64,000 bases of DNA, taken from contig NZ_SOEZ01000006.1 of NCBI RefSeq assembly GCF_004402215.1, forward strand, positions 1-64,000, written 5' to 3'. This stretch comes from Cryobacterium tagatosivorans. Lineage in GTDB: Bacteria > Actinomycetota > Actinomycetes > Actinomycetales > Microbacteriaceae. A program made the position numbers and the translations under genes. The notes below the pieces were generated by a model. It had not been told where the DNA came from and did not search any database. It was given only the letters and a program-made list of their open reading frames with translations. This document shows, in pieces, positions 1 through 64,000 of the stretch. How positions within the stretch are numbered: the first letter of the stretch is position 1; each line of letters begins with the position of its first letter.

Positions 1-2
1 CC

Positions 3-86
3 CTCGCCCGCCGCCGTTGCGACGTCATCTACGCCATGCTCCGCGACGGCACGCTCTATCAAGCCGAGCACCCACTCGCCGCTTGA
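3..86 (+). mobile_element. IS110-family transposase, C-terminal end only (runs off window)
   Basis: The first bases encode the last 27 residues of a protein in one open frame: a Cys-Asp-Val-Ile-Tyr-Ala-Met-Leu-Arg-Asp-Gly-Thr core ending in Ala-Ala and TGA. A similar C-terminal block (RRRCDVxYAMLRDGT) is typical of IS110/IS1111 transposases, which carry a RuvC-like DEDD domain and a C-terminal helix-hairpin-helix region. The rest lies before the window, so whether the copy is intact cannot be said. Bases 87 to 176 hold a C-rich run and no other gene. They may include the element's right end, but IS110 elements usually lack clear terminal inverted repeats and none is visible. Confidence 0.7.
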
Positions 87-176
87 CAAAAACATAGGGC
101 CCCCCCCCGAAATGAGCATGGTGGGCCGCTTCGAACCGAGGTAGTCTCGCAAGACGGGGGAACGGGGAGCGGTGCA

Positions 177-506
177 ATGGGCAAACTGACATACGACTCG
201 ACGCTCACTGCTGACTTCGACGATCGGATACTCGCGCACATCCAGGTGGTGATCGGCGCCAAGCTGCGCCGCGGCGAGTCGTTCTACTTCACGTGGAGGG
301 ACGACCCGCAGGGCGGCGGCGGCCGGAGCACGATCTGGCTGAATCCCGGCATCCCGATCGCGTACAAGTACTTCGGCGCTCGAACCCCGAGCCTCAATCG
401 TGAGTGGATCGAAGCACTCATGTTCACCGCGAATTCCTCCGGTGGGCTGCAGATCGTTCCCGAGCCCCATCCGACGCCGACGACGCTGACGAAGGGGATG
501 CCGTGA
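177..506 (+). CDS. DUF7882-type small protein, function unknown
   Basis: This 109-residue protein has the pattern common in Microbacteriaceae small proteins now called DUF7882 and often misnamed ATP-dependent DNA ligase. It has an N-terminal MGKLTYDST start, a central LAHIQVVIGAKLRRGESF segment, an aromatic-rich strand, SLNREWIEALM and a C-terminal NSSGGLQIVPEP tail. No ligase motif (KxDG) is present, so ligase activity is not supported. ATG at 177 follows a GGGGAGCGG purine run at suitable spacing. The stop overlaps the next gene's GTG by 3 bases, so the two are probably co-translated. The function is unknown. Confidence 0.75.
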   Translation: MGKLTYDSTLTADFDDRILAHIQVVIGAKLRRGESFYFTWRDDPQGGGGRSTIWLNPGIPIAYKYFGARTPSLNREWIEALMFTANSSGGLQIVPEPHPTPTTLTKGMP

Positions 507-769
507 AACGGGTCGACATCGTCTACGGCGGCAAGCCGTACTCCCTCGGCGGTCGAACGGTCGCATCGATCCAGGAGGAGCTGGTCACGGCGCTGGCGGC
601 GGGCCGGCCGTACTGGCTGCAGGTCAACAGCGGCGAGGGACGCGTCGAAGATGCCTATCTGTTGATTTCGCCCGGGATTCCGGTCGCCCTGGTCAACACG
701 AAGCCGAACCACAACGGCGTCGACACCGGGCCCGAGCCGGACAACGCGTTCATGCGGGACGTTCTCTGA
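503..769 (+). CDS. small hypothetical protein translationally coupled to the DUF7882 gene
   Basis: This 88-residue protein starts at GTG 503, inside the stop of the upstream gene (GTGA overlap). A longer reading from 404 would overlap that gene by about 100 bases, so GTG 503 is preferred. It is a compact alpha/beta-looking protein with an early VYGGKPYSL strand, a central AAGRPYWLQVNSGEGR block and an LLISPGIPVALV strand near the C terminus. I recognise no enzymatic motif, signal peptide or membrane segment. The tight coupling suggests that the two small proteins work together or share a fold (both have a PGIP turn), but no function can be given. Confidence 0.65.
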   Translation: MKRVDIVYGGKPYSLGGRTVASIQEELVTALAAGRPYWLQVNSGEGRVEDAYLLISPGIPVALVNTKPNHNGVDTGPEPDNAFMRDVL

Positions 770-849
770 CCCGACCAGGGCCGAGGACGGCTGGGGCCGG
801 CGTCGCCCGGTTCCCGGGCTGATCCCCGCGCGGGTGCCAGACTGGGGGG

Positions 850-1830
850 ATGCTGCCCTCACTGGACGAGTTGCTCGGCACGGCGCACGTGGTCGCCCTG
901 CCCCTGATCACCCGGTTCCGGGGGCTGGAGAGTCGCGAGGCCCTGCTCCTTCGGGGCCCGCACGGCTGGACGGAGTTCTCGCCGTTCGCCGAATACGACG
1001 ACGCCGAAGCGGCAGTGTGGCTCCGGGCGGCCATCGATTTCGGCTGGCACGAAACACCGGCGCTGCTGCGCACCAGCGTCCCGGTGAACGCCACGGTGCC
1101 CGCGGTCGCGCCCGAGGACGTGGCCGGCGTCCTCGCCCGCTTCCCCGGCTGCCGCACCGCGAAGGTGAAGGTCGCCTCCTCCGACCAGACCCTGGCCGAT
1201 GACGTGGCGCGGGTCCGCGCCGTGCGTGCCGCGCTCGGGCCGGAGGGACGCATCCGCGTCGACGCGAACGGGCTCTGGAATGTGGATGAGGCCGAGCACG
1301 CCCTGCACGCCCTGGCCGGGTTCGACCTCGAGTACGTCGAGCAGCCCTGCGCGACCGTGGAGGAACTGGCTGAAATCCGGTTCCGGACGAGGTACATGGG
1401 GCTGCCGATCGCGGCGGACGAGAGCGTTCGCCGCGCCGAGGACCCGCTCGCGGTGGCGCGGGCCGGAGCCGCGGACATCCTGGTGGTCAAGGCCCAGCCG
1501 CTCGGCGGCATCCGCTCGGCCCTGGCGCTCACGGCGGAGGCGGGCCTGCCCGTCGTCGTCTCCAGCGCGCTGGACACCTCGATCGGCATCTCGATGGGCG
1601 CGCACCTCGCCGCGGCGATCCCGGAGCTGTCCTTCGACTGCGGCCTGGGGACGGCCGCGCTGCTGGCCGCGGATGTCACCGCCGAACCGCTCGTCCCCGT
1701 CCGCGGCCGCGTCGCCGTGCGCCGGGTCACGCCCGATGCAGCGCTGCTCGAGCGCCACGCGGCGGCCGCGGACCGTCGCGACTGGTGGCTGGAACGCCTC
1801 GCCCGCACCAGGGCGCTCCTGGCCGACTGA
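850..1830 (+). CDS. menC: o-succinylbenzoate synthase (MenC)
   Basis: MenC dehydrates SHCHC to o-succinylbenzoate in menaquinone biosynthesis and belongs to the cytosolic enolase superfamily. The 326-residue protein shows the whole catalytic set. There is a K-x-K pair at 105-107, the Mg ligands Asp138 (DANG), Glu164 (YVEQP) and Asp190 (ADES), and Lys214 in VVKAQPLGG. The SSALDTSIG loop follows near 238-246. Length and motif order match actinobacterial MenC. ATG 850 follows a G-rich AGACTGGGGGG stretch. The gene converges on the cytochrome c maturation cluster, a pairing that fits menaquinone-based respiration. Confidence 0.93.
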   Translation: MLPSLDELLGTAHVVALPLITRFRGLESREALLLRGPHGWTEFSPFAEYDDAEAAVWLRAAIDFGWHETPALLRTSVPVNATVPAVAPEDVAGVLARFPGCRTAKVKVASSDQTLADDVARVRAVRAALGPEGRIRVDANGLWNVDEAEHALHALAGFDLEYVEQPCATVEELAEIRFRTRYMGLPIAADESVRRAEDPLAVARAGAADILVVKAQPLGGIRSALALTAEAGLPVVVSSALDTSIGISMGAHLAAAIPELSFDCGLGTAALLAADVTAEPLVPVRGRVAVRRVTPDAALLERHAAAADRRDWWLERLARTRALLAD

Positions 1831-1865
1831 CGCCAAGCTCGCCGAGGCCTGGACGCGGCTCAACT

Positions 1866-1920
1866 GAGTCGCGGACAAAGTACCTTCCCGAGCCAAATGA
1901 AGGTACTTTGTCCGCAACTC
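1866..1920. repeat. 55-nt near-perfect palindrome between convergent menC and ccsB
   Basis: Two 22-nt arms (1866-1887 and 1899-1920) are reverse complements with a single mismatch and enclose an 11-nt loop. The arm core is GCGGACAAAGTACCTTC. It sits between the convergent ends of menC and ccsB, so it can act as a bidirectional terminator, though there is no clear T-run. Its length and perfection also resemble a dispersed palindromic element of the kind seen at 8049-8111, but the two arm sequences are unrelated. Confidence 0.75.
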
Positions 1921-1948
1921 AGCGGCATCCTGATCGAGCTGGTCGAGA

Positions 1949-2980
1949 TCAGAGGCCCGAGTAGGCGTGCAGGCCCTTGAAGAACACGTTCACGATGCCG
2001 AAGTTGAACATGACGGCGCTGAAACCGATGATCGCCAGCCACGCCGAGCGTGAGCCACGCCAGCCGCGGGTAGCCCTGGCGTGGATGTACCCGGCGTAGA
2101 TGGTCCAGATGATGAAGGTCCAGACCTCCTTGGTGTCCCAGCCCCAGTACCGGCCCCAGGCCTTCTCGGCCCAGATCGAGCCGGCCATCAGGGTGAAGGT
2201 CCAGAGGATGAAGCCGATGATGTTGACCCGGTAGGCGAGGTTCTCCAGGGTCGCCGAGGACGGCAGCGTGGCCACGAACCGCAGCCGCGTCGCCCGGGCC
2301 TCGGCCACGAGGCTCTCTCGCCGGAACTGGAGCAGCTGCACGGCCGACAGGGCGAAGCCGAGCGCGAAGAACCCGGTGCCGAGCGAGGCGACGAAGACGT
2401 GGATGACGAGCCAGACCGACTGGAGCGCCGGCGGCAGCGGGGCGACCTCGACGTAGAACCGGAGGGCGGCGATCCCCAGCAGGATCAGCACCAGGCCGGT
2501 GACGAAGGTCCCGAGGAAGCGCAGGTCCGCCCGGGTCAGCACGATCAGGAACACGGTCACGATCAGGAGCGTCCCGGTCATCGCGAACTCGTACATGTTC
2601 GCCCAGGGGACCCGGCCGGCGGCCAGGCCGCGGAGCACGTCGGCGGCCAGGTGCAACGCCCAGGCGAGCACGGTCAGCGAGACGCCGACGCGGAGGCTGG
2701 CCGAGCGGCCGTAGGGGGTGGCCGCGTCATTGGCGATGCGTGTGCTGATGCGGGTCAGGGTGGTTGTGCCCCCTGACCCGGCCGCGGCAGATCCTGTGGC
2801 CTCGGCGGCGAGCCTCGCGCCGGCCTCCGCGCCGGCCCGCGTGCCGGCCTGCGCGGCATCCACCGCGGCATCCACCGCGGAGGAGCGCCGGGCCAGGTCG
2901 ATCGCGAAGGCGATGAAGGCGAACGCGTACACGCCCATGGCCGAGTACAGGCTCAGGATCGAGAGCTCATTGAGATTCAC
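1949..2980 (-). CDS. ccsB: cytochrome c biogenesis protein CcsB (ResC/CcsA-type haem handling)
   Basis: This 343-residue polytopic membrane protein contains the haem-handling WWD-type motif WGRYWGWDTKEVW at 275-287 and conserved histidines near 194 and 300. It has an N-terminal membrane helix, a polar Ala-rich stretch at about 32-90, then a series of hydrophobic helices. In System II cytochrome c maturation, CcsB/ResC and ResB form the haem exporter and synthetase that attaches haem to apocytochromes outside the membrane. It is the last gene of the run resA-ccdA-resB-ccsB, 9 bases after resB, and converges with menC. Confidence 0.93.
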   Translation of the reverse strand: MNLNELSILSLYSAMGVYAFAFIAFAIDLARRSSAVDAAVDAAQAGTRAGAEAGARLAAEATGSAAAGSGGTTTLTRISTRIANDAATPYGRSASLRVGVSLTVLAWALHLAADVLRGLAAGRVPWANMYEFAMTGTLLIVTVFLIVLTRADLRFLGTFVTGLVLILLGIAALRFYVEVAPLPPALQSVWLVIHVFVASLGTGFFALGFALSAVQLLQFRRESLVAEARATRLRFVATLPSSATLENLAYRVNIIGFILWTFTLMAGSIWAEKAWGRYWGWDTKEVWTFIIWTIYAGYIHARATRGWRGSRSAWLAIIGFSAVMFNFGIVNVFFKGLHAYSGL

Positions 2981-2989
2981 TGTGCCAGC

Positions 2990-4669
2990 CTAAGTCTGAT
3001 CGGGGGCGGGAGCGAGCGGGGCTGCCGGCAGCTGGGCGCCGTGGCGGTCGGCGAGGTCCGCCACCGCCGCCTCGAGGGCGGGGTCGTCACCGCGGGCGAG
3101 GCCGGCGTACTCGAGCCGCACCGACCCGTCGCCCTGCTCGATGGCCTTCACCCAGACGCGACGGCGCGGGATGAACAGGGAGGTGAGCAGCCCGAGCAGC
3201 ACGAGGACCGCGAACAGGAGCACCCAGCCCTGGGTGGGGTCGTGGTGGATGTCGAAGGAGGCGAACCGCAGGACGGAGCCGGAGAAGTCGCCCTTCTTCG
3301 CGCCCGGGTTGGCGTCCTCGAAGGTGACCGAGCCGAGTCCGCCCGGAAGCTGCTGGGTCTCGCCTGGCTTGAGCTCGAGCGGCTTGACCGTGGTCGTGCG
3401 CGTGGCCAGGGCATCCATCTTGTCGGTGTCGAGCGAATAGACGGATGTCGGGACGCCTTCGTCGAGGCCGAGGTCGCCGGCGTAGACGTTCAGGGTCAGC
3501 AGCGGGTATTCGAGATCCGGGAAGGAGGAGAAGTAGGCGCCGGACTGCGCCTCCGCCTGGGTCGGGTAGAAGAACCCGATCATGCCGACCTGCTTCTTCA
3601 GCCCGTCCGGAACCTTCACCACCCCGAGGGAGGTTAGGTTCGCGTCCTGGGGCAGGAAGGGAATCGAATCGGTGAAGACCACCGTGCCGTCGGGGTCCTT
3701 CACCGTGATGGTCGGCGCGTAGCCGTTGCCGAGCAGGTAGACGTCGGTGCCGCCGGTGCGGAGCGGCCCGTTCACCTTCACGGCGCCGGGCTTCGCGGCC
3801 TCGCCCCTGGGAGTGACCGTGACGTCGGCGGTGAAGTCGAGCGCCTGGCCGAAGGCCTTGAGGTTCTTCGTCTCGTAGGCGACGTCGAAGTCGTCGAGCT
3901 TGAGCTTGTAGGGGTCGAGGCTCGCGTCGTCGAAGAAGCGGCCGGGATTGAACGAGTCGTAGGCGAGCAGGGTGTTCACGAAGGTCTGGCCCTCGACGAG
4001 CACACGCTGGCCGCTGAAACCGAATCCGCTGCCGAAGCCGACGGTGATCAGGATGCCCACCAGCGCCGAGTGGAAGACGAGGTTGCCGGTCTCGCGCAGG
4101 TAGCCGCGCTCGGCCGAGACGGAGACCTCCGGGCCGTTGTCGAAGCGGGCGACCCGGTAGCCGCCCGCCTTGAGGAGGCCGCTGGCGGATTCGATCGCCG
4201 CCTGGGCATCCGTGCCCGCCGGAGCGTCGCGAGCGGTGAAGCCGGACAGGCGGGCCAGCCGCGCCGGCGTCTTCGGCGGCTTGGCCCGGAGCGCCTGCAG
4301 GTGGTGCTTCGTGCGCGGGATCACGCAGCCGATCAGGGAGACGAAGAGCAGCAGGTAGATCGCGGAGAACCAGGCCGAGGAATACACGTCGAAGGCCTGG
4401 ATGGAGTCGAGGGCCGGCGCGAGGTCGGGGTTGTTGGCGAAGTACTGGGTGACGCCGTTGGGGTCGGAGCTGCGCTGCGGCACGAGCGACCCGGGGACGG
4501 CGGCGATCGCCAGCAGCAGGAGCAGGAACAGTGCCGTGCGCATGCTGGTGAGCTGGCGCCAGAACCAGCGCAGCCAGCCGGCCGAGCCGAGGCGCGGCTG
4601 GGTGACGGCGTCGCCGGAGCCTGCCGGGCGGGAATCGTAATGGTCAGATGGCCGGGACAAAGTTGCCAA
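2990..4669 (-). CDS. resB: cytochrome c biogenesis protein ResB
   Basis: This 559-residue ResB/Ccs1 family protein is the partner of CcsB in System II. It has a short cytoplasmic N terminus and a hydrophobic helix starting near residue 43 (ALFLLLLLAIAAVPGSLVPQ). A second helix lies near 100-115 and a third near 195-210 (NLVFHSALVGILI). A large extracytoplasmic domain follows, then a final helix (WVLLFAVLVLLGLL) and a cytoplasmic tail. This is the normal ResB layout and length. The ATG at 4669 overlaps the end of ccdA by 26 bases, pointing to co-translation. A slightly later start cannot be excluded. Confidence 0.92.
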   Translation of the reverse strand: MATLSRPSDHYDSRPAGSGDAVTQPRLGSAGWLRWFWRQLTSMRTALFLLLLLAIAAVPGSLVPQRSSDPNGVTQYFANNPDLAPALDSIQAFDVYSSAWFSAIYLLLFVSLIGCVIPRTKHHLQALRAKPPKTPARLARLSGFTARDAPAGTDAQAAIESASGLLKAGGYRVARFDNGPEVSVSAERGYLRETGNLVFHSALVGILITVGFGSGFGFSGQRVLVEGQTFVNTLLAYDSFNPGRFFDDASLDPYKLKLDDFDVAYETKNLKAFGQALDFTADVTVTPRGEAAKPGAVKVNGPLRTGGTDVYLLGNGYAPTITVKDPDGTVVFTDSIPFLPQDANLTSLGVVKVPDGLKKQVGMIGFFYPTQAEAQSGAYFSSFPDLEYPLLTLNVYAGDLGLDEGVPTSVYSLDTDKMDALATRTTTVKPLELKPGETQQLPGGLGSVTFEDANPGAKKGDFSGSVLRFASFDIHHDPTQGWVLLFAVLVLLGLLTSLFIPRRRVWVKAIEQGDGSVRLEYAGLARGDDPALEAAVADLADRHGAQLPAAPLAPAPDQT

Positions 4670-5402
4670 TCACCCCTTGCAGGTCGAGGAGCCAGGCGTT
4701 CCAGACGCCGCTGACCATGAGCAGGCCAATGAGAATGAGCAGGGCGCCACCCATCAGGTTGATCGCCCGGATGTGCCGCTTGAGGAAGGCCACGGCCCCG
4801 GTCGCCCAGCTGAGGCCGAGGGCGATCAGCAGGAACGGGATGCCGAGGCCGAGCGCGTAGAAGAGGGCCAGCAGGCCGCCCTGCCAGGGTGACCCGGAGC
4901 TCAGGCTGAGCGAGTTGATCGCCGTCAGCGTCGGCCCGGTGCACGGTGTCCAGCCGATCGCGAACACCGCGCCCAGCACCGGCGCGCCGGCAAGCCCCAT
5001 CCGCGGACGCCACGAGGACTTGACCGTGCGCTGCATCACCCCGAACTGGCCGATGAAGACGAGGCCGAGCAGGATGACGATGACGCCGGCGACGCGGGTG
5101 ATCAGGTCGCGGTATTGGTTCAGCCAGAATCCGGCCGCGCCGAACATCACGCCGGTGAGCACGAAGACCAGCGTGAAGCCGAGGATGAAGAGGCCGACAC
5201 CGGCGAGCAGCCGGTTCCGGCCGCGGTGGTCCGCCCTGGCCGGCGTGCGGCCGTCGGTGAACCCGCCGATGTAGGCGAGGTAGCCGGGCACGAGCGGGAG
5301 GATGCACGGCGACGCGAAGGAGACCAGGCCGGCCAGCACGGCGATCGGGATCGCGATGAACAGTTGGCCGCTGAAGACGAGTTCCCCGAACGGATCACCC
5401 AC
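4644..5402 (-). CDS. ccdA: thiol-disulfide electron transporter CcdA
   Basis: CcdA passes electrons from cytoplasmic thioredoxin across the membrane to ResA-like thioredoxins so that apocytochrome cysteines stay reduced. The 252-residue protein has six or so hydrophobic helices and the two redox cysteines of the family: Cys33 in FASPCILPLVPGYL and Cys154 in GWTPCTGPTL. It lies 2 bases downstream of the ResA-like gene and overlaps resB by 26 bases. Both are expected partners, so the functional call is secure. Confidence 0.93.
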   Translation of the reverse strand: MGDPFGELVFSGQLFIAIPIAVLAGLVSFASPCILPLVPGYLAYIGGFTDGRTPARADHRGRNRLLAGVGLFILGFTLVFVLTGVMFGAAGFWLNQYRDLITRVAGVIVILLGLVFIGQFGVMQRTVKSSWRPRMGLAGAPVLGAVFAIGWTPCTGPTLTAINSLSLSSGSPWQGGLLALFYALGLGIPFLLIALGLSWATGAVAFLKRHIRAINLMGGALLILIGLLMVSGVWNAWLLDLQGVIGNFVPAI

Positions 5403-5404
5403 GC

Positions 5405-6004
5405 CTAGTTGTCCTCGGCGATCGTGTCGCGGATCAGGGTCTTCAGGATCGACGGCGACGACACCCGGCCCAGGATCCGCGCGGCCACCCGGCCGGAGCT
5501 GTCCAGGACCAGGGTCGTGGGCACGGCATTGGGCGGGATGCTCCCGCTGAACGCGAGCTGCATGCCGCCGTCGGCGACGTCCATCACCGAGGGATAGGTG
5601 ATGCCGTAGTTCTCGTTGAACGCGATCGCGTTGGCGGGCCGGTCGCGCACGTTGACGCCGAGGAACGCGGCGCCCTTCCCGTCGAAGGCCTCGCTGAGCG
5701 TCTGCAGGTCGGGGGCCTCGGCCCGGCAGGGAGCACAGCTGGCGTACCAGAAATTGAGGACGACGACCTCGTCGGCGTAGTCGGTCGACGAGACGGTCTC
5801 ACCGTTTTCGGTGGTCCCGCTCCAGGTCACGGCGTCGCCGCGCTTGGCCGCGGGGATCTCGGTCCAGCTGCCGTCCCCGGCGATGAACCCCTTGCTGCTG
5901 CCCTCGCGGTACTGCTCGGCCAGCGGGTCGGACGAGCATCCGGCGAGCAGGGCGGACAGGGCCGCGGCGGTGGCGAGCGCGGTCAGGAGGCGGCGGCGGC
6001 TCAT
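5405..6004 (-). CDS. resA: ResA/TlpA-type membrane-anchored thioredoxin (lipoprotein)
   Basis: The 199-residue protein begins with an Arg-rich signal peptide and a lipobox ending LLAGC, so Cys23 is the likely lipidated residue. The thioredoxin-like domain has its active site at Cys90-Ala-Pro-Cys93 in LNFWYASCAPCRAE and the family PTTLVLD cis-Pro strand later. It should reduce the CXXCH cysteines of apocytochrome c outside the membrane, supplied with electrons by CcdA encoded directly downstream. Its start overlaps the end of the phosphatase gene by 4 bases (ATGA). ResA is the best name by context. TlpA-like is the safe family name. Confidence 0.88.
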   Translation of the reverse strand: MSRRRLLTALATAAALSALLAGCSSDPLAEQYREGSSKGFIAGDGSWTEIPAAKRGDAVTWSGTTENGETVSSTDYADEVVVLNFWYASCAPCRAEAPDLQTLSEAFDGKGAAFLGVNVRDRPANAIAFNENYGITYPSVMDVADGGMQLAFSGSIPPNAVPTTLVLDSSGRVAARILGRVSSPSILKTLIRDTIAEDN

Positions 6005-6645
6005 ACCGCCCCGACATCCGTGGCCAGCACCTGGAGGTGCCCGGCCGGGTTGGCGTAGCCGACCTCGACGAAGCCCTCGCCGCGCCAGGAGAGGGTGGTG
6101 ATGCTCGAGAGCTCGCAGCGGCGTTTGCGCGGGTCGTGGGCCAGGCGTTCCCCGGCGAGCGCGCGGTGCACCATCCAGATCGGCAGCTGGTGGCTGACGA
6201 GCACGACGTCGCCGCCGTCGACCGAGTTCCAGGCGTCGTCGACCGCGGCGAGCATCCGGGCGGCGATCGAGCGGAACGGTTCCCCCCAGCTCGGGCGGAG
6301 CGGGTTGGCCAGCGACGGCCAGTTGCGGGGGTCGCGGAGCGCGCCGCCGGGACCGGTCAGCCGGGTGCCTTCGAAGCGGTTCTTCGGCTCGATCAGCTGG
6401 TCGTCGGTGCTGACCGGGAGGTTGAACAGGGCGGCGATCGGTTCGGCCGATTCCAGCGTGCGCTGCAGCGGCGAGGAGACGATCCGCACGACCGGGCGAC
6501 CCCGGTCGACGAGGTCGGCCGCGGCCGCCTCGGCCATCTTCCGGCCCAGCGGGGACAGTCCAAACCCCGGCAGCCTGCCGTAAAGGACGCGCTCGGGGTT
6601 GAAAACCTCACCGTGCCGCACGAGATGTACCTGGCTAGCTACCAC
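6001..6645 (-). CDS. histidine phosphatase family protein (phosphoglycerate mutase-like)
   Basis: This 214-residue protein has the RHG phosphatase signature at its N terminus (HLVRHGEVFNP, catalytic His11). A second Arg block (SSPLQRTLESA) and the late VSHQLPIW histidine motif complete the active site. Such enzymes hydrolyse phosphate monoesters, and the substrate cannot be read from sequence. It is the first gene of the minus-strand cytochrome c maturation run and overlaps resA by 4 bases, so it is co-transcribed with it. Many actinobacteria have a phosphatase at this place in the ccs cluster, but its link to haem attachment is unknown. aspS is divergent upstream. Confidence 0.88.
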   Translation of the reverse strand: MVASQVHLVRHGEVFNPERVLYGRLPGFGLSPLGRKMAEAAAADLVDRGRPVVRIVSSPLQRTLESAEPIAALFNLPVSTDDQLIEPKNRFEGTRLTGPGGALRDPRNWPSLANPLRPSWGEPFRSIAARMLAAVDDAWNSVDGGDVVLVSHQLPIWMVHRALAGERLAHDPRKRRCELSSITTLSWRGEGFVEVGYANPAGHLQVLATDVGAV

Positions 6646-6698
6646 GTGCTCCAGTCTACGGAGGGCCCGGCCGCGAATTCGCCGAGAGCCCGTGCGGC

Positions 6699-6704
6699 TA
6701 AACT
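6699..6704 (+). promoter_or_regulatory. candidate -10 box for leaderless aspS
   Basis: TAAACT lies six bases before the GTG start of aspS, with no Shine-Dalgarno sequence between them. This spacing puts the expected transcription start at or within a base of the GTG, which suggests a leaderless mRNA, common in actinobacteria. No convincing -35 box was found. Confidence 0.4.
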
Positions 6705-6710
6705 TGGCGG

Positions 6711-8039
6711 GTGACTGCGCGCATATTGATCAAGAACCTGTCCGCCCTCGATGACGGCCCCGTTTCGGTGTCCGGATGGGTCGAGACGGTGCGCGACCAG
6801 AAGAAGGTGCAGTTCGTCGTGCTCCGCGACGAGTCCGGCGCCGTGCAGCTGGTCAACCCGCGCAACTCGGATGCCGACGGCGTCGTCATCGCCGACGAGC
6901 CCGCCACGAGCATCTCCTCGCTCTCGCAGGGCAGCTTCGTCACCGTGACCGGCCAGCTCAAGCACGACGAACGCGTCAAGCTCGGCGGCATCGAGATCAA
7001 GCTGGCCGGCCTGGAGATCGTCACCCTGGCCATCCCGGAGACGCCGATCGCGGCGGACTCCAGCCTCGACAAGCGGATGGACTGGCGCTTCCTCGACCTG
7101 CGCAACCAGAAGCAGAACCTCATCTTCCGGATCCAGACCACGTTCGAGCACGCCCTGCGCACGTACTGGATCGAGAACGACTTCATCGAACTGCACACCC
7201 CGAAGCTCATGGCCAGCGCCAGCGAGTCCAGCGCCGAGCTGTTCGAGGTCGAGTACTTCGACACCAAGGCCTACCTGGCGCAGAGCCCGCAGTTCTTCAA
7301 GCAGATGGCGCAGTCCGCCGGCTTCGGCAAGATGTTCGAGGTCGGGCCGGCGTTCCGCGCCGACCCGTCGTTCACCAGCCGCCACGCCACCGAGTTCACC
7401 AGCATCGACTCGGAGATCAGCTGGATCGACAGCCACGAAGACGTCATGGCGCTGCACGAGGACCTGCTCGTCGCCGCGTTCACCGCGGTCAGGGCGAAGC
7501 ACGGAGACGAGGTCAAGGCCCTCTTCAACGTCGAGGTGACCGTGCCGACCAAGCCGTTCCCGCGCATCCCGCTCGCCGAGGCGAAGGAGATCGTCAAGCA
7601 GCACGGCTACGAGGTTCCGCGCGACGACGACGACATGGATCCAGAGGGCGAGCGCCGCATCGCCGCGTACGTCAAGGAGACCTACGGCCACGAGTTCGTC
7701 TTCCTCACCGACTACGCCTCGAGCATCCGGCCGTTCTACCACATGCGCCACGAGGGCGATGCGAGCCTGACGAACAGCTACGACCTGATCTTCAACGGCA
7801 CCGAGATCTCCACCGGCGCCCAGCGCGAGCACCGCATCGACGTGCTCGTCGAGCAGGCCAAGGAGAAGGGCCTCGACCCGGAGGAGCTCGGCGAGTACCT
7901 CGACTTCTTCCGCTACGGCGTGCCGACCCACGGCGGTTTCGGCATGGGCCTCGCCCGGGTGCTGATGCTCATGCTGCACCAGGCCAGCATCCGCGAGGTC
8001 ACCTACCTGTTCCGCGGCCCCACCCGTCTCGTTCCCTAG
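6711..8039 (+). CDS. aspS: aspartate--tRNA ligase, archaeal-type (likely Asp/Asn nondiscriminating)
   Basis: The 442-residue class II synthetase has an N-terminal OB-fold (SVSGWVETVRDQKKVQFVVLRD) that binds the anticodon. The catalytic domain carries motif 2 (FRADPSFTSRHATEFTS) and motif 3 (GFGMGLARVLMLML). It is about 150 residues shorter than bacterial AspRS and lacks the GAD insertion domain, so it is the archaeal/eukaryotic type. In bacteria this type often charges both tRNA-Asp and tRNA-Asn for the transamidation route, but discrimination cannot be decided from sequence alone. GTG 6711 appears leaderless. The gene ends 9 bases before the first palindromic repeat. Confidence 0.92.
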   Translation: MTARILIKNLSALDDGPVSVSGWVETVRDQKKVQFVVLRDESGAVQLVNPRNSDADGVVIADEPATSISSLSQGSFVTVTGQLKHDERVKLGGIEIKLAGLEIVTLAIPETPIAADSSLDKRMDWRFLDLRNQKQNLIFRIQTTFEHALRTYWIENDFIELHTPKLMASASESSAELFEVEYFDTKAYLAQSPQFFKQMAQSAGFGKMFEVGPAFRADPSFTSRHATEFTSIDSEISWIDSHEDVMALHEDLLVAAFTAVRAKHGDEVKALFNVEVTVPTKPFPRIPLAEAKEIVKQHGYEVPRDDDDMDPEGERRIAAYVKETYGHEFVFLTDYASSIRPFYHMRHEGDASLTNSYDLIFNGTEISTGAQREHRIDVLVEQAKEKGLDPEELGEYLDFFRYGVPTHGGFGMGLARVLMLMLHQASIREVTYLFRGPTRLVP

Positions 8040-8048
8040 CCCGTCCCC

Positions 8049-8111
8049 CCGCGAAACCGCAGTTGTGCACGTTATGCGCGTGTTCTAGCGCGCACAACTG
8101 CGGTTTCGCGG
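8049..8111 (-). repeat. 63-bp palindromic repeat, copy 1 (inverted relative to copy 2)
   Basis: Perfect 20-bp arms (8049-8068 and 8092-8111; arm core CGAAACCGCAGTTGTGC) enclose a 23-nt loop. The reverse complement of the loop matches the loop of copy 2 (9089-9151) at nearly all positions, so the two copies are the same element in opposite orientation. This copy lies between the end of aspS and the nuclease gene and can fold into a very stable hairpin, so it may also terminate aspS transcription. Confidence 0.88.
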
Positions 8112-8163
8112 CGGGCTGTGGACAGGTTCGGCGCGCGCGGACGGAAAAAGGCATCATGTCCGG

Positions 8164-9105
8164 GTGCGAAACCGAACGATCCTCCCAGTCCCGCTCCGCG
8201 GACGCGCGTTCCTGACCACGGATGTCCCGCCGGAAACCCTCGGGCGAGGCCGGCTGCTCGCCCCCGATGTGCAGCGACCATCCCGCGGCGTGCGCGCGAT
8301 CGACCTCGACTTCACGGCCATCCACGGCCGGTGCGAGGGCTACCTGCCGCGGATGCCCGCCGGCCAGGCGTTCAGCCACGTCACGGCGGCGCAGCTCTAC
8401 CTGATCCCCCTCCCGCCGTTCCTCGCCGGCGACCAGACCATTCACGTTGCCGTGAACGAGCGCCGGCAACCGCCGCGGGTCGTCGGCGTGGTCGGGCATG
8501 CGCTCGGCGGAATCGAGGCCGCGTTCCGGGAACACCACGGGTTTGTGGTGACCGACCCGGTATCCACCTGGTGCCAGCTATCCACCCTGCTCACGCTCTA
8601 CGACCTCATTGCCGCCGGCGACTTCCTCGTCTCCGGACGGGTCACCGACGCCGGCCGCGAGCCCCCGCTGGCCACGATCGCCGAGCTGCGGGCCGGTGTG
8701 CTGCGGCACTCCGGCCGACGCGGCGCGAAGAACCTGAGGGAGGCGATCGGCAGGGTGCGCACCGGCGTGGATTCGCGCCCGGAGACGTGGCTGAGGCTCA
8801 TCCTCGTCGATGATGGCTTGCCTGAACCGGTCGTCAACGAGGCCGTGTTCGACGGCGACGGGCGGCGCCTCGGGAAACCCGACCTCGCCTATCCGTGGGC
8901 TCGCCTCCTGTTCGAGTACGAAGGCGACGGGCACCGGGTCAGCAAGGAGCGCTTTCGCGGGGACATCACGAGGCGCGAGACCTTCGAGGCCGACCGGTGG
9001 CGGGTCATCCGGGTGGTCCCCGACGACGTTTTCACGAACCGGCGGGCGTTCCTCAACCGCGTGCGGCGCGTCCTCGCCCAGCAGACCCCCGCGAAACCGC
9101 AGTAG
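8164..9105 (+). CDS. Vsr/DUF559-like endonuclease-fold protein flanked by palindromic repeats
   Basis: This 313-residue protein resembles the actinobacterial family with a FSHVTAAQLY segment near the N terminus, a VSTWCQLSTLLTLYDLIAAGD segment in the middle and a C-terminal DUF559/Vsr-like nuclease domain. Candidate PD-(D/E)xK-type residues are Glu207 (RPETW), Asp240 (KPDLAYP), Glu251, Glu253 and His257 (FEYEGDGH). Activity is inferred, not shown. GTG 8164 has no Shine-Dalgarno sequence, but CATCAT sits six bases upstream, so a leaderless start is possible. The last codons and the TAG lie inside the downstream palindrome copy. A second copy in opposite orientation lies 52 bases upstream. Host benefit, mobility or a role in defence cannot be read from the sequence. 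Confidence 0.75.
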   Translation: MRNRTILPVPLRGRAFLTTDVPPETLGRGRLLAPDVQRPSRGVRAIDLDFTAIHGRCEGYLPRMPAGQAFSHVTAAQLYLIPLPPFLAGDQTIHVAVNERRQPPRVVGVVGHALGGIEAAFREHHGFVVTDPVSTWCQLSTLLTLYDLIAAGDFLVSGRVTDAGREPPLATIAELRAGVLRHSGRRGAKNLREAIGRVRTGVDSRPETWLRLILVDDGLPEPVVNEAVFDGDGRRLGKPDLAYPWARLLFEYEGDGHRVSKERFRGDITRRETFEADRWRVIRVVPDDVFTNRRAFLNRVRRVLAQQTPAKPQ

Positions 9106-9151
9106 TGCGCGCTAAAACACGCGAATAACGCGCACAAGTGCGGTTTCGCGG
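9089..9151 (+). repeat. 63-bp palindromic repeat, copy 2
   Basis: Arms 9089-9108 and 9132-9151 pair at 18 of 20 positions, and the pairing continues inward for 3 more base pairs. Length is identical to copy 1, in opposite orientation. One of its two mismatches changes the arm sequence GCAGTTG to GCAGTAG and creates the TAG stop of the nuclease gene at 9103-9105. It also lies just beyond the end of the minus-strand Dabb gene and could stop transcription from both sides. Confidence 0.88.
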
Positions 9152-9174
9152 AGGGGGGAAGGGGAGGAAGGGGG

Positions 9175-9474
9175 CTAGAAGTTCAGGTCGACGGCCATGC
9201 GGGCCGAGACGACCGAGCGGATGTAGGCGCCCACCTTCTGGTGTTCGGGGTGCGCCTGGTAGCGGGCGACCGCGTCCATGTCGTCGAAGTCGGCGATCAG
9301 CACGACGTCCCAGTTGTCGCCACCGGCGACATCCGCGCCGACGGTGAGTGAGCGGATGTCGTCGACCACGCCCACCAGGGACTCGAGCCCGGCGATGATC
9401 CGGGCCGCGTGCTCGGCCTTCTCGGCCGGGTCGGTCGAGGCGAGCCGCCAGGAGACGACGTGCCGGATGCTCAT
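9175..9474 (-). CDS. Dabb (stress-responsive A/B barrel) family protein
   Basis: The 99-residue protein begins MSIRHVVSWRL and contains the Dabb pattern of a ferredoxin-like alpha/beta dimer: an N-terminal H-V-V strand, WDVVLIADFDDMDAVARYQAHPEHQ and a C-terminal strand. Such proteins range from stress-induced proteins of unknown role to polyketide cyclases and some monooxygenases, so no activity can be given. A much longer reading frame upstream exists, but ATG 9474 overlaps the stop of the glutaredoxin-like gene by 4 bases (ATGA) and aligns with the family start. The two genes are probably one operon. Confidence 0.85.
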   Translation of the reverse strand: MSIRHVVSWRLASTDPAEKAEHAARIIAGLESLVGVVDDIRSLTVGADVAGGDNWDVVLIADFDDMDAVARYQAHPEHQKVGAYIRSVVSARMAVDLNF

Positions 9475-9740
9475 CGCACCTCCAGCAGGGCCGTACGCAG
9501 GCGCAGGGGGTCGATCCGCCAGTAGTTGTGGACCTTGCCGTTGATCAGAAGCACCGGGATCTCCTCGACGTACTGCTCGTGAAGCCCGGCGTCGTCGAGG
9601 ATCGACAACTCCTCGAGCACGATCTCGGGGGCCGAAGGATGGCCGGCGACCTTCTGCACGACGCTGTCGATGAGGTCCCGGGCGTCGTCGCAGAGGTGAC
9701 AGCCGGGCTTGCCGATCAGGGTGAGGAGTGCGGTAGCCAT
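9471..9740 (-). CDS. glutaredoxin-like thiol protein
   Basis: The 89-residue protein is a DUF836/glutaredoxin-type thioredoxin fold with an active-site Cys-His-Leu-Cys near residues 14-17 (GKPGCHLCDDARDL). The cis-Pro strand EEIPVLLING follows. It most likely handles disulfide exchange in the cytosol, and the partner is unknown. Similar genes in actinobacteria often stand near redox regulators or haem genes. Here it leads a two-gene operon with a Dabb protein. ATG 9740 is supported by a GGAGGAAT-like sequence just upstream on the minus strand. Confidence 0.85.
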   Translation of the reverse strand: MATALLTLIGKPGCHLCDDARDLIDSVVQKVAGHPSAPEIVLEELSILDDAGLHEQYVEEIPVLLINGKVHNYWRIDPLRLRTALLEVR

Positions 9741-9853
9741 TCCTCCAGCCTAGGCGGGCCGGCTGGGAGCTCGCTCCCCGAACCGGTTCCAGGGGACGAA
9801 CCAGGCTCATCCGCTCACTGCTCCGCCTCCCACAAGGCCGCGCTGCGGGCAGC

Positions 9854-9884
9854 AAAAAGCGCCAGGCCCCAGGGGCCTGACGCT
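9854..9884 (-). terminator. rho-independent terminator downstream of the bS22 gene
   Basis: Read on the minus strand, the arms GCGTCAGGCCCC and GGGGCCTGGCGC form a strong stem, followed directly by TTTTT. It lies 26 bases after the bS22 stop codon. Confidence 0.85.
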
Positions 9885-9909
9885 CACGCCAGTACGGCCA
9901 GAGGCCGTC

Positions 9910-10008
9910 CTACTTCTTATTGCGACGCTGGTGGCGAGTCTTACGAAGCAGCTTGCGGTGCTTCTTCTTCGCCATGCGCTTGCGTCGCTTCTTAATTACA
10001 GAACCCAC
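9910..10008 (-). CDS. 30S ribosomal protein bS22 (AURKAIP1/COX24-type, 32 residues)
   Basis: The reading frame encodes a 32-residue, extremely basic peptide (GTG start, then GSVIKKRRKRMAKKKHRKLL and an Arg/Lys-rich end). It is nearly the sequence of the actinobacterial small-subunit protein bS22, which binds 16S rRNA in the mycobacterial ribosome. GTG at 10008 is preceded by GAGGTCC at good spacing, and a strong terminator follows. Its small size means it is easily missed in gene finding. It forms its own transcription unit between the glutaredoxin-like gene and a small HTH gene. Confidence 0.92.
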   Translation of the reverse strand: MGSVIKKRRKRMAKKKHRKLLRKTRHQRRNKK

Positions 10009-10090
10009 ACGGACCTCACAAGTATTTGGTTGAGCCGCGGATCTGCGACCGACACGAAAACACCATTCTAACCGGAAAAAGCAGGCGCTC

Positions 10091-10285
10091 CTACGCAGAG
10101 TCCGCGACGGGCCGTTCGATGGCCGCCCGGGCGGCAGACTCGGGCACGCGAAAGGAGCGCCCGAAGCGGATCGCCGGGAGCTCCCCGGAGTGAACGAGCC
10201 GGTACACCGTCATCTTCGACACGCGCATCATCGCGGCGACCTCAGCCACCGTGAGGAAGCGCACCTCGGACAAGTCCTGTGCCAT
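10091..10285 (-). CDS. small MerR/excisionase-type helix-turn-helix protein
   Basis: The 64-residue protein is a single DNA-binding domain of the excisionase/BldC-like class: FLTVAEVAAMMRVSKMTVYRL (helix-turn-helix) followed by a wing, GELPAIRFGRSFRVPE. Such lone domains are widespread in actinobacteria as chromosomal regulators. No integrase or phage gene is near, so a phage excisionase role is unlikely. The target is unknown. It lies upstream of bS22 on the same strand with an 82-base gap that contains the bS22 ribosome-binding site. Confidence 0.85.
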   Translation of the reverse strand: MAQDLSEVRFLTVAEVAAMMRVSKMTVYRLVHSGELPAIRFGRSFRVPESAARAAIERPVADSA

Positions 10286-10394
10286 TCGCGTGAACCCTTT
10301 GTGAATCCCGGCGAGTCAACTCTGAGAGCACCGGGTGTTACGGGTGTTACCCGCGTGCCTGACGGTAACTCTAGGCGCAAGCGTGAGCGGTCGT

Positions 10395-10838
10395 CTAGTC
10401 GTTTTTCCGCCACTTTTTGGAGGTGGCGTCCTTCACCGCGTGGCTCATCTGGAACGACGTGTCGGCGAAGGCCTTGCCGATGGCGGCGGCGAACGCGCGC
10501 TGCTCGGACTTCAGGCCGGCCTCGGCGTCGATTTCCTCGGCGGTCACGTCGAAGTCAACGCTGAGGAACGGGATCAGCCAGTCCTCGATCTCCTCGAGCG
10601 GCGCGTAGTCGAGGTGGTAGAAGCGATGCTGGCCCTCTTCGCGCACGCCCACGAGGCCCGCTTCGCGCAGGACCTTGAGGTGCTTCGAGATCGTCGGCTG
10701 GCTCAGGCCGAGCCGGCTCACGATGTCCGAGACGCTGAGTTCCCCCACCGCGTCGGCCGACTGGTTGTAGCGCTCCAGAAGAATATGCAGGATGTCGCGC
10801 CTGGTCGAGTCCGCCACCACGTCGAAGATGTTTGCCAT
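10395..10838 (-). CDS. ArsR-type winged-helix regulator
   Basis: The 147-residue protein carries an ArsR/SmtB winged helix at about residues 5-90: STRRDILHILL, then SVSDIVSRLGLSQPTISKHLKVLREAGLV as recognition helix, and a wing GQHRFYHLDYAPL. The typical metal ligands (ELCVCD motif) are absent, so it probably does not sense arsenic or other metals through that site. A 55-residue C-terminal extension of unknown role follows. It is divergent from the potassium transporter ktrB with 75 bases between, so it may regulate itself or ktrB, but this is inference. Confidence 0.85.
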   Translation of the reverse strand: MANIFDVVADSTRRDILHILLERYNQSADAVGELSVSDIVSRLGLSQPTISKHLKVLREAGLVGVREEGQHRFYHLDYAPLEEIEDWLIPFLSVDFDVTAEEIDAEAGLKSEQRAFAAAIGKAFADTSFQMSHAVKDATSKKWRKND

Positions 10839-10868
10839 GACCCAAGATTAGTCACTCGCCCTGCCGGT

Positions 10869-10883
10869 ACGATGACATATCGT
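10869..10883. promoter_or_regulatory. candidate operator in the arsR-like/ktrB divergent region
   Basis: ACGAT-GACAT-ATCGT is a perfect 5+5 inverted repeat with a 5-base spacer. It overlaps a TACGAT that could serve as a -10 box for ktrB. Site and role are inferred from position only. Confidence 0.3.
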
Positions 10884-10913
10884 CGCCGGCCACAACGGAA
10901 GCGGGAGCCACAG

Positions 10914-12356
10914 GTGCCATTCGTCTCTTCCGAGACTCGTTTCCCAGCGCCGAACTCGTCGTGGTACGCCCGGGGCCGGGATCTCGTCGACGACCTGGTG
11001 CGCAAGTCGCCCTCGAGATTCGCGATTCTCGTCTTCACCGCCCTCGTTCTGCTCTTCACCGTTCTCTTCTCGCTCCCGATCGCCTCGTCGACATCGACGA
11101 TCACGCCGCTGCACGACGCGCTGTTCACCGCCGTCTCGGTGATCTGCGTCACCGGCCTCTCCACCGTCGACATGGCGACGCACTGGTCGCCGTTCGGCAA
11201 CATCCTCGTCGTCGTCGGGGTCAACATCGGCGGCGTCGGCGTGCTCACCCTCGCGTCGATCATGGGCATGGTCATCTCCCGCCGGCTCGGGCTCCGGGCC
11301 AAGCTGCTCGCCGCGAGCGACTCGAACCCCTCCCGCATCCACGCCGGACCGATCAACGAGGGCCAGGCGGTGCGGCTCGGCGAGGTCGGCAGCCTGCTCG
11401 CCACGGTGGCCATCAGCACCCTGGTGATCGAGGCGGTGGTCACCGCGATCCTGTTCCCGCGGATGCTGCTCGACGGGGTCCCCCTGGGCGAGGCCGCCTG
11501 GCACAGCGTCTACTACGCCGCGATGGCGTTCACGAACACCGGCTTCAGCCCGAACGCCGGGGGCCTCGACCAGTTCGCGAACGACTACTGGCTCCTCGGC
11601 GGGCTGATGCTCGGCGTGTTCCTCGGAAGCCTCGGCTTCCCCGTGATCTACGCGTTCGCGCGCGGCTGGCTGAGCCCCCGGCGCTGGTCGCTGCACGTCA
11701 AACTGACCCTCGTGACGACGTTCATCCTCCTGGTCGCGGGCATGATCGTCTACATCGTGCTCGAATTCGACAACCCGAAGACGTTCGGTTCGCTGAACGC
11801 CGGGGACACGATCTTCCAGTCGCTGTTCATGTCGGTGATGACGAGGTCGGGCGGGTTCGCCACGATCACGGTGAGCGACCTGCACGGGTCGAGCCTGCTG
11901 GTGAGCGACATGCTGATGTTCATCGGCGGCGGCTCGGCCTCCACCGCCGGCGGCATCAAGGTCACCACCCTTGCGATCCTGTTCCTGGCCGCCTTCGCCG
12001 AGGCGCGCGGACGGGCGCAGATGGAGGCCTTCGGCCGCAGGATCCCGGCGGACATCCTGCGCCTGGCCGTCAGCGTCGTGCTCTGGGGGGCAACCACGGT
12101 GGCGGTGTCCAGCATCCTCATCCTGCAGATCTCGAAGCAACCCTTCGACCTGGTGCTCTTCGACGTCATCTCAGCGTTCGCGACCTGCGGGCTGTCCACC
12201 GGCCTCACCCAGGACCTGCCGCCCGCCGGCGTCTACGTGATGGCGGCGACCATGTTCATGGGCCGGGTTGGTACAGTGACTCTCGCGGCGGCGCTGGCCG
12301 CGAGCCAGAGCAGGCAGTTGTTCAAGCGCCCGGAGGAAAGGCCCATCGTTGGTTGA
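10914..12356 (+). CDS. ktrB: potassium uptake channel subunit KtrB/TrkH family
   Basis: This 480-residue membrane protein has four M1-P-M2 repeats whose filter loops are visible: VICVTGLST, AFTNTGFSP, SGGFAT and ATCGLSTG. Each carries the conserved Gly of the potassium filter. It is the ion-conducting subunit of a Ktr/Trk uptake system that works with the cytosolic gating subunit encoded directly downstream. A longer frame reaches back to 10335 but would run through the arsR-like gene on the other strand. GTG 10914, after GGGAGCCACAG, is the likely start. Its end overlaps ktrA by 8 bases. Confidence 0.92.
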   Translation: MPFVSSETRFPAPNSSWYARGRDLVDDLVRKSPSRFAILVFTALVLLFTVLFSLPIASSTSTITPLHDALFTAVSVICVTGLSTVDMATHWSPFGNILVVVGVNIGGVGVLTLASIMGMVISRRLGLRAKLLAASDSNPSRIHAGPINEGQAVRLGEVGSLLATVAISTLVIEAVVTAILFPRMLLDGVPLGEAAWHSVYYAAMAFTNTGFSPNAGGLDQFANDYWLLGGLMLGVFLGSLGFPVIYAFARGWLSPRRWSLHVKLTLVTTFILLVAGMIVYIVLEFDNPKTFGSLNAGDTIFQSLFMSVMTRSGGFATITVSDLHGSSLLVSDMLMFIGGGSASTAGGIKVTTLAILFLAAFAEARGRAQMEAFGRRIPADILRLAVSVVLWGATTVAVSSILILQISKQPFDLVLFDVISAFATCGLSTGLTQDLPPAGVYVMAATMFMGRVGTVTLAAALAASQSRQLFKRPEERPIVG

Positions 12357-13020
12357 CCGGATCAAACACCACGCACCCGTCCTTGTCATCGGCCTCGGTC
12401 GATTCGGGGCGGCGACGGCAGGAAAGCTCGACCGCCTCGGCCGGGAGGTGCTGGCCGTCGACGACAACGAAGCGCTCGTGCAGAAGTGGGCCGAACGAGT
12501 CACCCACGCGGTCCAGGCGGACGCCAAGTCGATCGACGCGCTCCGGCAGATCGGCGCGCAGGACTTCACCGTTGCGGTCTGCGCGGTCGGGTCATCCGTC
12601 GAGGCCAGCGTGCTGATCGTGGCCAACCTTGTCGACCTGAAGATCCCGCAGATCTGGGCGAAGGCGATCTCCCAGTCGCACGGCAAAATCCTCGAGCGCA
12701 TCGGCGCCAACCACGTGATCTACCCGGAGGCGGAGGCCGGCGAGCGCGTCGCCCACCTCGTCTCCGGCCGGATGCTCGACTTCATCGAGTTCGACGACGA
12801 CTTCGCGCTGGTTAAAATGTACCCGCCGAAGCCCATCCGCGGGCTCAACCTCACCGACTCGGGCGTGCGGACCACGCACAAGGTGACCGTCGTGGGCGTG
12901 AAGAGCCCGGGCCGCCCGTTCACCTACGCGACGGCGGAGACCGTGGTGACGGACGAGGACCTGATCATCGTGGCCGGCACCGAGGGCGACATCGAACGGT
13001 TCGCGGCGCTCGGCTCCTAG
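12349..13020 (+). CDS. ktrA: potassium uptake regulatory subunit KtrA/TrkA (RCK domains)
   Basis: The 223-residue cytosolic protein has an RCK_N Rossmann domain starting VLVIGLGRFGAATAGKL, with an acidic residue at the end of strand 2 (VLAVDDNE), as in nucleotide-binding KtrA. An RCK_C domain (TakA_C) occupies about 140-223. It gates KtrB in response to ATP/ADP or NAD(H). The start is TTG at 12349, which overlaps the end of ktrB by 8 bases. A GGAGGAAAGG ribosome-binding site at 12331-12340 inside ktrB supports it. Coupling to ktrB makes the call firm. Confidence 0.92.
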   Translation: MVDRIKHHAPVLVIGLGRFGAATAGKLDRLGREVLAVDDNEALVQKWAERVTHAVQADAKSIDALRQIGAQDFTVAVCAVGSSVEASVLIVANLVDLKIPQIWAKAISQSHGKILERIGANHVIYPEAEAGERVAHLVSGRMLDFIEFDDDFALVKMYPPKPIRGLNLTDSGVRTTHKVTVVGVKSPGRPFTYATAETVVTDEDLIIVAGTEGDIERFAALGS

Positions 13021-13060
13021 CTGCCGGACCGGGGATTTCGAGCTGCGCAGGTGCTGCGCC

Positions 13061-13079
13061 GTTGCGCGGGTGGCGCAAC
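13061..13079. terminator. hairpin between convergent ktrA and proC
   Basis: A perfect 7-bp stem (GTTGCGC and GCGCAAC) with a 5-base loop lies in the 118-base convergent spacer. A smaller GCGCA/TGCGC hairpin lies just before it. There is no long T-run, so it is only a probable bidirectional terminator. Confidence 0.45.
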
Positions 13080-13138
13080 TCCCGCCCAGCGGCGCACTAC
13101 CGGCGCATCGTTCCTTGCCAACGTTTGAGAGACGCGGG

Positions 13139-13987
13139 TCAGGACGCCGCCAGCTCGCGGGCCCGGGCGAGCGCGGCATCCGTGGCCGTGTCGAAGAGAG
13201 CCTTGAGGCCGCCCTTTTCGAGCTCCCAGACCGCCCGCTCGGTGGTGCCGTTGGGGCTGGTCACCTGGCGGCGCAGTTCCCCGGGGGTCTTGTCCGAGAC
13301 AGCGAGGAGGGAGCTCGCGCCGAGGAACGTTCCGTTGACCATCGTCGCCGCTTCTTCCGGCGTGAAGCCCTTGTCGATCGCCGTGGCCGTGAGCTGCTCG
13401 ATCAGGTAGAAGACGTACGCCGGCCCGGATCCGGAAATGGTGCTGAGCGCGTCGAGCTTCTCCTCCGGCACGACGAGCACGTCGCCGACCGTGTCGAACA
13501 GGGCCGTGGCGAGCGCGAGGTCCTCGGCGCTCGAGCGGGTGCCGGCGCTGAGCCCGGTGACCGCCTGGCCGACGATGGCCGGCGTGTTCGGCATGGATCG
13601 GATGACGTGCACCGAATCGGGCAGCAGCGACTCGAAGGTGGCGATGGTCACGCCCGCGGCCACGCTGATGACGAGCGTCCCGGGCTCGAGGCTGCCGGCG
13701 ATCTCGGTGAGCAGGCGCGGCACCATGCCGGGCTTCACCGCGACGACGACGATGCGGGCGCCGGCGACCGCCTTGAGGTTGGCGTCGGGGTCGACCTCGG
13801 TGGCGAAGGCCGTGACGCCCTCCACACCGCCCAGTTCGTCGGCCTTCGCGGTGGTCCGGTTGGTGGCGCGGATGCCGCCCTCCACCGTCACACTCGGCTT
13901 GAGCAGCCCCGCCAGGACCGCCCGGGCCATCGAGCCGGCACCGAGGAAGGCGATTGCGGGGAGCGTGGTCGAGTCTGGGGAAGTCAT
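13139..13987 (-). CDS. proC: pyrroline-5-carboxylate reductase
   Basis: ProC reduces 1-pyrroline-5-carboxylate to proline with NAD(P)H in the cytosol. The 282-residue protein has an N-terminal Rossmann fold (IAFLGAGSMARAVLAG) and the VVAVKP strand. The C-terminal dimerisation domain carries the family signature around SGSGPAYVFYLIEQLTATAIDKG and a late TSPNGTTE loop. Length and motifs are standard. It is a lone minus-strand gene, convergent with ktrA and divergent from the cation transporter gene, so it likely has its own promoter in the 71 bases before ATG 13987. Confidence 0.94.
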   Translation of the reverse strand: MTSPDSTTLPAIAFLGAGSMARAVLAGLLKPSVTVEGGIRATNRTTAKADELGGVEGVTAFATEVDPDANLKAVAGARIVVVAVKPGMVPRLLTEIAGSLEPGTLVISVAAGVTIATFESLLPDSVHVIRSMPNTPAIVGQAVTGLSAGTRSSAEDLALATALFDTVGDVLVVPEEKLDALSTISGSGPAYVFYLIEQLTATAIDKGFTPEEAATMVNGTFLGASSLLAVSDKTPGELRRQVTSPNGTTERAVWELEKGGLKALFDTATDAALARARELAAS

Positions 13988-14058
13988 CCTTCGAGTCTAC
14001 TTTTCCGGGCACCGCTGGGCGACGGCCGCGCGATCGGCAAGCGTCCTAGGATGTTTGC

Positions 14059-15021
14059 ATGAGCGCATCCGGTGGAAACAAGGCAATCGTGGCGGCACTC
14101 CTGGCCAACCTGGGCATCGCGATCACCAAGTTCGTGGCCTGGGCCTTCTCCGGCTCATCCTCGATGCTCGCCGAGGCCGTGCACTCCCTGGCCGACTCCG
14201 GAAACCAGCTGCTGCTGCTCCTTGGCGGCCGCAAGGCGAAGAAGGATGCCACCGCGGTGCATCCGTTCGGCTACGGCCGGGAACGCTACGTGTACGCCTT
14301 CGTCGTGTCGATCGTGCTCTTCTCGATCGGTGGCGTCTTCTCCCTCTATGAGGGGTTCAACAAGCTGCAGCACCCGCATCCGCTCGAGGTGCCGTGGCTG
14401 CCGATCGTCGTGCTCCTCGTGGCGATGGTGCTCGAAGGCTTCTCCCTCCGCACGGCCGTCAAAGAGTCCAACCACGTGCGCGGCACGCAGTCCTGGGTGC
14501 AGTTCGTGCGGCACGCCAAGGCCCCGGAGCTGCCCGTCGTGCTGCTCGAAGACCTCGCCGCCCTCGCCGGCCTTGTGTTCGCCTTCCTCGGCGTCAGCCT
14601 GACGATCCTCACCGGCGACCCGATCTGGGACGCCGTCGGCACGCTCGCCATCGGCGCGCTCCTCGTGATGGTGGCCATCATCCTGGGCGTGGAAACCAAG
14701 AGCCTGCTGGTCGGCGAGGGCGCGGGCACCACGGATGTCGCCGACATCGAACAAGCGATCCTGGCCGGCCCGGAGACCAGGCGCATCATCCACATGAAGA
14801 CGCTCTACCTCGGCCCGGACGAGCTGCTGGTCGCGGCCAAGCTGGCCTTCGACTCCGGCAGCCGGTTCTCCGAGGTGGCCATCGCCATCAACACGATCGA
14901 AACCCGCATCCGCAAGGCCGTGCCGATCGCCCGGGCGATCTACCTGGAGCCGGACGTCTACGTCGACCCGAACCTCGTCAACCCGCCCACCGACGCGATC
15001 GTGATCAAGGGACTCGAGTGA
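14059..15021 (+). CDS. cation diffusion facilitator family transporter
   Basis: This 320-residue protein belongs to the CDF family, which exports divalent metals by proton exchange. Five to six hydrophobic helices occupy about residues 8-220. Metal-site motifs are visible in helix 2 (AEAVHSLADSGNQ, an HxxxD-type pair) and helix 5 (LLEDLAALAGLVFAF, an E/D pair in place of HxxxD). That pattern fits the CDF subgroup with an EDxxA helix. The C-terminal cytosolic domain lacks a His-rich loop. The metal (Zn, Co, Fe or Mn) cannot be decided. The next gene starts inside its stop codon (GTGA). Confidence 0.87.
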   Translation: MSASGGNKAIVAALLANLGIAITKFVAWAFSGSSSMLAEAVHSLADSGNQLLLLLGGRKAKKDATAVHPFGYGRERYVYAFVVSIVLFSIGGVFSLYEGFNKLQHPHPLEVPWLPIVVLLVAMVLEGFSLRTAVKESNHVRGTQSWVQFVRHAKAPELPVVLLEDLAALAGLVFAFLGVSLTILTGDPIWDAVGTLAIGALLVMVAIILGVETKSLLVGEGAGTTDVADIEQAILAGPETRRIIHMKTLYLGPDELLVAAKLAFDSGSRFSEVAIAINTIETRIRKAVPIARAIYLEPDVYVDPNLVNPPTDAIVIKGLE

Positions 15022-15731
15022 GCCGCACCGCCCTGGTGCTCAGGCACGACGACACGATCCATCTCGGCAACCTGGCGCCGGTGCTGCGTGAGCACGGCTA
15101 CGACGTGCGCCACGTCGACACGCTCCAGGACGATGTCCGCGGGATCGACGCGCTGGCGGCCGACCTCGTCGTCGTCCTCGGCGGGGACATGGGCGTGAAC
15201 GACGCCGATCGGTTCCCCGCCCTCCGCGACGAGGTCGAGCTGCTGGCCGGCCGTCTGGGCGCCGGGCGGCCCGTCTTCGGCGTGTGCCTCGGCGCGCAGC
15301 TGATGGCCAGCGCCCTCGGCTCGGCGGTCTATGCCGGTCCGACGAACGAAATCGGCTTCCGCACGGTCGAGCCGACCGAGGCCGGCGCGGCATCTCCACT
15401 CCGCCATATCGCCGGCGTGCCGGTGATGCAGTGGCACAGCGACACCTTCGACCTGCCCGAGGGCGTGACCCGGCTGGCCGGTTCGCCCCAGTACGGCAAT
15501 GAGGCATTCGGGATCGGCAACTGGGCCCTGGCCGTGCAGTTCCACCCGGAGGTCACCGACGAGATGCACGAGCAGTGGCTGGCCGCCTCCGCGCCAGAGC
15601 TGCTGGCCGAGGGCGTCGACGCCGACGACCTGCGCCGGGAGCGAGCGCGCTACTCGGCGGCCATGCAGGACGCGTCGCGCGCCATGTTCAGCGAGTGGCT
15701 CGACGGGCTGGATCCTCAAAGAACTCCCTGA
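15018..15731 (+). CDS. class I glutamine amidotransferase-like protein
   Basis: The 237-residue protein has the full class I glutaminase triad pattern. There is an oxyanion/nucleophile elbow FGVCLGAQLMASALG with the catalytic Cys, a central QWHSDTF and a C-terminal VQFHPEVTDEM with the His-x-Glu. Stand-alone members include GMP synthase-like proteins and gamma-glutamyl hydrolase-like enzymes, and the true substrate is unknown. GTG 15018 overlaps the transporter stop by 4 bases, so it is co-translated with the CDF gene. Its last 44 bases overlap the convergent tadA gene, an unusually long 3' overlap. Confidence 0.83.
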   Translation: MSRTALVLRHDDTIHLGNLAPVLREHGYDVRHVDTLQDDVRGIDALAADLVVVLGGDMGVNDADRFPALRDEVELLAGRLGAGRPVFGVCLGAQLMASALGSAVYAGPTNEIGFRTVEPTEAGAASPLRHIAGVPVMQWHSDTFDLPEGVTRLAGSPQYGNEAFGIGNWALAVQFHPEVTDEMHEQWLAASAPELLAEGVDADDLRRERARYSAAMQDASRAMFSEWLDGLDPQRTP

Positions 15732-16167
15732 GGAGGTCCCCGCACTCCTCGGCATCCACCTGGGGGTACACCTCCACCCGGTGGTTGAGCCGCCGGTCGC
15801 GCAGCACGTCGTACACCGACCCGGAGGCGCCCGCCTTCTCGTCCCAGGCCCCGAAGACCACAACGGGGACGCGCGCGGCGACGATCGCGCCCGCACACAT
15901 CACGCAGGGCTCGAGCGTCACCACGAGGGTGCATCCGGTGAGGCGCCAGTCACCGGTGGCCGCCGCCGCCTGACGGATGGCCACGATCTCGGCGTGCGCG
16001 GTCGGGTCCTGCAGGAGCTCGCGCTCGTTGCGCCCGGTCCCGATGACCTGTCCGTCGGTATCCAGGACGATCGCGCCGACCGGGACATCGCCCGTGGCGA
16101 GCGCCGCGCGGGCCTCGGCGAGGGCCAGCCGCATCCACTCAACGTGCCGGCCGCTCTGCTGCCCCAT
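15688..16167 (-). CDS. tadA: tRNA adenosine(34) deaminase TadA
   Basis: TadA converts A34 to inosine in the wobble position of tRNA-Arg(ACG), and that tRNA is encoded in this window at 25487-25559. The 159-residue protein shows the zinc-deaminase motif His58-Ala-Glu60 (AHAEIVAI) and Pro87-Cys88-x-x-Cys91 (EPCVMCAGAI), with the family's TLEPC context. Length is as expected. The C-terminal end of the gene overlaps the convergent amidotransferase gene by 44 bases. upp is divergent upstream, with 32 bases between them. Confidence 0.9.
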   Translation of the reverse strand: MGQQSGRHVEWMRLALAEARAALATGDVPVGAIVLDTDGQVIGTGRNERELLQDPTAHAEIVAIRQAAAATGDWRLTGCTLVVTLEPCVMCAGAIVAARVPVVVFGAWDEKAGASGSVYDVLRDRRLNHRVEVYPQVDAEECGDLLREFFEDPARRATR

Positions 16168-16199
16168 GCGGAACCTCTCTCAACTAGTAGATTGAGCCT

Positions 16200-16832
16200 A
16201 TGCGAGTCCACGTTGCCGACCACCCTCTCATCACCCACAAGCTCACGGTGCTCCGCGACAAAAACACCCCGTCGCCCCTGTTCCGGGCGCTGGTCGAGGA
16301 GCTGATGACCCTCCTCGCCTATGAGGGGACCCGGGGCGTGCGCGTGGAAGGGGTGACCGTGCAGACTCCGGTCGCCGAGGCCCGCGGGGTGAAGATCAGC
16401 GACCCCAAGCCGCTCGTCGTGCCGATCCTGCGCGCCGGGCTCGGCATGCTCGAGGGAATGGTGAAGCTGCTGCCCACGGCCGAAGTCGGATTCCTCGGGA
16501 TGGCCCGCAACGAGGAGACCCTCCAGCCGACGACCTACGCCGAGCGGCTGCCGGACGACCTCTCCGACCGCCAGTGCTTCGTGCTGGACCCCATGCTCGC
16601 CACCGGCGGGTCGCTGATCGCCGCGATCGACTTCCTCTTCGACCGCGGCGCGGTGGATGTCACGGCCATCTGCATCCTCGCCGCCCCCGAGGGACTCGCA
16701 GCGGTGGAGAAGGCCCTCGCCGGCCGCGAGGTGACCATCGTGCTCGGCGCCGTGGATGACCACCTCAACGAACTCGGCTACATCGTGCCGGGCCTCGGCG
16801 ACGCCGGCGACCGCCTCTACGGCCTGGTCTAG
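16200..16832 (+). CDS. upp: uracil phosphoribosyltransferase
   Basis: Upp makes UMP from uracil and PRPP in pyrimidine salvage. The 210-residue protein has the N-terminal [16 protein letters not shown] block, the dimer-interface [14 protein letters not shown], and the PRPP loop [18 protein letters not shown]. The uracil-binding end [12 protein letters not shown] is also present. Length matches the family. ATG 16200 follows AACTAGTAGATTGAGCCT, with no strong ribosome-binding site and an AT-rich stretch that may hold the promoter. tadA is divergent. Confidence 0.94.
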
Positions 16833-16890
16833 CCCCACCGAGCTCCGCAGGACCTGCGACGGGCGACACGCCCTGCGGGTCGAACTTCGA

Positions 16891-16934
16891 GAATCTTTGA
16901 TGAAATTCGTTTTCGTCGAGGAATCTTTGACGAA
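16891..16934 (+). repeat. pair of 14-bp direct repeats, 30 bp apart, upstream of the regulator locus
   Basis: GAATCTTTGATGAA (16891-16904) and GAATCTTTGACGAA (16921-16934) differ at one base and start exactly 30 bp apart, close to three helical turns. Each is preceded by CGAG or CGAG-like bases. They lie in the 501-base gap between upp and the winged-helix gene. Binding-site function is inferred from spacing only. Confidence 0.5.
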
Positions 16935-16990
16935 TCGGGAATTCGTGCTGGATCCTCCGCCCGCCCACGGAGCCCGGTGGACGTGATGCG

Positions 16991-17050
16991 CGTCACACCG
17001 GGTCATCCCGCGTCACTGAATTGACACACGGCGTCACAGTCGGCTTTACT
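16991..17050 (+). promoter_or_regulatory. promoter with phased GTCA repeats upstream of the leader ORF
   Basis: GTCA units begin at 16992, 17002 and 17012, a 10-bp phase, and a further GTCAC lies at 17033. Among them is a TTGACA -35 box (17021-17026). Eighteen bases later stands TTTACT (17045-17050), a plausible -10 box, and ATG 17058 follows seven bases after it, the right place for a leaderless start. OmpR-family winged-helix proteins often bind such phased direct repeats, and the gene 17334-18035 encodes one, so self-regulation is a reasonable inference. Confidence 0.5.
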
Positions 17051-17057
17051 CGACTTT

Positions 17058-17162
17058 ATGACAACCAACGTGCTCCCCCTGACCTCCTCCGAGGCCCCTG
17101 GGACTGCCGGCATGATGATGCCCGGCAGCGACGCCGTCATGTGTTGCCGAATGTCCCGCTGA
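17058..17162 (+). CDS. putative 34-residue leader peptide with Cys-Cys near its end
   Basis: A short frame begins at an ATG placed where transcription should start. It encodes 34 residues: MTTNVLPLTSSEAP, a Met-Met-Met stretch, and the end VMCCRMSR before TGA. Actinobacterial leader peptides that end in clustered cysteines can sense cysteine supply through ribosome stalling, so this could be an attenuator for the winged-helix gene starting 171 bases downstream. No Shine-Dalgarno site or clear terminator/antiterminator pair was seen. The frame may equally be spurious. Evidence rests on promoter placement and the Cys-Cys-Arg end. Confidence 0.4.
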   Translation: MTTNVLPLTSSEAPGTAGMMMPGSDAVMCCRMSR

Positions 17163-17333
17163 CACGCGACCCCCTCGCCGAGTTCCCGCCGCGCTGAATC
17201 TCGCCGGCCGAGCGAACTCCCCCGGAGCCTCGACGCTTCCGCATCCCGGCCATCGGCCGCACACTTCCGAACCCATTTCACGCGACTGACGCGTCGGGTT
17301 TGCCGCATCATCATCACAAAGGACCTTGATCCC

Positions 17334-18035
17334 ATGTCACTCGCACACATCGACACCGCCCGTTCCGCCCACACCGCCCACGTCGTCCGCCAGGACATCG
17401 CCCCGGCGGCACCGCGCATCCGGGCCGTGCCCGACGGCACCCAGGCTCGGGGGTTCGTCCTCTACGTCGGCATCGACGAGGCGAAGGCCGCGGCCGCCGG
17501 AACCAGCCTGCACCGCATCGTCGAGGCCCTCAAGGCCCTGACGGCCGGCCTCGCCCCCACGGCCGAGACCTACGCGGCCGTCGCCATCGCCCCGGAGGGC
17601 GCCGGCGGCCGCGACGTCGACGTCGTGCGCCTCGCCCTGCAGGACCCCGCGGCACTCGCCAAGCACCGCGCCCCCGCCGAGGACCCGGACCGCGCGCCCG
17701 GCGGCGTGGTGGTCGACATCTCCCGCAAGCGCGTCATCCTCGACAACGAGACGGCGGCGCTCACCTACAAGGAATTCGAGCTGCTGCAGTACCTGGTGCT
17801 GCGCGAGGGTCGCACGATCGAGCGCGCGGAGCTGATTTCCTCGCTCTGGTCGGCCACCGACGACGAGGACGCCCCGAACGAACGCACGATCGACGTGCAC
17901 GTTCGCCGCCTCCGCGCGAAGCTCGGCCGCTACGAGGACATCGTGCGCACCGTCCGCGGCGCCGGTTACCGTTTCGACCGCCACGCGGATGTCTCCATCC
18001 GCCAGGCAAGCACGCCCAGCCCCGACGTTTTCTGA
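17334..18035 (+). CDS. OmpR-type winged-helix protein without a receiver domain
   Basis: The 233-residue protein has a C-terminal trans_reg_C winged helix (about 125-220): VVVDISRKRVIL, LTYKEFELLQYLVLREG, then NERTIDVHVRRLRAKLG as recognition helix and TVRGAGYRFD as wing. The N-terminal 110 residues (FVLYVGIDEAKAAAAG onward) show none of the Asp, Thr and Lys residues of a response-regulator receiver, so it is not a classic two-component regulator. ATG 17334 is preceded by AAAGGA at good spacing. The upstream phased repeats and the tandem repeat downstream may be its targets. Signal and regulon are unknown. Confidence 0.85.
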   Translation: MSLAHIDTARSAHTAHVVRQDIAPAAPRIRAVPDGTQARGFVLYVGIDEAKAAAAGTSLHRIVEALKALTAGLAPTAETYAAVAIAPEGAGGRDVDVVRLALQDPAALAKHRAPAEDPDRAPGGVVVDISRKRVILDNETAALTYKEFELLQYLVLREGRTIERAELISSLWSATDDEDAPNERTIDVHVRRLRAKLGRYEDIVRTVRGAGYRFDRHADVSIRQASTPSPDVF

Positions 18036-18072
18036 AGCGGGTCCACCCACGCGGTCGCACGCTTTGCCTGAT

Positions 18073-18157
18073 TGCGCCGTTAACGTGAATGCGCCCTGAA
18101 CGTGGCTGCGCCCTGAACGTGGCTGCGCCCTGAACGTGGCTGCGCCATTAACGTGAT
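18073..18157 (+). repeat. five tandem 17-bp repeats after the winged-helix gene
   Basis: Five units start at 18073, 18090, 18107, 18124 and 18141. The three central units are identical (TGCGCCCTGAACGTGGC). The outer two diverge to TGCGCC-GTTAACGTG and TGCGCC-ATTAACGTG. A terminator-like hairpin follows directly. The rest of the 352-base gap up to 18387 is AT-richer, with ATATATAAC at 18260-18268, and holds no other gene. Confidence 0.85.
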
Positions 18158-18158
18158 T

Positions 18159-18188
18159 GAGGGCCGGTCGCCGAAGCGACCGACCCTC
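18159..18188 (+). terminator. terminator hairpin after the 17-bp repeats
   Basis: Arms GAGGGCCGGTCG and CGACCGACCCTC pair at 11 of 12 positions around a 6-base loop and are followed by TTCCCTTG. This gives a strong stem with a weak T-run, probably ending the winged-helix transcript. Confidence 0.6.
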
Positions 18189-18387
18189 TTCCCTTGCACC
18201 AAGAGTGTCCTGCAATCACATTTCGCGCCATCCGCCACAGCAAACGTTTGACGCTCTCTGAATATATAACGAACGGGTAACGAGCGCCAGAGATCGGCCC
18301 GATATTCTCCGAAGAGTTTTCGTGCACCGCCTGCATCGACATTCGCCGCGCAGTCCCTATTCTTAGAGATCAGGGATAGGAGTCCGG

Positions 18388-18837
18388 GTGGCCGATCGAG
18401 CCGTGGCAGTCAGCGCGTGGGAAGCCCTCTTTCGCGCCCAGGTCGCCATCATGCGCGGGCTCGCCGCCGACTTCCCCTCACGCGACATCTCGTTCAACGA
18501 GTACGACGTCATGTTCACGCTGTCGACGTGCCCCGAGTGGCGCCTCCGGCTGCGCGACCTCAACAGGCATGTGCTGCTGACCCAGCCGAGCGTGAGCCGC
18601 CTGGTCGACCGACTCGTGTCCCGGGGCTATCTCCGCAAGCTGGGCGACCCGGAAGACCGCCGGGGCGCGATCGTGGAGCTGACGACGGCGGGGTTTGAGG
18701 TGTTCCGCCGGGTGGCGGCCCTGCATATGAACTCGATCACCGAGCACGTTGGCGACGCGCTCAGCGAAGACGAGCTGAAACAGCTCACCGAGCTATGCGA
18801 TCGCCTGAGAACCGGCATCACCCGGGATCACGGCTGA
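18388..18837 (+). CDS. MarR-family transcriptional regulator
   Basis: The 149-residue protein has the MarR winged-helix layout. Helix 1 begins AWEALFRAQVAIM, the helix-turn-helix is RLRDLNRHVLLTQPSVSRLVDRLVSRGYL, and the wing GDPEDRRGAIVELT carries the Asp-x-Arg of the family. A C-terminal dimerisation helix ends the protein. GTG 18388 follows GGATAGGAGTCCGG. It stands alone with no co-directional partner within 700 bases, so a target cannot be named. Such regulators usually respond to phenolic ligands or oxidants. Confidence 0.87.
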   Translation: MADRAVAVSAWEALFRAQVAIMRGLAADFPSRDISFNEYDVMFTLSTCPEWRLRLRDLNRHVLLTQPSVSRLVDRLVSRGYLRKLGDPEDRRGAIVELTTAGFEVFRRVAALHMNSITEHVGDALSEDELKQLTELCDRLRTGITRDHG

Positions 18838-18858
18838 CCCGGCGGGTTGCGGCACCTG

Positions 18859-18898
18859 TGCTGACGGCGCACTGTTGACGGCGCACTGTTGACGCTGG
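18859..18898 (+). repeat. short tandem repeat in the gap after the MarR gene
   Basis: A 14-bp unit (TGCTGACGGCGCAC, TGTTGACGGCGCAC, then partial TGTTGACG) is repeated about 2.7 times. It lies in the 294-base gap 18838-19131, in which no gene, RNA or other signal was seen. Confidence 0.5.
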
Positions 18899-19131
18899 AG
18901 CGAGGGCCCTACCCCTCGCCCCAGCGAGGCAAGCCCTTGCGGGAATGCCTATCTCACCCGGACGACCCGAACTGATGCCCGGGGAGAAGCTACGGTTCAA
19001 CGATCAGCCGGGCGGCCGTCGATGACGGCACGCGATGGAGCGTTCAAGCGCAGTACAGATTCTTAAGGATAGCTCACGTCCGACTGGGCGCGAGCCGACG
19101 GGCCGGATGCGCCGGCCCAAGAGTGGAGCGT

Positions 19132-19551
19132 TTAGCACCCCTCAGCCGCTTCCACCGCGGCCAGCGCGGCGCCAAGCCTGGCGCCCACCTCGTCGGCGAT
19201 GGCCTGCATCCCGGGCCGGCCGCTCAGCTGCACCATGGTGGCCGGATCAATCGCCTGGACCAGGGTTTCCGAGGAGCCGCGGCCGCGGCGCACGACCACG
19301 TTGCACGGCAGCAGGACGCCCATGTCGGGGTCCGCCGCGATGGCCCGCTGCGCCAGGGGAGGGTTGCACGCGCCCAGGATCAGGTAGTCGCCCACCGATT
19401 CGCCGGCCTCCGCGCCGAGCTTGGCGGTGAAGGTCGCCGAGACGTCGATCTCGGTCAGGATCCCGAAGCCCTGCGCGCCCAGGGATTCCTTCACCAGCCC
19501 AACCGTTTCGGCGAAGGGGCGGCTGAGCGAGATCGTGTTGGCGTAGGTCAT
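19132..19551 (-). CDS. DUF302 domain protein
   Basis: The 139-residue protein is a DUF302 family member. It has an early FAETVGLVKESLGAQGFGILTEID segment, the central DYLILGACNPPLAQRAI block with a conserved Cys, and an LLPCNVVVRR strand with a second Cys. DUF302 proteins form small alpha/beta dimers of unknown activity and are often encoded beside sulfur, copper or CsoR-type stress genes. A CsoR-like operator lies 12 bases before its start codon, which fits thiol or metal stress control. The nearest neighbours are the divergent DUF1918 gene and a regulator-free gap downstream. Confidence 0.85.
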   Translation of the reverse strand: MTYANTISLSRPFAETVGLVKESLGAQGFGILTEIDVSATFTAKLGAEAGESVGDYLILGACNPPLAQRAIAADPDMGVLLPCNVVVRRGRGSSETLVQAIDPATMVQLSGRPGMQAIADEVGARLGAALAAVEAAEGC

Positions 19552-19562
19552 CGCTCAAGAAT

Positions 19563-19578
19563 ATACCCCAGCGGGTAT
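19563..19578. promoter_or_regulatory. CsoR/CstR-like operator in the divergent DUF302-DUF1918 region
   Basis: ATACCC-CAGC-GGGTAT is a perfect 6+6 inverted repeat around 4 bases. It closely resembles the G/C-tract palindromes flanked by TA that CsoR-family repressors (copper, or persulfide for CstR) bind. It lies 12 bases upstream of the DUF302 start codon and 78 bases before the DUF1918 start. No CsoR gene is in the window. Confidence 0.6.
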
Positions 19579-19655
19579 TTTGGGAAGAGTCGGTGCCGGA
19601 TCCCCTGTGCCGGACTCGCGTCCGGGCGTACCCTTACGGCCAGGAGGTGGGTGCG

Positions 19656-19847
19656 ATGCACGCAGCACAAGGGGACCGGATCATCATCCGCGGTAAGAGT
19701 GTGGAAACGCCGGATCGTCACGGCGAAATCATCGAGGTCCGAGGAGTGGACGGCGCGCCGCCCTACCTCGTCCGCTTCAGCGAGGGGCACGAGAGCGTGG
19801 TCTTTCCTGGCTCGGATTTCGTGATCGAACACGCGGCATCCGATTAG
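19656..19847 (+). CDS. DUF1918 domain protein
   Basis: The 63-residue protein has the DUF1918 pattern: MHAAQGDRIIIRGKSV, TPDRHGEIIEVRG, YLVRFSEGHESVVFPGSDF. It is probably a small SH3-like beta barrel. Function is unknown. A reading frame runs back to 19593, but ATG 19656 is preceded by AGGAGG at 8 bases and matches the family start exactly. It is divergent from the DUF302 gene and followed 99 bases later by the SGNH-GAF gene. Confidence 0.88.
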   Translation: MHAAQGDRIIIRGKSVETPDRHGEIIEVRGVDGAPPYLVRFSEGHESVVFPGSDFVIEHAASD

Positions 19848-19946
19848 GCCGTGGCCCAGTAGAGTGAGCGCAGAGGCGCCCTCGCTGGGGGCGGTGTCAC
19901 GGCGACGTCTCTGCCCGGTCTGTTCAGGTGGCGTCAGGGGGGTATC

Positions 19947-21176
19947 GTGCGGGGACTGGCGCGGTGGGTGAGCCTGCCGATCATGAAGGCCTACGTCGCC
20001 GCGCAATCGCCCGCCTATCGGGACATCCCCCGACCCACGGATGCGCCCCAGGCGCACTCCCCCGGAACCGACAGCGACCGCATCCTGCTCTTCGGCAGCG
20101 GCCCGGCGCTCGGCTGGGGCGTCCTCAGCCACGACCTCGCCCTGCCGGGAGCCCTGGCCCGGGCGATCTCGACCCGGTCCGGGCGCGGCGTCGACGTCGA
20201 CCTTGCCGCCAGCCCCTCGGCCTCCCTGGGCACCGCGCCCCGTGAGCTGGCCGCGCTTCGCCTCTGGCGCTTCGACGCCATCGTCATCACGCTCGGCGCC
20301 CGGGACGCCCTCAACCTGACCTCGCTGCGGGTCTGGCGGAGGGAGCTGACCGCGCTGCTGCGCCTGGTGGAACGGGAGTCCTCGCGGTCCACGCAAATCT
20401 TCCTGCTCGGCAACCAGCCCGTTCGCTCCATCCCGGTCTTCGCCTCCGCGCTCGGCGCGGTGGGCGCCAGGCACGGTGTCGCGCTGGATCGGGTGGCGGC
20501 GGAGATCTGCCAGGCCCTGCCCCGGACGACCTTCATCGCCATGACGGCCGCGGCCCACGGCGAACCCGGCCGCTTCCGCTCGGCCACCGACTATCGCAAC
20601 TGGGCGGAGCTCCTGGCCAACTCGATGACCGCTCCCCTGGACGCGGAGCACCTCGCGGTCGACGGCGCCGCACCGGCAGACGTCCCGAAGGACGCCCGGG
20701 TGCTCGAGGAGGCCCGCCAGCGCGCCGTCGACGGGCTGGGCATCCTGGACACGGATCCCGAAGAGCGGTTCACGCGCATCGTCGCGCTGGCCCAGCGCTC
20801 GTTCGGCACGCGGTGGGCGGCGTTCACGGTGACCGACCATGACCGGCAGTGGGACAAGGCGAACGTCGGCCCGCTTCCGCAGGAAATCCCCCGGAGCAAT
20901 TCGTTCTCCGACGTGACCATTCGGGACCCGGGGCCGCTGGTCGTGGCGGACGCCATGACCGACCCGCAATTCCGAGACAATCCGCTCGTGGTCGGGGAAC
21001 CGTACATCCGCTTCTACGCCGGATTCCCGGTGGAATCGCCCTCCGGCGAGCGGATCGGGGCACTGTGCGTGTTCGATCCGATGCCCCGCCCGGCCGGGGA
21101 AATCGACCTGGTGCTGCTCCGTGAGCTCGCCCTCGCCGTCCAGGGCGAGCTTCGGCGCGGGGCGCCGGTCCTCTGA
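19947..21176 (+). CDS. SGNH-like domain fused to a GAF domain
   Basis: This 409-residue soluble protein has two parts. Residues about 45-230 look like an SGNH/GDSL hydrolase fold, with [13 protein letters not shown] as a degenerate GDS block and ITLGARDAL in place of the GxND block. No late Asp-x-x-His block could be found, so this part is probably not a working esterase. Residues about 245-405 form a GAF sensor domain ([21 protein letters not shown] through [19 protein letters not shown]). There is no output domain such as a kinase or GGDEF. GTG 19947 is the best start, and its ribosome-binding site is weak. The ligand and partner are unknown. Confidence 0.7.
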
Positions 21177-21261
21177 CGCGGAGTGTTTCACCGGTCCGGC
21201 ACTGGTGCTTGCTTTGCCCAAACCCTGGGGCTTGACGGCGGTGGACAGGCCGAGGACGCTA

Positions 21262-24096
21262 ATGGAGGTGTCCTCACATTCCCCGTATTACCGGCGGCCT
21301 GCGCGACAGCTGAACTGGTCCAGCGACCAGTTCTCATCCGACGGCACTCGTGTTGACCTCTCAAACGTTCGACTTCCTGCGTACGGCCCGGGAGACCGGG
21401 TGCCGCAGGCGCGCGCGCTGTTCGACGCGCGCGCTGCAGCCATCGTGAGCGCCGGGGTTGCGGTCAATGGCACCGGGCCACAGGGTCCGGTGAGAGTCTG
21501 GCCCGTCGTCGCCCTTCCCCCGGGCCCAGAAGTTCCGATGTTCCAGGATCGCGACCTGCTCGAACTCAAGTGGTACACCGGCAAGTCAGAGCCCGTTCTC
21601 CACCCGACGGCCAAGTCACTGACGGCTCTCGCCTACCTCGACTACTTTCCCACCGCCCATGAAACCGGAGTCGGGCTGCGATCCATCGTGTCGGGCGCTG
21701 TGCTCGGAGCAAAGACCGGATGGTGTGGCACCTTCGGCCCGGGAGTCGCCGACATAGTGGGCCTGCTCGAAGGTGGTTTCGAGGGCAACTACGACATGAC
21801 GCAGATGCACCTGCTCGCCATGGCTTACTCCTACTACCCGGACCTCTCACCGGATGCCCGCGAACGCCTCATCGTGCTCCTCCTTGCGCGGGGGCGGATG
21901 AAGCGCCCCGAGCTCCTCGACACATTCACGAGCGGAATACCCCCGGACGACTGGGACCTCGCCGGCCACGTGGGTCTGCTTGAAAAGAGCATCAACATCG
22001 GTGAGACCGAGAACCACATCCTGATGATCGCCACCGCACGATACCTGACCAATCAACTGCTCTTCCAGCGCGACGGCACGGTCGAGCACGATAACCGCCG
22101 CAACTCCAATTCGGCGGGACAAACCTGCCTGTCCATCCTGCTTTCACTCTTTCGGCGCATCCTTCAGTGCGACTTCTCGGAATACAACGCCAAGCCGTAC
22201 CAGACGGAGAGCAGGTGGGCTCTCGTCAATCTGTGCACGTATGCCTACGATCACGAAGTGCGACTGGGGGCACGCATGGTGCTCGATTACGTCGCTGCCC
22301 ATATCGCCGTGTCGAGTAACGATTTAAGGCGCATGGTGCCGTTCCGGCGTCTCAACGAAGGGCTCAACGTCGACACCGACGAGGGCGGAACAATGACGAT
22401 AGGCCTGCTCGAGCAGGGCGACTTTCGTCGTGGAGCCGACCCGATGAGCACGTATTTTGCCCTGCAGGCCGGCAACACGCGCGCGTACGAGTCCATTGAC
22501 GGCACGACGTGCGGCTGGCCGAAGGGTGACAGCAAGCTCGCCATCGAAGCACTCAGCGATTACCGGTTGCCTGCACCAATCCATGATCTCTTTGTCAACG
22601 ACCTGCACCGCAGGTACTTCCAGAGGCTGCACAGGACGCCCCGGAAACGCGAACAGGGCGATGGGCGCAACAGCGACGAGATGGAGATTTACGCGGGATC
22701 ACCCAGCTACCTGATAACGGCCGGCGGCAGTCCGAGCGGCTATGCGATCGATCCTGACATCGCCGGCAAGGCCCAACCCGACGGTCAACGCCAACAGCTG
22801 GGGGTAGCGGTCACGACATCCTTCATGCCCACCGGCGCCGGCGGCGGCGCGTACCCCGAGGGTTATGCCAGTTCCATCATCCAGTTCTCTTCATTTGCCG
22901 AGCTCGGAATCGAGAAGGACAAGGTGCTCGGAGTGAAGGTCCCGCTCTGGCACCTGAAGGACGATCCCGCTCGGAACTATGGCGTCGCCCCGGACTTCGC
23001 CTGCGGGCACCGCGTGTATTGGCCCTCGTGGGTGGAGGCCGCGACAGACAGCCAGATTGAAAAGAGGGTCCCCGAGGTCGCGGGGAGCGGATTTCGCTTC
23101 GTGAACCGCAGCTCATCCCCCGGGCAACCGGGTGGCCCCGGATTCTTCCTGGCCACTTTCGAAGCGGCCAACGGCTTCGCACTTCTCGAGGCCCTCGACA
23201 CCTGGCTCCACCCGGGGGTCACACTGGAGGCGTTTGCTGCAGACGTTGTACGTCGCAACCCCGCCATAGAACTGCGCGACAACGAGCCCTTCACCTACAC
23301 GACGCGGAACGGCAACCGGCTTGACGTAGTCATCTGGAGCAAGCGACAAACCCGCGGCTTCAACCGAGGATCGATCTTCGGTGCGCAGATTTTCCCCATC
23401 AGCTACGGCAATGGAGACCCTCTGGATGCGGTGGGCGATGCCGGCAAGCCCCAGCAAGGACTGCTGCACGGCACGATCATGAACAGCCCGCGTGATGCGG
23501 TGGTCGAGATAGCCAATTCTTTTCGCAGGACCACGATCACGCTGGATATGACGGATGCCGCGCATCCGCGACGCACGTCCGAGACCGGCGAGGTTGAGAT
23601 CGCCGGTCCCGACAGCGAGGTGTGGCTCGACTTCGAATGGAAGGGGAAGTCCGAGGGAGACGTTTGCCGACCGTTCAATTCGCTGGCAGCAGCGATTGCA
23701 GCCGTGCGGGATGCCGGCACGGTGCGGCTGGTACCGGGCGCGACGACGGAGCGCAGCACCCTCGGCGCGGGCGGCAAACGCGTCAACCTCATCGCCCCGA
23801 TTGGCGGAGTGGTGCTCGGTGGCGCGACCACCGAGCATCCGCCCACGGCCAACGAGGGCAGCACGGTTGATGTGCGAGAAGCGGATGTTTGGGTTCAGTT
23901 CGACTTGCCCGACACGGCCCTCGACGGGCCAGTCAACACCCTGACCCAGGCTGCCGCAGCCGTGCCTGACGGCGCTGTCGTGTGGATCGTGCCGGGTATC
24001 GGAGGCGACAGGCCCACTCTCGGCGCCTCCCACAAGCGATTCTCGATCCGTGCGCCTCTCGGCGGTGTCGTGATCGGCCGCGGCATTTGGGCCTAA
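21262..24096 (+). CDS. large hypothetical protein with duplicated C-terminal beta-helix-like repeat
   Basis: About 944 residues, no family recognised. The main part (about 1-690) is a predicted soluble alpha/alpha-rich domain without signal peptide. It is Tyr- and Asn-rich, with stretches such as TENHILMIATARYLTNQ and a later beta-rich half. The end carries two copies of a roughly 75-residue unit: VWLDFEWKG...FNSLAAAIAAV...LVPGATTERSTLGAGGKRVNLIAP and VWVQFDLPD...VNTLTQAAAAV...IVPGIGGDRPTLGASHKRFSIRAP. Such LVPG/STLGA-type strands suggest a short parallel beta-helix. An alpha/alpha-barrel polysaccharide lyase or hydrolase is possible but unproven. ATG 21262 was chosen. The frame opens at GTG 21121, inside the previous gene. 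Confidence 0.6.
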   Translation: MEVSSHSPYYRRPARQLNWSSDQFSSDGTRVDLSNVRLPAYGPGDRVPQARALFDARAAAIVSAGVAVNGTGPQGPVRVWPVVALPPGPEVPMFQDRDLLELKWYTGKSEPVLHPTAKSLTALAYLDYFPTAHETGVGLRSIVSGAVLGAKTGWCGTFGPGVADIVGLLEGGFEGNYDMTQMHLLAMAYSYYPDLSPDARERLIVLLLARGRMKRPELLDTFTSGIPPDDWDLAGHVGLLEKSINIGETENHILMIATARYLTNQLLFQRDGTVEHDNRRNSNSAGQTCLSILLSLFRRILQCDFSEYNAKPYQTESRWALVNLCTYAYDHEVRLGARMVLDYVAAHIAVSSNDLRRMVPFRRLNEGLNVDTDEGGTMTIGLLEQGDFRRGADPMSTYFALQAGNTRAYESIDGTTCGWPKGDSKLAIEALSDYRLPAPIHDLFVNDLHRRYFQRLHRTPRKREQGDGRNSDEMEIYAGSPSYLITAGGSPSGYAIDPDIAGKAQPDGQRQQLGVAVTTSFMPTGAGGGAYPEGYASSIIQFSSFAELGIEKDKVLGVKVPLWHLKDDPARNYGVAPDFACGHRVYWPSWVEAATDSQIEKRVPEVAGSGFRFVNRSSSPGQPGGPGFFLATFEAANGFALLEALDTWLHPGVTLEAFAADVVRRNPAIELRDNEPFTYTTRNGNRLDVVIWSKRQTRGFNRGSIFGAQIFPISYGNGDPLDAVGDAGKPQQGLLHGTIMNSPRDAVVEIANSFRRTTITLDMTDAAHPRRTSETGEVEIAGPDSEVWLDFEWKGKSEGDVCRPFNSLAAAIAAVRDAGTVRLVPGATTERSTLGAGGKRVNLIAPIGGVVLGGATTEHPPTANEGSTVDVREADVWVQFDLPDTALDGPVNTLTQAAAAVPDGAVVWIVPGIGGDRPTLGASHKRFSIRAPLGGVVIGRGIWA

Positions 24097-24120
24097 AGCA
24101 CAGCAGCGAACCGCCGGCGG

Positions 24121-25227
24121 CTATTGCAGCGCAACCAGTATGGGAATGAGCCCGGTGCCGTGGCTGAGAGGGGCAAGTGCCTTACCCAATACTGCACCGA
24201 ATGCCCGATCGCGATCGCTCGCCCTCATCGCACAGCCGGGCGCCTCACCGGTGGTCAACAGATCGCCGACAGAAACCGGGGTTTCACGAGCGTCGACGAG
24301 GCAGTAGGCCTTGCCCATCAGCGAGATCGGTCGTCGCTCCCGCCCGGGGCCCGCTTCCCCTGCGCCGTCGAGCACGAGTGCAGGTCGGTAGCTGCCCGCG
24401 CCTGCCACTACTCCCGCGACGCGCTTGTCGTATGGCCCGCTCGACAGCGCAAGACCGCCTTCGTCGTCGATCACCATGACCGAGCCGGCGGCGACACCCT
24501 CGGGAGCTGTGAACTCTTCCGCACAGTCCGCACCGAGCATCCGGATTTCCCCCGTCACCTCGAGGTGGCCCTGAAAGTATCCGGCGCGGCCAGAGGTACT
24601 CCGTGCATACAAGGCGGTGCCCGTGGCGCTGATGGCTGCCACGCCGGTTCCCGAGTCGCTGAAGCCGGCAACACCGTCTCCGTCAGCCGTGTTTTCGCCG
24701 AAGACAGCGCGTCCCTGGCCGCTCTTGCCATGAACGCCGTTCTGTTCACCCTCCCCGAACACTCCCGTGCCGTTCTGGCTGAGGCCGGTTACGCCGTCGC
24801 CATCGGCCGTTTGCTCGCCGTAAACGGCAGAACCCGCCCCACTCTTGCCATGCACGCCGTGTCGGGCGCCTTCCCCGAAGACGCCGGTGCCCGACTGGCT
24901 GGTACCCGCTACGCCGTCGCCCTCGCCGCTGCCCTCGCCAAAGACAGCGCGGCCGTCTCCGCTGATGCCGTGGACTCCGTATTCCAGACCTTCGCCCACC
25001 ACTCCGGTCGCGTCGCTCACACCCCGCACCCCCGGCCCAGCCTTGCTCACACCGAGGACTCCCCACATCTTGCCGAGGCCCGTTCCCTGGAGGAACGTGT
25101 TGTCGGTGAGGATGTAGTGCGCGCTCGCTCCTTCGTCATGCTTGTCGCCTCCAGGGCAGATCGACGGCCCACCATCCGCGTAGAGGGCTCCACATTTTGT
25201 GCAGGAACGCCAATTATCCTGAATCAT
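24121..25227 (-). CDS. hypothetical repeat protein with an N-terminal zinc-ribbon-like W-x-x-C-x-x-C module
   Basis: The 368-residue protein starts with a W-R-x-C-x-x-C ... C-P-G-G-x-x-H ... Y-I-L module, like the widespread short zinc-ribbon module NWRWCxKC...CPAGGxH seen in many bacterial proteins of unknown role. Next come four or so repeats of about 35 residues built on GVHGxSGxGxAVFGE and DGDGVxGxSxxGTGVFGEG. A C-terminal domain of about 150 residues follows (EVTGEIRMLGADCAEEF to ILVALQ), similar in feel to phage-tail or surface-fibre tips. No signal peptide is visible. ATG 25227 has AAGGAAGA at 9 bases upstream and is preferred over GTG 25236. It converges with the 944-residue gene, only 24 bases apart. 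Confidence 0.65.
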   Translation of the reverse strand: MIQDNWRSCTKCGALYADGGPSICPGGDKHDEGASAHYILTDNTFLQGTGLGKMWGVLGVSKAGPGVRGVSDATGVVGEGLEYGVHGISGDGRAVFGEGSGEGDGVAGTSQSGTGVFGEGARHGVHGKSGAGSAVYGEQTADGDGVTGLSQNGTGVFGEGEQNGVHGKSGQGRAVFGENTADGDGVAGFSDSGTGVAAISATGTALYARSTSGRAGYFQGHLEVTGEIRMLGADCAEEFTAPEGVAAGSVMVIDDEGGLALSSGPYDKRVAGVVAGAGSYRPALVLDGAGEAGPGRERRPISLMGKAYCLVDARETPVSVGDLLTTGEAPGCAMRASDRDRAFGAVLGKALAPLSHGTGLIPILVALQ

Positions 25228-25433
25228 CGGGCCCACTCTTCCTTCGCGACGGACGCCGCCAGGCTGCGGCGCTGGCGGCGCTCTGGGGTGCGGCTCGGTC
25301 GCCAGACAAGTGCCGAGTCACGGCGATGCACAAGCAAGCCCACCCTACTCCCGCTCGGATCAGCGATCACGGACGATCGGGGCCGCTGAATGCTGCCGGA
25401 CAATCGATCTGGGTTTCGGCGGAGCCGGACATG

Positions 25434-25480
25434 AGAAAAGCCCCGCTCTCCGGGCAATGTGCCGGTGAGAGGGGCTTGTC
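25434..25480 (-). terminator. terminator downstream of tRNA-Arg
   Basis: On the minus strand, AAGCCCCTCTC...CCGG pairs with CCGG...GAGAGCGGGGCTT, followed by TTC. The stem begins 7 bases after the tRNA 3' end. Confidence 0.75.
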
Positions 25481-25486
25481 AACTGG

Positions 25487-25559
25487 TGCGCCCGGAGGGA
25501 TTCGAACCCCCAACCTTCTAATCCGTAGTCAGATGCTCTATCCGTTGAGCTACGGGCGC
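25487..25559 (-). tRNA. tRNA-Arg (anticodon ACG)
   Basis: The 73-nt minus-strand sequence folds into a full cloverleaf. The acceptor stem is GCGCCCG/CGGGCGC with discriminator A. The D arm is GCTC...GAGC. The anticodon stem is TCTGA/TTAGA around the loop CTACGGA, which gives anticodon ACG. The T loop is GGTTCGAATCC. CCA is not encoded. The wobble A34 would be edited to inosine by TadA (15688-16167). Confidence 0.96.
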
Positions 25560-25724
25560 GTTGGCGTGTTTTCGAACTGAAACGCTCGAAGACAACTTAG
25601 AAACTATAACAGGAAACCGGACCCCGCTCTGTCCACTGCCGGGTCCAGGCCGGCCGGACGAACCCTTCCGCGACGGCCGACGCAACCCCTAGCCGGGTCC
25701 ACAGCCCGGTGATTTACTGGCGAC

Positions 25725-26459
25725 ATGATGGAGAAGCGCAACACCCGGGCATCCTTCGACTACACGGGACTGCGCGCACTCTTCATCAACTGCACGCTCA
25801 AGCGGAGCCCGGAGATCAGCAACACGCAGGGCCTGATCAACCTGAGCGCGAACCTGATGCGCGGACAGGGCGTCTACGTCGAGATGATCCGTGCCGTCGA
25901 CCACGAGATCGCGACCGGCGTCTACCCGGACATGACCGAGCACGGCTGGGCGACGGATGCCTGGCCGGCCCTCTTCGACAAGGTGCTCACCTCCGACATC
26001 CTGGTCATCGGCGGGCCGATCTGGCTGGGCGACAACGGATCGGTCACGAGGCGGGTCATCGAGCGGCTGTACGCCACGGCCGGCGAGCTGAACGACGACG
26101 GCCAGTACCTCTATTACGGCAAGGTCGGCGGGGCCATCATCACCGGCAACGAGGACGGCGTGAAACACTGCGCGGCGAACGTCCTGTACAGCCTGCAGCA
26201 CATCGGCTACTCGATCCCGCCCGCCGCGGATGCCGGCTGGCTCGGCGAGATCGGCCCCGGCCCGAGCTACCTCGACCCCGGGTCGGGCGGGCGGGACAAC
26301 GAGTTCACCAATCGCAACATCACCTTCATGACCTGGAACCTCATGCACCTCGCCGCGATCCTCAAGGCGAACGGCGGCATCCCCGCGTACGGGAACCTGC
26401 CGAAGGACTGGGCCGGCGGGGAACGCTTCGGCTTCGAGCCGGGCCCGGAGCCCAGGTAG
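25725..26459 (+). CDS. NAD(P)H-dependent FMN reductase/flavodoxin-fold protein
   Basis: The 244-residue protein has the flavodoxin-like fold of FMN-dependent reductases. An early strand, LRALFINCTLKRSPEISNT, has the S/T-rich phosphate-binding loop for FMN. A central ILVIGGPIWLGDNGS forms the isoalloxazine loop, and GGAIITGNEDGVKH follows. No N-terminal signal is present, so it is cytosolic. It may reduce quinones or azo compounds, or other small substrates. Two ATGs (25725 and 25728) are equally possible. The carboxylesterase gene follows 5 bases later, so they form a pair. Confidence 0.82.
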   Translation: MMEKRNTRASFDYTGLRALFINCTLKRSPEISNTQGLINLSANLMRGQGVYVEMIRAVDHEIATGVYPDMTEHGWATDAWPALFDKVLTSDILVIGGPIWLGDNGSVTRRVIERLYATAGELNDDGQYLYYGKVGGAIITGNEDGVKHCAANVLYSLQHIGYSIPPAADAGWLGEIGPGPSYLDPGSGGRDNEFTNRNITFMTWNLMHLAAILKANGGIPAYGNLPKDWAGGERFGFEPGPEPR

Positions 26460-26464
26460 CGCCC

Positions 26465-28033
26465 ATGCTGGTCCGCCTCGACGCCCCCGCACCACCCCGA
26501 AGCCGCCTCGATGTGCGGGTGACCGGCGGTGTCGTGCGCGGGGTGCGCGGGGTGCGCGAAGACGGCGTGCTCGCCTGGCGGGGCATCCCGTATGCGGCGC
26601 CGCCGGTCGGCGAGCTCCGGTTTCGCGCGCCGCAACCGGTCCTCCCGTGGCCCGGCATCCGTGACGCCTCCCGGTTCGGGAGGGTGGCGCCGCAGATCTA
26701 CAAGGGCCAGTTCCGGGGCGCCTCGCCGAAGGTCCCCTCCGGGGAGGACTGCCTCACCATCAACGTGCTGACCGCGGCGGTCATCCCCCGGAAGCGGCTG
26801 GGCATGCCGGTGATGGTCTTCATCCACGGCGGCGGCTACACGGTCGGCTCCTCGCAGGACTTCACCGGCCAGGGCGAGGGGTTCGTGCGGACCGGCCGGG
26901 TCGTCTATGTGAGCTTCAACTACCGGTTGGGCGCCCTGGGCTACCTGGACTTCAGCCGCTATTCGACGCCAGAGCGGCCGATCGAGAGCAACCTCGGCCT
27001 GCGCGACCAGGTGGCCGCGCTGCAGTGGGTGCGGGCCAACATCCGAGCCTTCGGCGGGGACCCGAACAACGTCACGGTGATCGGCGAATCGGCCGGCGGG
27101 AACGCCGTGATCACACTGATGGCGACGCCGGCCGCGCGCGGCCTGTTCGCCAGGGGCATCGCCCAGAGCGCGCCGTCCAACGCCGCCTACTCACGCGAGG
27201 TCACCGCCGGATGGGCCGCGGAATTCGTCGAGGAGCTGCGCGCCCTCACGCCGGGGGACGCCTCCGCGGCCCCGCCCGGGGAACTCCTCTGCACGGCCGG
27301 AGTGACCGACCTCACCCGGGCGGCGCTTGTGCTGCAGGTGCGTACGCCGGCCAAGAGCCCCGGCACGTTCTGCATGGCCCCGGTGGTAGACGGTGACTTC
27401 CTGCCCGAGCGGCCCCTCGATGCGTTCCGCCACGGCCAGGCGCATCCGGTGCCGCTGATCATCGGCACCAACGACCGGGAGGGGTCCGTGTTTCGCGGCC
27501 AGCTGGACATCCTGCCGAAGTCCCCGGTGCGCATCCAGGCCATCTTCGAGCAGGCGCCGGCGAGCTCGCACGACGCGATGCGCAACGCCTACCCCGGGCT
27601 CCCCCTGAAACGGCCGGCCTCGGATTTCGGCGGGGACTACGCCTTCTGGTACCCGAGCGTGCTCGTGGGCGAACACCATTCCCGGGTCGCCCGGGTGCAT
27701 GTGTACCGGTTCGACGTGGCGCCCCGGCTGATGCGCCTGCTCGGCCTGGACGCCACGCACGGCATCGAGATGTACGCCCTGTTCGACAGCCTCAACGGTC
27801 GGCAGGCCCGCACGATGACGGCGCTGGGCGGCCGCGGAACGTACACGAGCGCCGGCGAGCGGATGCGCCGGCACTGGCTGCAGTTCGCCTGCACCGGCCG
27901 GGTCAGCGACGCGTGGCCTGCCTACTCAGAGGGCGAACGGCTGACGCTGATCATCGACACGGTCGATCGCGTCGAATCGGACCCGCGCGGCGACCGGCGG
28001 GCCGGCTGGCGGGAGTTCATGCCCGACGTTTAG
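26465..28033 (+). CDS. type B carboxylesterase/para-nitrobenzyl-esterase-like
   Basis: The 522-residue alpha/beta hydrolase has the features of the carboxylesterase B family. The oxyanion hole HGGGY is at 121-125 and the nucleophile Ser209 lies in GESAGGN. Both the EDCLTINV and SNLGLRDQVAALQWVRANI blocks are present. No signal peptide is seen, so it probably acts inside the cell on ester or amide substrates, which cannot be named. ATG 26465 lies 5 bases after the flavodoxin-like gene, and a longer frame to 25709 would overlap that gene. Its stop overlaps the convergent CHAP-like gene by 4 bases. Confidence 0.88.
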   Translation: MLVRLDAPAPPRSRLDVRVTGGVVRGVRGVREDGVLAWRGIPYAAPPVGELRFRAPQPVLPWPGIRDASRFGRVAPQIYKGQFRGASPKVPSGEDCLTINVLTAAVIPRKRLGMPVMVFIHGGGYTVGSSQDFTGQGEGFVRTGRVVYVSFNYRLGALGYLDFSRYSTPERPIESNLGLRDQVAALQWVRANIRAFGGDPNNVTVIGESAGGNAVITLMATPAARGLFARGIAQSAPSNAAYSREVTAGWAAEFVEELRALTPGDASAAPPGELLCTAGVTDLTRAALVLQVRTPAKSPGTFCMAPVVDGDFLPERPLDAFRHGQAHPVPLIIGTNDREGSVFRGQLDILPKSPVRIQAIFEQAPASSHDAMRNAYPGLPLKRPASDFGGDYAFWYPSVLVGEHHSRVARVHVYRFDVAPRLMRLLGLDATHGIEMYALFDSLNGRQARTMTALGGRGTYTSAGERMRRHWLQFACTGRVSDAWPAYSEGERLTLIIDTVDRVESDPRGDRRAGWREFMPDV

Positions 28034-28917
28034 CCGGCGACGGTCGGTTCGGCGGAGAGGTAGCTGGCCTTCCACGCGGTGAAGGTGCCCGGGCTCAGGT
28101 ACGCGGCGATGCCGTGCTGCCCCGCCCACGCCGTCGCCAGGGTGGCGTCGCGGGTCTCGAGCCAGGCGGCGCGGCCGCGACCGTCTCCCGCGAGCGCATA
28201 GATCGTGCCGATGGCGTCCTTCGTGGAGTAGAGAGATGACATGCCGTTGTTCCTTTGCGCGATGGGGGTTTGGAGGCCGGCGGCGCTGACCCCGGCCATG
28301 GAGTCGTAGCCGAGGTAGACCGGGTAGGCGAACCATTGGTTTGCGGGGCGGTTGAGCGTGCGGTCCTTGTTCTGCACGGTGCCGTTGCCGTACGCGCCAG
28401 CCGGCAGGACCGTGGGCGTGGTGTTGCCCTCGATCGTGCGGGTGCGCCCGTCGCCGAGGTCGGTGACCAGGCCGACGTGCTGCTTCGTGCCCGTGCCGCT
28501 CCAGTCCATGAACATCAGGGCGCCCGGCTTCGCCACCGTGCCCGTGCGCCCGAGGGCGGCGTAGGCGTTGTAGAGCGCCGTGCAGCCGAGGGTCTGCGGC
28601 GCCCCGTTGGCCCGGAGGAACCAGTTGGTGAAACGGTCGCACCAGCCCACTGAGGTGGAGCGGCTGGACCAGCCCTCCGTCGCCGGGCAGTCCAGGGACG
28701 CCTTGCCGCCCTGCAGCCGCGCCGCCGCGACGACGGTCGCGAGGGACTGCGTCGGGGCGGTCGTGGGCCAGGTCGCGGCCCGGGCGAGGTCGTCATCGAA
28801 GAGGTTCGCGGCGATGGCGCCGAAGGCGGCCACAGACAGGCCGCCGGCGACGACGGAGCGGCGGGACAGGGCGCCCTGGGCCGAGACCGCACTCATGCTG
28901 TCGTGTTCGCTCACCAT
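28030..28917 (-). CDS. Tat-exported CHAP-like amidase/peptidase protein
   Basis: The 295-residue protein carries a twin-arginine signal near its start (SRRSVVAGGLSVAAFGAIA), so it should be exported folded. The mature part has a CHAP/NlpC-like pattern: a Cys in GWCDRFTNWFLR, GALMFMDW, HVGLVTDLG (His) and TRTIEGNT (the third polar residue). Such enzymes cut peptidoglycan stem peptides or amides. A C-terminal extension of about 100 residues has no clear domain. ATG 28917 has AAGGGGGG just upstream. The longer frame to 29085 has no such site and would put 56 residues before the signal. Confidence 0.75.
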   Translation of the reverse strand: MVSEHDSMSAVSAQGALSRRSVVAGGLSVAAFGAIAANLFDDDLARAATWPTTAPTQSLATVVAAARLQGGKASLDCPATEGWSSRSTSVGWCDRFTNWFLRANGAPQTLGCTALYNAYAALGRTGTVAKPGALMFMDWSGTGTKQHVGLVTDLGDGRTRTIEGNTTPTVLPAGAYGNGTVQNKDRTLNRPANQWFAYPVYLGYDSMAGVSAAGLQTPIAQRNNGMSSLYSTKDAIGTIYALAGDGRGRAAWLETRDATLATAWAGQHGIAAYLSPGTFTAWKASYLSAEPTVAG

Positions 28918-29276
28918 GCCCCCCTTCGCCCTGACCACTATGCCAGCGGGCGCACGGCTGGCGCTCACCCCCAGAAGGGGCCGCGCAGTCCCCGGCTGTC
29001 CCTGGGGCCGCGCAGCCATGGCGACATCCTTGAGCGGCATCTGCCCGGACTCACGCCTGGTCGCCGCACCCGGGATTCTCGACAAGCATCAGGTCACGTC
29101 CCACTGGTCGCGAATCATCGCCGCCCTCGAGGAATCCGACCCAGAGGTCCCCTGCTCCTGACCAGCCGGAACTGCGCGGTGAACGCCACCCGGGAGCCCG
29201 CGGCCAACCCATAGATGAATTCGAGTCTGCTGGCAATCCCTTTGATGCCTGGGAAGCACGAACTAGTCTCGTTCGA
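28918..29276. other. 359-base gap without a supported gene
   Basis: This spacer separates the CHAP-like gene from a small zinc-ribbon gene. It contains a duplicated GGGGCCGCGCAG (at 28977 and 29005) and an unremarkable 47-codon frame at 29018-29161, for which no ribosome-binding site or clear homology was seen. AT-rich bases just before 29277 probably carry the promoter of the next gene. Confidence 0.5.
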
Positions 29277-29423
29277 ATGATGACTCAGACTTGTCCCGAA
29301 TGCGGTTCCGGCGCTGTGAAGCTCGGAGAGTACTTGTCACACCCCGACCTGGGGCCCCTGGAATGGACCGACAAGTGCACGAGTGCATGGTGCGAATGGG
29401 AGCAGAGCGGCATCGAGGTCTAG
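29277..29423 (+). CDS. 48-residue zinc-ribbon-like small protein
   Basis: The frame MMTQTCPECGSGAVKLGEYL ... WTDKCTSAWCEWEQSGIEV has two Cys pairs, CPEC and C-x-x-x-x-C, about 25 residues apart, as in a small zinc ribbon. Two adjacent ATGs (29277 and 29280) serve as starts. The stop TAG overlaps the stop of the convergent YgjV-like gene by 4 bases. Function is unknown. It may bind nucleic acid or a metal. Confidence 0.6.
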   Translation: MMTQTCPECGSGAVKLGEYLSHPDLGPLEWTDKCTSAWCEWEQSGIEV

Positions 29424-29992
29424 ACCTTCACGGATGATCTCGCGACTTCGGCGAGCGCGCGACGCTGCCGCACGATCATCATGAATGCCGTTGCTATCAG
29501 GCCCAGTCCGATGATCTCTCCGCCAAGCACTCCCCACAGGCCAAAGGCGACCTCATAGGTGACCCATGTCGCAACGCCGAAGAACATGACGACTTTGACA
29601 TGCAGGACATCCCGAAGCGACAACGCGACGATGACGAGCCCCGAACCCAGGATTGGCAGCCACGCGGCCCACCACGTCGGGATCCCGTTCAGTGACAGGT
29701 AAGCGATCCAGATAGCGGTGACGAACGCCGGAGTCCACCAGTGACTCCGCGCCCACGAAGCCTCGTCAGAGCGGGCAACAACCCAGCCGCGAACAGCCGC
29801 CAGCGCGGGTATCGCAGCTGTCCCGGGCATGCCCAGCAACAGGTAGGAGGCACACAGGATCACGGAGGCCACGGCATTCCGCACGACGGTGGTTCGGCGG
29901 TGCCGCGACCAGTGGGACCAAAGGATGACGGCGATGCCGACGAAACCCAGGGCCTGACCCACCCACCAAGTCCAGTCCACTCGTTCCTCCAT
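29420..29992 (-). CDS. YgjV-like integral membrane protein
   Basis: The 190-residue protein has about six hydrophobic helices (QALGFVGIAVILWSHWS through IIGLGLIATAFMMI) and resembles the YgjV-type inner-membrane family, with its GVAT and YLSLNGIPTWWAA turns. Function is unknown for the whole family. ATG 29992 stands before a 76-base spacer and then the ornithine cyclodeaminase-like gene on the same strand. It could be the tail of that operon, but its content does not fit, so a separate promoter is more likely. Confidence 0.7.
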   Translation of the reverse strand: MEERVDWTWWVGQALGFVGIAVILWSHWSRHRRTTVVRNAVASVILCASYLLLGMPGTAAIPALAAVRGWVVARSDEASWARSHWWTPAFVTAIWIAYLSLNGIPTWWAAWLPILGSGLVIVALSLRDVLHVKVVMFFGVATWVTYEVAFGLWGVLGGEIIGLGLIATAFMMIVRQRRALAEVARSSVKV

Positions 29993-30068
29993 GTTGTTGT
30001 CCGTATCGCGTCCTGCTTCTTCTGGTCTGCGTCAACGATGCGCACAGCTTCAACTCAACACGTGGACG

Positions 30069-31055
30069 TCAGAGCACGACCGTCGGATTCACCTGAGGAG
30101 CTCCACCGTCGAGGTCGAAGCGTCGTCCGAGATTTTGTTGTGCCGCCTGGCGCATCACGAGGCCGACGACGGCCGCGTCCACTGCAGACGAGCCGACGGA
30201 GTCGAAGACAATCCTTCGGCCACTCGTCCGCGACCCGATTCCTGCTCGGAGCACGGTCCCAATGCTTGAAACCCGCAGCGCGGACTCCTTGCCCAGGTAA
30301 GCGCACTCACCAACTACCAACGCATCTGACCGGACATCCGCGTAGACCTCAGCGGAGTCGAGAACGCCGGGAGCCAGTTCGCGTTTCCCAACGCTGTCAG
30401 CTCCCATCGCCAGTACCACGGCGTCCGGGAGCAGGTCCTCCACAGATACGAGCGGCGTTTGCGAGGGGGTGCACGTGATGACGAGGTCAGCACCGATCAC
30501 CGTGTCCGAGATGGTTTGGCAGGCGCGGTGTTCGACCCGCCCCGTGTACGCGGCCGCCAGGCCAGTCGCATGCTCGTGCGTGCGACTCCAGATCCGCACG
30601 TCAGCCGCGATGCCGAGGTGCTCCAGCGCTTCGTCGATTCTTTGCGCCACGGGACCCGCGCCAATGAGCGCGACCCGGACCGGCTCCGAACCCACCAGGG
30701 CCCTGGCCGCGACGGCTGCGATGGCCGCGGTGCGCATGGCGGTGAGGTCACCACTGGCCATAACGGCCTGCAGGCGCTGTTTCTCGTAATCGAAAACCAG
30801 GATGGCCCCTGAGGTGCTTCCAGCCGCGGGCCGAAGGTTTGCTTTGACCGAGATTATCGGCGGCTCCGTGAGGGCCCCGGATTTGAGGTGCAGGGAGGCC
30901 CCGGGCACAACAAGCTGACTGGAGATGCTCGGGAGAACGTCGCCCTCGGCCAGGTCGATCAGGGCGCGCTGCGTCGCATCAATCAATTCGGGCCAGGTCA
31001 GCAGGCTGCGGACTTCCTCGCGATCAAGCATCAGGATGGGTTCGGTGCCGGACAT
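30069..31055 (-). CDS. ornithine cyclodeaminase/mu-crystallin family protein
   Basis: The 328-residue protein has the OCD fold: an N-terminal substrate domain with the Lys/Arg region around SVKANLRPAAGST, then a Rossmann domain (VALIGAGPVAQRIDEAL) that binds NAD(H), and a closing TPLVSVEDLL helix. Members deaminate ornithine, form or reduce imino acids, or make alanine dehydrogenase-type products. In this operon it stands with D-amino-acid enzymes and may act on a keto acid/imine pair from them. The frame reaches 31115, but ATG 31055 has GGAG upstream and matches the family start. It is the last gene of the operon. Confidence 0.82.
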   Translation of the reverse strand: MSGTEPILMLDREEVRSLLTWPELIDATQRALIDLAEGDVLPSISSQLVVPGASLHLKSGALTEPPIISVKANLRPAAGSTSGAILVFDYEKQRLQAVMASGDLTAMRTAAIAAVAARALVGSEPVRVALIGAGPVAQRIDEALEHLGIAADVRIWSRTHEHATGLAAAYTGRVEHRACQTISDTVIGADLVITCTPSQTPLVSVEDLLPDAVVLAMGADSVGKRELAPGVLDSAEVYADVRSDALVVGECAYLGKESALRVSSIGTVLRAGIGSRTSGRRIVFDSVGSSAVDAAVVGLVMRQAAQQNLGRRFDLDGGAPQVNPTVVL

Positions 31056-31111
31056 AGTTCTCCAATGAGCGTTGGTAGGGGTCACAGGGTGGGGGTGGGT
31101 CGCGGCGAACG

Positions 31112-32272
31112 TCACAGGCTGCGCCGCATGGCATCAACTCGGATCCGCTGCACGATCTGACCGTTGCGGGTGCCGTACACCTCTCGTTGCAGGTCCATCC
31201 ACACGCAGCTGTGAATGGGCAGGAGCCTCACGCGTTCCCCGAGCCGCAGATCCTCATCCTCGGCAGCAAGCCCGAGTACGGCGTGCTCTTCTGAGACCTG
31301 GCGAAACCCGCTGCCCGGCCGGTTCACCAGGTGACCGTTTCCGTGCTGGTCCGTGCGCGCCGTCGTAATGCTCTTGCTGCCGGCGTTCAATGTGGCACGC
31401 CCGGGAGCGCGGCTGACCACAGTGGCCAGCATGCTTAGCGCGAGCTGATCTGGCGTGCACGCGTACCGCCCCAGAGTGCGCAGATCGTTGAAGACATATG
31501 TCCCTGGGCGAACTTCAGTGATTCCGTCGTCAGCGGACAGGTACGGCGTCGTCACGGTGGAGCCCGCGCTGACGACGTCAACCTGGAGCCCCTCGGCCTC
31601 GAGCGCTTCCCGGGCGCGCTGCATGGCCCGTACCTCATCGCGAGCCACCTGCTCGATGCCCTGCTGGTCCACCGCCTGGTGCGCCTGCCCGGCGTGGGTG
31701 AGGATGCCTCGCACGCGCAGACCCGGGAGCCTGTCGACTTCGGCCGCCAGGGCGCCGGCGTGTTCGGGCAGGACCCCGGCCCGATGCATGCCGGAGTCGA
31801 TTTCAATCAGCACCGGAAGCTCACGACCAACCGAAGTGGCGATCCTGCTGTATCCCCTCGCAACATCGATCGAATCGGCAACGACCGTCAGCGCCCCCGC
31901 GTCCACGAGCGGCGCGAGACGGCGGAGCTTGGCCTCCCCGAAGACCGGGTAGGCCAGCAGCAGGTCCCTGACGCCATGCAGCCACATGACCTCTGCCTCG
32001 CCGACCGTCGCCAGGCACAGTCCCGTGGCACCGCCGGCCAGCTGCAGGTCTGCGATGAACGTACTTTTGTGGCTCTTGGCGTGAGGGCGCAAGGCCATGC
32101 CCCGACGCGTCGCAAAGTCAGCCATGGACGCGATGTTTCTTTCCAACACGTGCAAGTCGACGAGGAGTGCGGGCGTATCAAGCAATTCACTCTCGAGGTC
32201 GAGAGGGAGCTGCGCTTGCGGATCGAGCGCCAGCAGTTCCTCTGGGTGAGCGAGATGCGTGGTGATCGTCAT
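31112..32272 (-). CDS. DSD1/D-threonine aldolase-type PLP enzyme
   Basis: The 386-residue protein belongs to the fold III (alanine racemase-like) PLP family of D-serine dehydratases and D-threonine aldolases. Lys66 in RPHAKSHKS is the PLP lysine. A typical DSD1 metal site appears as His354-x-Cys356 in LPIHSCVWMD. Substrate choice between D-serine, D-threonine and 3-hydroxy-D-aspartate is open. In the operon it follows a D-aminoacylase, so it can process the freed D-amino acid. The frame extends to 32731, but ATG 32272 matches family starts and lies 73 bases after the aldo/keto reductase stop. Confidence 0.83.
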   Translation of the reverse strand: MTITTHLAHPEELLALDPQAQLPLDLESELLDTPALLVDLHVLERNIASMADFATRRGMALRPHAKSHKSTFIADLQLAGGATGLCLATVGEAEVMWLHGVRDLLLAYPVFGEAKLRRLAPLVDAGALTVVADSIDVARGYSRIATSVGRELPVLIEIDSGMHRAGVLPEHAGALAAEVDRLPGLRVRGILTHAGQAHQAVDQQGIEQVARDEVRAMQRAREALEAEGLQVDVVSAGSTVTTPYLSADDGITEVRPGTYVFNDLRTLGRYACTPDQLALSMLATVVSRAPGRATLNAGSKSITTARTDQHGNGHLVNRPGSGFRQVSEEHAVLGLAAEDEDLRLGERVRLLPIHSCVWMDLQREVYGTRNGQIVQRIRVDAMRRSL

Positions 32273-32345
32273 AGTTATCTGCCTAGGTGGGGCACTGCTG
32301 CCGCGTTTGCGGCTCTGGTGCGGGTTTGGATGGGATTCGGGTTTC

Positions 32346-33275
32346 TCAAGGAACGCGAACGGCGTCCAGGAGCGCCGGGAGTTCCTCCCAGACCTTGTCG
32401 GGAATTTCGAAGTTGAGCGCCTCCCAGCAGCCCACGACCTCCGATGCGGTGGCCGCGCCAACGAGCGTGCAGTCAAAGCGAGGCTGCCGCACGCTGAATT
32501 GGAGGGCGAGGGCGAGAACAGGTATGCCGCGTTCGTCACACCACGCGTGGACTTGCTTGGCCGCCCAAACCTCTGCAGCCGGCGGAGTCCACCGCACGGT
32601 GCCGACGCTTTCCGGGTCGCGCCCCGAAAGAAGCCCCATGGCCAGGGCCGCGCCGTTGACCAGGCCCACCCCGCGCGCCTCGGCGAGAGCGAAGATGTCG
32701 TCCGCGTTCTGACGCAACAACGTGTAGTCATTGACCATCATGCAGACGTCAAGATGGCCGCTGTCCACGGCCTGGCGGTGGAGATCATGGTCCTGCACAC
32801 CGATGCCAATGGAGCGGATGACGCCTTCCGCCTTGAGCGCCACGAGCGCTTCCATTGCGCCGCCCGGCGCCAGCGCAGCAGCCAGCTGGTCAGGCTCGGG
32901 CTCATGAATGTGACAAAGATCGAGATAGTCCACGCCGAGGACCTCCAGGCTGCGAGCGACGGTCCATCGCGCCGCTTCTGCGGAGTAGTCACCCGGCTTC
33001 TGCGGGTGCGTTCCGACCTTGCTGGAGATGTAGTAGCTATCACGGGGAACCCCGCGAAGCGCCAGCCCCATCCGGCGTTCGGCCTCGCCGTACTTGGGGG
33101 ACGTGTCCAGGTAGTTCATGCCGAGTTCGAGGGCCTTTTCCACTGCGGCGACGCCGTCCGAGTCTCCGACCGGGCCGAAGATTCCGCCCAGACCGGCGCC
33201 GCCCAGGCTGACGGCGGTGACCTTCATGTGCGTATTGCCGAGTTGGCGCAGCTCCAGGGGGTTAATGATGCTCAT
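32346..33275 (-). CDS. aldo/keto reductase
   Basis: The 309-residue TIM-barrel oxidoreductase has the AKR tetrad: Asp57 and Tyr62 (NYLDTSPKYGEAE), Lys86 (SSKVGTH) and a His in LDLCHIHEPE. It is similar to the L-fucose/D-arabinose dehydrogenase-like subgroup, using NAD(P). Substrate is unknown. In this operon it may oxidise or reduce the sugar-like or aldehyde part of the imported substrate. ATG 33275 overlaps the end of the deacylase gene by 14 bases and is followed by a family-like MSIINPLELRQLG start. A longer frame to 33512 lies inside the deacylase gene. Confidence 0.85.
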   Translation of the reverse strand: MSIINPLELRQLGNTHMKVTAVSLGGAGLGGIFGPVGDSDGVAAVEKALELGMNYLDTSPKYGEAERRMGLALRGVPRDSYYISSKVGTHPQKPGDYSAEAARWTVARSLEVLGVDYLDLCHIHEPEPDQLAAALAPGGAMEALVALKAEGVIRSIGIGVQDHDLHRQAVDSGHLDVCMMVNDYTLLRQNADDIFALAEARGVGLVNGAALAMGLLSGRDPESVGTVRWTPPAAEVWAAKQVHAWCDERGIPVLALALQFSVRQPRFDCTLVGAATASEVVGCWEALNFEIPDKVWEELPALLDAVRVP

Positions 33276-34956
33276 GGTGCTCCTTCGTTTGGGTTTCCAG
33301 CGCCGGCGGACGCTGATCGAGGTAGGGCTGGTGTCGTCGCAGCGTGCGACCAGCACGGATGCCGGTGGGCTGGCCGTCGCGGACGGCGAACCGCCCGGAC
33401 ACCAGAACGTCGCGGATACCCACCGGATCCTGGGTGGGATGGTCATAGGTTGCCGGGCCCGCCACTTGTGCAGGATCGAAGATGACGAGGTCCGCATGGT
33501 AGCCCGGCTCAACCAGACCGATACCGGTCAGCCCAAGGCGACGGGCCGGTTGCGACGTCATCTTCCGCACCGCGTCCTCCAGGGTGAGGATGCCGGCATC
33601 ACGGACGTACTCACCCAGGATCCGCGGGAAAGTTCCGTGCAGGCGTGGATGCGGCCGGCCCCCCGCGAGAAGACCGTCGCTGCCGAAGCACGTGCTTGGC
33701 TCCTTCATGACCTCACGCAGGTCTTCTTCCGAGCAGGCGACCTGGATGTTGCTGACGGCCCCGTCCTCGGCAATGAGGAGATCCAGTAGGAAGTCCCCGG
33801 GATCCGCCGACCCGGAACGGGAGGCGGCTGCCGCAGCCACGCTGAGACCGACGAGCTCCTGGTTGCCCTCCGTCACGACATGGCTGATGTAGATGTTCTC
33901 CCAACCGATGCTCGCAACGCGGTTATCCCATTGGGGTCGCCCGCTGATCCAGTCGGCCTTAATTCTTGCTCTCTCGGCCGGGTCCGCGAGGCGCGGGAGC
34001 ATCGCCGATAGTCCGCCGGCCAAAGCCCAGTCCGGCAGGAGCGCGGTCATCGTGGTGCTGCCCGCCAGATAAGGGTAGACATCCGACCCGGCGTCGATCC
34101 CCTCGGCGCGTGCCTCGCGAAGCATGGCCAGGGACTGGCTGACCTTCCCCCAGTTCCGCCCGCCGACAACCTTGTGATGCGCGATCTGCACGGCCGCGCC
34201 GGTGCGTCGGCCCACGTCAAGGGTCTCGGCCACGGAATCCAGAAAACCATCCCCCTGGTCCCGCATATGACTGGAATACAGTGCTCCGGCGCGGGCAGCC
34301 TCGTCGACGAGCTCGCAGATCTCCTCGTGTGAGGAATAGGACCCGGGGGCATAAACCAACCCGCTGCTGAGACCGACAGCCCCCTGGCGCAGGGCCGCTG
34401 CGGCAAGATCCACCATGGCGCGGCGCTGTTGCGGCGAGGGCGCACCCGCGTCGAAACCGCTGACAGCGCAGCGGAGGGAACCGAGCCCGACAAAAGTGGC
34501 CACGTTCACGGCCGGTCGGGCCGCAGAAACACGGGCCAGGTAGCCGTCCACATCGGACCAGTCCCAGGCGAGCTCTCCGAAGCCAAGCACTGGCGTGGCG
34601 TACTGGCGGGATTCCGGTCTGAACTGTTCGGTTATCGGGCCCACGGAAATACCGCAGTTGCCCACTATCTCCGTCGTGACTCCCTGACGCAGCTTCTGCT
34701 GCGCGCCCGGCTCTGCAATCAGTGCAAGATCCGAGTGGGAGTGCATGTCGACGAAACCAGGCGCCACGACATGGTCGATGGCGTCCAGGACCTCGCCGGC
34801 CGTGCCCCGGAACTGGCCCGGCGCGACCACATCAACGATGCGGTCCCCGCGCACAAGCACATCCGCGTAGCGCCAGGAGTTACCGGTCCCATCCACCACG
34901 CGGCCGCCGCGAATGAGCAGGTCGACGTCGGCGACGAGGCCGGTCGCCTCGCTCAC
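33262..34956 (-). CDS. N-acyl-D-amino-acid deacylase (D-aminoacylase family)
   Basis: The 564-residue amidohydrolase has the D-aminoacylase arrangement. A small N-terminal beta domain starts DVDLLIRGGRVVDGTG. The metal motif is His72-x-His74 in DMHSHSD. Cys101 (GNCGIS), HHK and SHV histidines and a late C-terminal beta part complete it. It should split N-acyl-D-amino acids (or a related N-acyl or hydantoin-like amide) into a carboxylate and a D-amino acid. GTG 34956 overlaps the stop of the permease gene (GTGA). The D-amino acid could pass to the DSD1-type enzyme encoded two genes downstream. Confidence 0.87.
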   Translation of the reverse strand: MSEATGLVADVDLLIRGGRVVDGTGNSWRYADVLVRGDRIVDVVAPGQFRGTAGEVLDAIDHVVAPGFVDMHSHSDLALIAEPGAQQKLRQGVTTEIVGNCGISVGPITEQFRPESRQYATPVLGFGELAWDWSDVDGYLARVSAARPAVNVATFVGLGSLRCAVSGFDAGAPSPQQRRAMVDLAAAALRQGAVGLSSGLVYAPGSYSSHEEICELVDEAARAGALYSSHMRDQGDGFLDSVAETLDVGRRTGAAVQIAHHKVVGGRNWGKVSQSLAMLREARAEGIDAGSDVYPYLAGSTTMTALLPDWALAGGLSAMLPRLADPAERARIKADWISGRPQWDNRVASIGWENIYISHVVTEGNQELVGLSVAAAAASRSGSADPGDFLLDLLIAEDGAVSNIQVACSEEDLREVMKEPSTCFGSDGLLAGGRPHPRLHGTFPRILGEYVRDAGILTLEDAVRKMTSQPARRLGLTGIGLVEPGYHADLVIFDPAQVAGPATYDHPTQDPVGIRDVLVSGRFAVRDGQPTGIRAGRTLRRHQPYLDQRPPALETQTKEHHEHH

Positions 34957-35786
34957 TTGACCGCACCGGCCGTCAGGCCCTTCACCAGATTCTTCTCGAT
35001 CAACAGGAACAGGATGAGAACCGGCACGATGGCGATCAGTGCCGCGGCCATGAGGTAGTTCCACTCGACCGAGTACTGCCCGAGGAAGGAGTAGATGCCC
35101 AGTGGAAGCGTGCGGTTATCGGGGGTCGAGATGAAGGTGAGCGCGATCATGAACTCATTCCATGCCCAGATGAAGGCAAAGACCCCGGAAGCCACAAGGG
35201 CGGGCTTGGACATCGGCAGCACGACGCGGACCAGCGCGCCCACCCTGGTGCAGCCATCCATCATGGCTGCTTCCTCGATCTCAATGGGAATCGACTCGAA
35301 GTATCCGGCGAGGAACCAGACCGAAAAGGCCAGGCTCAATGCCGCATACGTGATGACCAGTGACGCGTTGTTGTCCAACAAGTGGACCTGGTTCATGAAG
35401 CGGAACAGGCCGATCAGGAGCACCACCGGCGAGAACATCTGCGTAACCAGCAGAGCCTGGCGGAACAGGCGCTTGCCCGGAAAGTTCAGCCTTGCCAGGG
35501 CGTAGCCCGCGGGTATCGCGAAAGCCATGTTCAGCAACGTTGCCAGCACGGACACGACAAGGCTGTTGAGCACGTATCGCAATAACGGCACTGCCGACCA
35601 CACAGTGACGAAATTCTCCCAGGCCCACGTCTTCGGGAACCAGGTCGGCGGGAAGCTGAACAGTTCCGCGCGTGGCCGCAGCGACGTTGACAGGGCGAAT
35701 GCGAAAGGGAAGATCGATACGGCCACGACCAGGGCGAGGAAGGCCAGCAGGAGCCACCAGGACAACCCGCGCTCATGACGCCTCAT
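34953..35786 (-). CDS. CUT1-type ABC importer permease (MalG-like), operon 1
   Basis: The 277-residue permease has six hydrophobic helices and the MalG-type EAA loop: EEAAMMDGCTRVGALVRVVLPMSKPAL, which contacts the ATPase. It is the second permease of an importer whose first permease, encoded upstream, overlaps it by 4 bases (ATGA). CUT1 systems usually import oligosaccharides or other small polyols. The ATPase is not encoded here and is probably a shared MsmK/UgpC-type protein. The substrate is not known. Its deacylase and D-amino acid neighbours suggest an N-acyl-D-amino-acid conjugate. Confidence 0.9.
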   Translation of the reverse strand: MRRHERGLSWWLLLAFLALVVAVSIFPFAFALSTSLRPRAELFSFPPTWFPKTWAWENFVTVWSAVPLLRYVLNSLVVSVLATLLNMAFAIPAGYALARLNFPGKRLFRQALLVTQMFSPVVLLIGLFRFMNQVHLLDNNASLVITYAALSLAFSVWFLAGYFESIPIEIEEAAMMDGCTRVGALVRVVLPMSKPALVASGVFAFIWAWNEFMIALTFISTPDNRTLPLGIYSFLGQYSVEWNYLMAAALIAIVPVLILFLLIEKNLVKGLTAGAVK

Positions 35787-36733
35787 TTGATGCCCACCTT
35801 GGCCCGCTCCTTCGTGATGTGAGAGAACGTGAGGCTGAAGGCCAGCAGGAGCACGAAGATCAGCATCGCCATGGCGGCTGCCGGGCCGAACTGACCCTCA
35901 GCAAACGCACGCTTATAGATATAGGTCACCAGAATGTCCGTACGGTACGCCGGGGATCCCTGAGTAAGTACCCACGGGATGGGAAAAGAGTTGAAAACGT
36001 AGATCACGTTGAGCAGTGTGGTCACGATGAGAACCGGTCGCATCAAGGGCAGGGTGACGTGCCAGAAACTGGCCCAGAAGCCGGCGCCGTCGACCATTGC
36101 CGCCTCGTAGAGTTCACTCGGGACCGACTGCAGCCCCGCGAGCAACGAGAAGGAGGTGAACGGGATGGACACCAGGATCCCGACAAGGATGATCGCTGCC
36201 CAGGCCGTTTGCTCGGAGCCCAGCCAGATGATCGGCTGGTCGATGAGGTGCAGCCTCATCAGCGTGCCGTTGATGATGCTGTGCTGGCCGTCGAGTATCC
36301 AGCGCCAGATGATCGCGTTGATCATCAGTGATGCCGCCCAGGGCACGATCAGCAACGCCCTGGCCAGTCGACGACCACGGAAATTGAGGTTGAGGGCCAG
36401 GGCCACCGGAATTGAGACAACTGTCGTGATTCCGACAACGGCCACGGTCCAAAAGACGGTCTGGGCGAGAACACGGAGGAATACCGTGTCGGAGAGGAGC
36501 GCTTCGTAATTCGCCAGTCCGGCGAATCCCTCCCGCTGTGCCAACGAGTTGACGGTGCTGAACGACATGAGCGCCGTCTCCACAATGGGGTAGAAGACGA
36601 TGACGCCCACCAGGACGACGGTGGGCAGGATGAAGAGCAGCCCTACCAGCGGCTCCGAGCGCGGCATCCGCAGCCGCCTTCGCGGTGACCTGCCGGACCG
36701 CACGCGGTCCGCCTCTAAAACAGCCATATCCAT
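35783..36733 (-). CDS. CUT1-type ABC importer permease (MalF-like), operon 1
   Basis: The permease has six to seven helices, starting after a basic N terminus, with the EAA loop YEAAMVDGAGFWASFWHVTLPLM. It pairs with the MalG-like permease that overlaps it by 4 bases. Three in-frame ATGs lie within 18 bases (36745, 36733, 36727). GAAGGACGG sits right for 36733, which is used here, giving 316 residues. Stem-loops in the spacer between this gene and the binding-protein gene probably adjust its expression. Confidence 0.88.
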   Translation of the reverse strand: MDMAVLEADRVRSGRSPRRRLRMPRSEPLVGLLFILPTVVLVGVIVFYPIVETALMSFSTVNSLAQREGFAGLANYEALLSDTVFLRVLAQTVFWTVAVVGITTVVSIPVALALNLNFRGRRLARALLIVPWAASLMINAIIWRWILDGQHSIINGTLMRLHLIDQPIIWLGSEQTAWAAIILVGILVSIPFTSFSLLAGLQSVPSELYEAAMVDGAGFWASFWHVTLPLMRPVLIVTTLLNVIYVFNSFPIPWVLTQGSPAYRTDILVTYIYKRAFAEGQFGPAAAMAMLIFVLLLAFSLTFSHITKERAKVGIK

Positions 36734-36757
36734 TCCGTCCTTCATTCGGAGTAACGC

Positions 36758-36843
36758 GGGTCACCAGTGACGGGCACTGGTGACCCACGTGCCTCATTCG
36801 TTGTGCCGCGGGTTACCAGCGAGGGGGATCACCGGTAACCCGC
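36758..36843 (-). repeat. two stem-loops between binding-protein and permease genes
   Basis: The first, 36758-36786, has perfect 12-bp arms (GGGTCACCAGTG and CACTGGTGACCC) with a 5-base loop. The second, 36808-36843, has perfect 10-bp arms (GCGGGTTACC and GGTAACCCGC) around 16 bases. In ABC operons such hairpins usually stabilise the upstream message and lower permease expression, as at the malE-malF junction. No T-run follows, so both are probably not full terminators. Confidence 0.7.
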
Positions 36844-36849
36844 CGACGG

Positions 36850-38124
36850 TCAAAGCTTGTCGATCTTGGCTGTTGCCTCGTCCAGGGCTTCCTGCGGGCT
36901 GGCCAGCCCGCTCAGGGCCTTCTGGATGGCCACAGTTTCGATCTGCTGAATCTGCTCGAACTTGGGGTGCTGGGGCTGGAATTTGGCTGTTGACAGTGCG
37001 TCAATGAAGGGCTTGTACTCAGGGGTCTGGTAGTAGGCCGACTCCGCCACAGCGTTGAGTTCAGGCAGCATGCCTTCGGTTTCGTCAAAGACTTGACGGT
37101 ACTTGGGCTGATACATGAACTCGATGAACTTCCAGGCCTCCGCCTGATGGGCGCCACTTGCCGACATCCCGAGGGAGTCCGTGACCGAGACGGTCTGCTG
37201 TTCCTTGCCATCGTTGGTCGGGAACGGCACTGCGTCAAATTCCAGGGACGGGTTGTCCGCCTTGATCATGGCTGTCAGCCACGGCCCAGTCGGGTACATC
37301 GCCAACTGGCCGGCCTTGAAGTTCTCAATGACCTGCTCCCGAGTGAATCCACTCGGTTCAGGCTGGCTGCCACCGCTCTTGACCAGGTCGGTCAGGAACT
37401 CCAGCGCTTCGACGCTCTCAGGCTCGCTCAGCATCGACTTCCCGTCCGAATCGAGGATGTCGCCCCCGTTGTTGTACAGGAAGTAGTTGAAGAAGGTGTC
37501 CACCTCGATCCCGCTCGCAGGCACGCCCAGCCCGTAAAGCTCCGGCGGATTGGCCGTCTCAGTGGCTGCCTCCATCAGGTCGTCCCACGTCTTGGGTGCG
37601 GACAGGCCCGCCTTCTCAAGTACGTCGGTGCGGTAGAAAAGCAGCCGGGCCGATACTGCCACCGGCAGACCGTAGGTCTTGCCCTCGTAAACGCCGGCCT
37701 CGAGCACTTTCTGGTTGAAGCCCTCTCGGAAGTCCGACGTCAGAACGTCGTCCAGCGGTGCGAGCTGCTTCAACCCGGCGAACTCTGAGATCCATCGTGT
37801 CGCGTAGCCGAAGACGTCGGGAGCCTGGTCGGAGCCCATGCTCACCGCCAGCTTGTCGTGCATCTTGTCCCAGGGCGCGGTTTCGAGGTTGACCTTGATC
37901 TCACCCTTGTTGGCCGCGTTGAAGTCGTCCACCACGGTTTTCATCAGCGGTGTGGTTTTCGCGCTGTACTCCGGAAAGAGGAAACGCAACTCAACTTCAC
38001 CCCCACTGGCCGAGTCATTCGAGCTTCCGCATGCGGCCAGGGAGGCCACTGTGGCGACCGCCAGGGCCAGTGCCAAGGCTCGGCGCGCGCGCCGCCCTGA
38101 GCGAGCGAACGGGGATTTCATCAT
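36850..38124 (-). CDS. extracellular solute-binding protein of ABC operon 1 (lipoprotein)
   Basis: The 424-residue SBP_bac_1 type protein has an Arg-rich signal and a lipobox ending SLAACGSS (Cys32 from ATG 38124), so it is membrane-anchored outside the cell. The mature part starts EVELRFLFPEYS and carries the usual SBP domain with Trp-rich sugar-site strands. It should capture the substrate for the two CUT1 permeases that follow it. Upstream in-frame ATG 38139 adds only 5 residues. It is separated by 78 bases from the ALDH gene and precedes two stem-loops. Confidence 0.9.
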   Translation of the reverse strand: MMKSPFARSGRRARRALALALAVATVASLAACGSSNDSASGGEVELRFLFPEYSAKTTPLMKTVVDDFNAANKGEIKVNLETAPWDKMHDKLAVSMGSDQAPDVFGYATRWISEFAGLKQLAPLDDVLTSDFREGFNQKVLEAGVYEGKTYGLPVAVSARLLFYRTDVLEKAGLSAPKTWDDLMEAATETANPPELYGLGVPASGIEVDTFFNYFLYNNGGDILDSDGKSMLSEPESVEALEFLTDLVKSGGSQPEPSGFTREQVIENFKAGQLAMYPTGPWLTAMIKADNPSLEFDAVPFPTNDGKEQQTVSVTDSLGMSASGAHQAEAWKFIEFMYQPKYRQVFDETEGMLPELNAVAESAYYQTPEYKPFIDALSTAKFQPQHPKFEQIQQIETVAIQKALSGLASPQEALDEATAKIDKL

Positions 38125-38202
38125 TGTGGAGCCTTCCATTCTGTTGGGGGTATGGTGCGGAACGAAAAAAGATCAGGCAAGTGGGGGAAACGGGGAGCGG
38201 AG

Positions 38203-39675
38203 CTAGAGGCCTTCGCCCTGAGGGTCCCGGAGGTTGAGGACGACCAGGCGGGAGTCAGTCATCTCCTCCACGGCGTAACGGACTCCTTCTCGACCGGTTC
38301 CGCTCTGCTTCACGCCTCCGTATGGCATGGAGTCCACCCGGTATGACGAAGCGTCGTTGACGATCACTCCGCCAACGTCGAGCCTCTGGGCCGCGGCCAG
38401 CGCTACGTCCACGCTTGCGGTGAAAATGCCCGCCTGAAGGCCGTACTCGGTGGCATTCGCGATCGCCAGTGCCTCTCCCAGCGTGGCGTAGGGGATGAGC
38501 ACCGCCACGGGCGCAAACGCTTCACGACAGGCAAGGCTCGACTGCAGGGATGGCCGCGTGAGCACAGCCGGGGTCAGGAACTGGCCCTCACGCTTGCCAC
38601 CGCACACCAGTTCAGCGCCGTCGGAGACGGCCTCAACAATCCATTCCTCAGCGCGCGTGGCCGCTTCGAGGGAGATCATCGGCCCCACGTCCGTGGACTC
38701 TTCCGACGGGTCACCGACGACAAGCGCCTGGACTCGCTCGGAAAGTTGCGCCGTAAAGCGGTCGAAGACCTCGTCATGCACGAGGATCCGTTGCGCACTG
38801 ATGCAAACCTGGCCGGCATAGATGGACAGGGACCGCGCCAACGAATTGGCCGCCAGATCCAGATCCGCGTCCTTGTGAACGATGTTGGCTGAATTGCTGC
38901 CCAGTTCCAGCAAGGTCTTGCGCAGTCCCACCGTTTGTCGGATGTGGACACCCACGGCAGTGCTACCAGTGAAGGTGTACACGGCGAAGCGGGGATCCTC
39001 GAGGAGTTGTTGGCCGACCGTCTCGCCCCGCCCTTGCACCATGGTGACGTGCCCGGGCGGGAGCCCGGCATCGAGCATTGCCTGCACAAGCATGATTGCC
39101 GACAGGGGTGTGACTTCTGCGGGCTTGACCACGACAGTGCACCCGGCCGCGATCGCGGTCGGCACCTTGTGGGACAGCTGATTCACGGGGCCATTGAACG
39201 GCGTGATGGCACACACAACCCCGGCGGGTCGACTCATCGTGAATGCTCGGCGGTTTTCCGAGCCGGGAGTGGCGTTGACCGGAACAACCTCGCCCGTCAG
39301 GCGGGTGGCCTCCTGGGCGCACAGCTCGAAGGTGAGGACCGCGCGGGCAACCTCGGCGCGCGAGTCTCGGATGGACTTGCCGGCCTCAGCGACGATTGAC
39401 CGGGCGAAGTCCTCCGCTCGTTCCGCGATCAGCTCTGAGGTCCGGCGAAGGATCGCCGCCCGAGCGAACGGGCTGAGTTCCTGGGCGGCGAACGTCGCCG
39501 CCGCCTGCGCCACCGCTGCATCAACCTCGGACGGCGTGGACTCTCTGAGTGTCGCCAGGAGTCGGCCGCCGAACGGCGCACGCACCGCCATGAGGTGGGC
39601 GCCCTCGCCAGCCTCCCAGGCGTCGCCGATCAGGAGTCCGCACGTCAGTTGACCATTCGGTAGAAAAGTTTGCAT
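38203..39675 (-). CDS. aldehyde dehydrogenase family protein
   Basis: The 490-residue enzyme has the ALDH fold, with an NAD(P)-binding block around FTGSTAVGV. The general base is Glu257 (LLELGSN). The nucleophile is Cys291 (YAGQVCISAQR). The subgroup is close to 3-sulfolactaldehyde or lactaldehyde/glycolaldehyde-type ALDHs. It is the first gene of the operon and probably oxidises an aldehyde from the imported substrate. Start is ATG 39675, and the longer frame up to 39951 runs through the GntR gene start. The operator at 39792-39809 lies 117 bases upstream. Confidence 0.88.
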   Translation of the reverse strand: MQTFLPNGQLTCGLLIGDAWEAGEGAHLMAVRAPFGGRLLATLRESTPSEVDAAVAQAAATFAAQELSPFARAAILRRTSELIAERAEDFARSIVAEAGKSIRDSRAEVARAVLTFELCAQEATRLTGEVVPVNATPGSENRRAFTMSRPAGVVCAITPFNGPVNQLSHKVPTAIAAGCTVVVKPAEVTPLSAIMLVQAMLDAGLPPGHVTMVQGRGETVGQQLLEDPRFAVYTFTGSTAVGVHIRQTVGLRKTLLELGSNSANIVHKDADLDLAANSLARSLSIYAGQVCISAQRILVHDEVFDRFTAQLSERVQALVVGDPSEESTDVGPMISLEAATRAEEWIVEAVSDGAELVCGGKREGQFLTPAVLTRPSLQSSLACREAFAPVAVLIPYATLGEALAIANATEYGLQAGIFTASVDVALAAAQRLDVGGVIVNDASSYRVDSMPYGGVKQSGTGREGVRYAVEEMTDSRLVVLNLRDPQGEGL

Positions 39676-39791
39676 GCAACGAAGTATGCAGGACGGTGTG
39701 GTGCCGGTCAAGCAATTTCTGATCTCTTTTTGATGCCAAAAATCTGGCCGTGGCCAGGCGGCAAGACCAACCCTCACGCGGATATGATTTT

Positions 39792-39809
39792 GTATGCATG
39801 TACGCATAC
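39792..39809. promoter_or_regulatory. candidate GntR (FCD) operator between ALDH and gntR genes
   Basis: GTATGC-N6-GCATAC is a 6+6 inverted repeat located in the 217-base divergent region. TATGC/GCATA steps recur close to the ALDH start (GCATGC at 39672). FadR/FCD-type GntR regulators bind similar short palindromes. It is 83 bases before the regulator's ATG. Confidence 0.55.
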
Positions 39810-39892
39810 TGAATTGCACGGCAAGGCACCGACAACAGTCAGTGCCATGGAAGTCGTCCCCCACGATGGGACGATATTGAAGGAGATGACCG

Positions 39893-40564
39893 ATGCCCCC
39901 ACTTGGGCGAACGGACCAGCGTTTGGCGCCGGCTCCGATCAATCGGACCACAGAGGTCTACGAGCAATTGCGCCAGGCCATCGTCGAAGGATCGATCCGG
40001 CCCAACGAGCGCCTGATTGAGAGCGATCTTGCCGAGCGACTGGGGGTGAGCCGCACGCCGGTACGCGAGACCATGCTGCGACTCGCGGGCGACGGTCTGA
40101 TAGTCAGCCAGCGCCGCGGTTGGGTTGTGCGCGAACATTCTGCCGAGGAGATCCGAGAGGTCTACGAGATCCGCGCCGCACTTGAAGGGTTCGCCGCCGG
40201 TCTGGCAGCCCAGCGAGCAACGGACGCGGAGCTCACGGCCATTGAGGCGATCCATCAGAGCTATATCGACTCGATTCAAAGCTCCAGCCGCGGGCATCTG
40301 GTCGAGCACAACGACGCCTTCCACGAAGCGATCATCGCTGCCGCGCGCAACCAACTCCTGGCGGAGCAGATTCATCGCAACAGCCAGTACTACTTCATCC
40401 ATCGCATCGCAGGTTTCCTGTCCGACGAGGAGGTGCGTATTTCCATCGAAGGACATGAGGAGCTCGTCCGGGCACTGATGGGGCGCGATCCCGTGCTCTC
40501 CGAACAGGTTGCCCGCGCACGGGTCTTTGACGGCTTGGAAAAGGTGCTCAACCGCATCCGCTGA
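39893..40564 (+). CDS. GntR-family regulator, FCD subgroup
   Basis: The 223-residue regulator has an N-terminal winged helix (about 20-85: EVYEQLRQAIVEGSIRPNERL, ESDLAERLGVSRTPVRETMLRLAGDGLI). An FCD ligand domain follows, with a probable metal/acid-binding set Asp-x-x-x-His in HNDAFHEAI and later HRIAG and EGHEEL histidines. It is divergent from the ALDH-led operon and should sense a small acid or sugar acid to control it and itself. A GGAG-rich ribosome-binding site precedes ATG 39893. Regulation type (repressor is usual) is an inference. Confidence 0.88.
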   Translation: MPPLGRTDQRLAPAPINRTTEVYEQLRQAIVEGSIRPNERLIESDLAERLGVSRTPVRETMLRLAGDGLIVSQRRGWVVREHSAEEIREVYEIRAALEGFAAGLAAQRATDAELTAIEAIHQSYIDSIQSSSRGHLVEHNDAFHEAIIAAARNQLLAEQIHRNSQYYFIHRIAGFLSDEEVRISIEGHEELVRALMGRDPVLSEQVARARVFDGLEKVLNRIR

Positions 40565-40624
40565 CCTGCCCTTCGCTCGATTGTGCACGGCACCACCCGT
40601 GGGGCTGAGCCTGAGCCACGACGC

Positions 40625-41677
40625 TCACACCCGCTCGGCCACAATCACTTCCTCGACCTTGGTGTCGTGCTGCTCGTAGATGAACTTCTCGATCAGGAAC
40701 GGCTTCCGGTCGATCGCATGGGCGAGCAGGAGCTGGGCGAAGACGATCTCCACGATCGGCCGGACGAAGCCGCCCAGGCCGGGGGCTAACGGCACGATCG
40801 TCAGGTTGGCGTGACCGGCGGATGGGATTGCGCTTTCCGGTGCGGCCGTCACGAGTATGACCTGCACGCCTGAATCCAATACGGAGTCCGGAATGGTGAG
40901 TTCCCGCCCGTCTCCGAAGATGATCAGGACGCTCCCCTCTGCGGCGGATTCCATCGGACCGTGGAGGTATTGGAACGTCTCGTAGCTACCGCTTGGGATG
41001 CGCAGGCCCTCGCGGATCATCAGCGACGTTTCGGCAGCCGACGCAAATGAGGTTCCCCGGCCGATCACATCGATGGCCGACGCATCGGCGACGAAGCGAC
41101 TGATGCGCGTCGCAATCGAGTCGTAGGCGTTCAATGCGTTGCCTACGATCGCTGGTATCCGCTCGACCTCAGGGCCGGCGGGCACCTTCCCCACACGATC
41201 CAGGAGCAGCGCGTAAGCAAGTAGCGTTGCCGTGTATCCAATTGTGTAGACGGGAGAGTCGTTGAATCCGCCGAGGCTGATCGGAGCATCAATTACTCCA
41301 CCGATCTGGGCTTCAGGGAAGTTGCTGATGCCGATTCGGCGCCCTACGGTCAATCGGCGGGCCGCTTCGATCGTCTCGGGGCTCCGCCCGGATTCGGAGA
41401 CGATCACGTAGTGGTCGGCCGGCTGGAATCCGTCAGCGGCCAGCAGGACATCCGAGGCCGTGAGGTTGACTGCCCGGAATCCCGCCTCCGCGAGCACTGC
41501 GACGAACGCATTGCCTGTGTGGCTGGATGCGCCCATTGCGACGACCGCCACGGTGTCGCCTGGCTTCCACTCGACCAGCCGCGCGCGCTGCAGGTCGCGC
41601 GTCAGTGTGGAGTGGGCGAGAGCGAGGTTTTTCGGCTGAGCGCGCATGGCGTCGACGAAGAGTGCGTTGCTTGACAT
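40625..41677 (-). CDS. SIS-domain sugar isomerase/aldolase-like protein (AgaS-like)
   Basis: The 350-residue protein has two SIS domains as in glucosamine-6-phosphate deaminase-like AgaS or GlmS isomerases. The first includes VAVVAMGASSHTGNAFVAVLAE and SESGRSPETIEA (phospho-sugar loop). The second includes IDVIGRGTSFASAAETSLMIREGL. It may isomerise or deaminate an amino-sugar phosphate in the cytosol. It is the last gene of an operon with a BadF-type kinase and a CUT1 importer, which fits the pathway uptake, phosphorylation, isomerisation. The GntR gene converges with it. Confidence 0.85.
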   Translation of the reverse strand: MSSNALFVDAMRAQPKNLALAHSTLTRDLQRARLVEWKPGDTVAVVAMGASSHTGNAFVAVLAEAGFRAVNLTASDVLLAADGFQPADHYVIVSESGRSPETIEAARRLTVGRRIGISNFPEAQIGGVIDAPISLGGFNDSPVYTIGYTATLLAYALLLDRVGKVPAGPEVERIPAIVGNALNAYDSIATRISRFVADASAIDVIGRGTSFASAAETSLMIREGLRIPSGSYETFQYLHGPMESAAEGSVLIIFGDGRELTIPDSVLDSGVQVILVTAAPESAIPSAGHANLTIVPLAPGLGGFVRPIVEIVFAQLLLAHAIDRKPFLIEKFIYEQHDTKVEEVIVAERV

Positions 41678-41686
41678 GTGGGTTCC

Positions 41687-42535
41687 TTATCCCTTGACGG
41701 CCCCGGCGGCCATGCCTGAAACGACATAACGCTGGAAAATGATGGCGACGATGAGCGGCGGAAGGGCAGCGAGGATGCCGCCGGCCGCGACGAGCCCGAA
41801 GTCGGTCGTGTAGCGACCGGCGAATTCGCTGATGGCCACCGGAAGCGTCTTCGCGGCATCCGACGACGTGAAGATGAGCGCGTACATGAACTCGTCCCAC
41901 GCCAGCAGAAACGAGAACATGATGGCCGCGAAGATGCCGGGTCGAGCAGCGGGGAGCACCACCCAGAAGAGCGCGCCCAGACGGGTCGTGCCATCGATGC
42001 GCGCCGCTTCCTCGAGTTCGTCCGGAATCGTCATGAAGTAGTTGCTGAGGATCCAGAGCACGAACGGGATGACGAGCGCACAGTCAACGAGGATGAGCCC
42101 GGTCGTTGTGTCGAGCAGGCCGAGCGAATTCAGGATGAGGTAGAGGGGGATCAGAAGCGCGATTTGCGGGAGCATGTAGGTTGCGAGAAAGACCATCAGA
42201 GTCGCGCGACGGAAGCGAAAGCGCAATCGTGCGAACGCATACGCGCCCAGGATCCCGACGACCATGGAGATGGTGACGGTACCGACGGCTACAACAGCGG
42301 AGTTCACCATCGCGGCACGGAACGTCGCGCCGACGCTCTCCGCACCACCGCTGAAGATCTGGATATATCGGTTAAAATCGAACTCTTCCGGGATCCAGCG
42401 AAGGGGCGTCGTGATCAGGACTCGCTGCGGCGTGATGCTCGCCATGACCATCCACGCGAACGGCGCGAGGATGAGGAGCGAGACGACCCCGGCTGCGGCA
42501 TGGATGAGGATCGAATTCCGGGTGGACCTCTTCAC
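41687..42535 (-). CDS. CUT1-type ABC importer permease (MalG-like), operon 2
   Basis: The 282-residue permease has six helices and the EAA loop LEEAARIDGTTRLGALFWVVLPAARPGI. It is the second permease of the amino-sugar importer. GTG 42535 overlaps the stop of the first permease (GTGA), so translation is coupled. The long upstream frame to 43054 is inside the first permease and is not used. The ATPase subunit is not encoded nearby. Paired with the SIS and BadF-type genes, it likely imports an amino sugar or its oligomers. Confidence 0.9.
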   Translation of the reverse strand: MKRSTRNSILIHAAAGVVSLLILAPFAWMVMASITPQRVLITTPLRWIPEEFDFNRYIQIFSGGAESVGATFRAAMVNSAVVAVGTVTISMVVGILGAYAFARLRFRFRRATLMVFLATYMLPQIALLIPLYLILNSLGLLDTTTGLILVDCALVIPFVLWILSNYFMTIPDELEEAARIDGTTRLGALFWVVLPAARPGIFAAIMFSFLLAWDEFMYALIFTSSDAAKTLPVAISEFAGRYTTDFGLVAAGGILAALPPLIVAIIFQRYVVSGMAAGAVKG

Positions 42536-43494
42536 AGGAGACTCATTTCTGATCTGCGAAGCAGTCGAAGGTAGATCGCACTCAGCGCGAGGATAACGAC
42601 CACGATGATGTACGACAGGGCAGAGCCGACGCCGAAGTCTTGGTCGGAGAAAGCGGTCGTGTAGGCGTAGTAGGCCACCGTCTGGGTGCCGTTTGCCGGG
42701 CCACCGCGCGTCATCGCATAAATGATGTCGAACACCTTGAAGGCCTCGACTGTTCGCAGTACGAGGACGATGGAGATCGAAGGAACGAGCATGGGCAAAA
42801 CCACCGAACGGAAAATGCGCGGCCAGCGCGCACGATCCAGCTTGGCGGCCTCGTAGAGCTCGGACGGGATGGAGGTGAGTCCGGCGAGCAGGAAGAAGGC
42901 AACGAGCGGAGTGGTCTTCCACACGTCCGCCAGGATCACCATGTTCAGCGCCGTGGCCGGATCGCCAAGCCAGGCCTGGTATTCGTTGATGATTCCCAGC
43001 TGCGCGAGCACAGCGTTCAATGAGCCGTACTGCGCGTTGAATATGCCCTTCCACATCGCGGCGTTGACGATCGTCGGGATTGCCCAGGGTATGACGACGA
43101 TCGCGCGGAATAGCCAGCGTGCCCTTAGCTTCGCGTTGAGCAGGGCGGCGACGATGAGGCCGAACGTAAGCTCAAGCGCCGTCGACACGATCGTGAAGTA
43201 GAGAGTGCGCCCCATCGATTCCCGGAAAGAAGCACTTGTTAACACGTGAACGTAGTTGTCGATGCCGATGAAGGGAGTGTCAGTTGCCAGCGCGGAGGTG
43301 ACTTCGAAGAAGGAGATGACGAGGGTTCGGAAGATCGGGTAGAGGATCACACCGAAGACGGCCACTCCCGCCGGGAGCAGCAGCCAGAAGGCAAGCCGCC
43401 CCTGGTTTTCTTTCCGACGACGGGGAGTGCGCCCGTCCTCCTGGGGAGGGCGCCCCCCGGACGTCTCGGCTCTTTCCGCGCTGGCAACTGACAT
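42532..43494 (-). CDS. CUT1-type ABC importer permease (MalF-like), operon 2
   Basis: The 320-residue permease has an Arg- and Lys-rich cytoplasmic N terminus and six helices. The EAA-type loop reads YEAAKLDRARWPRIFRSVVLPML. The usual Gly of the EAA loop (EAAxxDGA) is replaced by Arg (LDRARW), which is uncommon. Its partners are the downstream permease (4-base overlap) and the binding protein encoded 5 bases upstream. Confidence 0.9.
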   Translation of the reverse strand: MSVASAERAETSGGRPPQEDGRTPRRRKENQGRLAFWLLLPAGVAVFGVILYPIFRTLVISFFEVTSALATDTPFIGIDNYVHVLTSASFRESMGRTLYFTIVSTALELTFGLIVAALLNAKLRARWLFRAIVVIPWAIPTIVNAAMWKGIFNAQYGSLNAVLAQLGIINEYQAWLGDPATALNMVILADVWKTTPLVAFFLLAGLTSIPSELYEAAKLDRARWPRIFRSVVLPMLVPSISIVLVLRTVEAFKVFDIIYAMTRGGPANGTQTVAYYAYTTAFSDQDFGVGSALSYIIVVVILALSAIYLRLLRRSEMSLL

Positions 43495-43499
43495 GTTCG

Positions 43500-44804
43500 T
43501 TACCCGAGGTTCGCGTTGGCCGCCGCGACAGCGTCATCCATCGCCTGCTGCGGCGTCTTCTTTCCGAGCAGCGCGTTCTGGATTTCGACCTGCAGGGTCT
43601 GCGACACCGAGTTGTAGTTCGGTACCGGCGGGCGAAGGATCATCGTGTCGTAGGCGACTCCGGCGGCCTTGAATACGTCCGGGTTCGACTGGGTGACCTC
43701 GGGCTTGGTGTAGCTCGACTTCCAGTTGGTCATTGAGCTCTTGACGTACTGTTCCTGGACGGGCTGGCTCGTCATATATTCGATGAACTTCCACGCCGCA
43801 AGCTGGTGCTTCGACTTCGCGCCGATCGCCAGGGCCATCGATCCGTTGACGCCCGGGTGGTCTCCATTCGGACCGGCCGGCGTCGGTGTGACAACGACCT
43901 GGCCGACGACCTTGGAGATGGACGGATCGTTCTGGTCGCGGAACGTTGACTCCCAGTTGATCTCCATGGCGGTCTTCCCCGCGGCCATGGACTTGTCGGC
44001 GTCGTCCTCGAGGAAGGTGAGGGATGCGGGGTCGGTCAGCCCGTCATCGATGGTCTTCTTCATCCAGGCGAGTGCTTCGACACCAGCACCTTTGTTGATG
44101 ACCAACTTGCCGCTGGAGTCGGTGAACTCTCCGCCGAATGCGCCCAGCAGCTGGGTGTAGTCGCAAACGAGAGCCTCCGCCTGAGACCAGCTCCAGGCGA
44201 GCGGGTATTTCACGAGGCCGGCATCCTTGATCTTCCTGGCAACGGCGAGCACGCCCTCCCAGGTGGCGAGGTCGCTCTGGCTGGCCCCGACCTTGGCGAC
44301 CATATCCTTGTTGAAGAAGAACATCTTGGTCGACGGCCCCCACGGTACGCCGTAGAACTTGCCGTTGTACTCGGCCGAGGTGAGCGCGCCGCCGAGCATC
44401 TCGGACTTCCAGTTCGCGGGGAATCGCTCCGTGACATCCGTGATGAGGCCCTTCGATGCGAAATCAGCAGGCCAGATCACGTCGAGGTGAACGACGTCAT
44501 AGGTTCCGGCCGGCGCCGAGGTGACAATCTTGTCGTGCAGGGCCTCGTAGGCGACGAACGTCGGCTTCACGGTGATCTTGGGATTTTTCGATTCGAAATC
44601 CTTGATCATTCCGGCGACATCGCTTTCGGAGTAACCGGCCTGCTTCATGAAGAGCGCATTGATCGTCCCGGTGCCGTCGCCCTCATTGTCGCTGCTTGCC
44701 GAGCTGGCACCGGTGACGCTGCAGCCCGACAGCAGCAGCGCTGCCGCCGCTAACAGACCGACCCCTGCGGTCGAGCGGTAAGCCCGTTGGGTCCTGTAAA
44801 TCAT
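43500..44804 (-). CDS. extracellular solute-binding protein of ABC operon 2 (lipoprotein)
   Basis: The 434-residue SBP_bac_1 protein begins with a signal peptide and lipobox (LLLSGCSVTG, Cys28). The mature body has the usual sugar-binding segments, with Trp-rich stretches such as YPLAWSWSQAEALV and ASWKSSYTKPEV-like turns. It should deliver a sugar to the two permeases that follow. ATG 44804 overlaps the stop of the kinase gene (ATGA overlap). Confidence 0.9.
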   Translation of the reverse strand: MIYRTQRAYRSTAGVGLLAAAALLLSGCSVTGASSASSDNEGDGTGTINALFMKQAGYSESDVAGMIKDFESKNPKITVKPTFVAYEALHDKIVTSAPAGTYDVVHLDVIWPADFASKGLITDVTERFPANWKSEMLGGALTSAEYNGKFYGVPWGPSTKMFFFNKDMVAKVGASQSDLATWEGVLAVARKIKDAGLVKYPLAWSWSQAEALVCDYTQLLGAFGGEFTDSSGKLVINKGAGVEALAWMKKTIDDGLTDPASLTFLEDDADKSMAAGKTAMEINWESTFRDQNDPSISKVVGQVVVTPTPAGPNGDHPGVNGSMALAIGAKSKHQLAAWKFIEYMTSQPVQEQYVKSSMTNWKSSYTKPEVTQSNPDVFKAAGVAYDTMILRPPVPNYNSVSQTLQVEIQNALLGKKTPQQAMDDAVAAANANLG

Positions 44805-45718
44805 GTATTCCTCCTTGAATCATTGGACAGTGCCTGGTTGGGTAGTCTTCTTGCAAGCTCGATTGCTCCCACGACGGGGGCCACCGACAATAGGTGCACG
44901 CTCAATCCGAGGTGCAAGTCGTCGATGTGTCGCACAAGCGCGTCATAGAGGCGCGGCTGATTAGTGATCACTCCGCCGGCACAGACAACATCTGAGCCCA
45001 GAGCGCCCCGTCCCCACACGAGACCGACGTCCGACGCGAGTTCCTTCGCTGCGTGGTCAACGACCGCTGCGGCCAGCTCGCTGCCGGCATCCGCGCATGC
45101 AAATACGAGCGGAGCAAGACTCCCCCACGTGGTCAGGCGAGGGGCGGCGGTAAAGGCATACGAGAGCGCAATCTCATCGGCGACTCCGAATTGCTTCATC
45201 AGCTCGCGACCGAGCACATCGGCCCCACGGCCTCCGTCAAACGCTCGCAGAACGGCCCGGACGGCCTCCCGTACGAGGGCAGCCGCGCTGCCGGGGTCAC
45301 TGAGCAGGAAGCCGTGACCGCCAGCAGAAATGAGTTCGCCGTTGCCCGTGTGCGCGACGACCTTGGAGCCGGTGCCGACGACGACGGAGATGGCCTCATC
45401 AAAACCCGCAGCGGGCGCGAGGAGCTCCACGTCATTGACCGCCCGAACCACGCCGCGATGATTTCGCTCCAGACGGGCTTGAAACTCCAGTCGTTGCCAG
45501 TCGCTGTCCAGTCCGTGGGCGCCAATCAAGAGGGGAGCCGATTCGGCTCCGTCGATGTCGGCGAAGACCTTGACCAGTCGGGCGACATTCCCAGTGTCAT
45601 CCAGCAAGCCGCCACGCTGCCAGCCGCTTGTGGACACAGACCGGTCCAGCACGACCCCGCCGGCGTCCTCGATCAGGACGTGCGTTTTCGTGCCGCCAAT
45701 GTCGATGCCAACCAGCAA
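44801..45718 (-). CDS. BadF/BadG/BcrA/BcrD ATPase family kinase (N-acetylglucosamine kinase-like)
   Basis: The 305-residue protein has the actin-like ATPase fold: phosphate-1 GIDIGGTKTHVLIED, a second VVVGTGSKVVAH and an adenosine/GGHG block (ISAGGHGFLLSDPGSAAALV). This is characteristic of N-acetylglucosamine kinase-like members. It probably phosphorylates the imported amino sugar. It is the first gene of the operon. Its ATG at 45718 is followed upstream by a 166-base spacer that holds an inverted repeat. Sugar identity is an inference from neighbours. Confidence 0.85.
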   Translation of the reverse strand: MLVGIDIGGTKTHVLIEDAGGVVLDRSVSTSGWQRGGLLDDTGNVARLVKVFADIDGAESAPLLIGAHGLDSDWQRLEFQARLERNHRGVVRAVNDVELLAPAAGFDEAISVVVGTGSKVVAHTGNGELISAGGHGFLLSDPGSAAALVREAVRAVLRAFDGGRGADVLGRELMKQFGVADEIALSYAFTAAPRLTTWGSLAPLVFACADAGSELAAAVVDHAAKELASDVGLVWGRGALGSDVVCAGGVITNQPRLYDALVRHIDDLHLGLSVHLLSVAPVVGAIELARRLPNQALSNDSRRNT

Positions 45719-45760
45719 CGTTGCTCCTCATCATTCCAGGACCGACCGAGCAACCCTGCT

Positions 45761-45789
45761 ACTTCTTTCCTATCTAAGTGATAAGAAGT
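45761..45789. promoter_or_regulatory. candidate operator/promoter upstream of the kinase-ABC operon
   Basis: ACTTCTT and AAGAAGT form a perfect 7+7 inverted repeat with 15 bases between. It lies 43 bases before the kinase ATG, in the 166-base gap below the ROK regulator gene. NagC-like ROK proteins bind A/T-rich inverted repeats of this sort. The rest of the gap has no gene. Confidence 0.45.
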
Positions 45790-45884
45790 TGGTGTAAATC
45801 TAGCTGCCGAAATGACGAAGTGTCAAGCGCGCGGTCGATTCGTTATCTGACCGAGGCCAGAGGCTCGCGCTTGTCAGCGCCTGG

Positions 45885-47132
45885 CTACCGGCCGGCGATG
45901 TAGGCGAAGCCGTTGACCTCGGCTGCAGCAAGTTCCGCCGCCCCCAGAAGTACGGCGTCATCGCGGCGAGTCGCCACTTCAACGCGGGGAACGTGGATGA
46001 TGCGACCGGTGAGCCGCTGTTGAATCGCGGGGATCACGGTGTTCGCGCGTCCCACCAGGCTGCCACCCACCACGACAAGTTCCGGGTCAAGAATGATGAC
46101 CATGGCTGCGATGGCAATAGCCATCATGTCGAGAATCTCGTCCGCGAGTTCGCGAGCGGCCGCGTTCCCGCCGCCGGCCAGTTCGAAGATGTCCTCGGCG
46201 TTCAGCACGCCCTTCTCCGGGATCGGAATCCCCCGCTCGCGCGCCCGCTTCGTCAGCGCAATCGGGCCAATTCGATCCTCAAGATCCCCGGATTCGGAGT
46301 ACGAGCGCTCGAGTGACGAGCGCTCCATGAGCAGATAGCCGATCTCGCCTGCCCCCGCACGCGCCCCACGGTGGAGCTCGCCATTCGTGATGATGCCTGC
46401 ACCGAGGCCGCTCTCCAGGAACAACAGCGCAACGAGGCTTGTGAGCCCCCTCCCTGCGCCTCGGTGGAGCTCGCCGAAGGCCAGAGCGTTTGCGTCATTG
46501 TCCACCACGATTGGGAGTGTCGTGCGTTCGCGAAGCAGTCGGCCGAGGGGGACTTCAGTCCAACCCAGCTCCGGTATCCGCTCGAAGCTTCCCTCGGGGT
46601 ACTTGACCACACCGGGCACTGCAACGCCTACCGCGAGGCACGGTGTTCCCATCGTCTCGGCAGTCAGAATGAGCGAGTCAAACAACTGAACTATTTTCTC
46701 TAAGCGACCCCGCTGATTGCGGTCGCCTTCCGCCGCATCGAGCGTACCGAGAGGGAATAACCGAGGACCAAAGTCGACTTCTCGTCGGAAGACGACTGTG
46801 CCATCGAAATCCACCAGGATCCCTGAAGCCTTGTTCGGGTGCAGTTGCAGCGCCGCGACCAAACGGGATCCACCGGCGTAGCGCAGCAGAACGGACGGGC
46901 GGCCCCCAGTTGAGGGCTCCTGACCCGCAGGGACAATAATGCCCTGCTCGATCAGGGTCGCCGTCAATCGGTTGATCGTAGCCGGGCTAAGCCCCGTGGA
47001 AGCGCCGAGCTGCTGTCTGGACATTGCGCCCGATTTGCGAAGCTCTTCCAGAATTGCAGTTTGGTTTACGCGCGCGAGGGTGCTCGTAGTTGCGGTACTT
47101 TTCCTGTGATTGGACACAGCACCCCTCGTCAT
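45885..47132 (-). CDS. ROK-family transcriptional regulator without the zinc motif
   Basis: The 415-residue NagC-like regulator has an N-terminal helix-turn-helix (RQQLGASTGLSPATINRLTATL, about 39-60) and a ROK sugar-kinase-like domain. The ATP-binding strand DNDANALAFGE and AVGVAVPGVV are visible. The usual zinc site CxCGxxGCxE is absent. The equivalent region reads ERSYSESGDLEDRIG. Zinc binding stabilises most ROK repressors, so this member is unusual. It lies upstream of the kinase-ABC-SIS operon and probably controls it through the inverted repeat at 45761-45789. Confidence 0.87.
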   Translation of the reverse strand: MTRGAVSNHRKSTATTSTLARVNQTAILEELRKSGAMSRQQLGASTGLSPATINRLTATLIEQGIIVPAGQEPSTGGRPSVLLRYAGGSRLVAALQLHPNKASGILVDFDGTVVFRREVDFGPRLFPLGTLDAAEGDRNQRGRLEKIVQLFDSLILTAETMGTPCLAVGVAVPGVVKYPEGSFERIPELGWTEVPLGRLLRERTTLPIVVDNDANALAFGELHRGAGRGLTSLVALLFLESGLGAGIITNGELHRGARAGAGEIGYLLMERSSLERSYSESGDLEDRIGPIALTKRARERGIPIPEKGVLNAEDIFELAGGGNAAARELADEILDMMAIAIAAMVIILDPELVVVGGSLVGRANTVIPAIQQRLTGRIIHVPRVEVATRRDDAVLLGAAELAAAEVNGFAYIAGR

Positions 47133-47296
47133 CCAGATCGCATCCCAGTGCGGTCAATCTTTTCTATCACACTGTGTCATTAACATTCGCGGCACGCGCA
47201 GCACGACTTCGGACGCAAACGCTCCCGACGTCCACGACCTCCGTTGCGCGCTGGTCCCGACCGTCACCGCGGGCTTCGAGACGCAGTAGGTGCGCC

Positions 47297-49506
<2,210 letters not shown>

Positions 49507-49514
<8 letters not shown>

Positions 49515-50775
49515 GGGCGGACTCCTTCGGGGTGTGCGGGGAAGACTGTGGTGTGCGGGAAAACGGGGGTTCGGACGCCATGGGGCGCGAGAATCGGTCG
49601 GGGCGGAAGCGAGCCCAGCGCCCGTCAGCCGTGCCGTCGAGCAAGTGCAGGCAGTGCTGCGCCGCGATCGGTGTGAGCAGCACACCGTGGCGAAAGAATC
49701 CGGTCGCGATGATCAGGCCCGGGATGTCGCTTGCCGGCTGCCCGGGGCCGTCGGCGACCCGTCCAAGCAGCGGCGCATTGTCCGGTGTGCCTGGTCGGGC
49801 GCGGGCGGTCACTTCGATGAGTTCGAGCTCGGCGACCGCCGGCACGAGCACCTGGGCATCCCGCAGGAGCTGGTGCACACCGCCGGCCGACACAGCGGCG
49901 GATCCGTGTTCGCGCTGCGTGGCGCCGAGGACCACCGTTCCGTCGTCGCGTGGAACGAGGTAGACCGGGACTCCGCGGACGAGGCCGCGGATGGTGGCGG
50001 TGAGGAGCGGCCGAAGATGCCCAGGCACGCGGAGCCGAATGATGTCTCCGTACACCGGGCGCAGCGGCAGCGCCAGCCAGTCGGGCAGCCCGCCCAGCTG
50101 CCCCGCGGCCAGTCCGTTCGCGACCACGACCTCGCCGGCCGCCACCGTGGAGCCATCCGCCAGGATGACCCCAGTGACGCGGGAGGCGGCATCCGCCGGT
50201 CTCTCGTGCCGCAACCCGACGGCGCTCTGCCGGATCGCGTGGTCGTGGGTCCACCGGTTTCGGGAGCTGGCGCCGTCGATCGCGGATTGGAGCCGGGCGG
50301 CCAACCGCCGAGGGTCAACCTGATGGTCCCGCTCGATGTTGAAGGCGCTCGACAACTGCGGGCTGAGCAGCGGTTCCATGGCGCGGGCCTCGCGGATGGT
50401 CAGCGGCTCCACGGCCAGCCCGTGCCCCCGCTGCACCTCGCGCAGGTCGGCCAGCGACCGCCGGTCCGCTGCGTCCGCGCCGACCGTGATCGTGCGCGTG
50501 GACCGGTACCCGGCCTCAGCGGGGCGCACACCCAGCGACTCGACGAATGCGGGGTACAGCGCCGCCGAGGCGAGCGTCAGTTCGAGCAGGTCCTCTTCCT
50601 GGTAGTGCAACTCGCTGACCGGCGCGAGCATGCCCGCGGCGGCATACGTTGCGCCCGTGGCAGGTTTCGGGTCGACAAAGGCGACCGTGCGGCCGGACTG
50701 CGCCGCCGTCCAGGCGATCCCCAGCCCGACGATTCCGGCGCCGACGACGACGACGTCCACGCCGCGCTCAGCCAC
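49507..50775 (-). CDS. thiO: glycine oxidase ThiO
   Basis: ThiO oxidises glycine to the imine used by ThiG. The 422-residue flavoprotein has an N-terminal FAD site ([19 protein letters not shown]), the DAO-fold insert and the closing [15 protein letters not shown] block of glycine oxidases. It is the first gene of the minus-strand thiO-thiS-thiG-moeZ operon. ATG 50775 lies 58 bases from divergent thiE, so the promoters share that small spacer. No TPP riboswitch was seen in this spacer. Confidence 0.92.
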
Positions 50776-50833
50776 GGAGCCGGTGCATTGCGGTATGGGT
50801 CAGGAGCGGTGCCGGTTCGCGAAAATCGCCTTT

Positions 50834-51490
50834 ATGGTTGGTCACATGGACCACGATGACGCCCGGCTTTACCTGTGTACCGACGGACGGACGGAGCGCG
50901 GCGATTTCGCCGATTTCCTGGATGCCGCCTTCGCCGGCGGCGTGGACATTATCCAACTCAGGGACAAGAGCATCGAAGCCGCCGAGGAGCTGGAACTGCT
51001 GGGCGTCCTTCGAGACGTCGCGGAGCGCCACGGGAAGCTCTGGGCAGTCAACGACCGCGCCGATGTCGCCGCTCTGGCCGCGGCCCCGGTGTTCCACATC
51101 GGCCAAAAGGATCTCCCGCCGGCCTCCGCCCGCCGGCTGCTCGGCGACACCGTCGCGATCGGCCTCTCCAGCCACACGCCAGGGCAGATCGACGCCGCCC
51201 TGGCCGCGGAGACGCTGGATTATTTCTGTGTCGGTCCGCTCTGGGCGACCCCGACCAAACCGGGACGGGCCGCGGTGGGCCTGGAGCTGGCCCGATACGC
51301 GACCGAGCGCGCCATCGACGCGGGAAGCATCCTGCCCTGGTTTGCCATTGGCGGCATTGACCTCACCAACATTGAGCAGGTTGTGGCGGCCGGCGCGAGC
51401 CGCGTCGTCGTGGTGCGCGCGATAACCGAGGCGGATGACCCGACGGCTGCCGCCCAGCGACTCCGGGCCCACCTGCCCACGCTGGGTTAG
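50834..51490 (+). CDS. thiE: thiamine phosphate synthase ThiE
   Basis: ThiE joins HMP-PP with thiazole phosphate to give thiamine phosphate. The 218-residue TIM-barrel protein has the DIIQLRDKS block, AVNDRADVA, and the [27 protein letters not shown] and [11 protein letters not shown] phosphate loops. Four residues after ATG 50834 is a second ATG (50846) that could also be the start. It is divergent from the thiO operon and converges with thiD-tenA. Confidence 0.93.
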
Positions 51491-51515
51491 TCGGCCCGGC
51501 CGGGCCGGGCGCACG

Positions 51516-53030
51516 TCACCGAGCATGGAACCGGGGCGCGTCGAAGAAATCGAGTTCGCACTGTGAGGAGTGGGCAAAGGCCGTTCTCATGGCCTCTCGC
51601 TCCTGCGCCGACGCCGCGCCGGCAGCCGCGTCGGTGAAGGCGACGGCCTGCCGGGTGGCGGCGGCGAAGCCCTCGTCGGCGTAGGTCTCGAGCCAGGTCG
51701 CGTAGGGGTGCACGCTGTCGTCCCCGCGCCCGAGGAACTGGGCGTGGAGCCGGTCGCCCACCTCCGCGTAGAGCCAGTAGCACGGCAGGATGGCCGCAAC
51801 CAGGACCGCGTAGCTGCCCTGCACGCTGGCGGCCAGCAGGTGGTCCAGGTAGCCCTTGGTGACGGGCCCGAGTTCCCGCGGCGCGGCGTGTTCACTCAGC
51901 CAGGTGCGGTGCAGGTCAGATTCGACTTCCAGGCACACCTGGGCGGAGTTGGCCCAGAACAGCTGGGCGGCCTCGGTCGGTGCGAGGGCGCTGGCCCTGG
52001 CCAGCACGCGCGAATAGGTGTTCAGGTAGAGGGCATCCTGGGCCAGGTAATAGGAAAAGTCCACTTCATCGAGGGTTCCATCGCCCAGCGCCTGGATGAA
52101 CGGGAGGTCAAAGATCGCCGTGCGGGTGTGTTCGATGTCCCGCCAGAGGGCCCGGCTGAATTCCTGGCCGACGGGGGGTGTCTCTGCGAAGAGCCGGTGG
52201 AAGTGGTGGATCGGCCCGTTGCCCGTGCCGACCTCGAGGTCGCCAGCATGAAGCAGGGCGTCGTGCAGCCAGGACTTGACCCGCGACAGGGAGTCGGCCC
52301 AGTCGCCGGTCCGCGCCTGCACCGTGGCGATCGCGGAAGACAGCGAACAGCCCGTGCCGTGGGTGTTGCTCGTCTCCACCCGGGGCGAGGCGAACTCCAC
52401 CACGGTGTCGGCCAGCAGCCCGTGCGTGTTTACCAGCGCGTCGGGGCACCTGGCGCCGGTGAGGTGCCCGCCCTTGACGAGCACGGTGGCCCCGGTCGCG
52501 GTCGACAGTCGCTTGCCCTGCTCGAGCGCCTCCGCCCAGTTCTGCGCCGGCGACTCCCCCAGCAACACGGCCAGCTCCGGCAGGTTCGGGGTGACCAGGT
52601 CGACCAGTGGCACCAGGTCGCGGAGCGCCTGCTCGGCGGAGGGCGCCAGGAGCCGGTCGCCGCTGGTGGCGACCATGACCGGGTCGAGCACGACCAGCGG
52701 GGGGCGGGTGGCCTCCAACCAAGACCGCACCTCCCGGATAACGTCGACGTCGCCCAGCATGCCGATCTTGACCGCATCGATGGTCACGTCGTCGCTGACC
52801 GCGTCCAGCTGCTGCCGCAGGAACTCCACCGGCGGTGTGTGCACGGCGCGAACCCCGCACGTGTTCTGCGCTACGAGTGCGGTGACCACGGCCATCCCGT
52901 AGCCGCCGTTCGCGGCGATGCTCTTCAGGTCGGCCTGGATGCCCGCGCCGCCGGTCGGGTCGGTCCCGGCGATACTGAGCACTCTCGGTGTGGCTCTCAA
53001 CTCGAGCCCTGATGCGGCGTGCGTGTTCAT
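51516..53030 (-). CDS. thiD: HMP/HMP-P kinase ThiD fused to TenA thiaminase II
   Basis: The 504-residue fusion has a ThiD ribokinase-like domain (about 15-265; LSIAGTDPTGGAGIQADLK, SNTHGTGCSLSSAIA anion hole). A TenA-like domain follows (about 285-504), with the conserved Cys in VAAILPCYWLYAEVGD and the SAQVCLEVES helix. ThiD makes HMP-PP. TenA salvages aminopyrimidines. The usual frame starts ATG 53039, but a riboswitch-embedded GAAGGG is then too close. ATG 53030 puts it 9 bases away and is chosen. A TPP riboswitch covers the 5' region. Confidence 0.92.
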   Translation of the reverse strand: MNTHAASGLELRATPRVLSIAGTDPTGGAGIQADLKSIAANGGYGMAVVTALVAQNTCGVRAVHTPPVEFLRQQLDAVSDDVTIDAVKIGMLGDVDVIREVRSWLEATRPPLVVLDPVMVATSGDRLLAPSAEQALRDLVPLVDLVTPNLPELAVLLGESPAQNWAEALEQGKRLSTATGATVLVKGGHLTGARCPDALVNTHGLLADTVVEFASPRVETSNTHGTGCSLSSAIATVQARTGDWADSLSRVKSWLHDALLHAGDLEVGTGNGPIHHFHRLFAETPPVGQEFSRALWRDIEHTRTAIFDLPFIQALGDGTLDEVDFSYYLAQDALYLNTYSRVLARASALAPTEAAQLFWANSAQVCLEVESDLHRTWLSEHAAPRELGPVTKGYLDHLLAASVQGSYAVLVAAILPCYWLYAEVGDRLHAQFLGRGDDSVHPYATWLETYADEGFAAATRQAVAFTDAAAGAASAQEREAMRTAFAHSSQCELDFFDAPRFHAR

Positions 53031-53039
53031 CTGCGACAT

Positions 53040-53113
53040 CCCTTCGCTAGTGCTAACTAGACAGGTTCAACGGGTTTCATCTCAGCTCCCGCGTCCGGCG
53101 GAGCACCCCGTGT
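53040..53113 (-). promoter_or_regulatory. TPP riboswitch (THI element) upstream of thiD-tenA
   Basis: On the minus strand the conserved THI elements appear in order: GGGGTGCTC, GCTGAGAT, ACCCGTTGAACCTG, the GTTAGCACTAGC hairpin and the closing GCGAAGGGA. The last contains the probable ribosome-binding site of thiD (ATG 53030), so TPP binding can hide it. This implies control of translation initiation by TPP. Confidence 0.93.
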
Positions 53114-53158
53114 CAATCAGGACAGCCTATAAGGTGCGTCCGGCGGGGCAGGTGCGCG

Positions 53159-55564
53159 TTACGGCCAGATGGCCTGAAGCAGAGTCGGGGTGGCGGCCAC
53201 GACGAGACCGAGGGCGAGCAGAGCGGAGTCGGCCGGCAGCCACGGGGCCGGTTCGGCCCAAGTGCGGCGCACGCCGGAGGCGCCGGCCGCGGCGAAGCCT
53301 CGGGCCTCCATGGCCACCGCCATCCGCCCGGCCTGTTGCAGCGCCTGGACCAGCAGGGCGAACGTCAGGGCCGCTGCCTGCCTGCCCCTGGCCGCCGGCG
53401 AGGCCCCGGGGTCCAGTCCACGCACGCGACGGATGCGCCGCAGCTGGTCCCACTGCCCGCCGAGCCCCTCGAACCGCTCGAGGGCGGCGACGGCGGCGAC
53501 AACGGGTCGCGCCGGCAATCGGAGCCGCTGCGCTAGGTGATCACCAATCGCGAACGGATCTGCGAAGCCCGCGAGCAGCACGCCGGGCAGCACGAAGAAG
53601 GCGACCCGCAGTCCGGCCGTCACGCCGACCAGCGGGTCCTGGCCGACGCTCAACAACCAGCTCGAAAATCCAACCGAGGCCACGGCGAGCAGCCCGGGCA
53701 GCAGCCGCATGGACGGACGGAGCCAGCCGAGGACCAGCGGGGCCAAAAGCAGCTCCAGCGCGACCCCGCCGAGGGCGGCACGGATGTCGGTGATCGCCAT
53801 TGCACCGATGATCAGGAGCAGGGATGACCCGAGCAGCGACAGCGGACCACAGCGCGCGGCAAGGCCGGGCCAGCGGGGCGGTGGCCGGCGGCCACCGGCT
53901 GCGGATGCGGCATCGACTGCGGCTGCGGCACCGGCACCGGCTAGGGCACCGGAAGCTCCTGGCGCGGTCGCCGTCGCCTGGGTCACCCGGCCGTCGTCGA
54001 GGTGGATCAGCCTGTCGGCCAGGCCGATCAGCAGCGGATCGTGGGTGGCGACGACCACTGCGACGCCTGCGGCCTTGGCCGACACGATCAGCCCGGCCAC
54101 GGCCGCCCACGTCAGGCGGTCCTGGCCGACCGTCGGCTCGTCCAGCACGAGCACGGATGGCCCGTGCGCGATCGCCCCGGCGAGCGCCAGGCGTCGGAGT
54201 TCGCCGCCGGAGAGCTCGTGCGGATCGGCGTCCCGCAGCGTCGACAAGCCGAGCGCCTCGATGAGGCCGTCGGCCCGCCGCACCGACGCCTGTTCGTCCA
54301 GGCCGAGCGCCCGGCTCGTGCTGAGCACATCATCCAGGACCGTGCGTGCAACCACGGCGAGCTCGGCCTGCTGGGGCACCCAGCCGACGCGGCGAGCGAG
54401 GTCCGTCGTCGACCACCGCGCCGGACACGGGCCGGCGCCGGCGGCGAACTCGCGGCTCGCGTTCACCTCACCTGAGGACGGCAGCTCGAGTCCGGCGAGC
54501 AGCGCCGTTAGCGTTGATTTGCCGGCGCCGCTCGCCCCAATGACGGCCAGCACCTCGCCTGAGCGCACGCTGGCGTCCACGTGAGACAACGCCTGCCGGG
54601 TAGCCGGCCGACCCTCACGTCCGGTCGACGCGAGCCCGGCGCGCGGGCCGCGCACAACACTGACGCTATCCGCGGTGATCATGACCGAGCCGGTGGGCCC
54701 GCCGGGGTCGGCAGGGGTGCACAGGGCGGCAGCAAGCTCCCGGGGAACCGGGGCCGGGATTCCCGGAGCCCAGATGCCCTGCTCGGCCAGGAACGCGGCG
54801 TTCTCGTGCAACGTCTCCACTACCGTGCCGTTGGCGCAGATTCGTCCGCCGGCGTCCAGGATGATCACCGCATCGACCTCGTCGAGCCACGGGTCGACGT
54901 GGTGTTCGACCAGCACCATCGTGGCGCCGGACTCACGGCCCGCGGACCAGATCGCTTCCCGCACCGCGGCCGCGGCCGATCGGTCCAGCATCGATGTGGG
55001 TTCGTCGAGCAGCACGAGCCGCGGCCCCAGGGCGAGCACTCCGGCGAGGGCGAGGCGCTGCGCCTCCCCACCGGAAACCCCGTCCACGGGATGCTCGAGG
55101 CCGTACGGAAACTCGACGGCTGCCAGCGCCGCCCGCACCTCGGCCCAGATCCGCTCCCGGGGCAGACCGAGGTTCTCAGGGCCGAACGCCACATCGCGCC
55201 CGACGTGACGGGCGACCATGGCGTCGGCCGGATCCTGCACGAGCAGGCCGACCGCGCTCCCGCTTTCGTGGGTGTCACGCCCGTCGACGGCCACGGATCC
55301 GGCAAGGTCGCCGGACTGCGTCGTGGTGAGCACCCCGGCGAGCGCGCGGAGCAGGGTCGACTTGCCGGAGCCGCTGGGGCCGACCAACAGGATCCGCTCG
55401 CCCGGTTCGACCCGGAGGGTCACCTCGTTCAGAACCGGGTGCTCACGCCCGAAGGGACGCCAGGTCAGCTCAAGTACCTCGACCAGCGCGCCGTCCGTGC
55501 GCGGCGACCGAGGTGCTCGAAATGCGACGGGCGCGGGCCCGTCAGCGGGTCGCGCGCGACTCAC
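53159..55564 (-). CDS. fused ECF transporter: two ATPase domains plus T component (YkoD-YkoC-like)
   Basis: The 801-residue protein joins three ECF modules. ABC domain 1 (about 25-270) has Walker A GPSGSGKSTL at 62-72, signature VSGGEAQRLALAG and Walker B VLLDEPTS. ABC domain 2 (about 290-540) has GASGAGKSTL, LSGGELRRLALAG and VLDEPTVGQD. A hydrophobic T-component (EcfT/YkoC-like) fills the last 230 residues. In other species YkoD and YkoC are separate proteins. It powers import with the S component encoded upstream, for HMP or thiamine by context. GTG 55564 is the best start, with GGAAG upstream. Confidence 0.88.
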   Translation of the reverse strand: MSRARPADGPAPVAFRAPRSPRTDGALVEVLELTWRPFGREHPVLNEVTLRVEPGERILLVGPSGSGKSTLLRALAGVLTTTQSGDLAGSVAVDGRDTHESGSAVGLLVQDPADAMVARHVGRDVAFGPENLGLPRERIWAEVRAALAAVEFPYGLEHPVDGVSGGEAQRLALAGVLALGPRLVLLDEPTSMLDRSAAAAVREAIWSAGRESGATMVLVEHHVDPWLDEVDAVIILDAGGRICANGTVVETLHENAAFLAEQGIWAPGIPAPVPRELAAALCTPADPGGPTGSVMITADSVSVVRGPRAGLASTGREGRPATRQALSHVDASVRSGEVLAVIGASGAGKSTLTALLAGLELPSSGEVNASREFAAGAGPCPARWSTTDLARRVGWVPQQAELAVVARTVLDDVLSTSRALGLDEQASVRRADGLIEALGLSTLRDADPHELSGGELRRLALAGAIAHGPSVLVLDEPTVGQDRLTWAAVAGLIVSAKAAGVAVVVATHDPLLIGLADRLIHLDDGRVTQATATAPGASGALAGAGAAAAVDAASAAGGRRPPPRWPGLAARCGPLSLLGSSLLLIIGAMAITDIRAALGGVALELLLAPLVLGWLRPSMRLLPGLLAVASVGFSSWLLSVGQDPLVGVTAGLRVAFFVLPGVLLAGFADPFAIGDHLAQRLRLPARPVVAAVAALERFEGLGGQWDQLRRIRRVRGLDPGASPAARGRQAAALTFALLVQALQQAGRMAVAMEARGFAAAGASGVRRTWAEPAPWLPADSALLALGLVVAATPTLLQAIWP

Positions 55565-56001
55565 GGACTTCCAGGCCGGCCGGGAAGGCATTGAGGGCAC
55601 CGGAGCGGGCGAGAGCCCGCACGAGCGCCAGGCCGCCGAGGCCCGCAATCACAGCGCCGGACGCGACACCGCAGGCGAGGCAGCAGCTCGATATTGGCCG
55701 CGACGAGCTCGGTGAAGAGCGCGGCGCCGGGGCGCCGGATGAGCAGCCCGCCCACGACGGCAGGGATCAGCCAGACGCCGAGCGCCAGCTCACTCGCCGG
55801 CGGAAAACCGACCGTCATGGCGCTGACCAGCGGATAGACAAATGTGTCGAATCCCCAGAACACCACACCGAACGCCACTGCGAGCATGGCGGCGGTGATC
55901 AGGTCTACTCCACGCCAGGCGGTCAACCGGCCGGAGGCGAGGATGGTGCTGGGTACGGCGGACCGCGTCGCGGCCCGCACCGTCGTGTGTTGCGTGGTCA
56001 T
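55542..56001 (-). pseudogene. ykoE: ykoE-like ECF S component with internal deletion and frameshift
   Basis: ATG 56001 opens a normal YkoE start (helices RGVDLITAAMLAVAFGVVFW and ELALGVWLIPAVVGGLL, up to GAALFTELVAANIELL). Immediately after, the frame runs into unrelated Arg- and Cys-rich residues and stops at 55561. The expected C-terminal end, ACGVASGAVIAGLGG through LARSGALNAFPAGLE, continues in the next frame to 55542. About 65-70 central residues of the family are missing, so roughly 200 bases were lost near 55680 with a frame change. HMP-type substrate binding is most likely lost. A TPP riboswitch still precedes the gene. An assembly collapse should be ruled out. Confidence 0.78.
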
Positions 56002-56111
56002 GTGATTCCTGTTCCCGTGGATTCCGATGGATACCGCGGGGACGTTCCCTCATGCCGCGCTCGCCCGGGTGAACCCGGCGGGGCGCAGCAGAAAGGCTCG
56101 TGAGATTTCCC

Positions 56112-56196
56112 GACTCCCTTCGCCGGTGCTAACCGGAGCAGGTTCGAGGGTCTGCGGCTTCCCGCACTCTCAGCGCAGTGAAGCGCTCCCCTGTCG
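56112..56196 (-). promoter_or_regulatory. TPP riboswitch upstream of the ECF transporter genes
   Basis: The minus strand reads ACAGGGGAGCGC...GCTGAGAGTGCG, then GACCCTCGAACCTG, CTCCGGTTAGCACCGG and GCGAAGGGA, a full THI box. It is 111 bases from the ykoE start. In that gap a GCCGGGT/ACCCGGGC hairpin may act as an expression platform, and there is no T-run after it. Confidence 0.92.
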
Positions 56197-56201
56197 TTCA
56201 C

Positions 56202-56564
56202 CGATGATGCTACATGGGCACGCGCCCGACGGGACCGGTCGTGCGGCGCATTTCACTTTGTGACGAGCGCGAGTGAGCCGCACCCTCGAGCGTGCGGATC
56301 GACGGAAATTGCGCCATTGGACAGCACAGATCGATGGGAATCGCTCGTCGAACAGCACGCTCATCGAATTTCGTGAACTCGATCGCTGAAAAAGCTGAAC
56401 TCCCCGGTGCGGGTAGTTCACGAAATTCCGAATCCACAGTGGTGGCGCGGTGTGGACGACCGCGCCAGAATTACTTTTCCATCACAACGCCTATTTAATT
56501 CCATGCGAGCAACCGGTTCTTCGCCCTTTAACTCAGGCCAGGCCGTTCACAACGTCCTTGGGAG
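56202..56564. other. gap without a supported gene, containing a long-spaced inverted repeat
   Basis: In this 363-base gap several short frames are open on both strands, but they look random. The notable signal is a perfect 14-bp inverted repeat: GAATTTCGTGAACT at 56366-56379 and its complement at 56415-56428, with 35 bases between. A shorter repeat, GAGCGTGC at 56288 and GCACGCTC at 56355, is nested beside it. The right end stands 136 bases before the tautomerase stop. Function is unknown. Confidence 0.55.
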
Positions 56565-56759
56565 TTACAGCGAGAGCTTTCGCTCCCCACCGAACGACCA
56601 GTGGCTTCGAGGCACACCCTCGACTACTACCCAGGTGTTCTCTCGTGAGCTCTCACCGCACACCGACACCACAGCTTCGGTCACCGCCGATGTCAGCCGG
56701 CCCGCAAACTCATCATCCGACAAACGGTCTTCGAAGACCTTCACAGTCACGAACGGCAT
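56565..56759 (-). CDS. 4-oxalocrotonate tautomerase-family protein
   Basis: The 64-residue protein starts Met-Pro-Phe-Val-Thr-Val, giving the catalytic N-terminal Pro after Met removal. It ends with HWSFGGE, similar to the HWGxGG end of 4-OT family proteins. Conserved FAGRLTSAVTEAVV helix and ENTWVVVEGVP strand are present. It catalyses keto-enol isomerisation on unknown 2-oxo acids. It is the last gene of the pxp-type operon, 49 bases after pxpC, so it may process a ring-opened product. Confidence 0.83.
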   Translation of the reverse strand: MPFVTVKVFEDRLSDDEFAGRLTSAVTEAVVSVCGESSRENTWVVVEGVPRSHWSFGGERKLSL

Positions 56760-56808
56760 TGTCTTTCTCCTTCAGTATTGCGGCAAGGCAGAATCGGGGG
56801 CAGCCGAC

Positions 56809-57774
56809 CTACGACCAGATCTTCGCGACCTGCGCAGCGTGTTCGTGCCGGGCCTCAAGCGCCTGATCCATCGTGACGGCCACGAAGCGCGTCTTTGTGC
56901 CCGGCGCACACCGCGCCACAAGATCCATGTCGGTTGAAATCACGGTGGCGACCATCGCGTAGCCTCCGCCCGACACCGCGTCGCGGTGCAGGATGATCGG
57001 CTGGGTACCGCCCGGAATCTGGATCGAACCCACCGCATACCCGGCATCCACAATGTTCGACGGGTCCTGGCCGGCGCCGAACGGCTGTTCGCGCTCCCGC
57101 CACTGGACACCCGGGCCGCTGTAGCGCAGACCCATCCGGTCGGCAACCGGGGTCAGTGTCCACTCGGCGTTCAAGAGGTTGTCGATCCCCTCCGGGGAGA
57201 GGTGGTGCTCATAGAGACCGAGCATGACGCGCACGCTCACATCGCGCGAGAAGACCGGCCGGTCTTCCTCTGCAATCGTTGACAAAACGGGCAACCCATT
57301 GTCAATCGGCGCACCCACGGGCAGCACGTCATCGGCGGCGAGCGCCCTGCCCTCAAATCCGCCGATTGCCCCAATCGGGTAGGTGGAGCGCGACCCGAGT
57401 ACCGATGGCACATCTATGCCGCCGTGCACGGCAATGAAGTATTTCGTGCCGCCTTGAATCACGCCGAACCGCAGCTCGTCTCCTGCCGCAAGCGCCAGGC
57501 GTGCGTACTGGGGGGCAGGCATGCCGTTGATGAACACGTCGACGGGCGCGCCCGTGACGGCAACTATGGCATCCGTCGTCGTCACAACCCTCGGGCCGAT
57601 GTAGGTGCACTCGAGCACGGCCTCTGCAGGGGTATTGCCAACGAGGCGGTTACCGAGAGATGCGGAGTACTGGTCCATGGCCCCGCCCTGGGGGATCCCG
57701 TACCGGTAATAACCGATCCGGCCCTGGTCCTGAACTGTGGTGGAGAGGCCTGGCTCTCGAATTTCAAATGCCAT
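56809..57774 (-). CDS. pxpC: 5-oxoprolinase subunit C / biotin-dependent carboxyltransferase family (PxpC)
   Basis: The 321-residue protein has the PxpC/allophanate hydrolase subunit 2 signatures: an N-terminal REPGLSTTVQDQGRIGYYRYGIP, then AVLECTYIGP and the late GGTQPIILHRDAVSGGGYAMVATV block. With PxpB and PxpA it opens 5-oxoproline to glutamate with ATP, or an analogous ring. The frame reaches 57837, but ATG 57774 (MAFEIREPG) fits the family. It overlaps pxpB by 11 bases. Confidence 0.87.
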   Translation of the reverse strand: MAFEIREPGLSTTVQDQGRIGYYRYGIPQGGAMDQYSASLGNRLVGNTPAEAVLECTYIGPRVVTTTDAIVAVTGAPVDVFINGMPAPQYARLALAAGDELRFGVIQGGTKYFIAVHGGIDVPSVLGSRSTYPIGAIGGFEGRALAADDVLPVGAPIDNGLPVLSTIAEEDRPVFSRDVSVRVMLGLYEHHLSPEGIDNLLNAEWTLTPVADRMGLRYSGPGVQWREREQPFGAGQDPSNIVDAGYAVGSIQIPGGTQPIILHRDAVSGGGYAMVATVISTDMDLVARCAPGTKTRFVAVTMDQALEARHEHAAQVAKIWS

Positions 57775-58657
57775 TGAGCGCCTCCAGAAGCGTCGCCTTG
57801 TAGCCTTCGGGGTCAGCGAGTGCCGCTGCCAGATCAAACGAAACCGGCGCCTGCCGATAGGTGAATGTGCCCGCCTCGACTTCGGCTTGAATGCGCTTGT
57901 ATTCGGCCTCGTCGACTGGCTTGAACTTCACGATGTCGCCGGGCTTGAAGAAGACCATGAAGTCCGCGAAGTCTGCCAGCTCCTGACCCGGGTCGAAGAT
58001 GGGAGCGGCGGCAACACCGAACATCTGGTATCCGCCCGCGCCACGCACCGAGTAGATGCAGCTGAAGCATCCGCCGTGACCGATCGTCAGGGCGGGGGTA
58101 TCGGTGCGGGGGCTGAGGTATTTTGGCACCTCGAGCTGGTGCTCGCGGTCGACGAGCTGATAGAGGAACGGCAGACCGGCCACGAAACCAACCATGGAAA
58201 CGAGCCAGGGCGATTCGTGGTGCCGCTTGATGAATTCGGCGGCGTCGGCAAGATTGTTCACTTCGGCGGCATAGTCGAGGTCGTTGCCCTCGGGTCGCTG
58301 GTGGTAGCCGGCACGAAAGCGCGCACCGGTCTCGTTCGTGTACGGGTCGTTGTACCAAACGGGAATTTCAACGATGCGGGTTTCCAGCACTTGCCTGGTG
58401 GATGCACGCACCTCTGCCTCGAGAGAACGCGCCACCTGTTCGAGCTCGGCGGGTGGGAGCGTATCCGGGTTGAAGCGGATCAGGAGTGACGCATTTGCGG
58501 GGCAGATGTCGATGACCCCGTCCAGCGCCTTCGCTTCGAGTGCGTTCGCGATGCTGTTCGAGATGAAGTTGGCCTCGAGAGACATCCCTTCCGCGATCTC
58601 AATGAAGAGGAACTCGTCGCCGCCCCACGTGTAGCGCGCCTGGGATTGTTGCGTCAT
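57764..58657 (-). CDS. pxpB: 5-oxoprolinase subunit B / allophanate hydrolase subunit 1 family (PxpB)
   Basis: The 297-residue protein has the family's IPVWYNDPYTNETG, a LVSMVGFVAGLPFLYQLV segment and the GHGGCFSCIYSVRGAGGYQMFG block. It is about 60 residues longer than typical PxpB, with extra N-terminal sequence. It pairs with PxpC (11-base overlap) and follows the biotin carboxylase gene (4-base overlap). Together with pxpA and pxpC the operon should hydrolyse 5-oxoproline or a related lactam. Confidence 0.85.
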   Translation of the reverse strand: MTQQSQARYTWGGDEFLFIEIAEGMSLEANFISNSIANALEAKALDGVIDICPANASLLIRFNPDTLPPAELEQVARSLEAEVRASTRQVLETRIVEIPVWYNDPYTNETGARFRAGYHQRPEGNDLDYAAEVNNLADAAEFIKRHHESPWLVSMVGFVAGLPFLYQLVDREHQLEVPKYLSPRTDTPALTIGHGGCFSCIYSVRGAGGYQMFGVAAAPIFDPGQELADFADFMVFFKPGDIVKFKPVDEAEYKRIQAEVEAGTFTYRQAPVSFDLAAALADPEGYKATLLEALNGI

Positions 58658-60009
58658 GCGGGTACTCCCAACAAGTCGGGTACGGATTCGATGTAAGCGG
58701 TGTGGTGGGTGACCTGACGGAAGTCATCGAGTGCGACGAGCGTGCGCAACAGTCCTGCGGTGGTTTTGACACCCTCGATGCGCGCCTCGCCGAGAACGCG
58801 TTCGGCCCGCGAAATCGCCAGGTCGCGGGTGGGCGCCCACACGATGATTTTGCCCAGCAGCGAGTCGTAGAAGGGGGCCACGGCGTTGCCTGCGATGAAG
58901 CCGAAGTCGACTCGCACCCCTGGACCACCTGGCAGGTGGAGGGAGGAGATCACTCCAGGACTGGGCATGAAGTTGTTGCTGGGGTCTTCGGCGTTGATTC
59001 GGAACTCAAGCGCGTGCCCGGTGAAGGCGACGTCCTCCTGCGAGTAACCCAGCTTCTCACCGGAGGCGATGCGCAGCTGCTCGCGCACGAGGTCGATGCC
59101 CGTGATCGCCTCGGTGATGGGGTGCTCGACCTGAAGCCGTGTGTTCATCTCAATGAACGCCACTTCCTCTGTCTCGGGATCGTAGAGGAACTCGACCGTC
59201 CCGGCGCCGACGTAGGAGGTCTGACGCGCAAGGTCAACAGACGAGTCCCGCATCAGCTGACGCACATGGTCCGGCAGCCCGGGCGCCGGAGCCTCTTCGA
59301 GCACTTTCTGCTGGCGGCGCTGCATGGAGCAGTCGCGGTCACCCAGGTGCACATAGTTTTCCCCGTCACCAAAAATCTGCACCTCAACGTGGCGGGCTTT
59401 CGTGACAAAAAGTTCGAAATAGACGTCTGACGAGTTGAATGCGGCGAGCGCCTCCGCCTGCGCGATTCCGACCGTGGAAACGAGGTCGGCGGGGCTTGCG
59501 ACCAGGCGGATCCCCCGGCCACCACCACCGGCGGACGCCTTGACGACCAGCGGGTACCCAATTCCGGCAGCGATGCTGACAATGTCGTCGTCGTCGCGGA
59601 GCGCCCCCTCCGTGCCGCGCAGCGTGGGAACGCCGGCGTCGATCGCCGCTTGGCGGGCCCGGGACTTATCGCCCATGAGTTCGATGGATTCCGGTGACGG
59701 GCCGACCCAGGTGATTCCGGCTGCGATGACCTTGCGGGCGAATGCCGCATTCTCCGAGAGGAAGCCGTAGCCGGGATGCAGCGCGTCGGCGCCACTCTCA
59801 ATGGCTGCCTTGAGGACGGCGTCCTGGTTTAGATAGCTGAGGCTGGCAGGCGCCGGTCCAATGACGATGACTTCGTCGGCGAGTTCGGCGGCGTATGACG
59901 TCTTGTCGGCCTCGCTGACGACGGCGACGACGACGATGCCCATTTCATGGGCGGTGCGGATGATGCGGACCGCGATCTCGCCGCGGTTGGCTACGAGCAG
60001 TTTCTTCAT
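58654..60009 (-). CDS. biotin carboxylase (AccC-like) of the pxp operon
   Basis: The 451-residue protein is a full biotin carboxylase: KKLLVANRGEIAVRIIRTA start, ATP-grasp with VVKASAGGGGRGIRLV, FIEMNTRLQVEHPITE active-site block and a C-terminal biotin-carboxylase domain (EFRINAEDPS). It charges the carrier encoded 34 bases upstream. In such pxp clusters these subunits serve a carboxylation step that is not part of canonical 5-oxoprolinase, so the true substrate may be another lactam or amide. Overlap with pxpB is 4 bases. Confidence 0.88.
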   Translation of the reverse strand: MKKLLVANRGEIAVRIIRTAHEMGIVVVAVVSEADKTSYAAELADEVIVIGPAPASLSYLNQDAVLKAAIESGADALHPGYGFLSENAAFARKVIAAGITWVGPSPESIELMGDKSRARQAAIDAGVPTLRGTEGALRDDDDIVSIAAGIGYPLVVKASAGGGGRGIRLVASPADLVSTVGIAQAEALAAFNSSDVYFELFVTKARHVEVQIFGDGENYVHLGDRDCSMQRRQQKVLEEAPAPGLPDHVRQLMRDSSVDLARQTSYVGAGTVEFLYDPETEEVAFIEMNTRLQVEHPITEAITGIDLVREQLRIASGEKLGYSQEDVAFTGHALEFRINAEDPSNNFMPSPGVISSLHLPGGPGVRVDFGFIAGNAVAPFYDSLLGKIIVWAPTRDLAISRAERVLGEARIEGVKTTAGLLRTLVALDDFRQVTHHTAYIESVPDLLGVPA

Positions 60010-60043
60010 GAAGTAATCCCGTGATTAGGGTGCATCGTTGGCA

Positions 60044-60280
60044 CTAGTTGGTCACGGCGATGACGTCACCGGGGTTGACCATGCCGAAGTCTTCAATTTC
60101 AAACCTCGTGAGGATGCCGGCGGTCTCGGCGCGCACCTCGCTGAACTGCTTCATGATCTCGATGAGGCCAATGGTCTGGCCCGCCTCGACGGTGTCACCT
60201 TCGTTCACGTAGGGGTCTTTGCCGGGGCCGGGCTTGCGGTAGAAAATACCGGGCAGCGGGGAGATGATGTTCTCGCTCAT
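60044..60280 (-). CDS. biotin carboxyl carrier protein with Glu-Ile-Met-Lys site
   Basis: The 78-residue biotinyl domain has PLPGIFYRKPGPGKDPYVNEGDTVEAGQ and the biotin Lys44 in EIMKQFSEV. The usual site is A/V-M-K-M. Here it is E-I-M-K-Q. It keeps the Met-Lys pair, so biotinylation is likely but may be specialised. It is too short to have the N-terminal part of AccB, and acts as a separate carrier for the adjacent biotin carboxylase. Confidence 0.87.
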   Translation of the reverse strand: MSENIISPLPGIFYRKPGPGKDPYVNEGDTVEAGQTIGLIEIMKQFSEVRAETAGILTRFEIEDFGMVNPGDVIAVTN

Positions 60281-60363
60281 GGGCTCTCTTTCATTGGGAG
60301 ATCTTGGGTGGCACAGACGCGGTCCGCGCTTCGCGTGCGGTGGGTCCAGGTGGGTTCAGGCAG

Positions 60364-61101
60364 TCAGTCGCGCAGCGCCGCGCGGACTGCCTCCGCGACC
60401 TCCGGCGAATTGGGAGTGTCCGAGTGGACACAGACGCTGCCGAAGGGAATTTCGAGCAGCGTACCGTCGACCGCGGCAACCGTGCCATTTTCGAGCACGC
60501 GACGCACACGTGCTGAGGCTGCTCCGGGGTCGGTGTGCTCGGGGCGGCGAAGGATGATGAGTCCACCCTCCGGGTTGTAGTCCAGGTCCACATACAGCTC
60601 GCCAACAAATTCGACGCCTTCACGCTCGGCCACGCGCTGGTGCGCGCTGCCGGCGATCCCGAACACGGGCACCCCGTAGGTTTTTGCCACGTTCACGGCG
60701 CCCTGCATGAGGGCTTCGTCACGGGCGAGCATGCCGTAGAGCGAGCCGTGGGGCTTGATGTGGTTGAGGGGCATGTCGTACTTGTCGAGAAACCCAGTGA
60801 GAGCGCCGACCTGGTAGCGGATGATGGACTCAACCTCTTCGGGGTTGAGCTTCATTTCGCGGCGGCCGAAGCCGACCAGGTCGGGCAAGCCAGGGTGCGC
60901 ACCGACGCGAACGCCGTGCTTCCTGGCCAGGGCCACTGTGGCATCCATCGTGTCCGGATCACCGGAGTGGAATCCGCAGGCGACGTTGGCCACGTCGATT
61001 AACGCCATGAGGGCCTCGTCGTTGCCGAAGCTGTGGAGACCGAACGCTTCACCCATGTCGGAATTAATCAGAATTTCTGAACGTCGTTGTGCAGGGAGCA
61101 T
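60364..61101 (-). CDS. pxpA: 5-oxoprolinase subunit A (PxpA, LamB/YcsF family)
   Basis: The 245-residue protein starts near INSDMGEAFGLHSFGNDEALM, with conserved VACGFHSGDPDTM and VGAHPGLPDLVGFGRREM. These are the defining LamB/YcsF signatures, with acid and His residues for catalysis. PxpA hydrolyses the phosphorylated 5-oxoproline intermediate. It is the first gene of the minus-strand operon. ATG 61101 has only a weak ribosome-binding site. pucR is divergent, 97 bases away. Confidence 0.9.
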   Translation of the reverse strand: MLPAQRRSEILINSDMGEAFGLHSFGNDEALMALIDVANVACGFHSGDPDTMDATVALARKHGVRVGAHPGLPDLVGFGRREMKLNPEEVESIIRYQVGALTGFLDKYDMPLNHIKPHGSLYGMLARDEALMQGAVNVAKTYGVPVFGIAGSAHQRVAEREGVEFVGELYVDLDYNPEGGLIILRRPEHTDPGAASARVRRVLENGTVAAVDGTLLEIPFGSVCVHSDTPNSPEVAEAVRAALRD

Positions 61102-61140
61102 AAAGTCACGCTACGCCCGCGCCCCGAGTCGCTCCCAGTA

Positions 61141-61150
61141 GGCAATTGCC
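61141..61150. promoter_or_regulatory. candidate operator in the pxpA/pucR divergent region
   Basis: GGCAATTGCC is a perfect 10-bp palindrome in the 97-base divergent spacer. Close by, TTTGT (61168) and ACAAA (61181) form a 5+5 inverted repeat with 8 bases between. Either may bind the PucR regulator. Confidence 0.4.
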
Positions 61151-61198
61151 CTAAGCTTTGAGCAAAATTTGTGCAGGCTTACAAAAAATGAGGTTTTG

Positions 61199-62665
61199 AT
61201 GCGCGTTGTTGACCTTCTCCTTGAGCCTTCCCTTCAACTCCGGCTCCAGACGCCATCATCGAAGGCTCGGCTTGAGCGCGAAGTGAGCGGCTGCTCACCT
61301 ACCGAACTCATGGATCCAACCCCTTACCTCGATCCCGACTCGCTCCTGCTCACCAGCGGCATCGGCATGAACTTCAGCGAAGAACGAACCTGGGATGCCT
61401 TCGTCGAGCGCCTGGCCGACGTGCCCGTTTCAGCGATCGTTTTCGCGACGGGGATGGCCCACCGGGTGCTTCCGCCGGGGCTGGTCACCGCCTGCGCCAC
61501 GTACGACGTGCCGCTGCTCGAAGTCCCCTCTGTCGTGCCGCCGCTCCAGGTGGACCGGCATGTCGAAAGTGTCATGCAGGCAGAACGCCTCGTTGTGGTG
61601 AACCGTGGCTGGACCCTCGCGGACGAGTGCGCGCGGCTCGCGAACAAGGGCGCCGAAGTCGTCACCCTGCTCGCCGCAGTCTTCGACACCGTTCAAACTC
61701 CGCTCGCGGTTTACGACGCCTACGGGACGGTGATCGCCCAGTACCCGGAGATCGTGTCCTGGGCACCCGGAATCAGCAAGAAGCCCAGGGCAGGAGTACT
61801 CAACATCCCCCTCCCCATGGGGCTCAACAACCCGTGCCACCTCGCCGTACGGCAACCCGATAATGACACCCCGCTGGCATCACTTCTCGGGCCGGTCGCG
61901 TCTATCATCGCGCTGCAGCTCAATCGCTCCGTCGTCGTCGACGCGAGCCGACATCAGGAAATCAAGCTCCTCGTGACCGTTTGCGAGGCCTGGGAAGAAG
62001 CGACCCACACCGACGTCACCAAAGCATTCAACACGCTCGGGCTCGACCGGCGCTCCGAGACCACCCTCCTCGTCGCCGACATGAGCGGCGAATTCGCGTC
62101 CACGTCCTGGCAGCTCCGAGTCGCCTTGCATGACACCTTCCACACGGTGCGCGTTACCGAGTTCGACGGCCGGCTGGTCGCCTTTGCGCAGCTGCCGCGG
62201 GAAGACTTCGACACGGTCGCCCAGCGACTCCTTCGGATCCACGCCAGACAGCCGCTCGTGCTTAAAGCACCCACCACAAGCCTCTTCGAGTTGCGGCTCT
62301 CGGTCGCTCACGCGCTCGACCTTGTGCGACACATCGAGCGGCCTCAGCTCGCGCCAGAGCTCGGGCTGAGCGCCGTCGTCACCGCGACCGCGGGCCGTGG
62401 GGCGCGTGAAGCCGCGCACAGGTTCCTCGCCCCGCTGGTCGAACATGACAGCAAACGCTCAAGCCAACTCCTCGACACGCTGAGCACGTATCTGCGCCAT
62501 AACGCCCAACCGTCCCGAACGTGCGACGCGCTGTTCATCCACCGCAACACGCTCAACTACCGGCTTCGCCAGATCGAGAACCTGCTCCGAGTGCAGCTTG
62601 ACACCGTCGACGGCCAGGCCACCAGCCTGTTTGCGTTGCGCCTCGCGGGCCTCGAGACGCACTAG
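61199..62665 (+). CDS. PucR-family transcriptional regulator
   Basis: The 488-residue protein has a PucR-type N-terminal domain (about 1-120, VVDLLLEPSLQLRLQTP onward). A middle region follows, and a CdaR/PucR C-terminal helix-turn-helix is plain at the end (CDALFIHRNTLNYRLRQIENLL). Members usually control purine, urea or amide catabolism. It is divergent from the pxp operon and near a permease gene, so it probably controls both. ATG 61199 has ATGAGG upstream at 5 bases. The earlier TTG at 61169 is not preferred. Confidence 0.88.
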   Translation: MRVVDLLLEPSLQLRLQTPSSKARLEREVSGCSPTELMDPTPYLDPDSLLLTSGIGMNFSEERTWDAFVERLADVPVSAIVFATGMAHRVLPPGLVTACATYDVPLLEVPSVVPPLQVDRHVESVMQAERLVVVNRGWTLADECARLANKGAEVVTLLAAVFDTVQTPLAVYDAYGTVIAQYPEIVSWAPGISKKPRAGVLNIPLPMGLNNPCHLAVRQPDNDTPLASLLGPVASIIALQLNRSVVVDASRHQEIKLLVTVCEAWEEATHTDVTKAFNTLGLDRRSETTLLVADMSGEFASTSWQLRVALHDTFHTVRVTEFDGRLVAFAQLPREDFDTVAQRLLRIHARQPLVLKAPTTSLFELRLSVAHALDLVRHIERPQLAPELGLSAVVTATAGRGAREAAHRFLAPLVEHDSKRSSQLLDTLSTYLRHNAQPSRTCDALFIHRNTLNYRLRQIENLLRVQLDTVDGQATSLFALRLAGLETH

Positions 62666-62715
62666 TCAGTAACTCCGCCGACGCGGCCGTCGCGGCACGG
62701 GCGGGCGCATGAAAA

Positions 62716-62747
62716 AGGTGGGGGCACCCCGAAGGGTGCCCCCACCT
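62716..62747. terminator. bidirectional terminator between pucR and the permease gene
   Basis: Perfect 14-bp arms (AGGTGGGGGCACCC and GGGTGCCCCCACCT) with a 4-base CGAA loop are flanked by an A-run at 62712-62716. That A-run gives a T-run for minus-strand transcripts. It sits between two convergent genes. Confidence 0.88.
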
Positions 62748-62766
62748 GTGTGAGCCGCGGCGGCGG

Positions 62767-64000
62767 TTACCGCTTGACGCGGAGCGCGGTTCTGGAGGAA
62801 GTGCCGTTCCAGAGGAGCGCGTAGACAACCGCAGCAACAACCGCAGTGGTGATCGGGCCCCAGGTCGCACCCACACCGGCCAGGTCCGGGTTGATCGCCC
62901 CGAGCTGGAGCATGAGGATGCCGATGGCTGTGGCCGCGATCCAGGCGATGAGGCCCGAGTTGTTGAACGAGCGGTAGTGCGCGTCGCCGAGCATGCCATG
63001 TTCTTCATTCTTGCCACGGTTCAGCAGAATGTGCGTCAGCGCGATCGCCACCCACGCCGTGACCAGGACGCCCTGCCACGCCAGCGCGAGCAGGATGTAC
63101 TGCACGATGGGCAGCAACATGAGCAGGAAGATGATCAGCGACGAGATGAGCACCCAGACCAGGTTGGGCAGCTTGACGCGGAAAACGCGCTCCCCGAATG
63201 ACTTGAGGTTTGCTGCACCGAGGTAATAGTTGGCGGTGTTGATCCGGGTCTGCGAGACGAAGACGACGATCAGGCCGAGGATGCCCATCATGGAGACGAG
63301 ACCGCCTGCCACGCCGGTCTCCGAGACCTCCATGCCGGGAATGGTGAAGGTGAGGAAGATGCCCACGATTGCGCTGAATCCGTAAGCGACGATGTAGAAC
63401 AGCCAGCCGAAGCTCCAGCGCTGGTGGAACTTGATGTCTTTGCGCTTGCCGAGGGCCGCGTAGTCCATGGTGAACATCATCATGATCCACACGCCCATGT
63501 AGCCGGCGAAGGTCGCCAGCCAGCCGGGTCCGCCGACGGCGAGCGGCACAGCGAGGTCAGCCTGCTGCGTGAGCCAGGTGTCGGTGAATCCGTACTGCAC
63601 GCCTGCCCAGATAACGGCGGCAATGAGCCCGCCCAGGTAGATGGGCAGGAGCCATCCGTTGAGCTTGTCGATGAACTTGCGTGCGCCGCCGAGGATCAGC
63701 GGCGTGGAGTAGACCACAACAATCAGGTACCACATCCACGTCGGGCCGCCGAATGCCGTCTGGAAAGCGTAGGCGACGATGGATCCTTCGAAGACCGCAT
63801 AGTAGATGGCGACGAGGGCGAAGATAATCGTGGCGATGGACGAGCCGGCAGTTCCGAGAATGGTGCGCGAGAACAACGCCACGGTGGTGCGGTTGTTGAT
63901 CGCGTACTTGGCGAGCACCCGGTTGATCAGACCGTAGACGAAGATCGTGAGCACGAGGCCGATAACAGCGTTGAGGGTGCCGTAGGCCATCGCCATGGCG
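62767..64000 (-). CDS. NCS1-family nucleobase/hydantoin permease (5' end beyond window)
   Basis: At least 410 residues of a polytopic permease are present, with about 10 helices visible. The NCS1 pattern appears in VALFSRTILGTAGSSI, GGARKFIDKLNGWLLP, MMFTMDYAALGKRKD and SQTRINTANYYLGAANL. Members import cytosine, purines, allantoin or hydantoins with Na+ or H+. The start codon lies outside the window, and 60-80 N-terminal residues are probably missing. Lying next to PucR and the pxp operon, it may import the ring compound which that operon opens. Confidence 0.87.
   Translation of the reverse strand, partial: AMAMAYGTLNAVIGLVLTIFVYGLINRVLAKYAINNRTTVALFSRTILGTAGSSIATIIFALVAIYYAVFEGSIVAYAFQTAFGGPTWMWYLIVVVYSTPLILGGARKFIDKLNGWLLPIYLGGLIAAVIWAGVQYGFTDTWLTQQADLAVPLAVGGPGWLATFAGYMGVWIMMMFTMDYAALGKRKDIKFHQRWSFGWLFYIVAYGFSAIVGIFLTFTIPGMEVSETGVAGGLVSMMGILGLIVVFVSQTRINTANYYLGAANLKSFGERVFRVKLPNLVWVLISSLIIFLLMLLPIVQYILLALAWQGVLVTAWVAIALTHILLNRGKNEEHGMLGDAHYRSFNNSGLIAWIAATAIGILMLQLGAINPDLAGVGATWGPITTAVVAAVVYALLWNGTSSRTALRVKR

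Follow-up and report, generated by a model that had tools for sequence, protein, structure and literature searches.

The window analysed here, 64,000 nucleotides of Cryobacterium tagatosivorans DNA, holds a nuclease gene between two palindromes. The locus raises the question of whether the enzyme and the repeats belong together and, if so, what kind of partnership they form. The original prediction saw a candidate REP-like or selfish unit in this arrangement.

The nuclease locus of the window

As originally predicted, two 63-bp palindromes bracket one nuclease gene, and at this locus the two copies are mutually inverted (Table 1). Over 74 nt, positions 8045-8118 and 9082-9155 show 89% complementarity, and copy 2 aligns to copy 1 better in the inverted (0.92) than in the direct (0.75) orientation. 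The upstream palindrome consists of two inverted half-sites with a variable centre between them and is separated from the start codon by 52 bp, and the downstream palindrome takes in the final codons of the gene together with its stop codon. Folding as single-stranded DNA yields -31.1 kcal/mol for the upstream and -27.5 kcal/mol for the downstream copy (z = -8.0 and -6.8, respectively; 200 shuffles each). The half-site GCGAAACCGCANTNGTGCGCG of family A is found at 5 places in the window with up to 3 mismatches, against 0.04 expected. Four of them, with at most 1 mismatch, coincide with the palindrome arms and the fifth, with 3 mismatches, is at 42215. The gene has aspS on one side and a Dabb gene on the other, with a glutaredoxin-like gene nearby. 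Two further strong hairpins of the window, at 62705-62758 and 36749-36795, have no family assigned.

Table 1. Positions of the nuclease gene, its modelled regions and the palindromes in the window
Feature	Position	Strand	Remarks
Solo palindrome, other family	1864..1922	.	59 bp; half-sites with 1 and 0 mismatches, 0.00 expected
Upstream palindrome, family A	8049..8111	.	63 bp; core of 59 bp, 8051-8109
Nuclease gene (P0001)	8164..9105	+	313 aa, GTG start, open
AbiEi-like region (DNA-binding fold, modelled)	8167..8760	+	residues 2-199
Region modelled like the I-Bth0305I catalytic domain and Vsr	8773..9090	+	residues 204-309
Downstream palindrome, family A	9089..9151	.	63 bp; core 9091-9149; inverted relative to the upstream copy

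The protein P0001 is modelled as an AbiEi-like N-terminal half joined to a Vsr-type PD-(D/E)XK C-terminal half, the nuclease and AbiEi folds being the top fold matches of the model. The predicted Vsr-branch fold comes with conserved acidic residues: among 88 homologues Ser204, Glu207, Arg211, Asp240, Tyr252, His257, Arg258 and Asp267 are 100% conserved and Glu251 is 98% conserved. I-Bth0305I and the Vsr endonucleases share the C-terminal fold with the model, whereas their N-terminal half is unlike that of P0001, and flanking and dispersed palindromes are a feature of the AbiEi-Vsr protein. RAYT (TnpA-REP) is an HUH tyrosine transposase of the Y1 (PF01797) type. A search of the window's genome gave no Y1_Tnp (PF01797) match at E<=0.001, with a control search ringing in 5 of 14 genomes, and membership in REP/RAYT was therefore rejected. 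The fold, the conserved residues and the lack of a Y1_Tnp match support the earlier assignment to a Vsr/DUF559-like PD-(D/E)xK nuclease and not to a Tyr transposase. In a Pfam scan of P0001 nuclease models alone matched, below threshold, the C-terminal half reaching 12.8 bits with DUF559 and 17.6 bits with REase_MTES_1575, both under the gathering scores. The MTES_1575 domain has been described as a novel Vsr-family REase (PMC3710099); the likeness of P0001 to this domain and to DUF559 is weak and C-terminal, and the accessible part of that article makes no mention of a palindrome partnership. With a dN of 0.059 and a dS of 0.310 against the C. psychrotolerans orthologue, the nuclease gene looks to be under purifying selection. 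Homologues occur in 51 of the 57 genomes of the genus (E<=1e-10). Among 297 genomes sampled from the order, 201 have one, and these cover 63 of 94 genera (E<=1e-15).

Palindromes around homologous nucleases

A palindrome was counted as flanking when it lay within about 250 bp of the gene. Among the 88 homologues, 48 have one upstream, 48 downstream, 31 on both sides and 65 on either side. The 94 control genes in the same loci score 15 on either side and 0 on both, with the palindromes counted for the nuclease left out, which lowers the control score where neighbours share one. By the strict test 23 homologues lack a palindrome, and a degenerate one is present in 5 of these. At 32 further loci, comprising the 29 top-scoring loci from the order-wide search (one lies in the genus) and 3 Arthrobacter plasmid loci, a palindrome lies on either side of 24 genes and on both sides of 14, against a local background of 6 hairpins in 81 kb. 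The check on the original prediction had asked whether palindromes pair with such genes; judged by sequence comparison they do, in a gene-specific manner and also beyond the genus Cryobacterium. The inverted orientation of the two copies is no rule in the nuclease family, as the flanking pairs of the 31 genes are direct in 19 cases, inverted in 8 and tied in 4. Compared with an insertion sequence and its terminal inverted repeats, the unit has palindromes as its ends, direct more often than inverted to each other, and no target duplication was seen.

Two single loci were also observed. A very distant homologue in the window's genome (L039, G000:C47:33762-37313; 27% identity) lies between two palindromes of about 60 bp with another sequence. 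In a genome of another genus (L266, G208) the homologue is located directly downstream of aspS, as in the window's genome (G000), C. psychrotolerans (G024) and G025, and has no palindrome by the strict test.

The palindromes upstream and downstream of one gene share a mean identity of 0.82 (31 genes, 3 of them below 0.7), in comparison with 0.47 between genes. Palindrome similarity tracks protein similarity with a Mantel r of 0.73 over 65 genes (0 of 2000 permutations). When pairs with homologous flanks are set aside, the remaining 1847 pairs give an r of 0.455 (calculated without permutation test). Under the same exclusion the 36 pairs with 55-70% protein identity have a mean palindrome identity of 0.64, versus 0.43-0.45 for pairs below 45%. 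One genome, G025, contains two paralogues that are 55% alike and carry two different palindromes: one paralogue is bracketed by CGCGAGATCGGAGTCGTGGTCG palindromes and the other is followed by a CGCGAGTGAGCAGTTGTT palindrome downstream. Both the pairing and the cognate specificity are supported by comparative genomics.

Dispersed copies, their positions and their size

The family-A half-site occurs 91 + 90 times on the two strands of the 3.78-Mb genome of the window at up to 3 mismatches, in comparison with 1 + 0 for the reversed pattern. About 90 palindrome copies are thus spread through the genome, and the palindromes do form a dispersed family, as the REP-like label had implied. At up to 2 mismatches the counts are 87 + 87 here and 83 + 84 in G024 (C. 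psychrotolerans CGMCC 1.5382), a close relative as judged by sequence identity, while the other 55 of the 57 genus genomes have 0-2 matches each, a background at the control level. The two carriers make up one lineage. Tandem or CRISPR-like arrays were ruled out, since the copies are dispersed.

Other families behave in a comparable way. Family 2, the cognate of the C71 nuclease of the window's genome, counts 51 + 51 half-sites in this genome and 40 + 43 in G024, and reaches at least 4 half-sites on a strand in 17 other genus genomes, many as variant forms. Family 3 counts 18 + 19 in G019 (control 0) and 7-13 per strand in G011, G027, G035 and G048; G048 keeps about 10 copies, and a search with P0001 found no homologue in it at E<=1e-10. 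A palindrome family of G025 has 11 + 12 half-sites (control 1 + 0). The solo palindrome of the window (Table 1) sits between converging enolase-superfamily and cytochrome c assembly genes, and its cognate nuclease lies elsewhere in the genome (G000:C19:6953-7876), flanked by palindromes of the same family in locus L038. Outside the genus, the palindrome family at the 3' end of the nuclease homologue L260 of Arthrobacter sp. StoSoilB13 has 37 places in 2 of 72,556 plasmid records, both of that strain, and none in the rest; a palindrome can match both strands, and the sites are perhaps half as many. The same test for Arthrobacter sp. ERGS1:01 gave 4 places, and the flanking copy would account for two of these. 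A plasmid- or phage-borne element was rejected, as protein relatives are found in 4 of 72,556 plasmid and 1 of 50,697 phage records (E<=1e-5). The window palindrome has no match among the plasmid records at E<=0.01, and its half-site occurs at one exact place in viral contigs.

By a rough home-made codon-score gene finder, the 136 copies of families A and 3 lie between convergent genes in 60 cases, between co-directional genes in 63 and between divergent genes in 7; a further 2 fall within an ORF and 4 are at the edge of a locus. As a background, the adjacent gene pairs of these loci divide into 75 convergent, 167 co-directional and 50 divergent ones, and loci other than these give 26, 39 and 51, respectively. 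From stop codon to palindrome the copies have a median distance of 15 bp, and the upstream palindromes of the nucleases end a median of 67 bp ahead of the start codon.

The junction of aspS and the Dabb gene was compared in 28 relatives in search of empty sites. In 17 of them the gap is 14-370 bp and the unit is absent, 4 hold 1.0-1.35 kb of sequence, and 7 have Dabb outside the locus. One genome, G025, has its own nuclease at this junction. A homing endonuclease element inserts at a cognate target and has empty target alleles; intervals without the unit exist here, with no readable insertion boundary or target sequence. Neither palindromes scattered at random with no tie to nuclease genes nor flanks that are never empty and lack repeat specificity, the two outcomes held to speak against the original prediction, came true as a whole. 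Of 23 G024 palindromes examined, 15 share both flanks with a palindrome at the corresponding place of the window's genome, indicating that the spread is old or slow, and no fresh gain of a palindrome was seen in the genomes compared. These shared sites resemble the low-rate replication of REPINs by RAYTs (PMC8049555).

One convergent junction was followed through 30 genomes, 13 of which have a palindrome by the strict test; this threshold leaves 17 palindrome-free, some of which show one by eye. The palindrome matches those of the genome's own nuclease (0.85-0.98) in G019, G049, G024, G000 and G018, and is unlike the own nuclease palindromes (0.36-0.50) in G020, G001, G043 and G017. For G037, G035, G054 and G003 the comparison set held no own palindrome; by eye, that of G003 is of its own nuclease's family (nuclease row L165, outside the set). 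The gaps of G046, G014 and G041 at this junction are just 24-37 bp. The presence of different families at one junction in different genomes is suggestive of re-use or rewriting of sites along with changes of the nuclease. Judged by eye, a further palindromic family (TGCGACACGCCGTGTCG and variants) also takes up this junction in several genus genomes (L362-L367, L369). At another place in G024 (L117, 2281-3101), two palindromes bracket an F420-dependent NADP oxidoreductase-like gene, and the matching place in the window's genome (L081) has one palindrome and no such gene. Gain of a cargo gene or deletion between palindromes is possible.

The palindromes are constrained in size. A core of 59 bp was found in all 88 distinct family-A copies examined (65 from the window's genome and 23 from G024) with a finder that permitted 51-67 bp, and these copies have conserved arms and a varying centre. 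Among 48 distinct family-3 copies, 46 are 57 bp and 2 are 56 bp, and 74 of the 96 flanking palindromes are 55-65 bp long. At the 15 orthologous sites of the window's genome and G024, divergence is 3.8% in the arms, 18.8% in the centre and 9.5% in the adjacent flanks. The 30 flanks contain 66 indel events and the palindromes 0; at the rate of the flanks, the centres would have about 9. The indel counts, obtained by globally aligning 60-bp windows of fixed extent, may be too high, and some of the 15 pairs are in two-palindrome loci. The fixed size and the lack of indels in the palindromes point to two half-sites read at a fixed spacing on duplex DNA, and we infer that such a reading is favoured over a hairpin with a free loop.

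A candidate nuclease-palindrome partnership

AbiEi and Rv2827c are reported to bind 23-bp inverted repeats spaced by 3 bp (AbiEi) or 13 bp (Rv2827c), giving repeat pairs of 49 bp and of 23 + 13 + 23 = 59 bp, respectively, without cross-binding (PMC7319586). The likeness to P0001 lies in the modelled N-terminal fold and in the scale of the paired repeats. Compared with the AbiE type IV toxin-antitoxin system, P0001 is predicted to have the AbiEi-like two-domain fold plus a fused nuclease domain, and chromosome-wide dispersed repeats are a feature of the AbiEi-Vsr protein, in contrast to AbiEi systems. No AbiEii (DUF1814) toxin gene is adjacent at the window locus, the only locus annotated in this respect. 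Since the palindromes match the AbiEi and Rv2827c repeats in scale and look equally private, binding of the half-sites by the AbiEi-like half is likely; the Vsr-type half plausibly cuts at or near them, and repair may spread or homogenise the copies.

Similar to REP/RAYT, short dispersed palindromes occur here together with an enzyme gene flanked by the same family. REP/RAYT systems are described as having many short palindromes mostly downstream of genes and an enzyme gene with its own repeat beside it; the enzymes of a genome with several families are family-specific, and repeats persist without the enzyme (PMC3733652, PMC8049555). RAYTs are described as single-copy, vertically inherited and replicating REPINs at very low rates (PMC8049555). 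Each of these traits, namely copies downstream of genes, a bracketed, family-specific and vertically inherited enzyme and repeats that outlast it, has a likeness here. The difference lies in the enzyme, which by its model is a Vsr-fold nuclease with an AbiEi-like domain, and in the repeat, which is 57-63 bp with fixed spacing. No earlier description of this nuclease-palindrome partnership was found in the searches of open-access texts.

We propose a model that we consider fairly probable, in which the AbiEi-Vsr fusion nuclease recognises its own palindrome, a REP/RAYT-like partnership run by an unrelated enzyme, with cutting and repair spreading the copies. In the manner of AbiEi and Rv2827c at their 23-bp inverted repeats, the AbiEi-like half would bind both half-sites in duplex form, with each half-site occupied by one protein, and the Vsr-type half would nick or cut at or near the palindrome. 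Over long times, cutting and repair would copy solo palindromes to gene ends and keep the copies uniform. The palindrome-gene-palindrome arrangement would then form the autonomous unit, with the solo palindromes as non-autonomous derivatives, in parallel to RAYTs and REPINs. Cognate binding of the palindrome by the nuclease is very probable. Cleavage and mobility are what we infer beyond it: cutting at or near the palindrome is reasonably probable, and for cutting as the driver of the spread the chances are about even.

Among the rivals the strongest takes the protein as a regulator and the many palindromes at the ends of genes as its operator-like sites. The AbiEi-like half would repress its own gene via the upstream palindrome and, at gene ends, bind terminators or organise the chromosome, and the nuclease would be rarely used or directed against invading DNA. 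AbiEi-type proteins are reported to autoregulate via inverted repeats (PMC7319586), and the position of the upstream palindromes ahead of the start codon, the solo copies close behind stop codons with few at divergent pairs, and arms that are better conserved than flanks at orthologous sites would all suit operators or terminators. This rival poorly explains why flanking is as frequent downstream as upstream, why a palindrome with about 90 copies in its carriers drops to background in the other 55 of the 57 genus genomes, and why the catalytic residues are invariant in 88 homologues, and we consider it rather unlikely.

A role in defence or self/non-self recognition, with the nuclease attacking DNA and being restrained by the chromosomal palindromes in the role of decoys or licence sites, could draw on the origin of AbiEi in a toxin-antitoxin system and on a weak match of the homologue L211 to the PADLOC AbiEi model (15.4 bits). 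However, P0001 and the two other homologues among the four scanned gave no PADLOC match, the window locus is without a partner gene, and G048 keeps its family-3 copies without a detected homologue, which makes such a role improbable. That ordinary terminators or unrelated repeats stand beside a common gene by coincidence is very improbable: the palindromes do sit where terminators sit, but flanking pairs mostly match each other and palindrome sequence tracks nuclease sequence. Simple terminators were ruled out by this co-variation and by bracketing on both sides of 31 of 88 nucleases versus 0 of 94 controls.

There is an even chance, in our judgement, that the palindromes of these nucleases represent a widespread unrecognised class of mobile or formerly mobile actinobacterial repeats, in which AbiEi-Vsr nucleases have private double operators of about 60 bp copied to gene ends, an analogue of RAYT/REPIN with an independent origin from an antitoxin fold and a homing-type nuclease. 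Bacteria would then have evolved a partnership of an enzyme with private dispersed palindromes at least twice, with unrelated enzymes, and a second, independent system would be at hand for testing how REP-like repeats spread and persist. The many natural enzyme-site pairs would help to work out how AbiEi-type proteins recognise DNA. A candidate role would also emerge for a large group of functionally uncharacterised actinobacterial nucleases, present in about two thirds of the genomes searched in the order.
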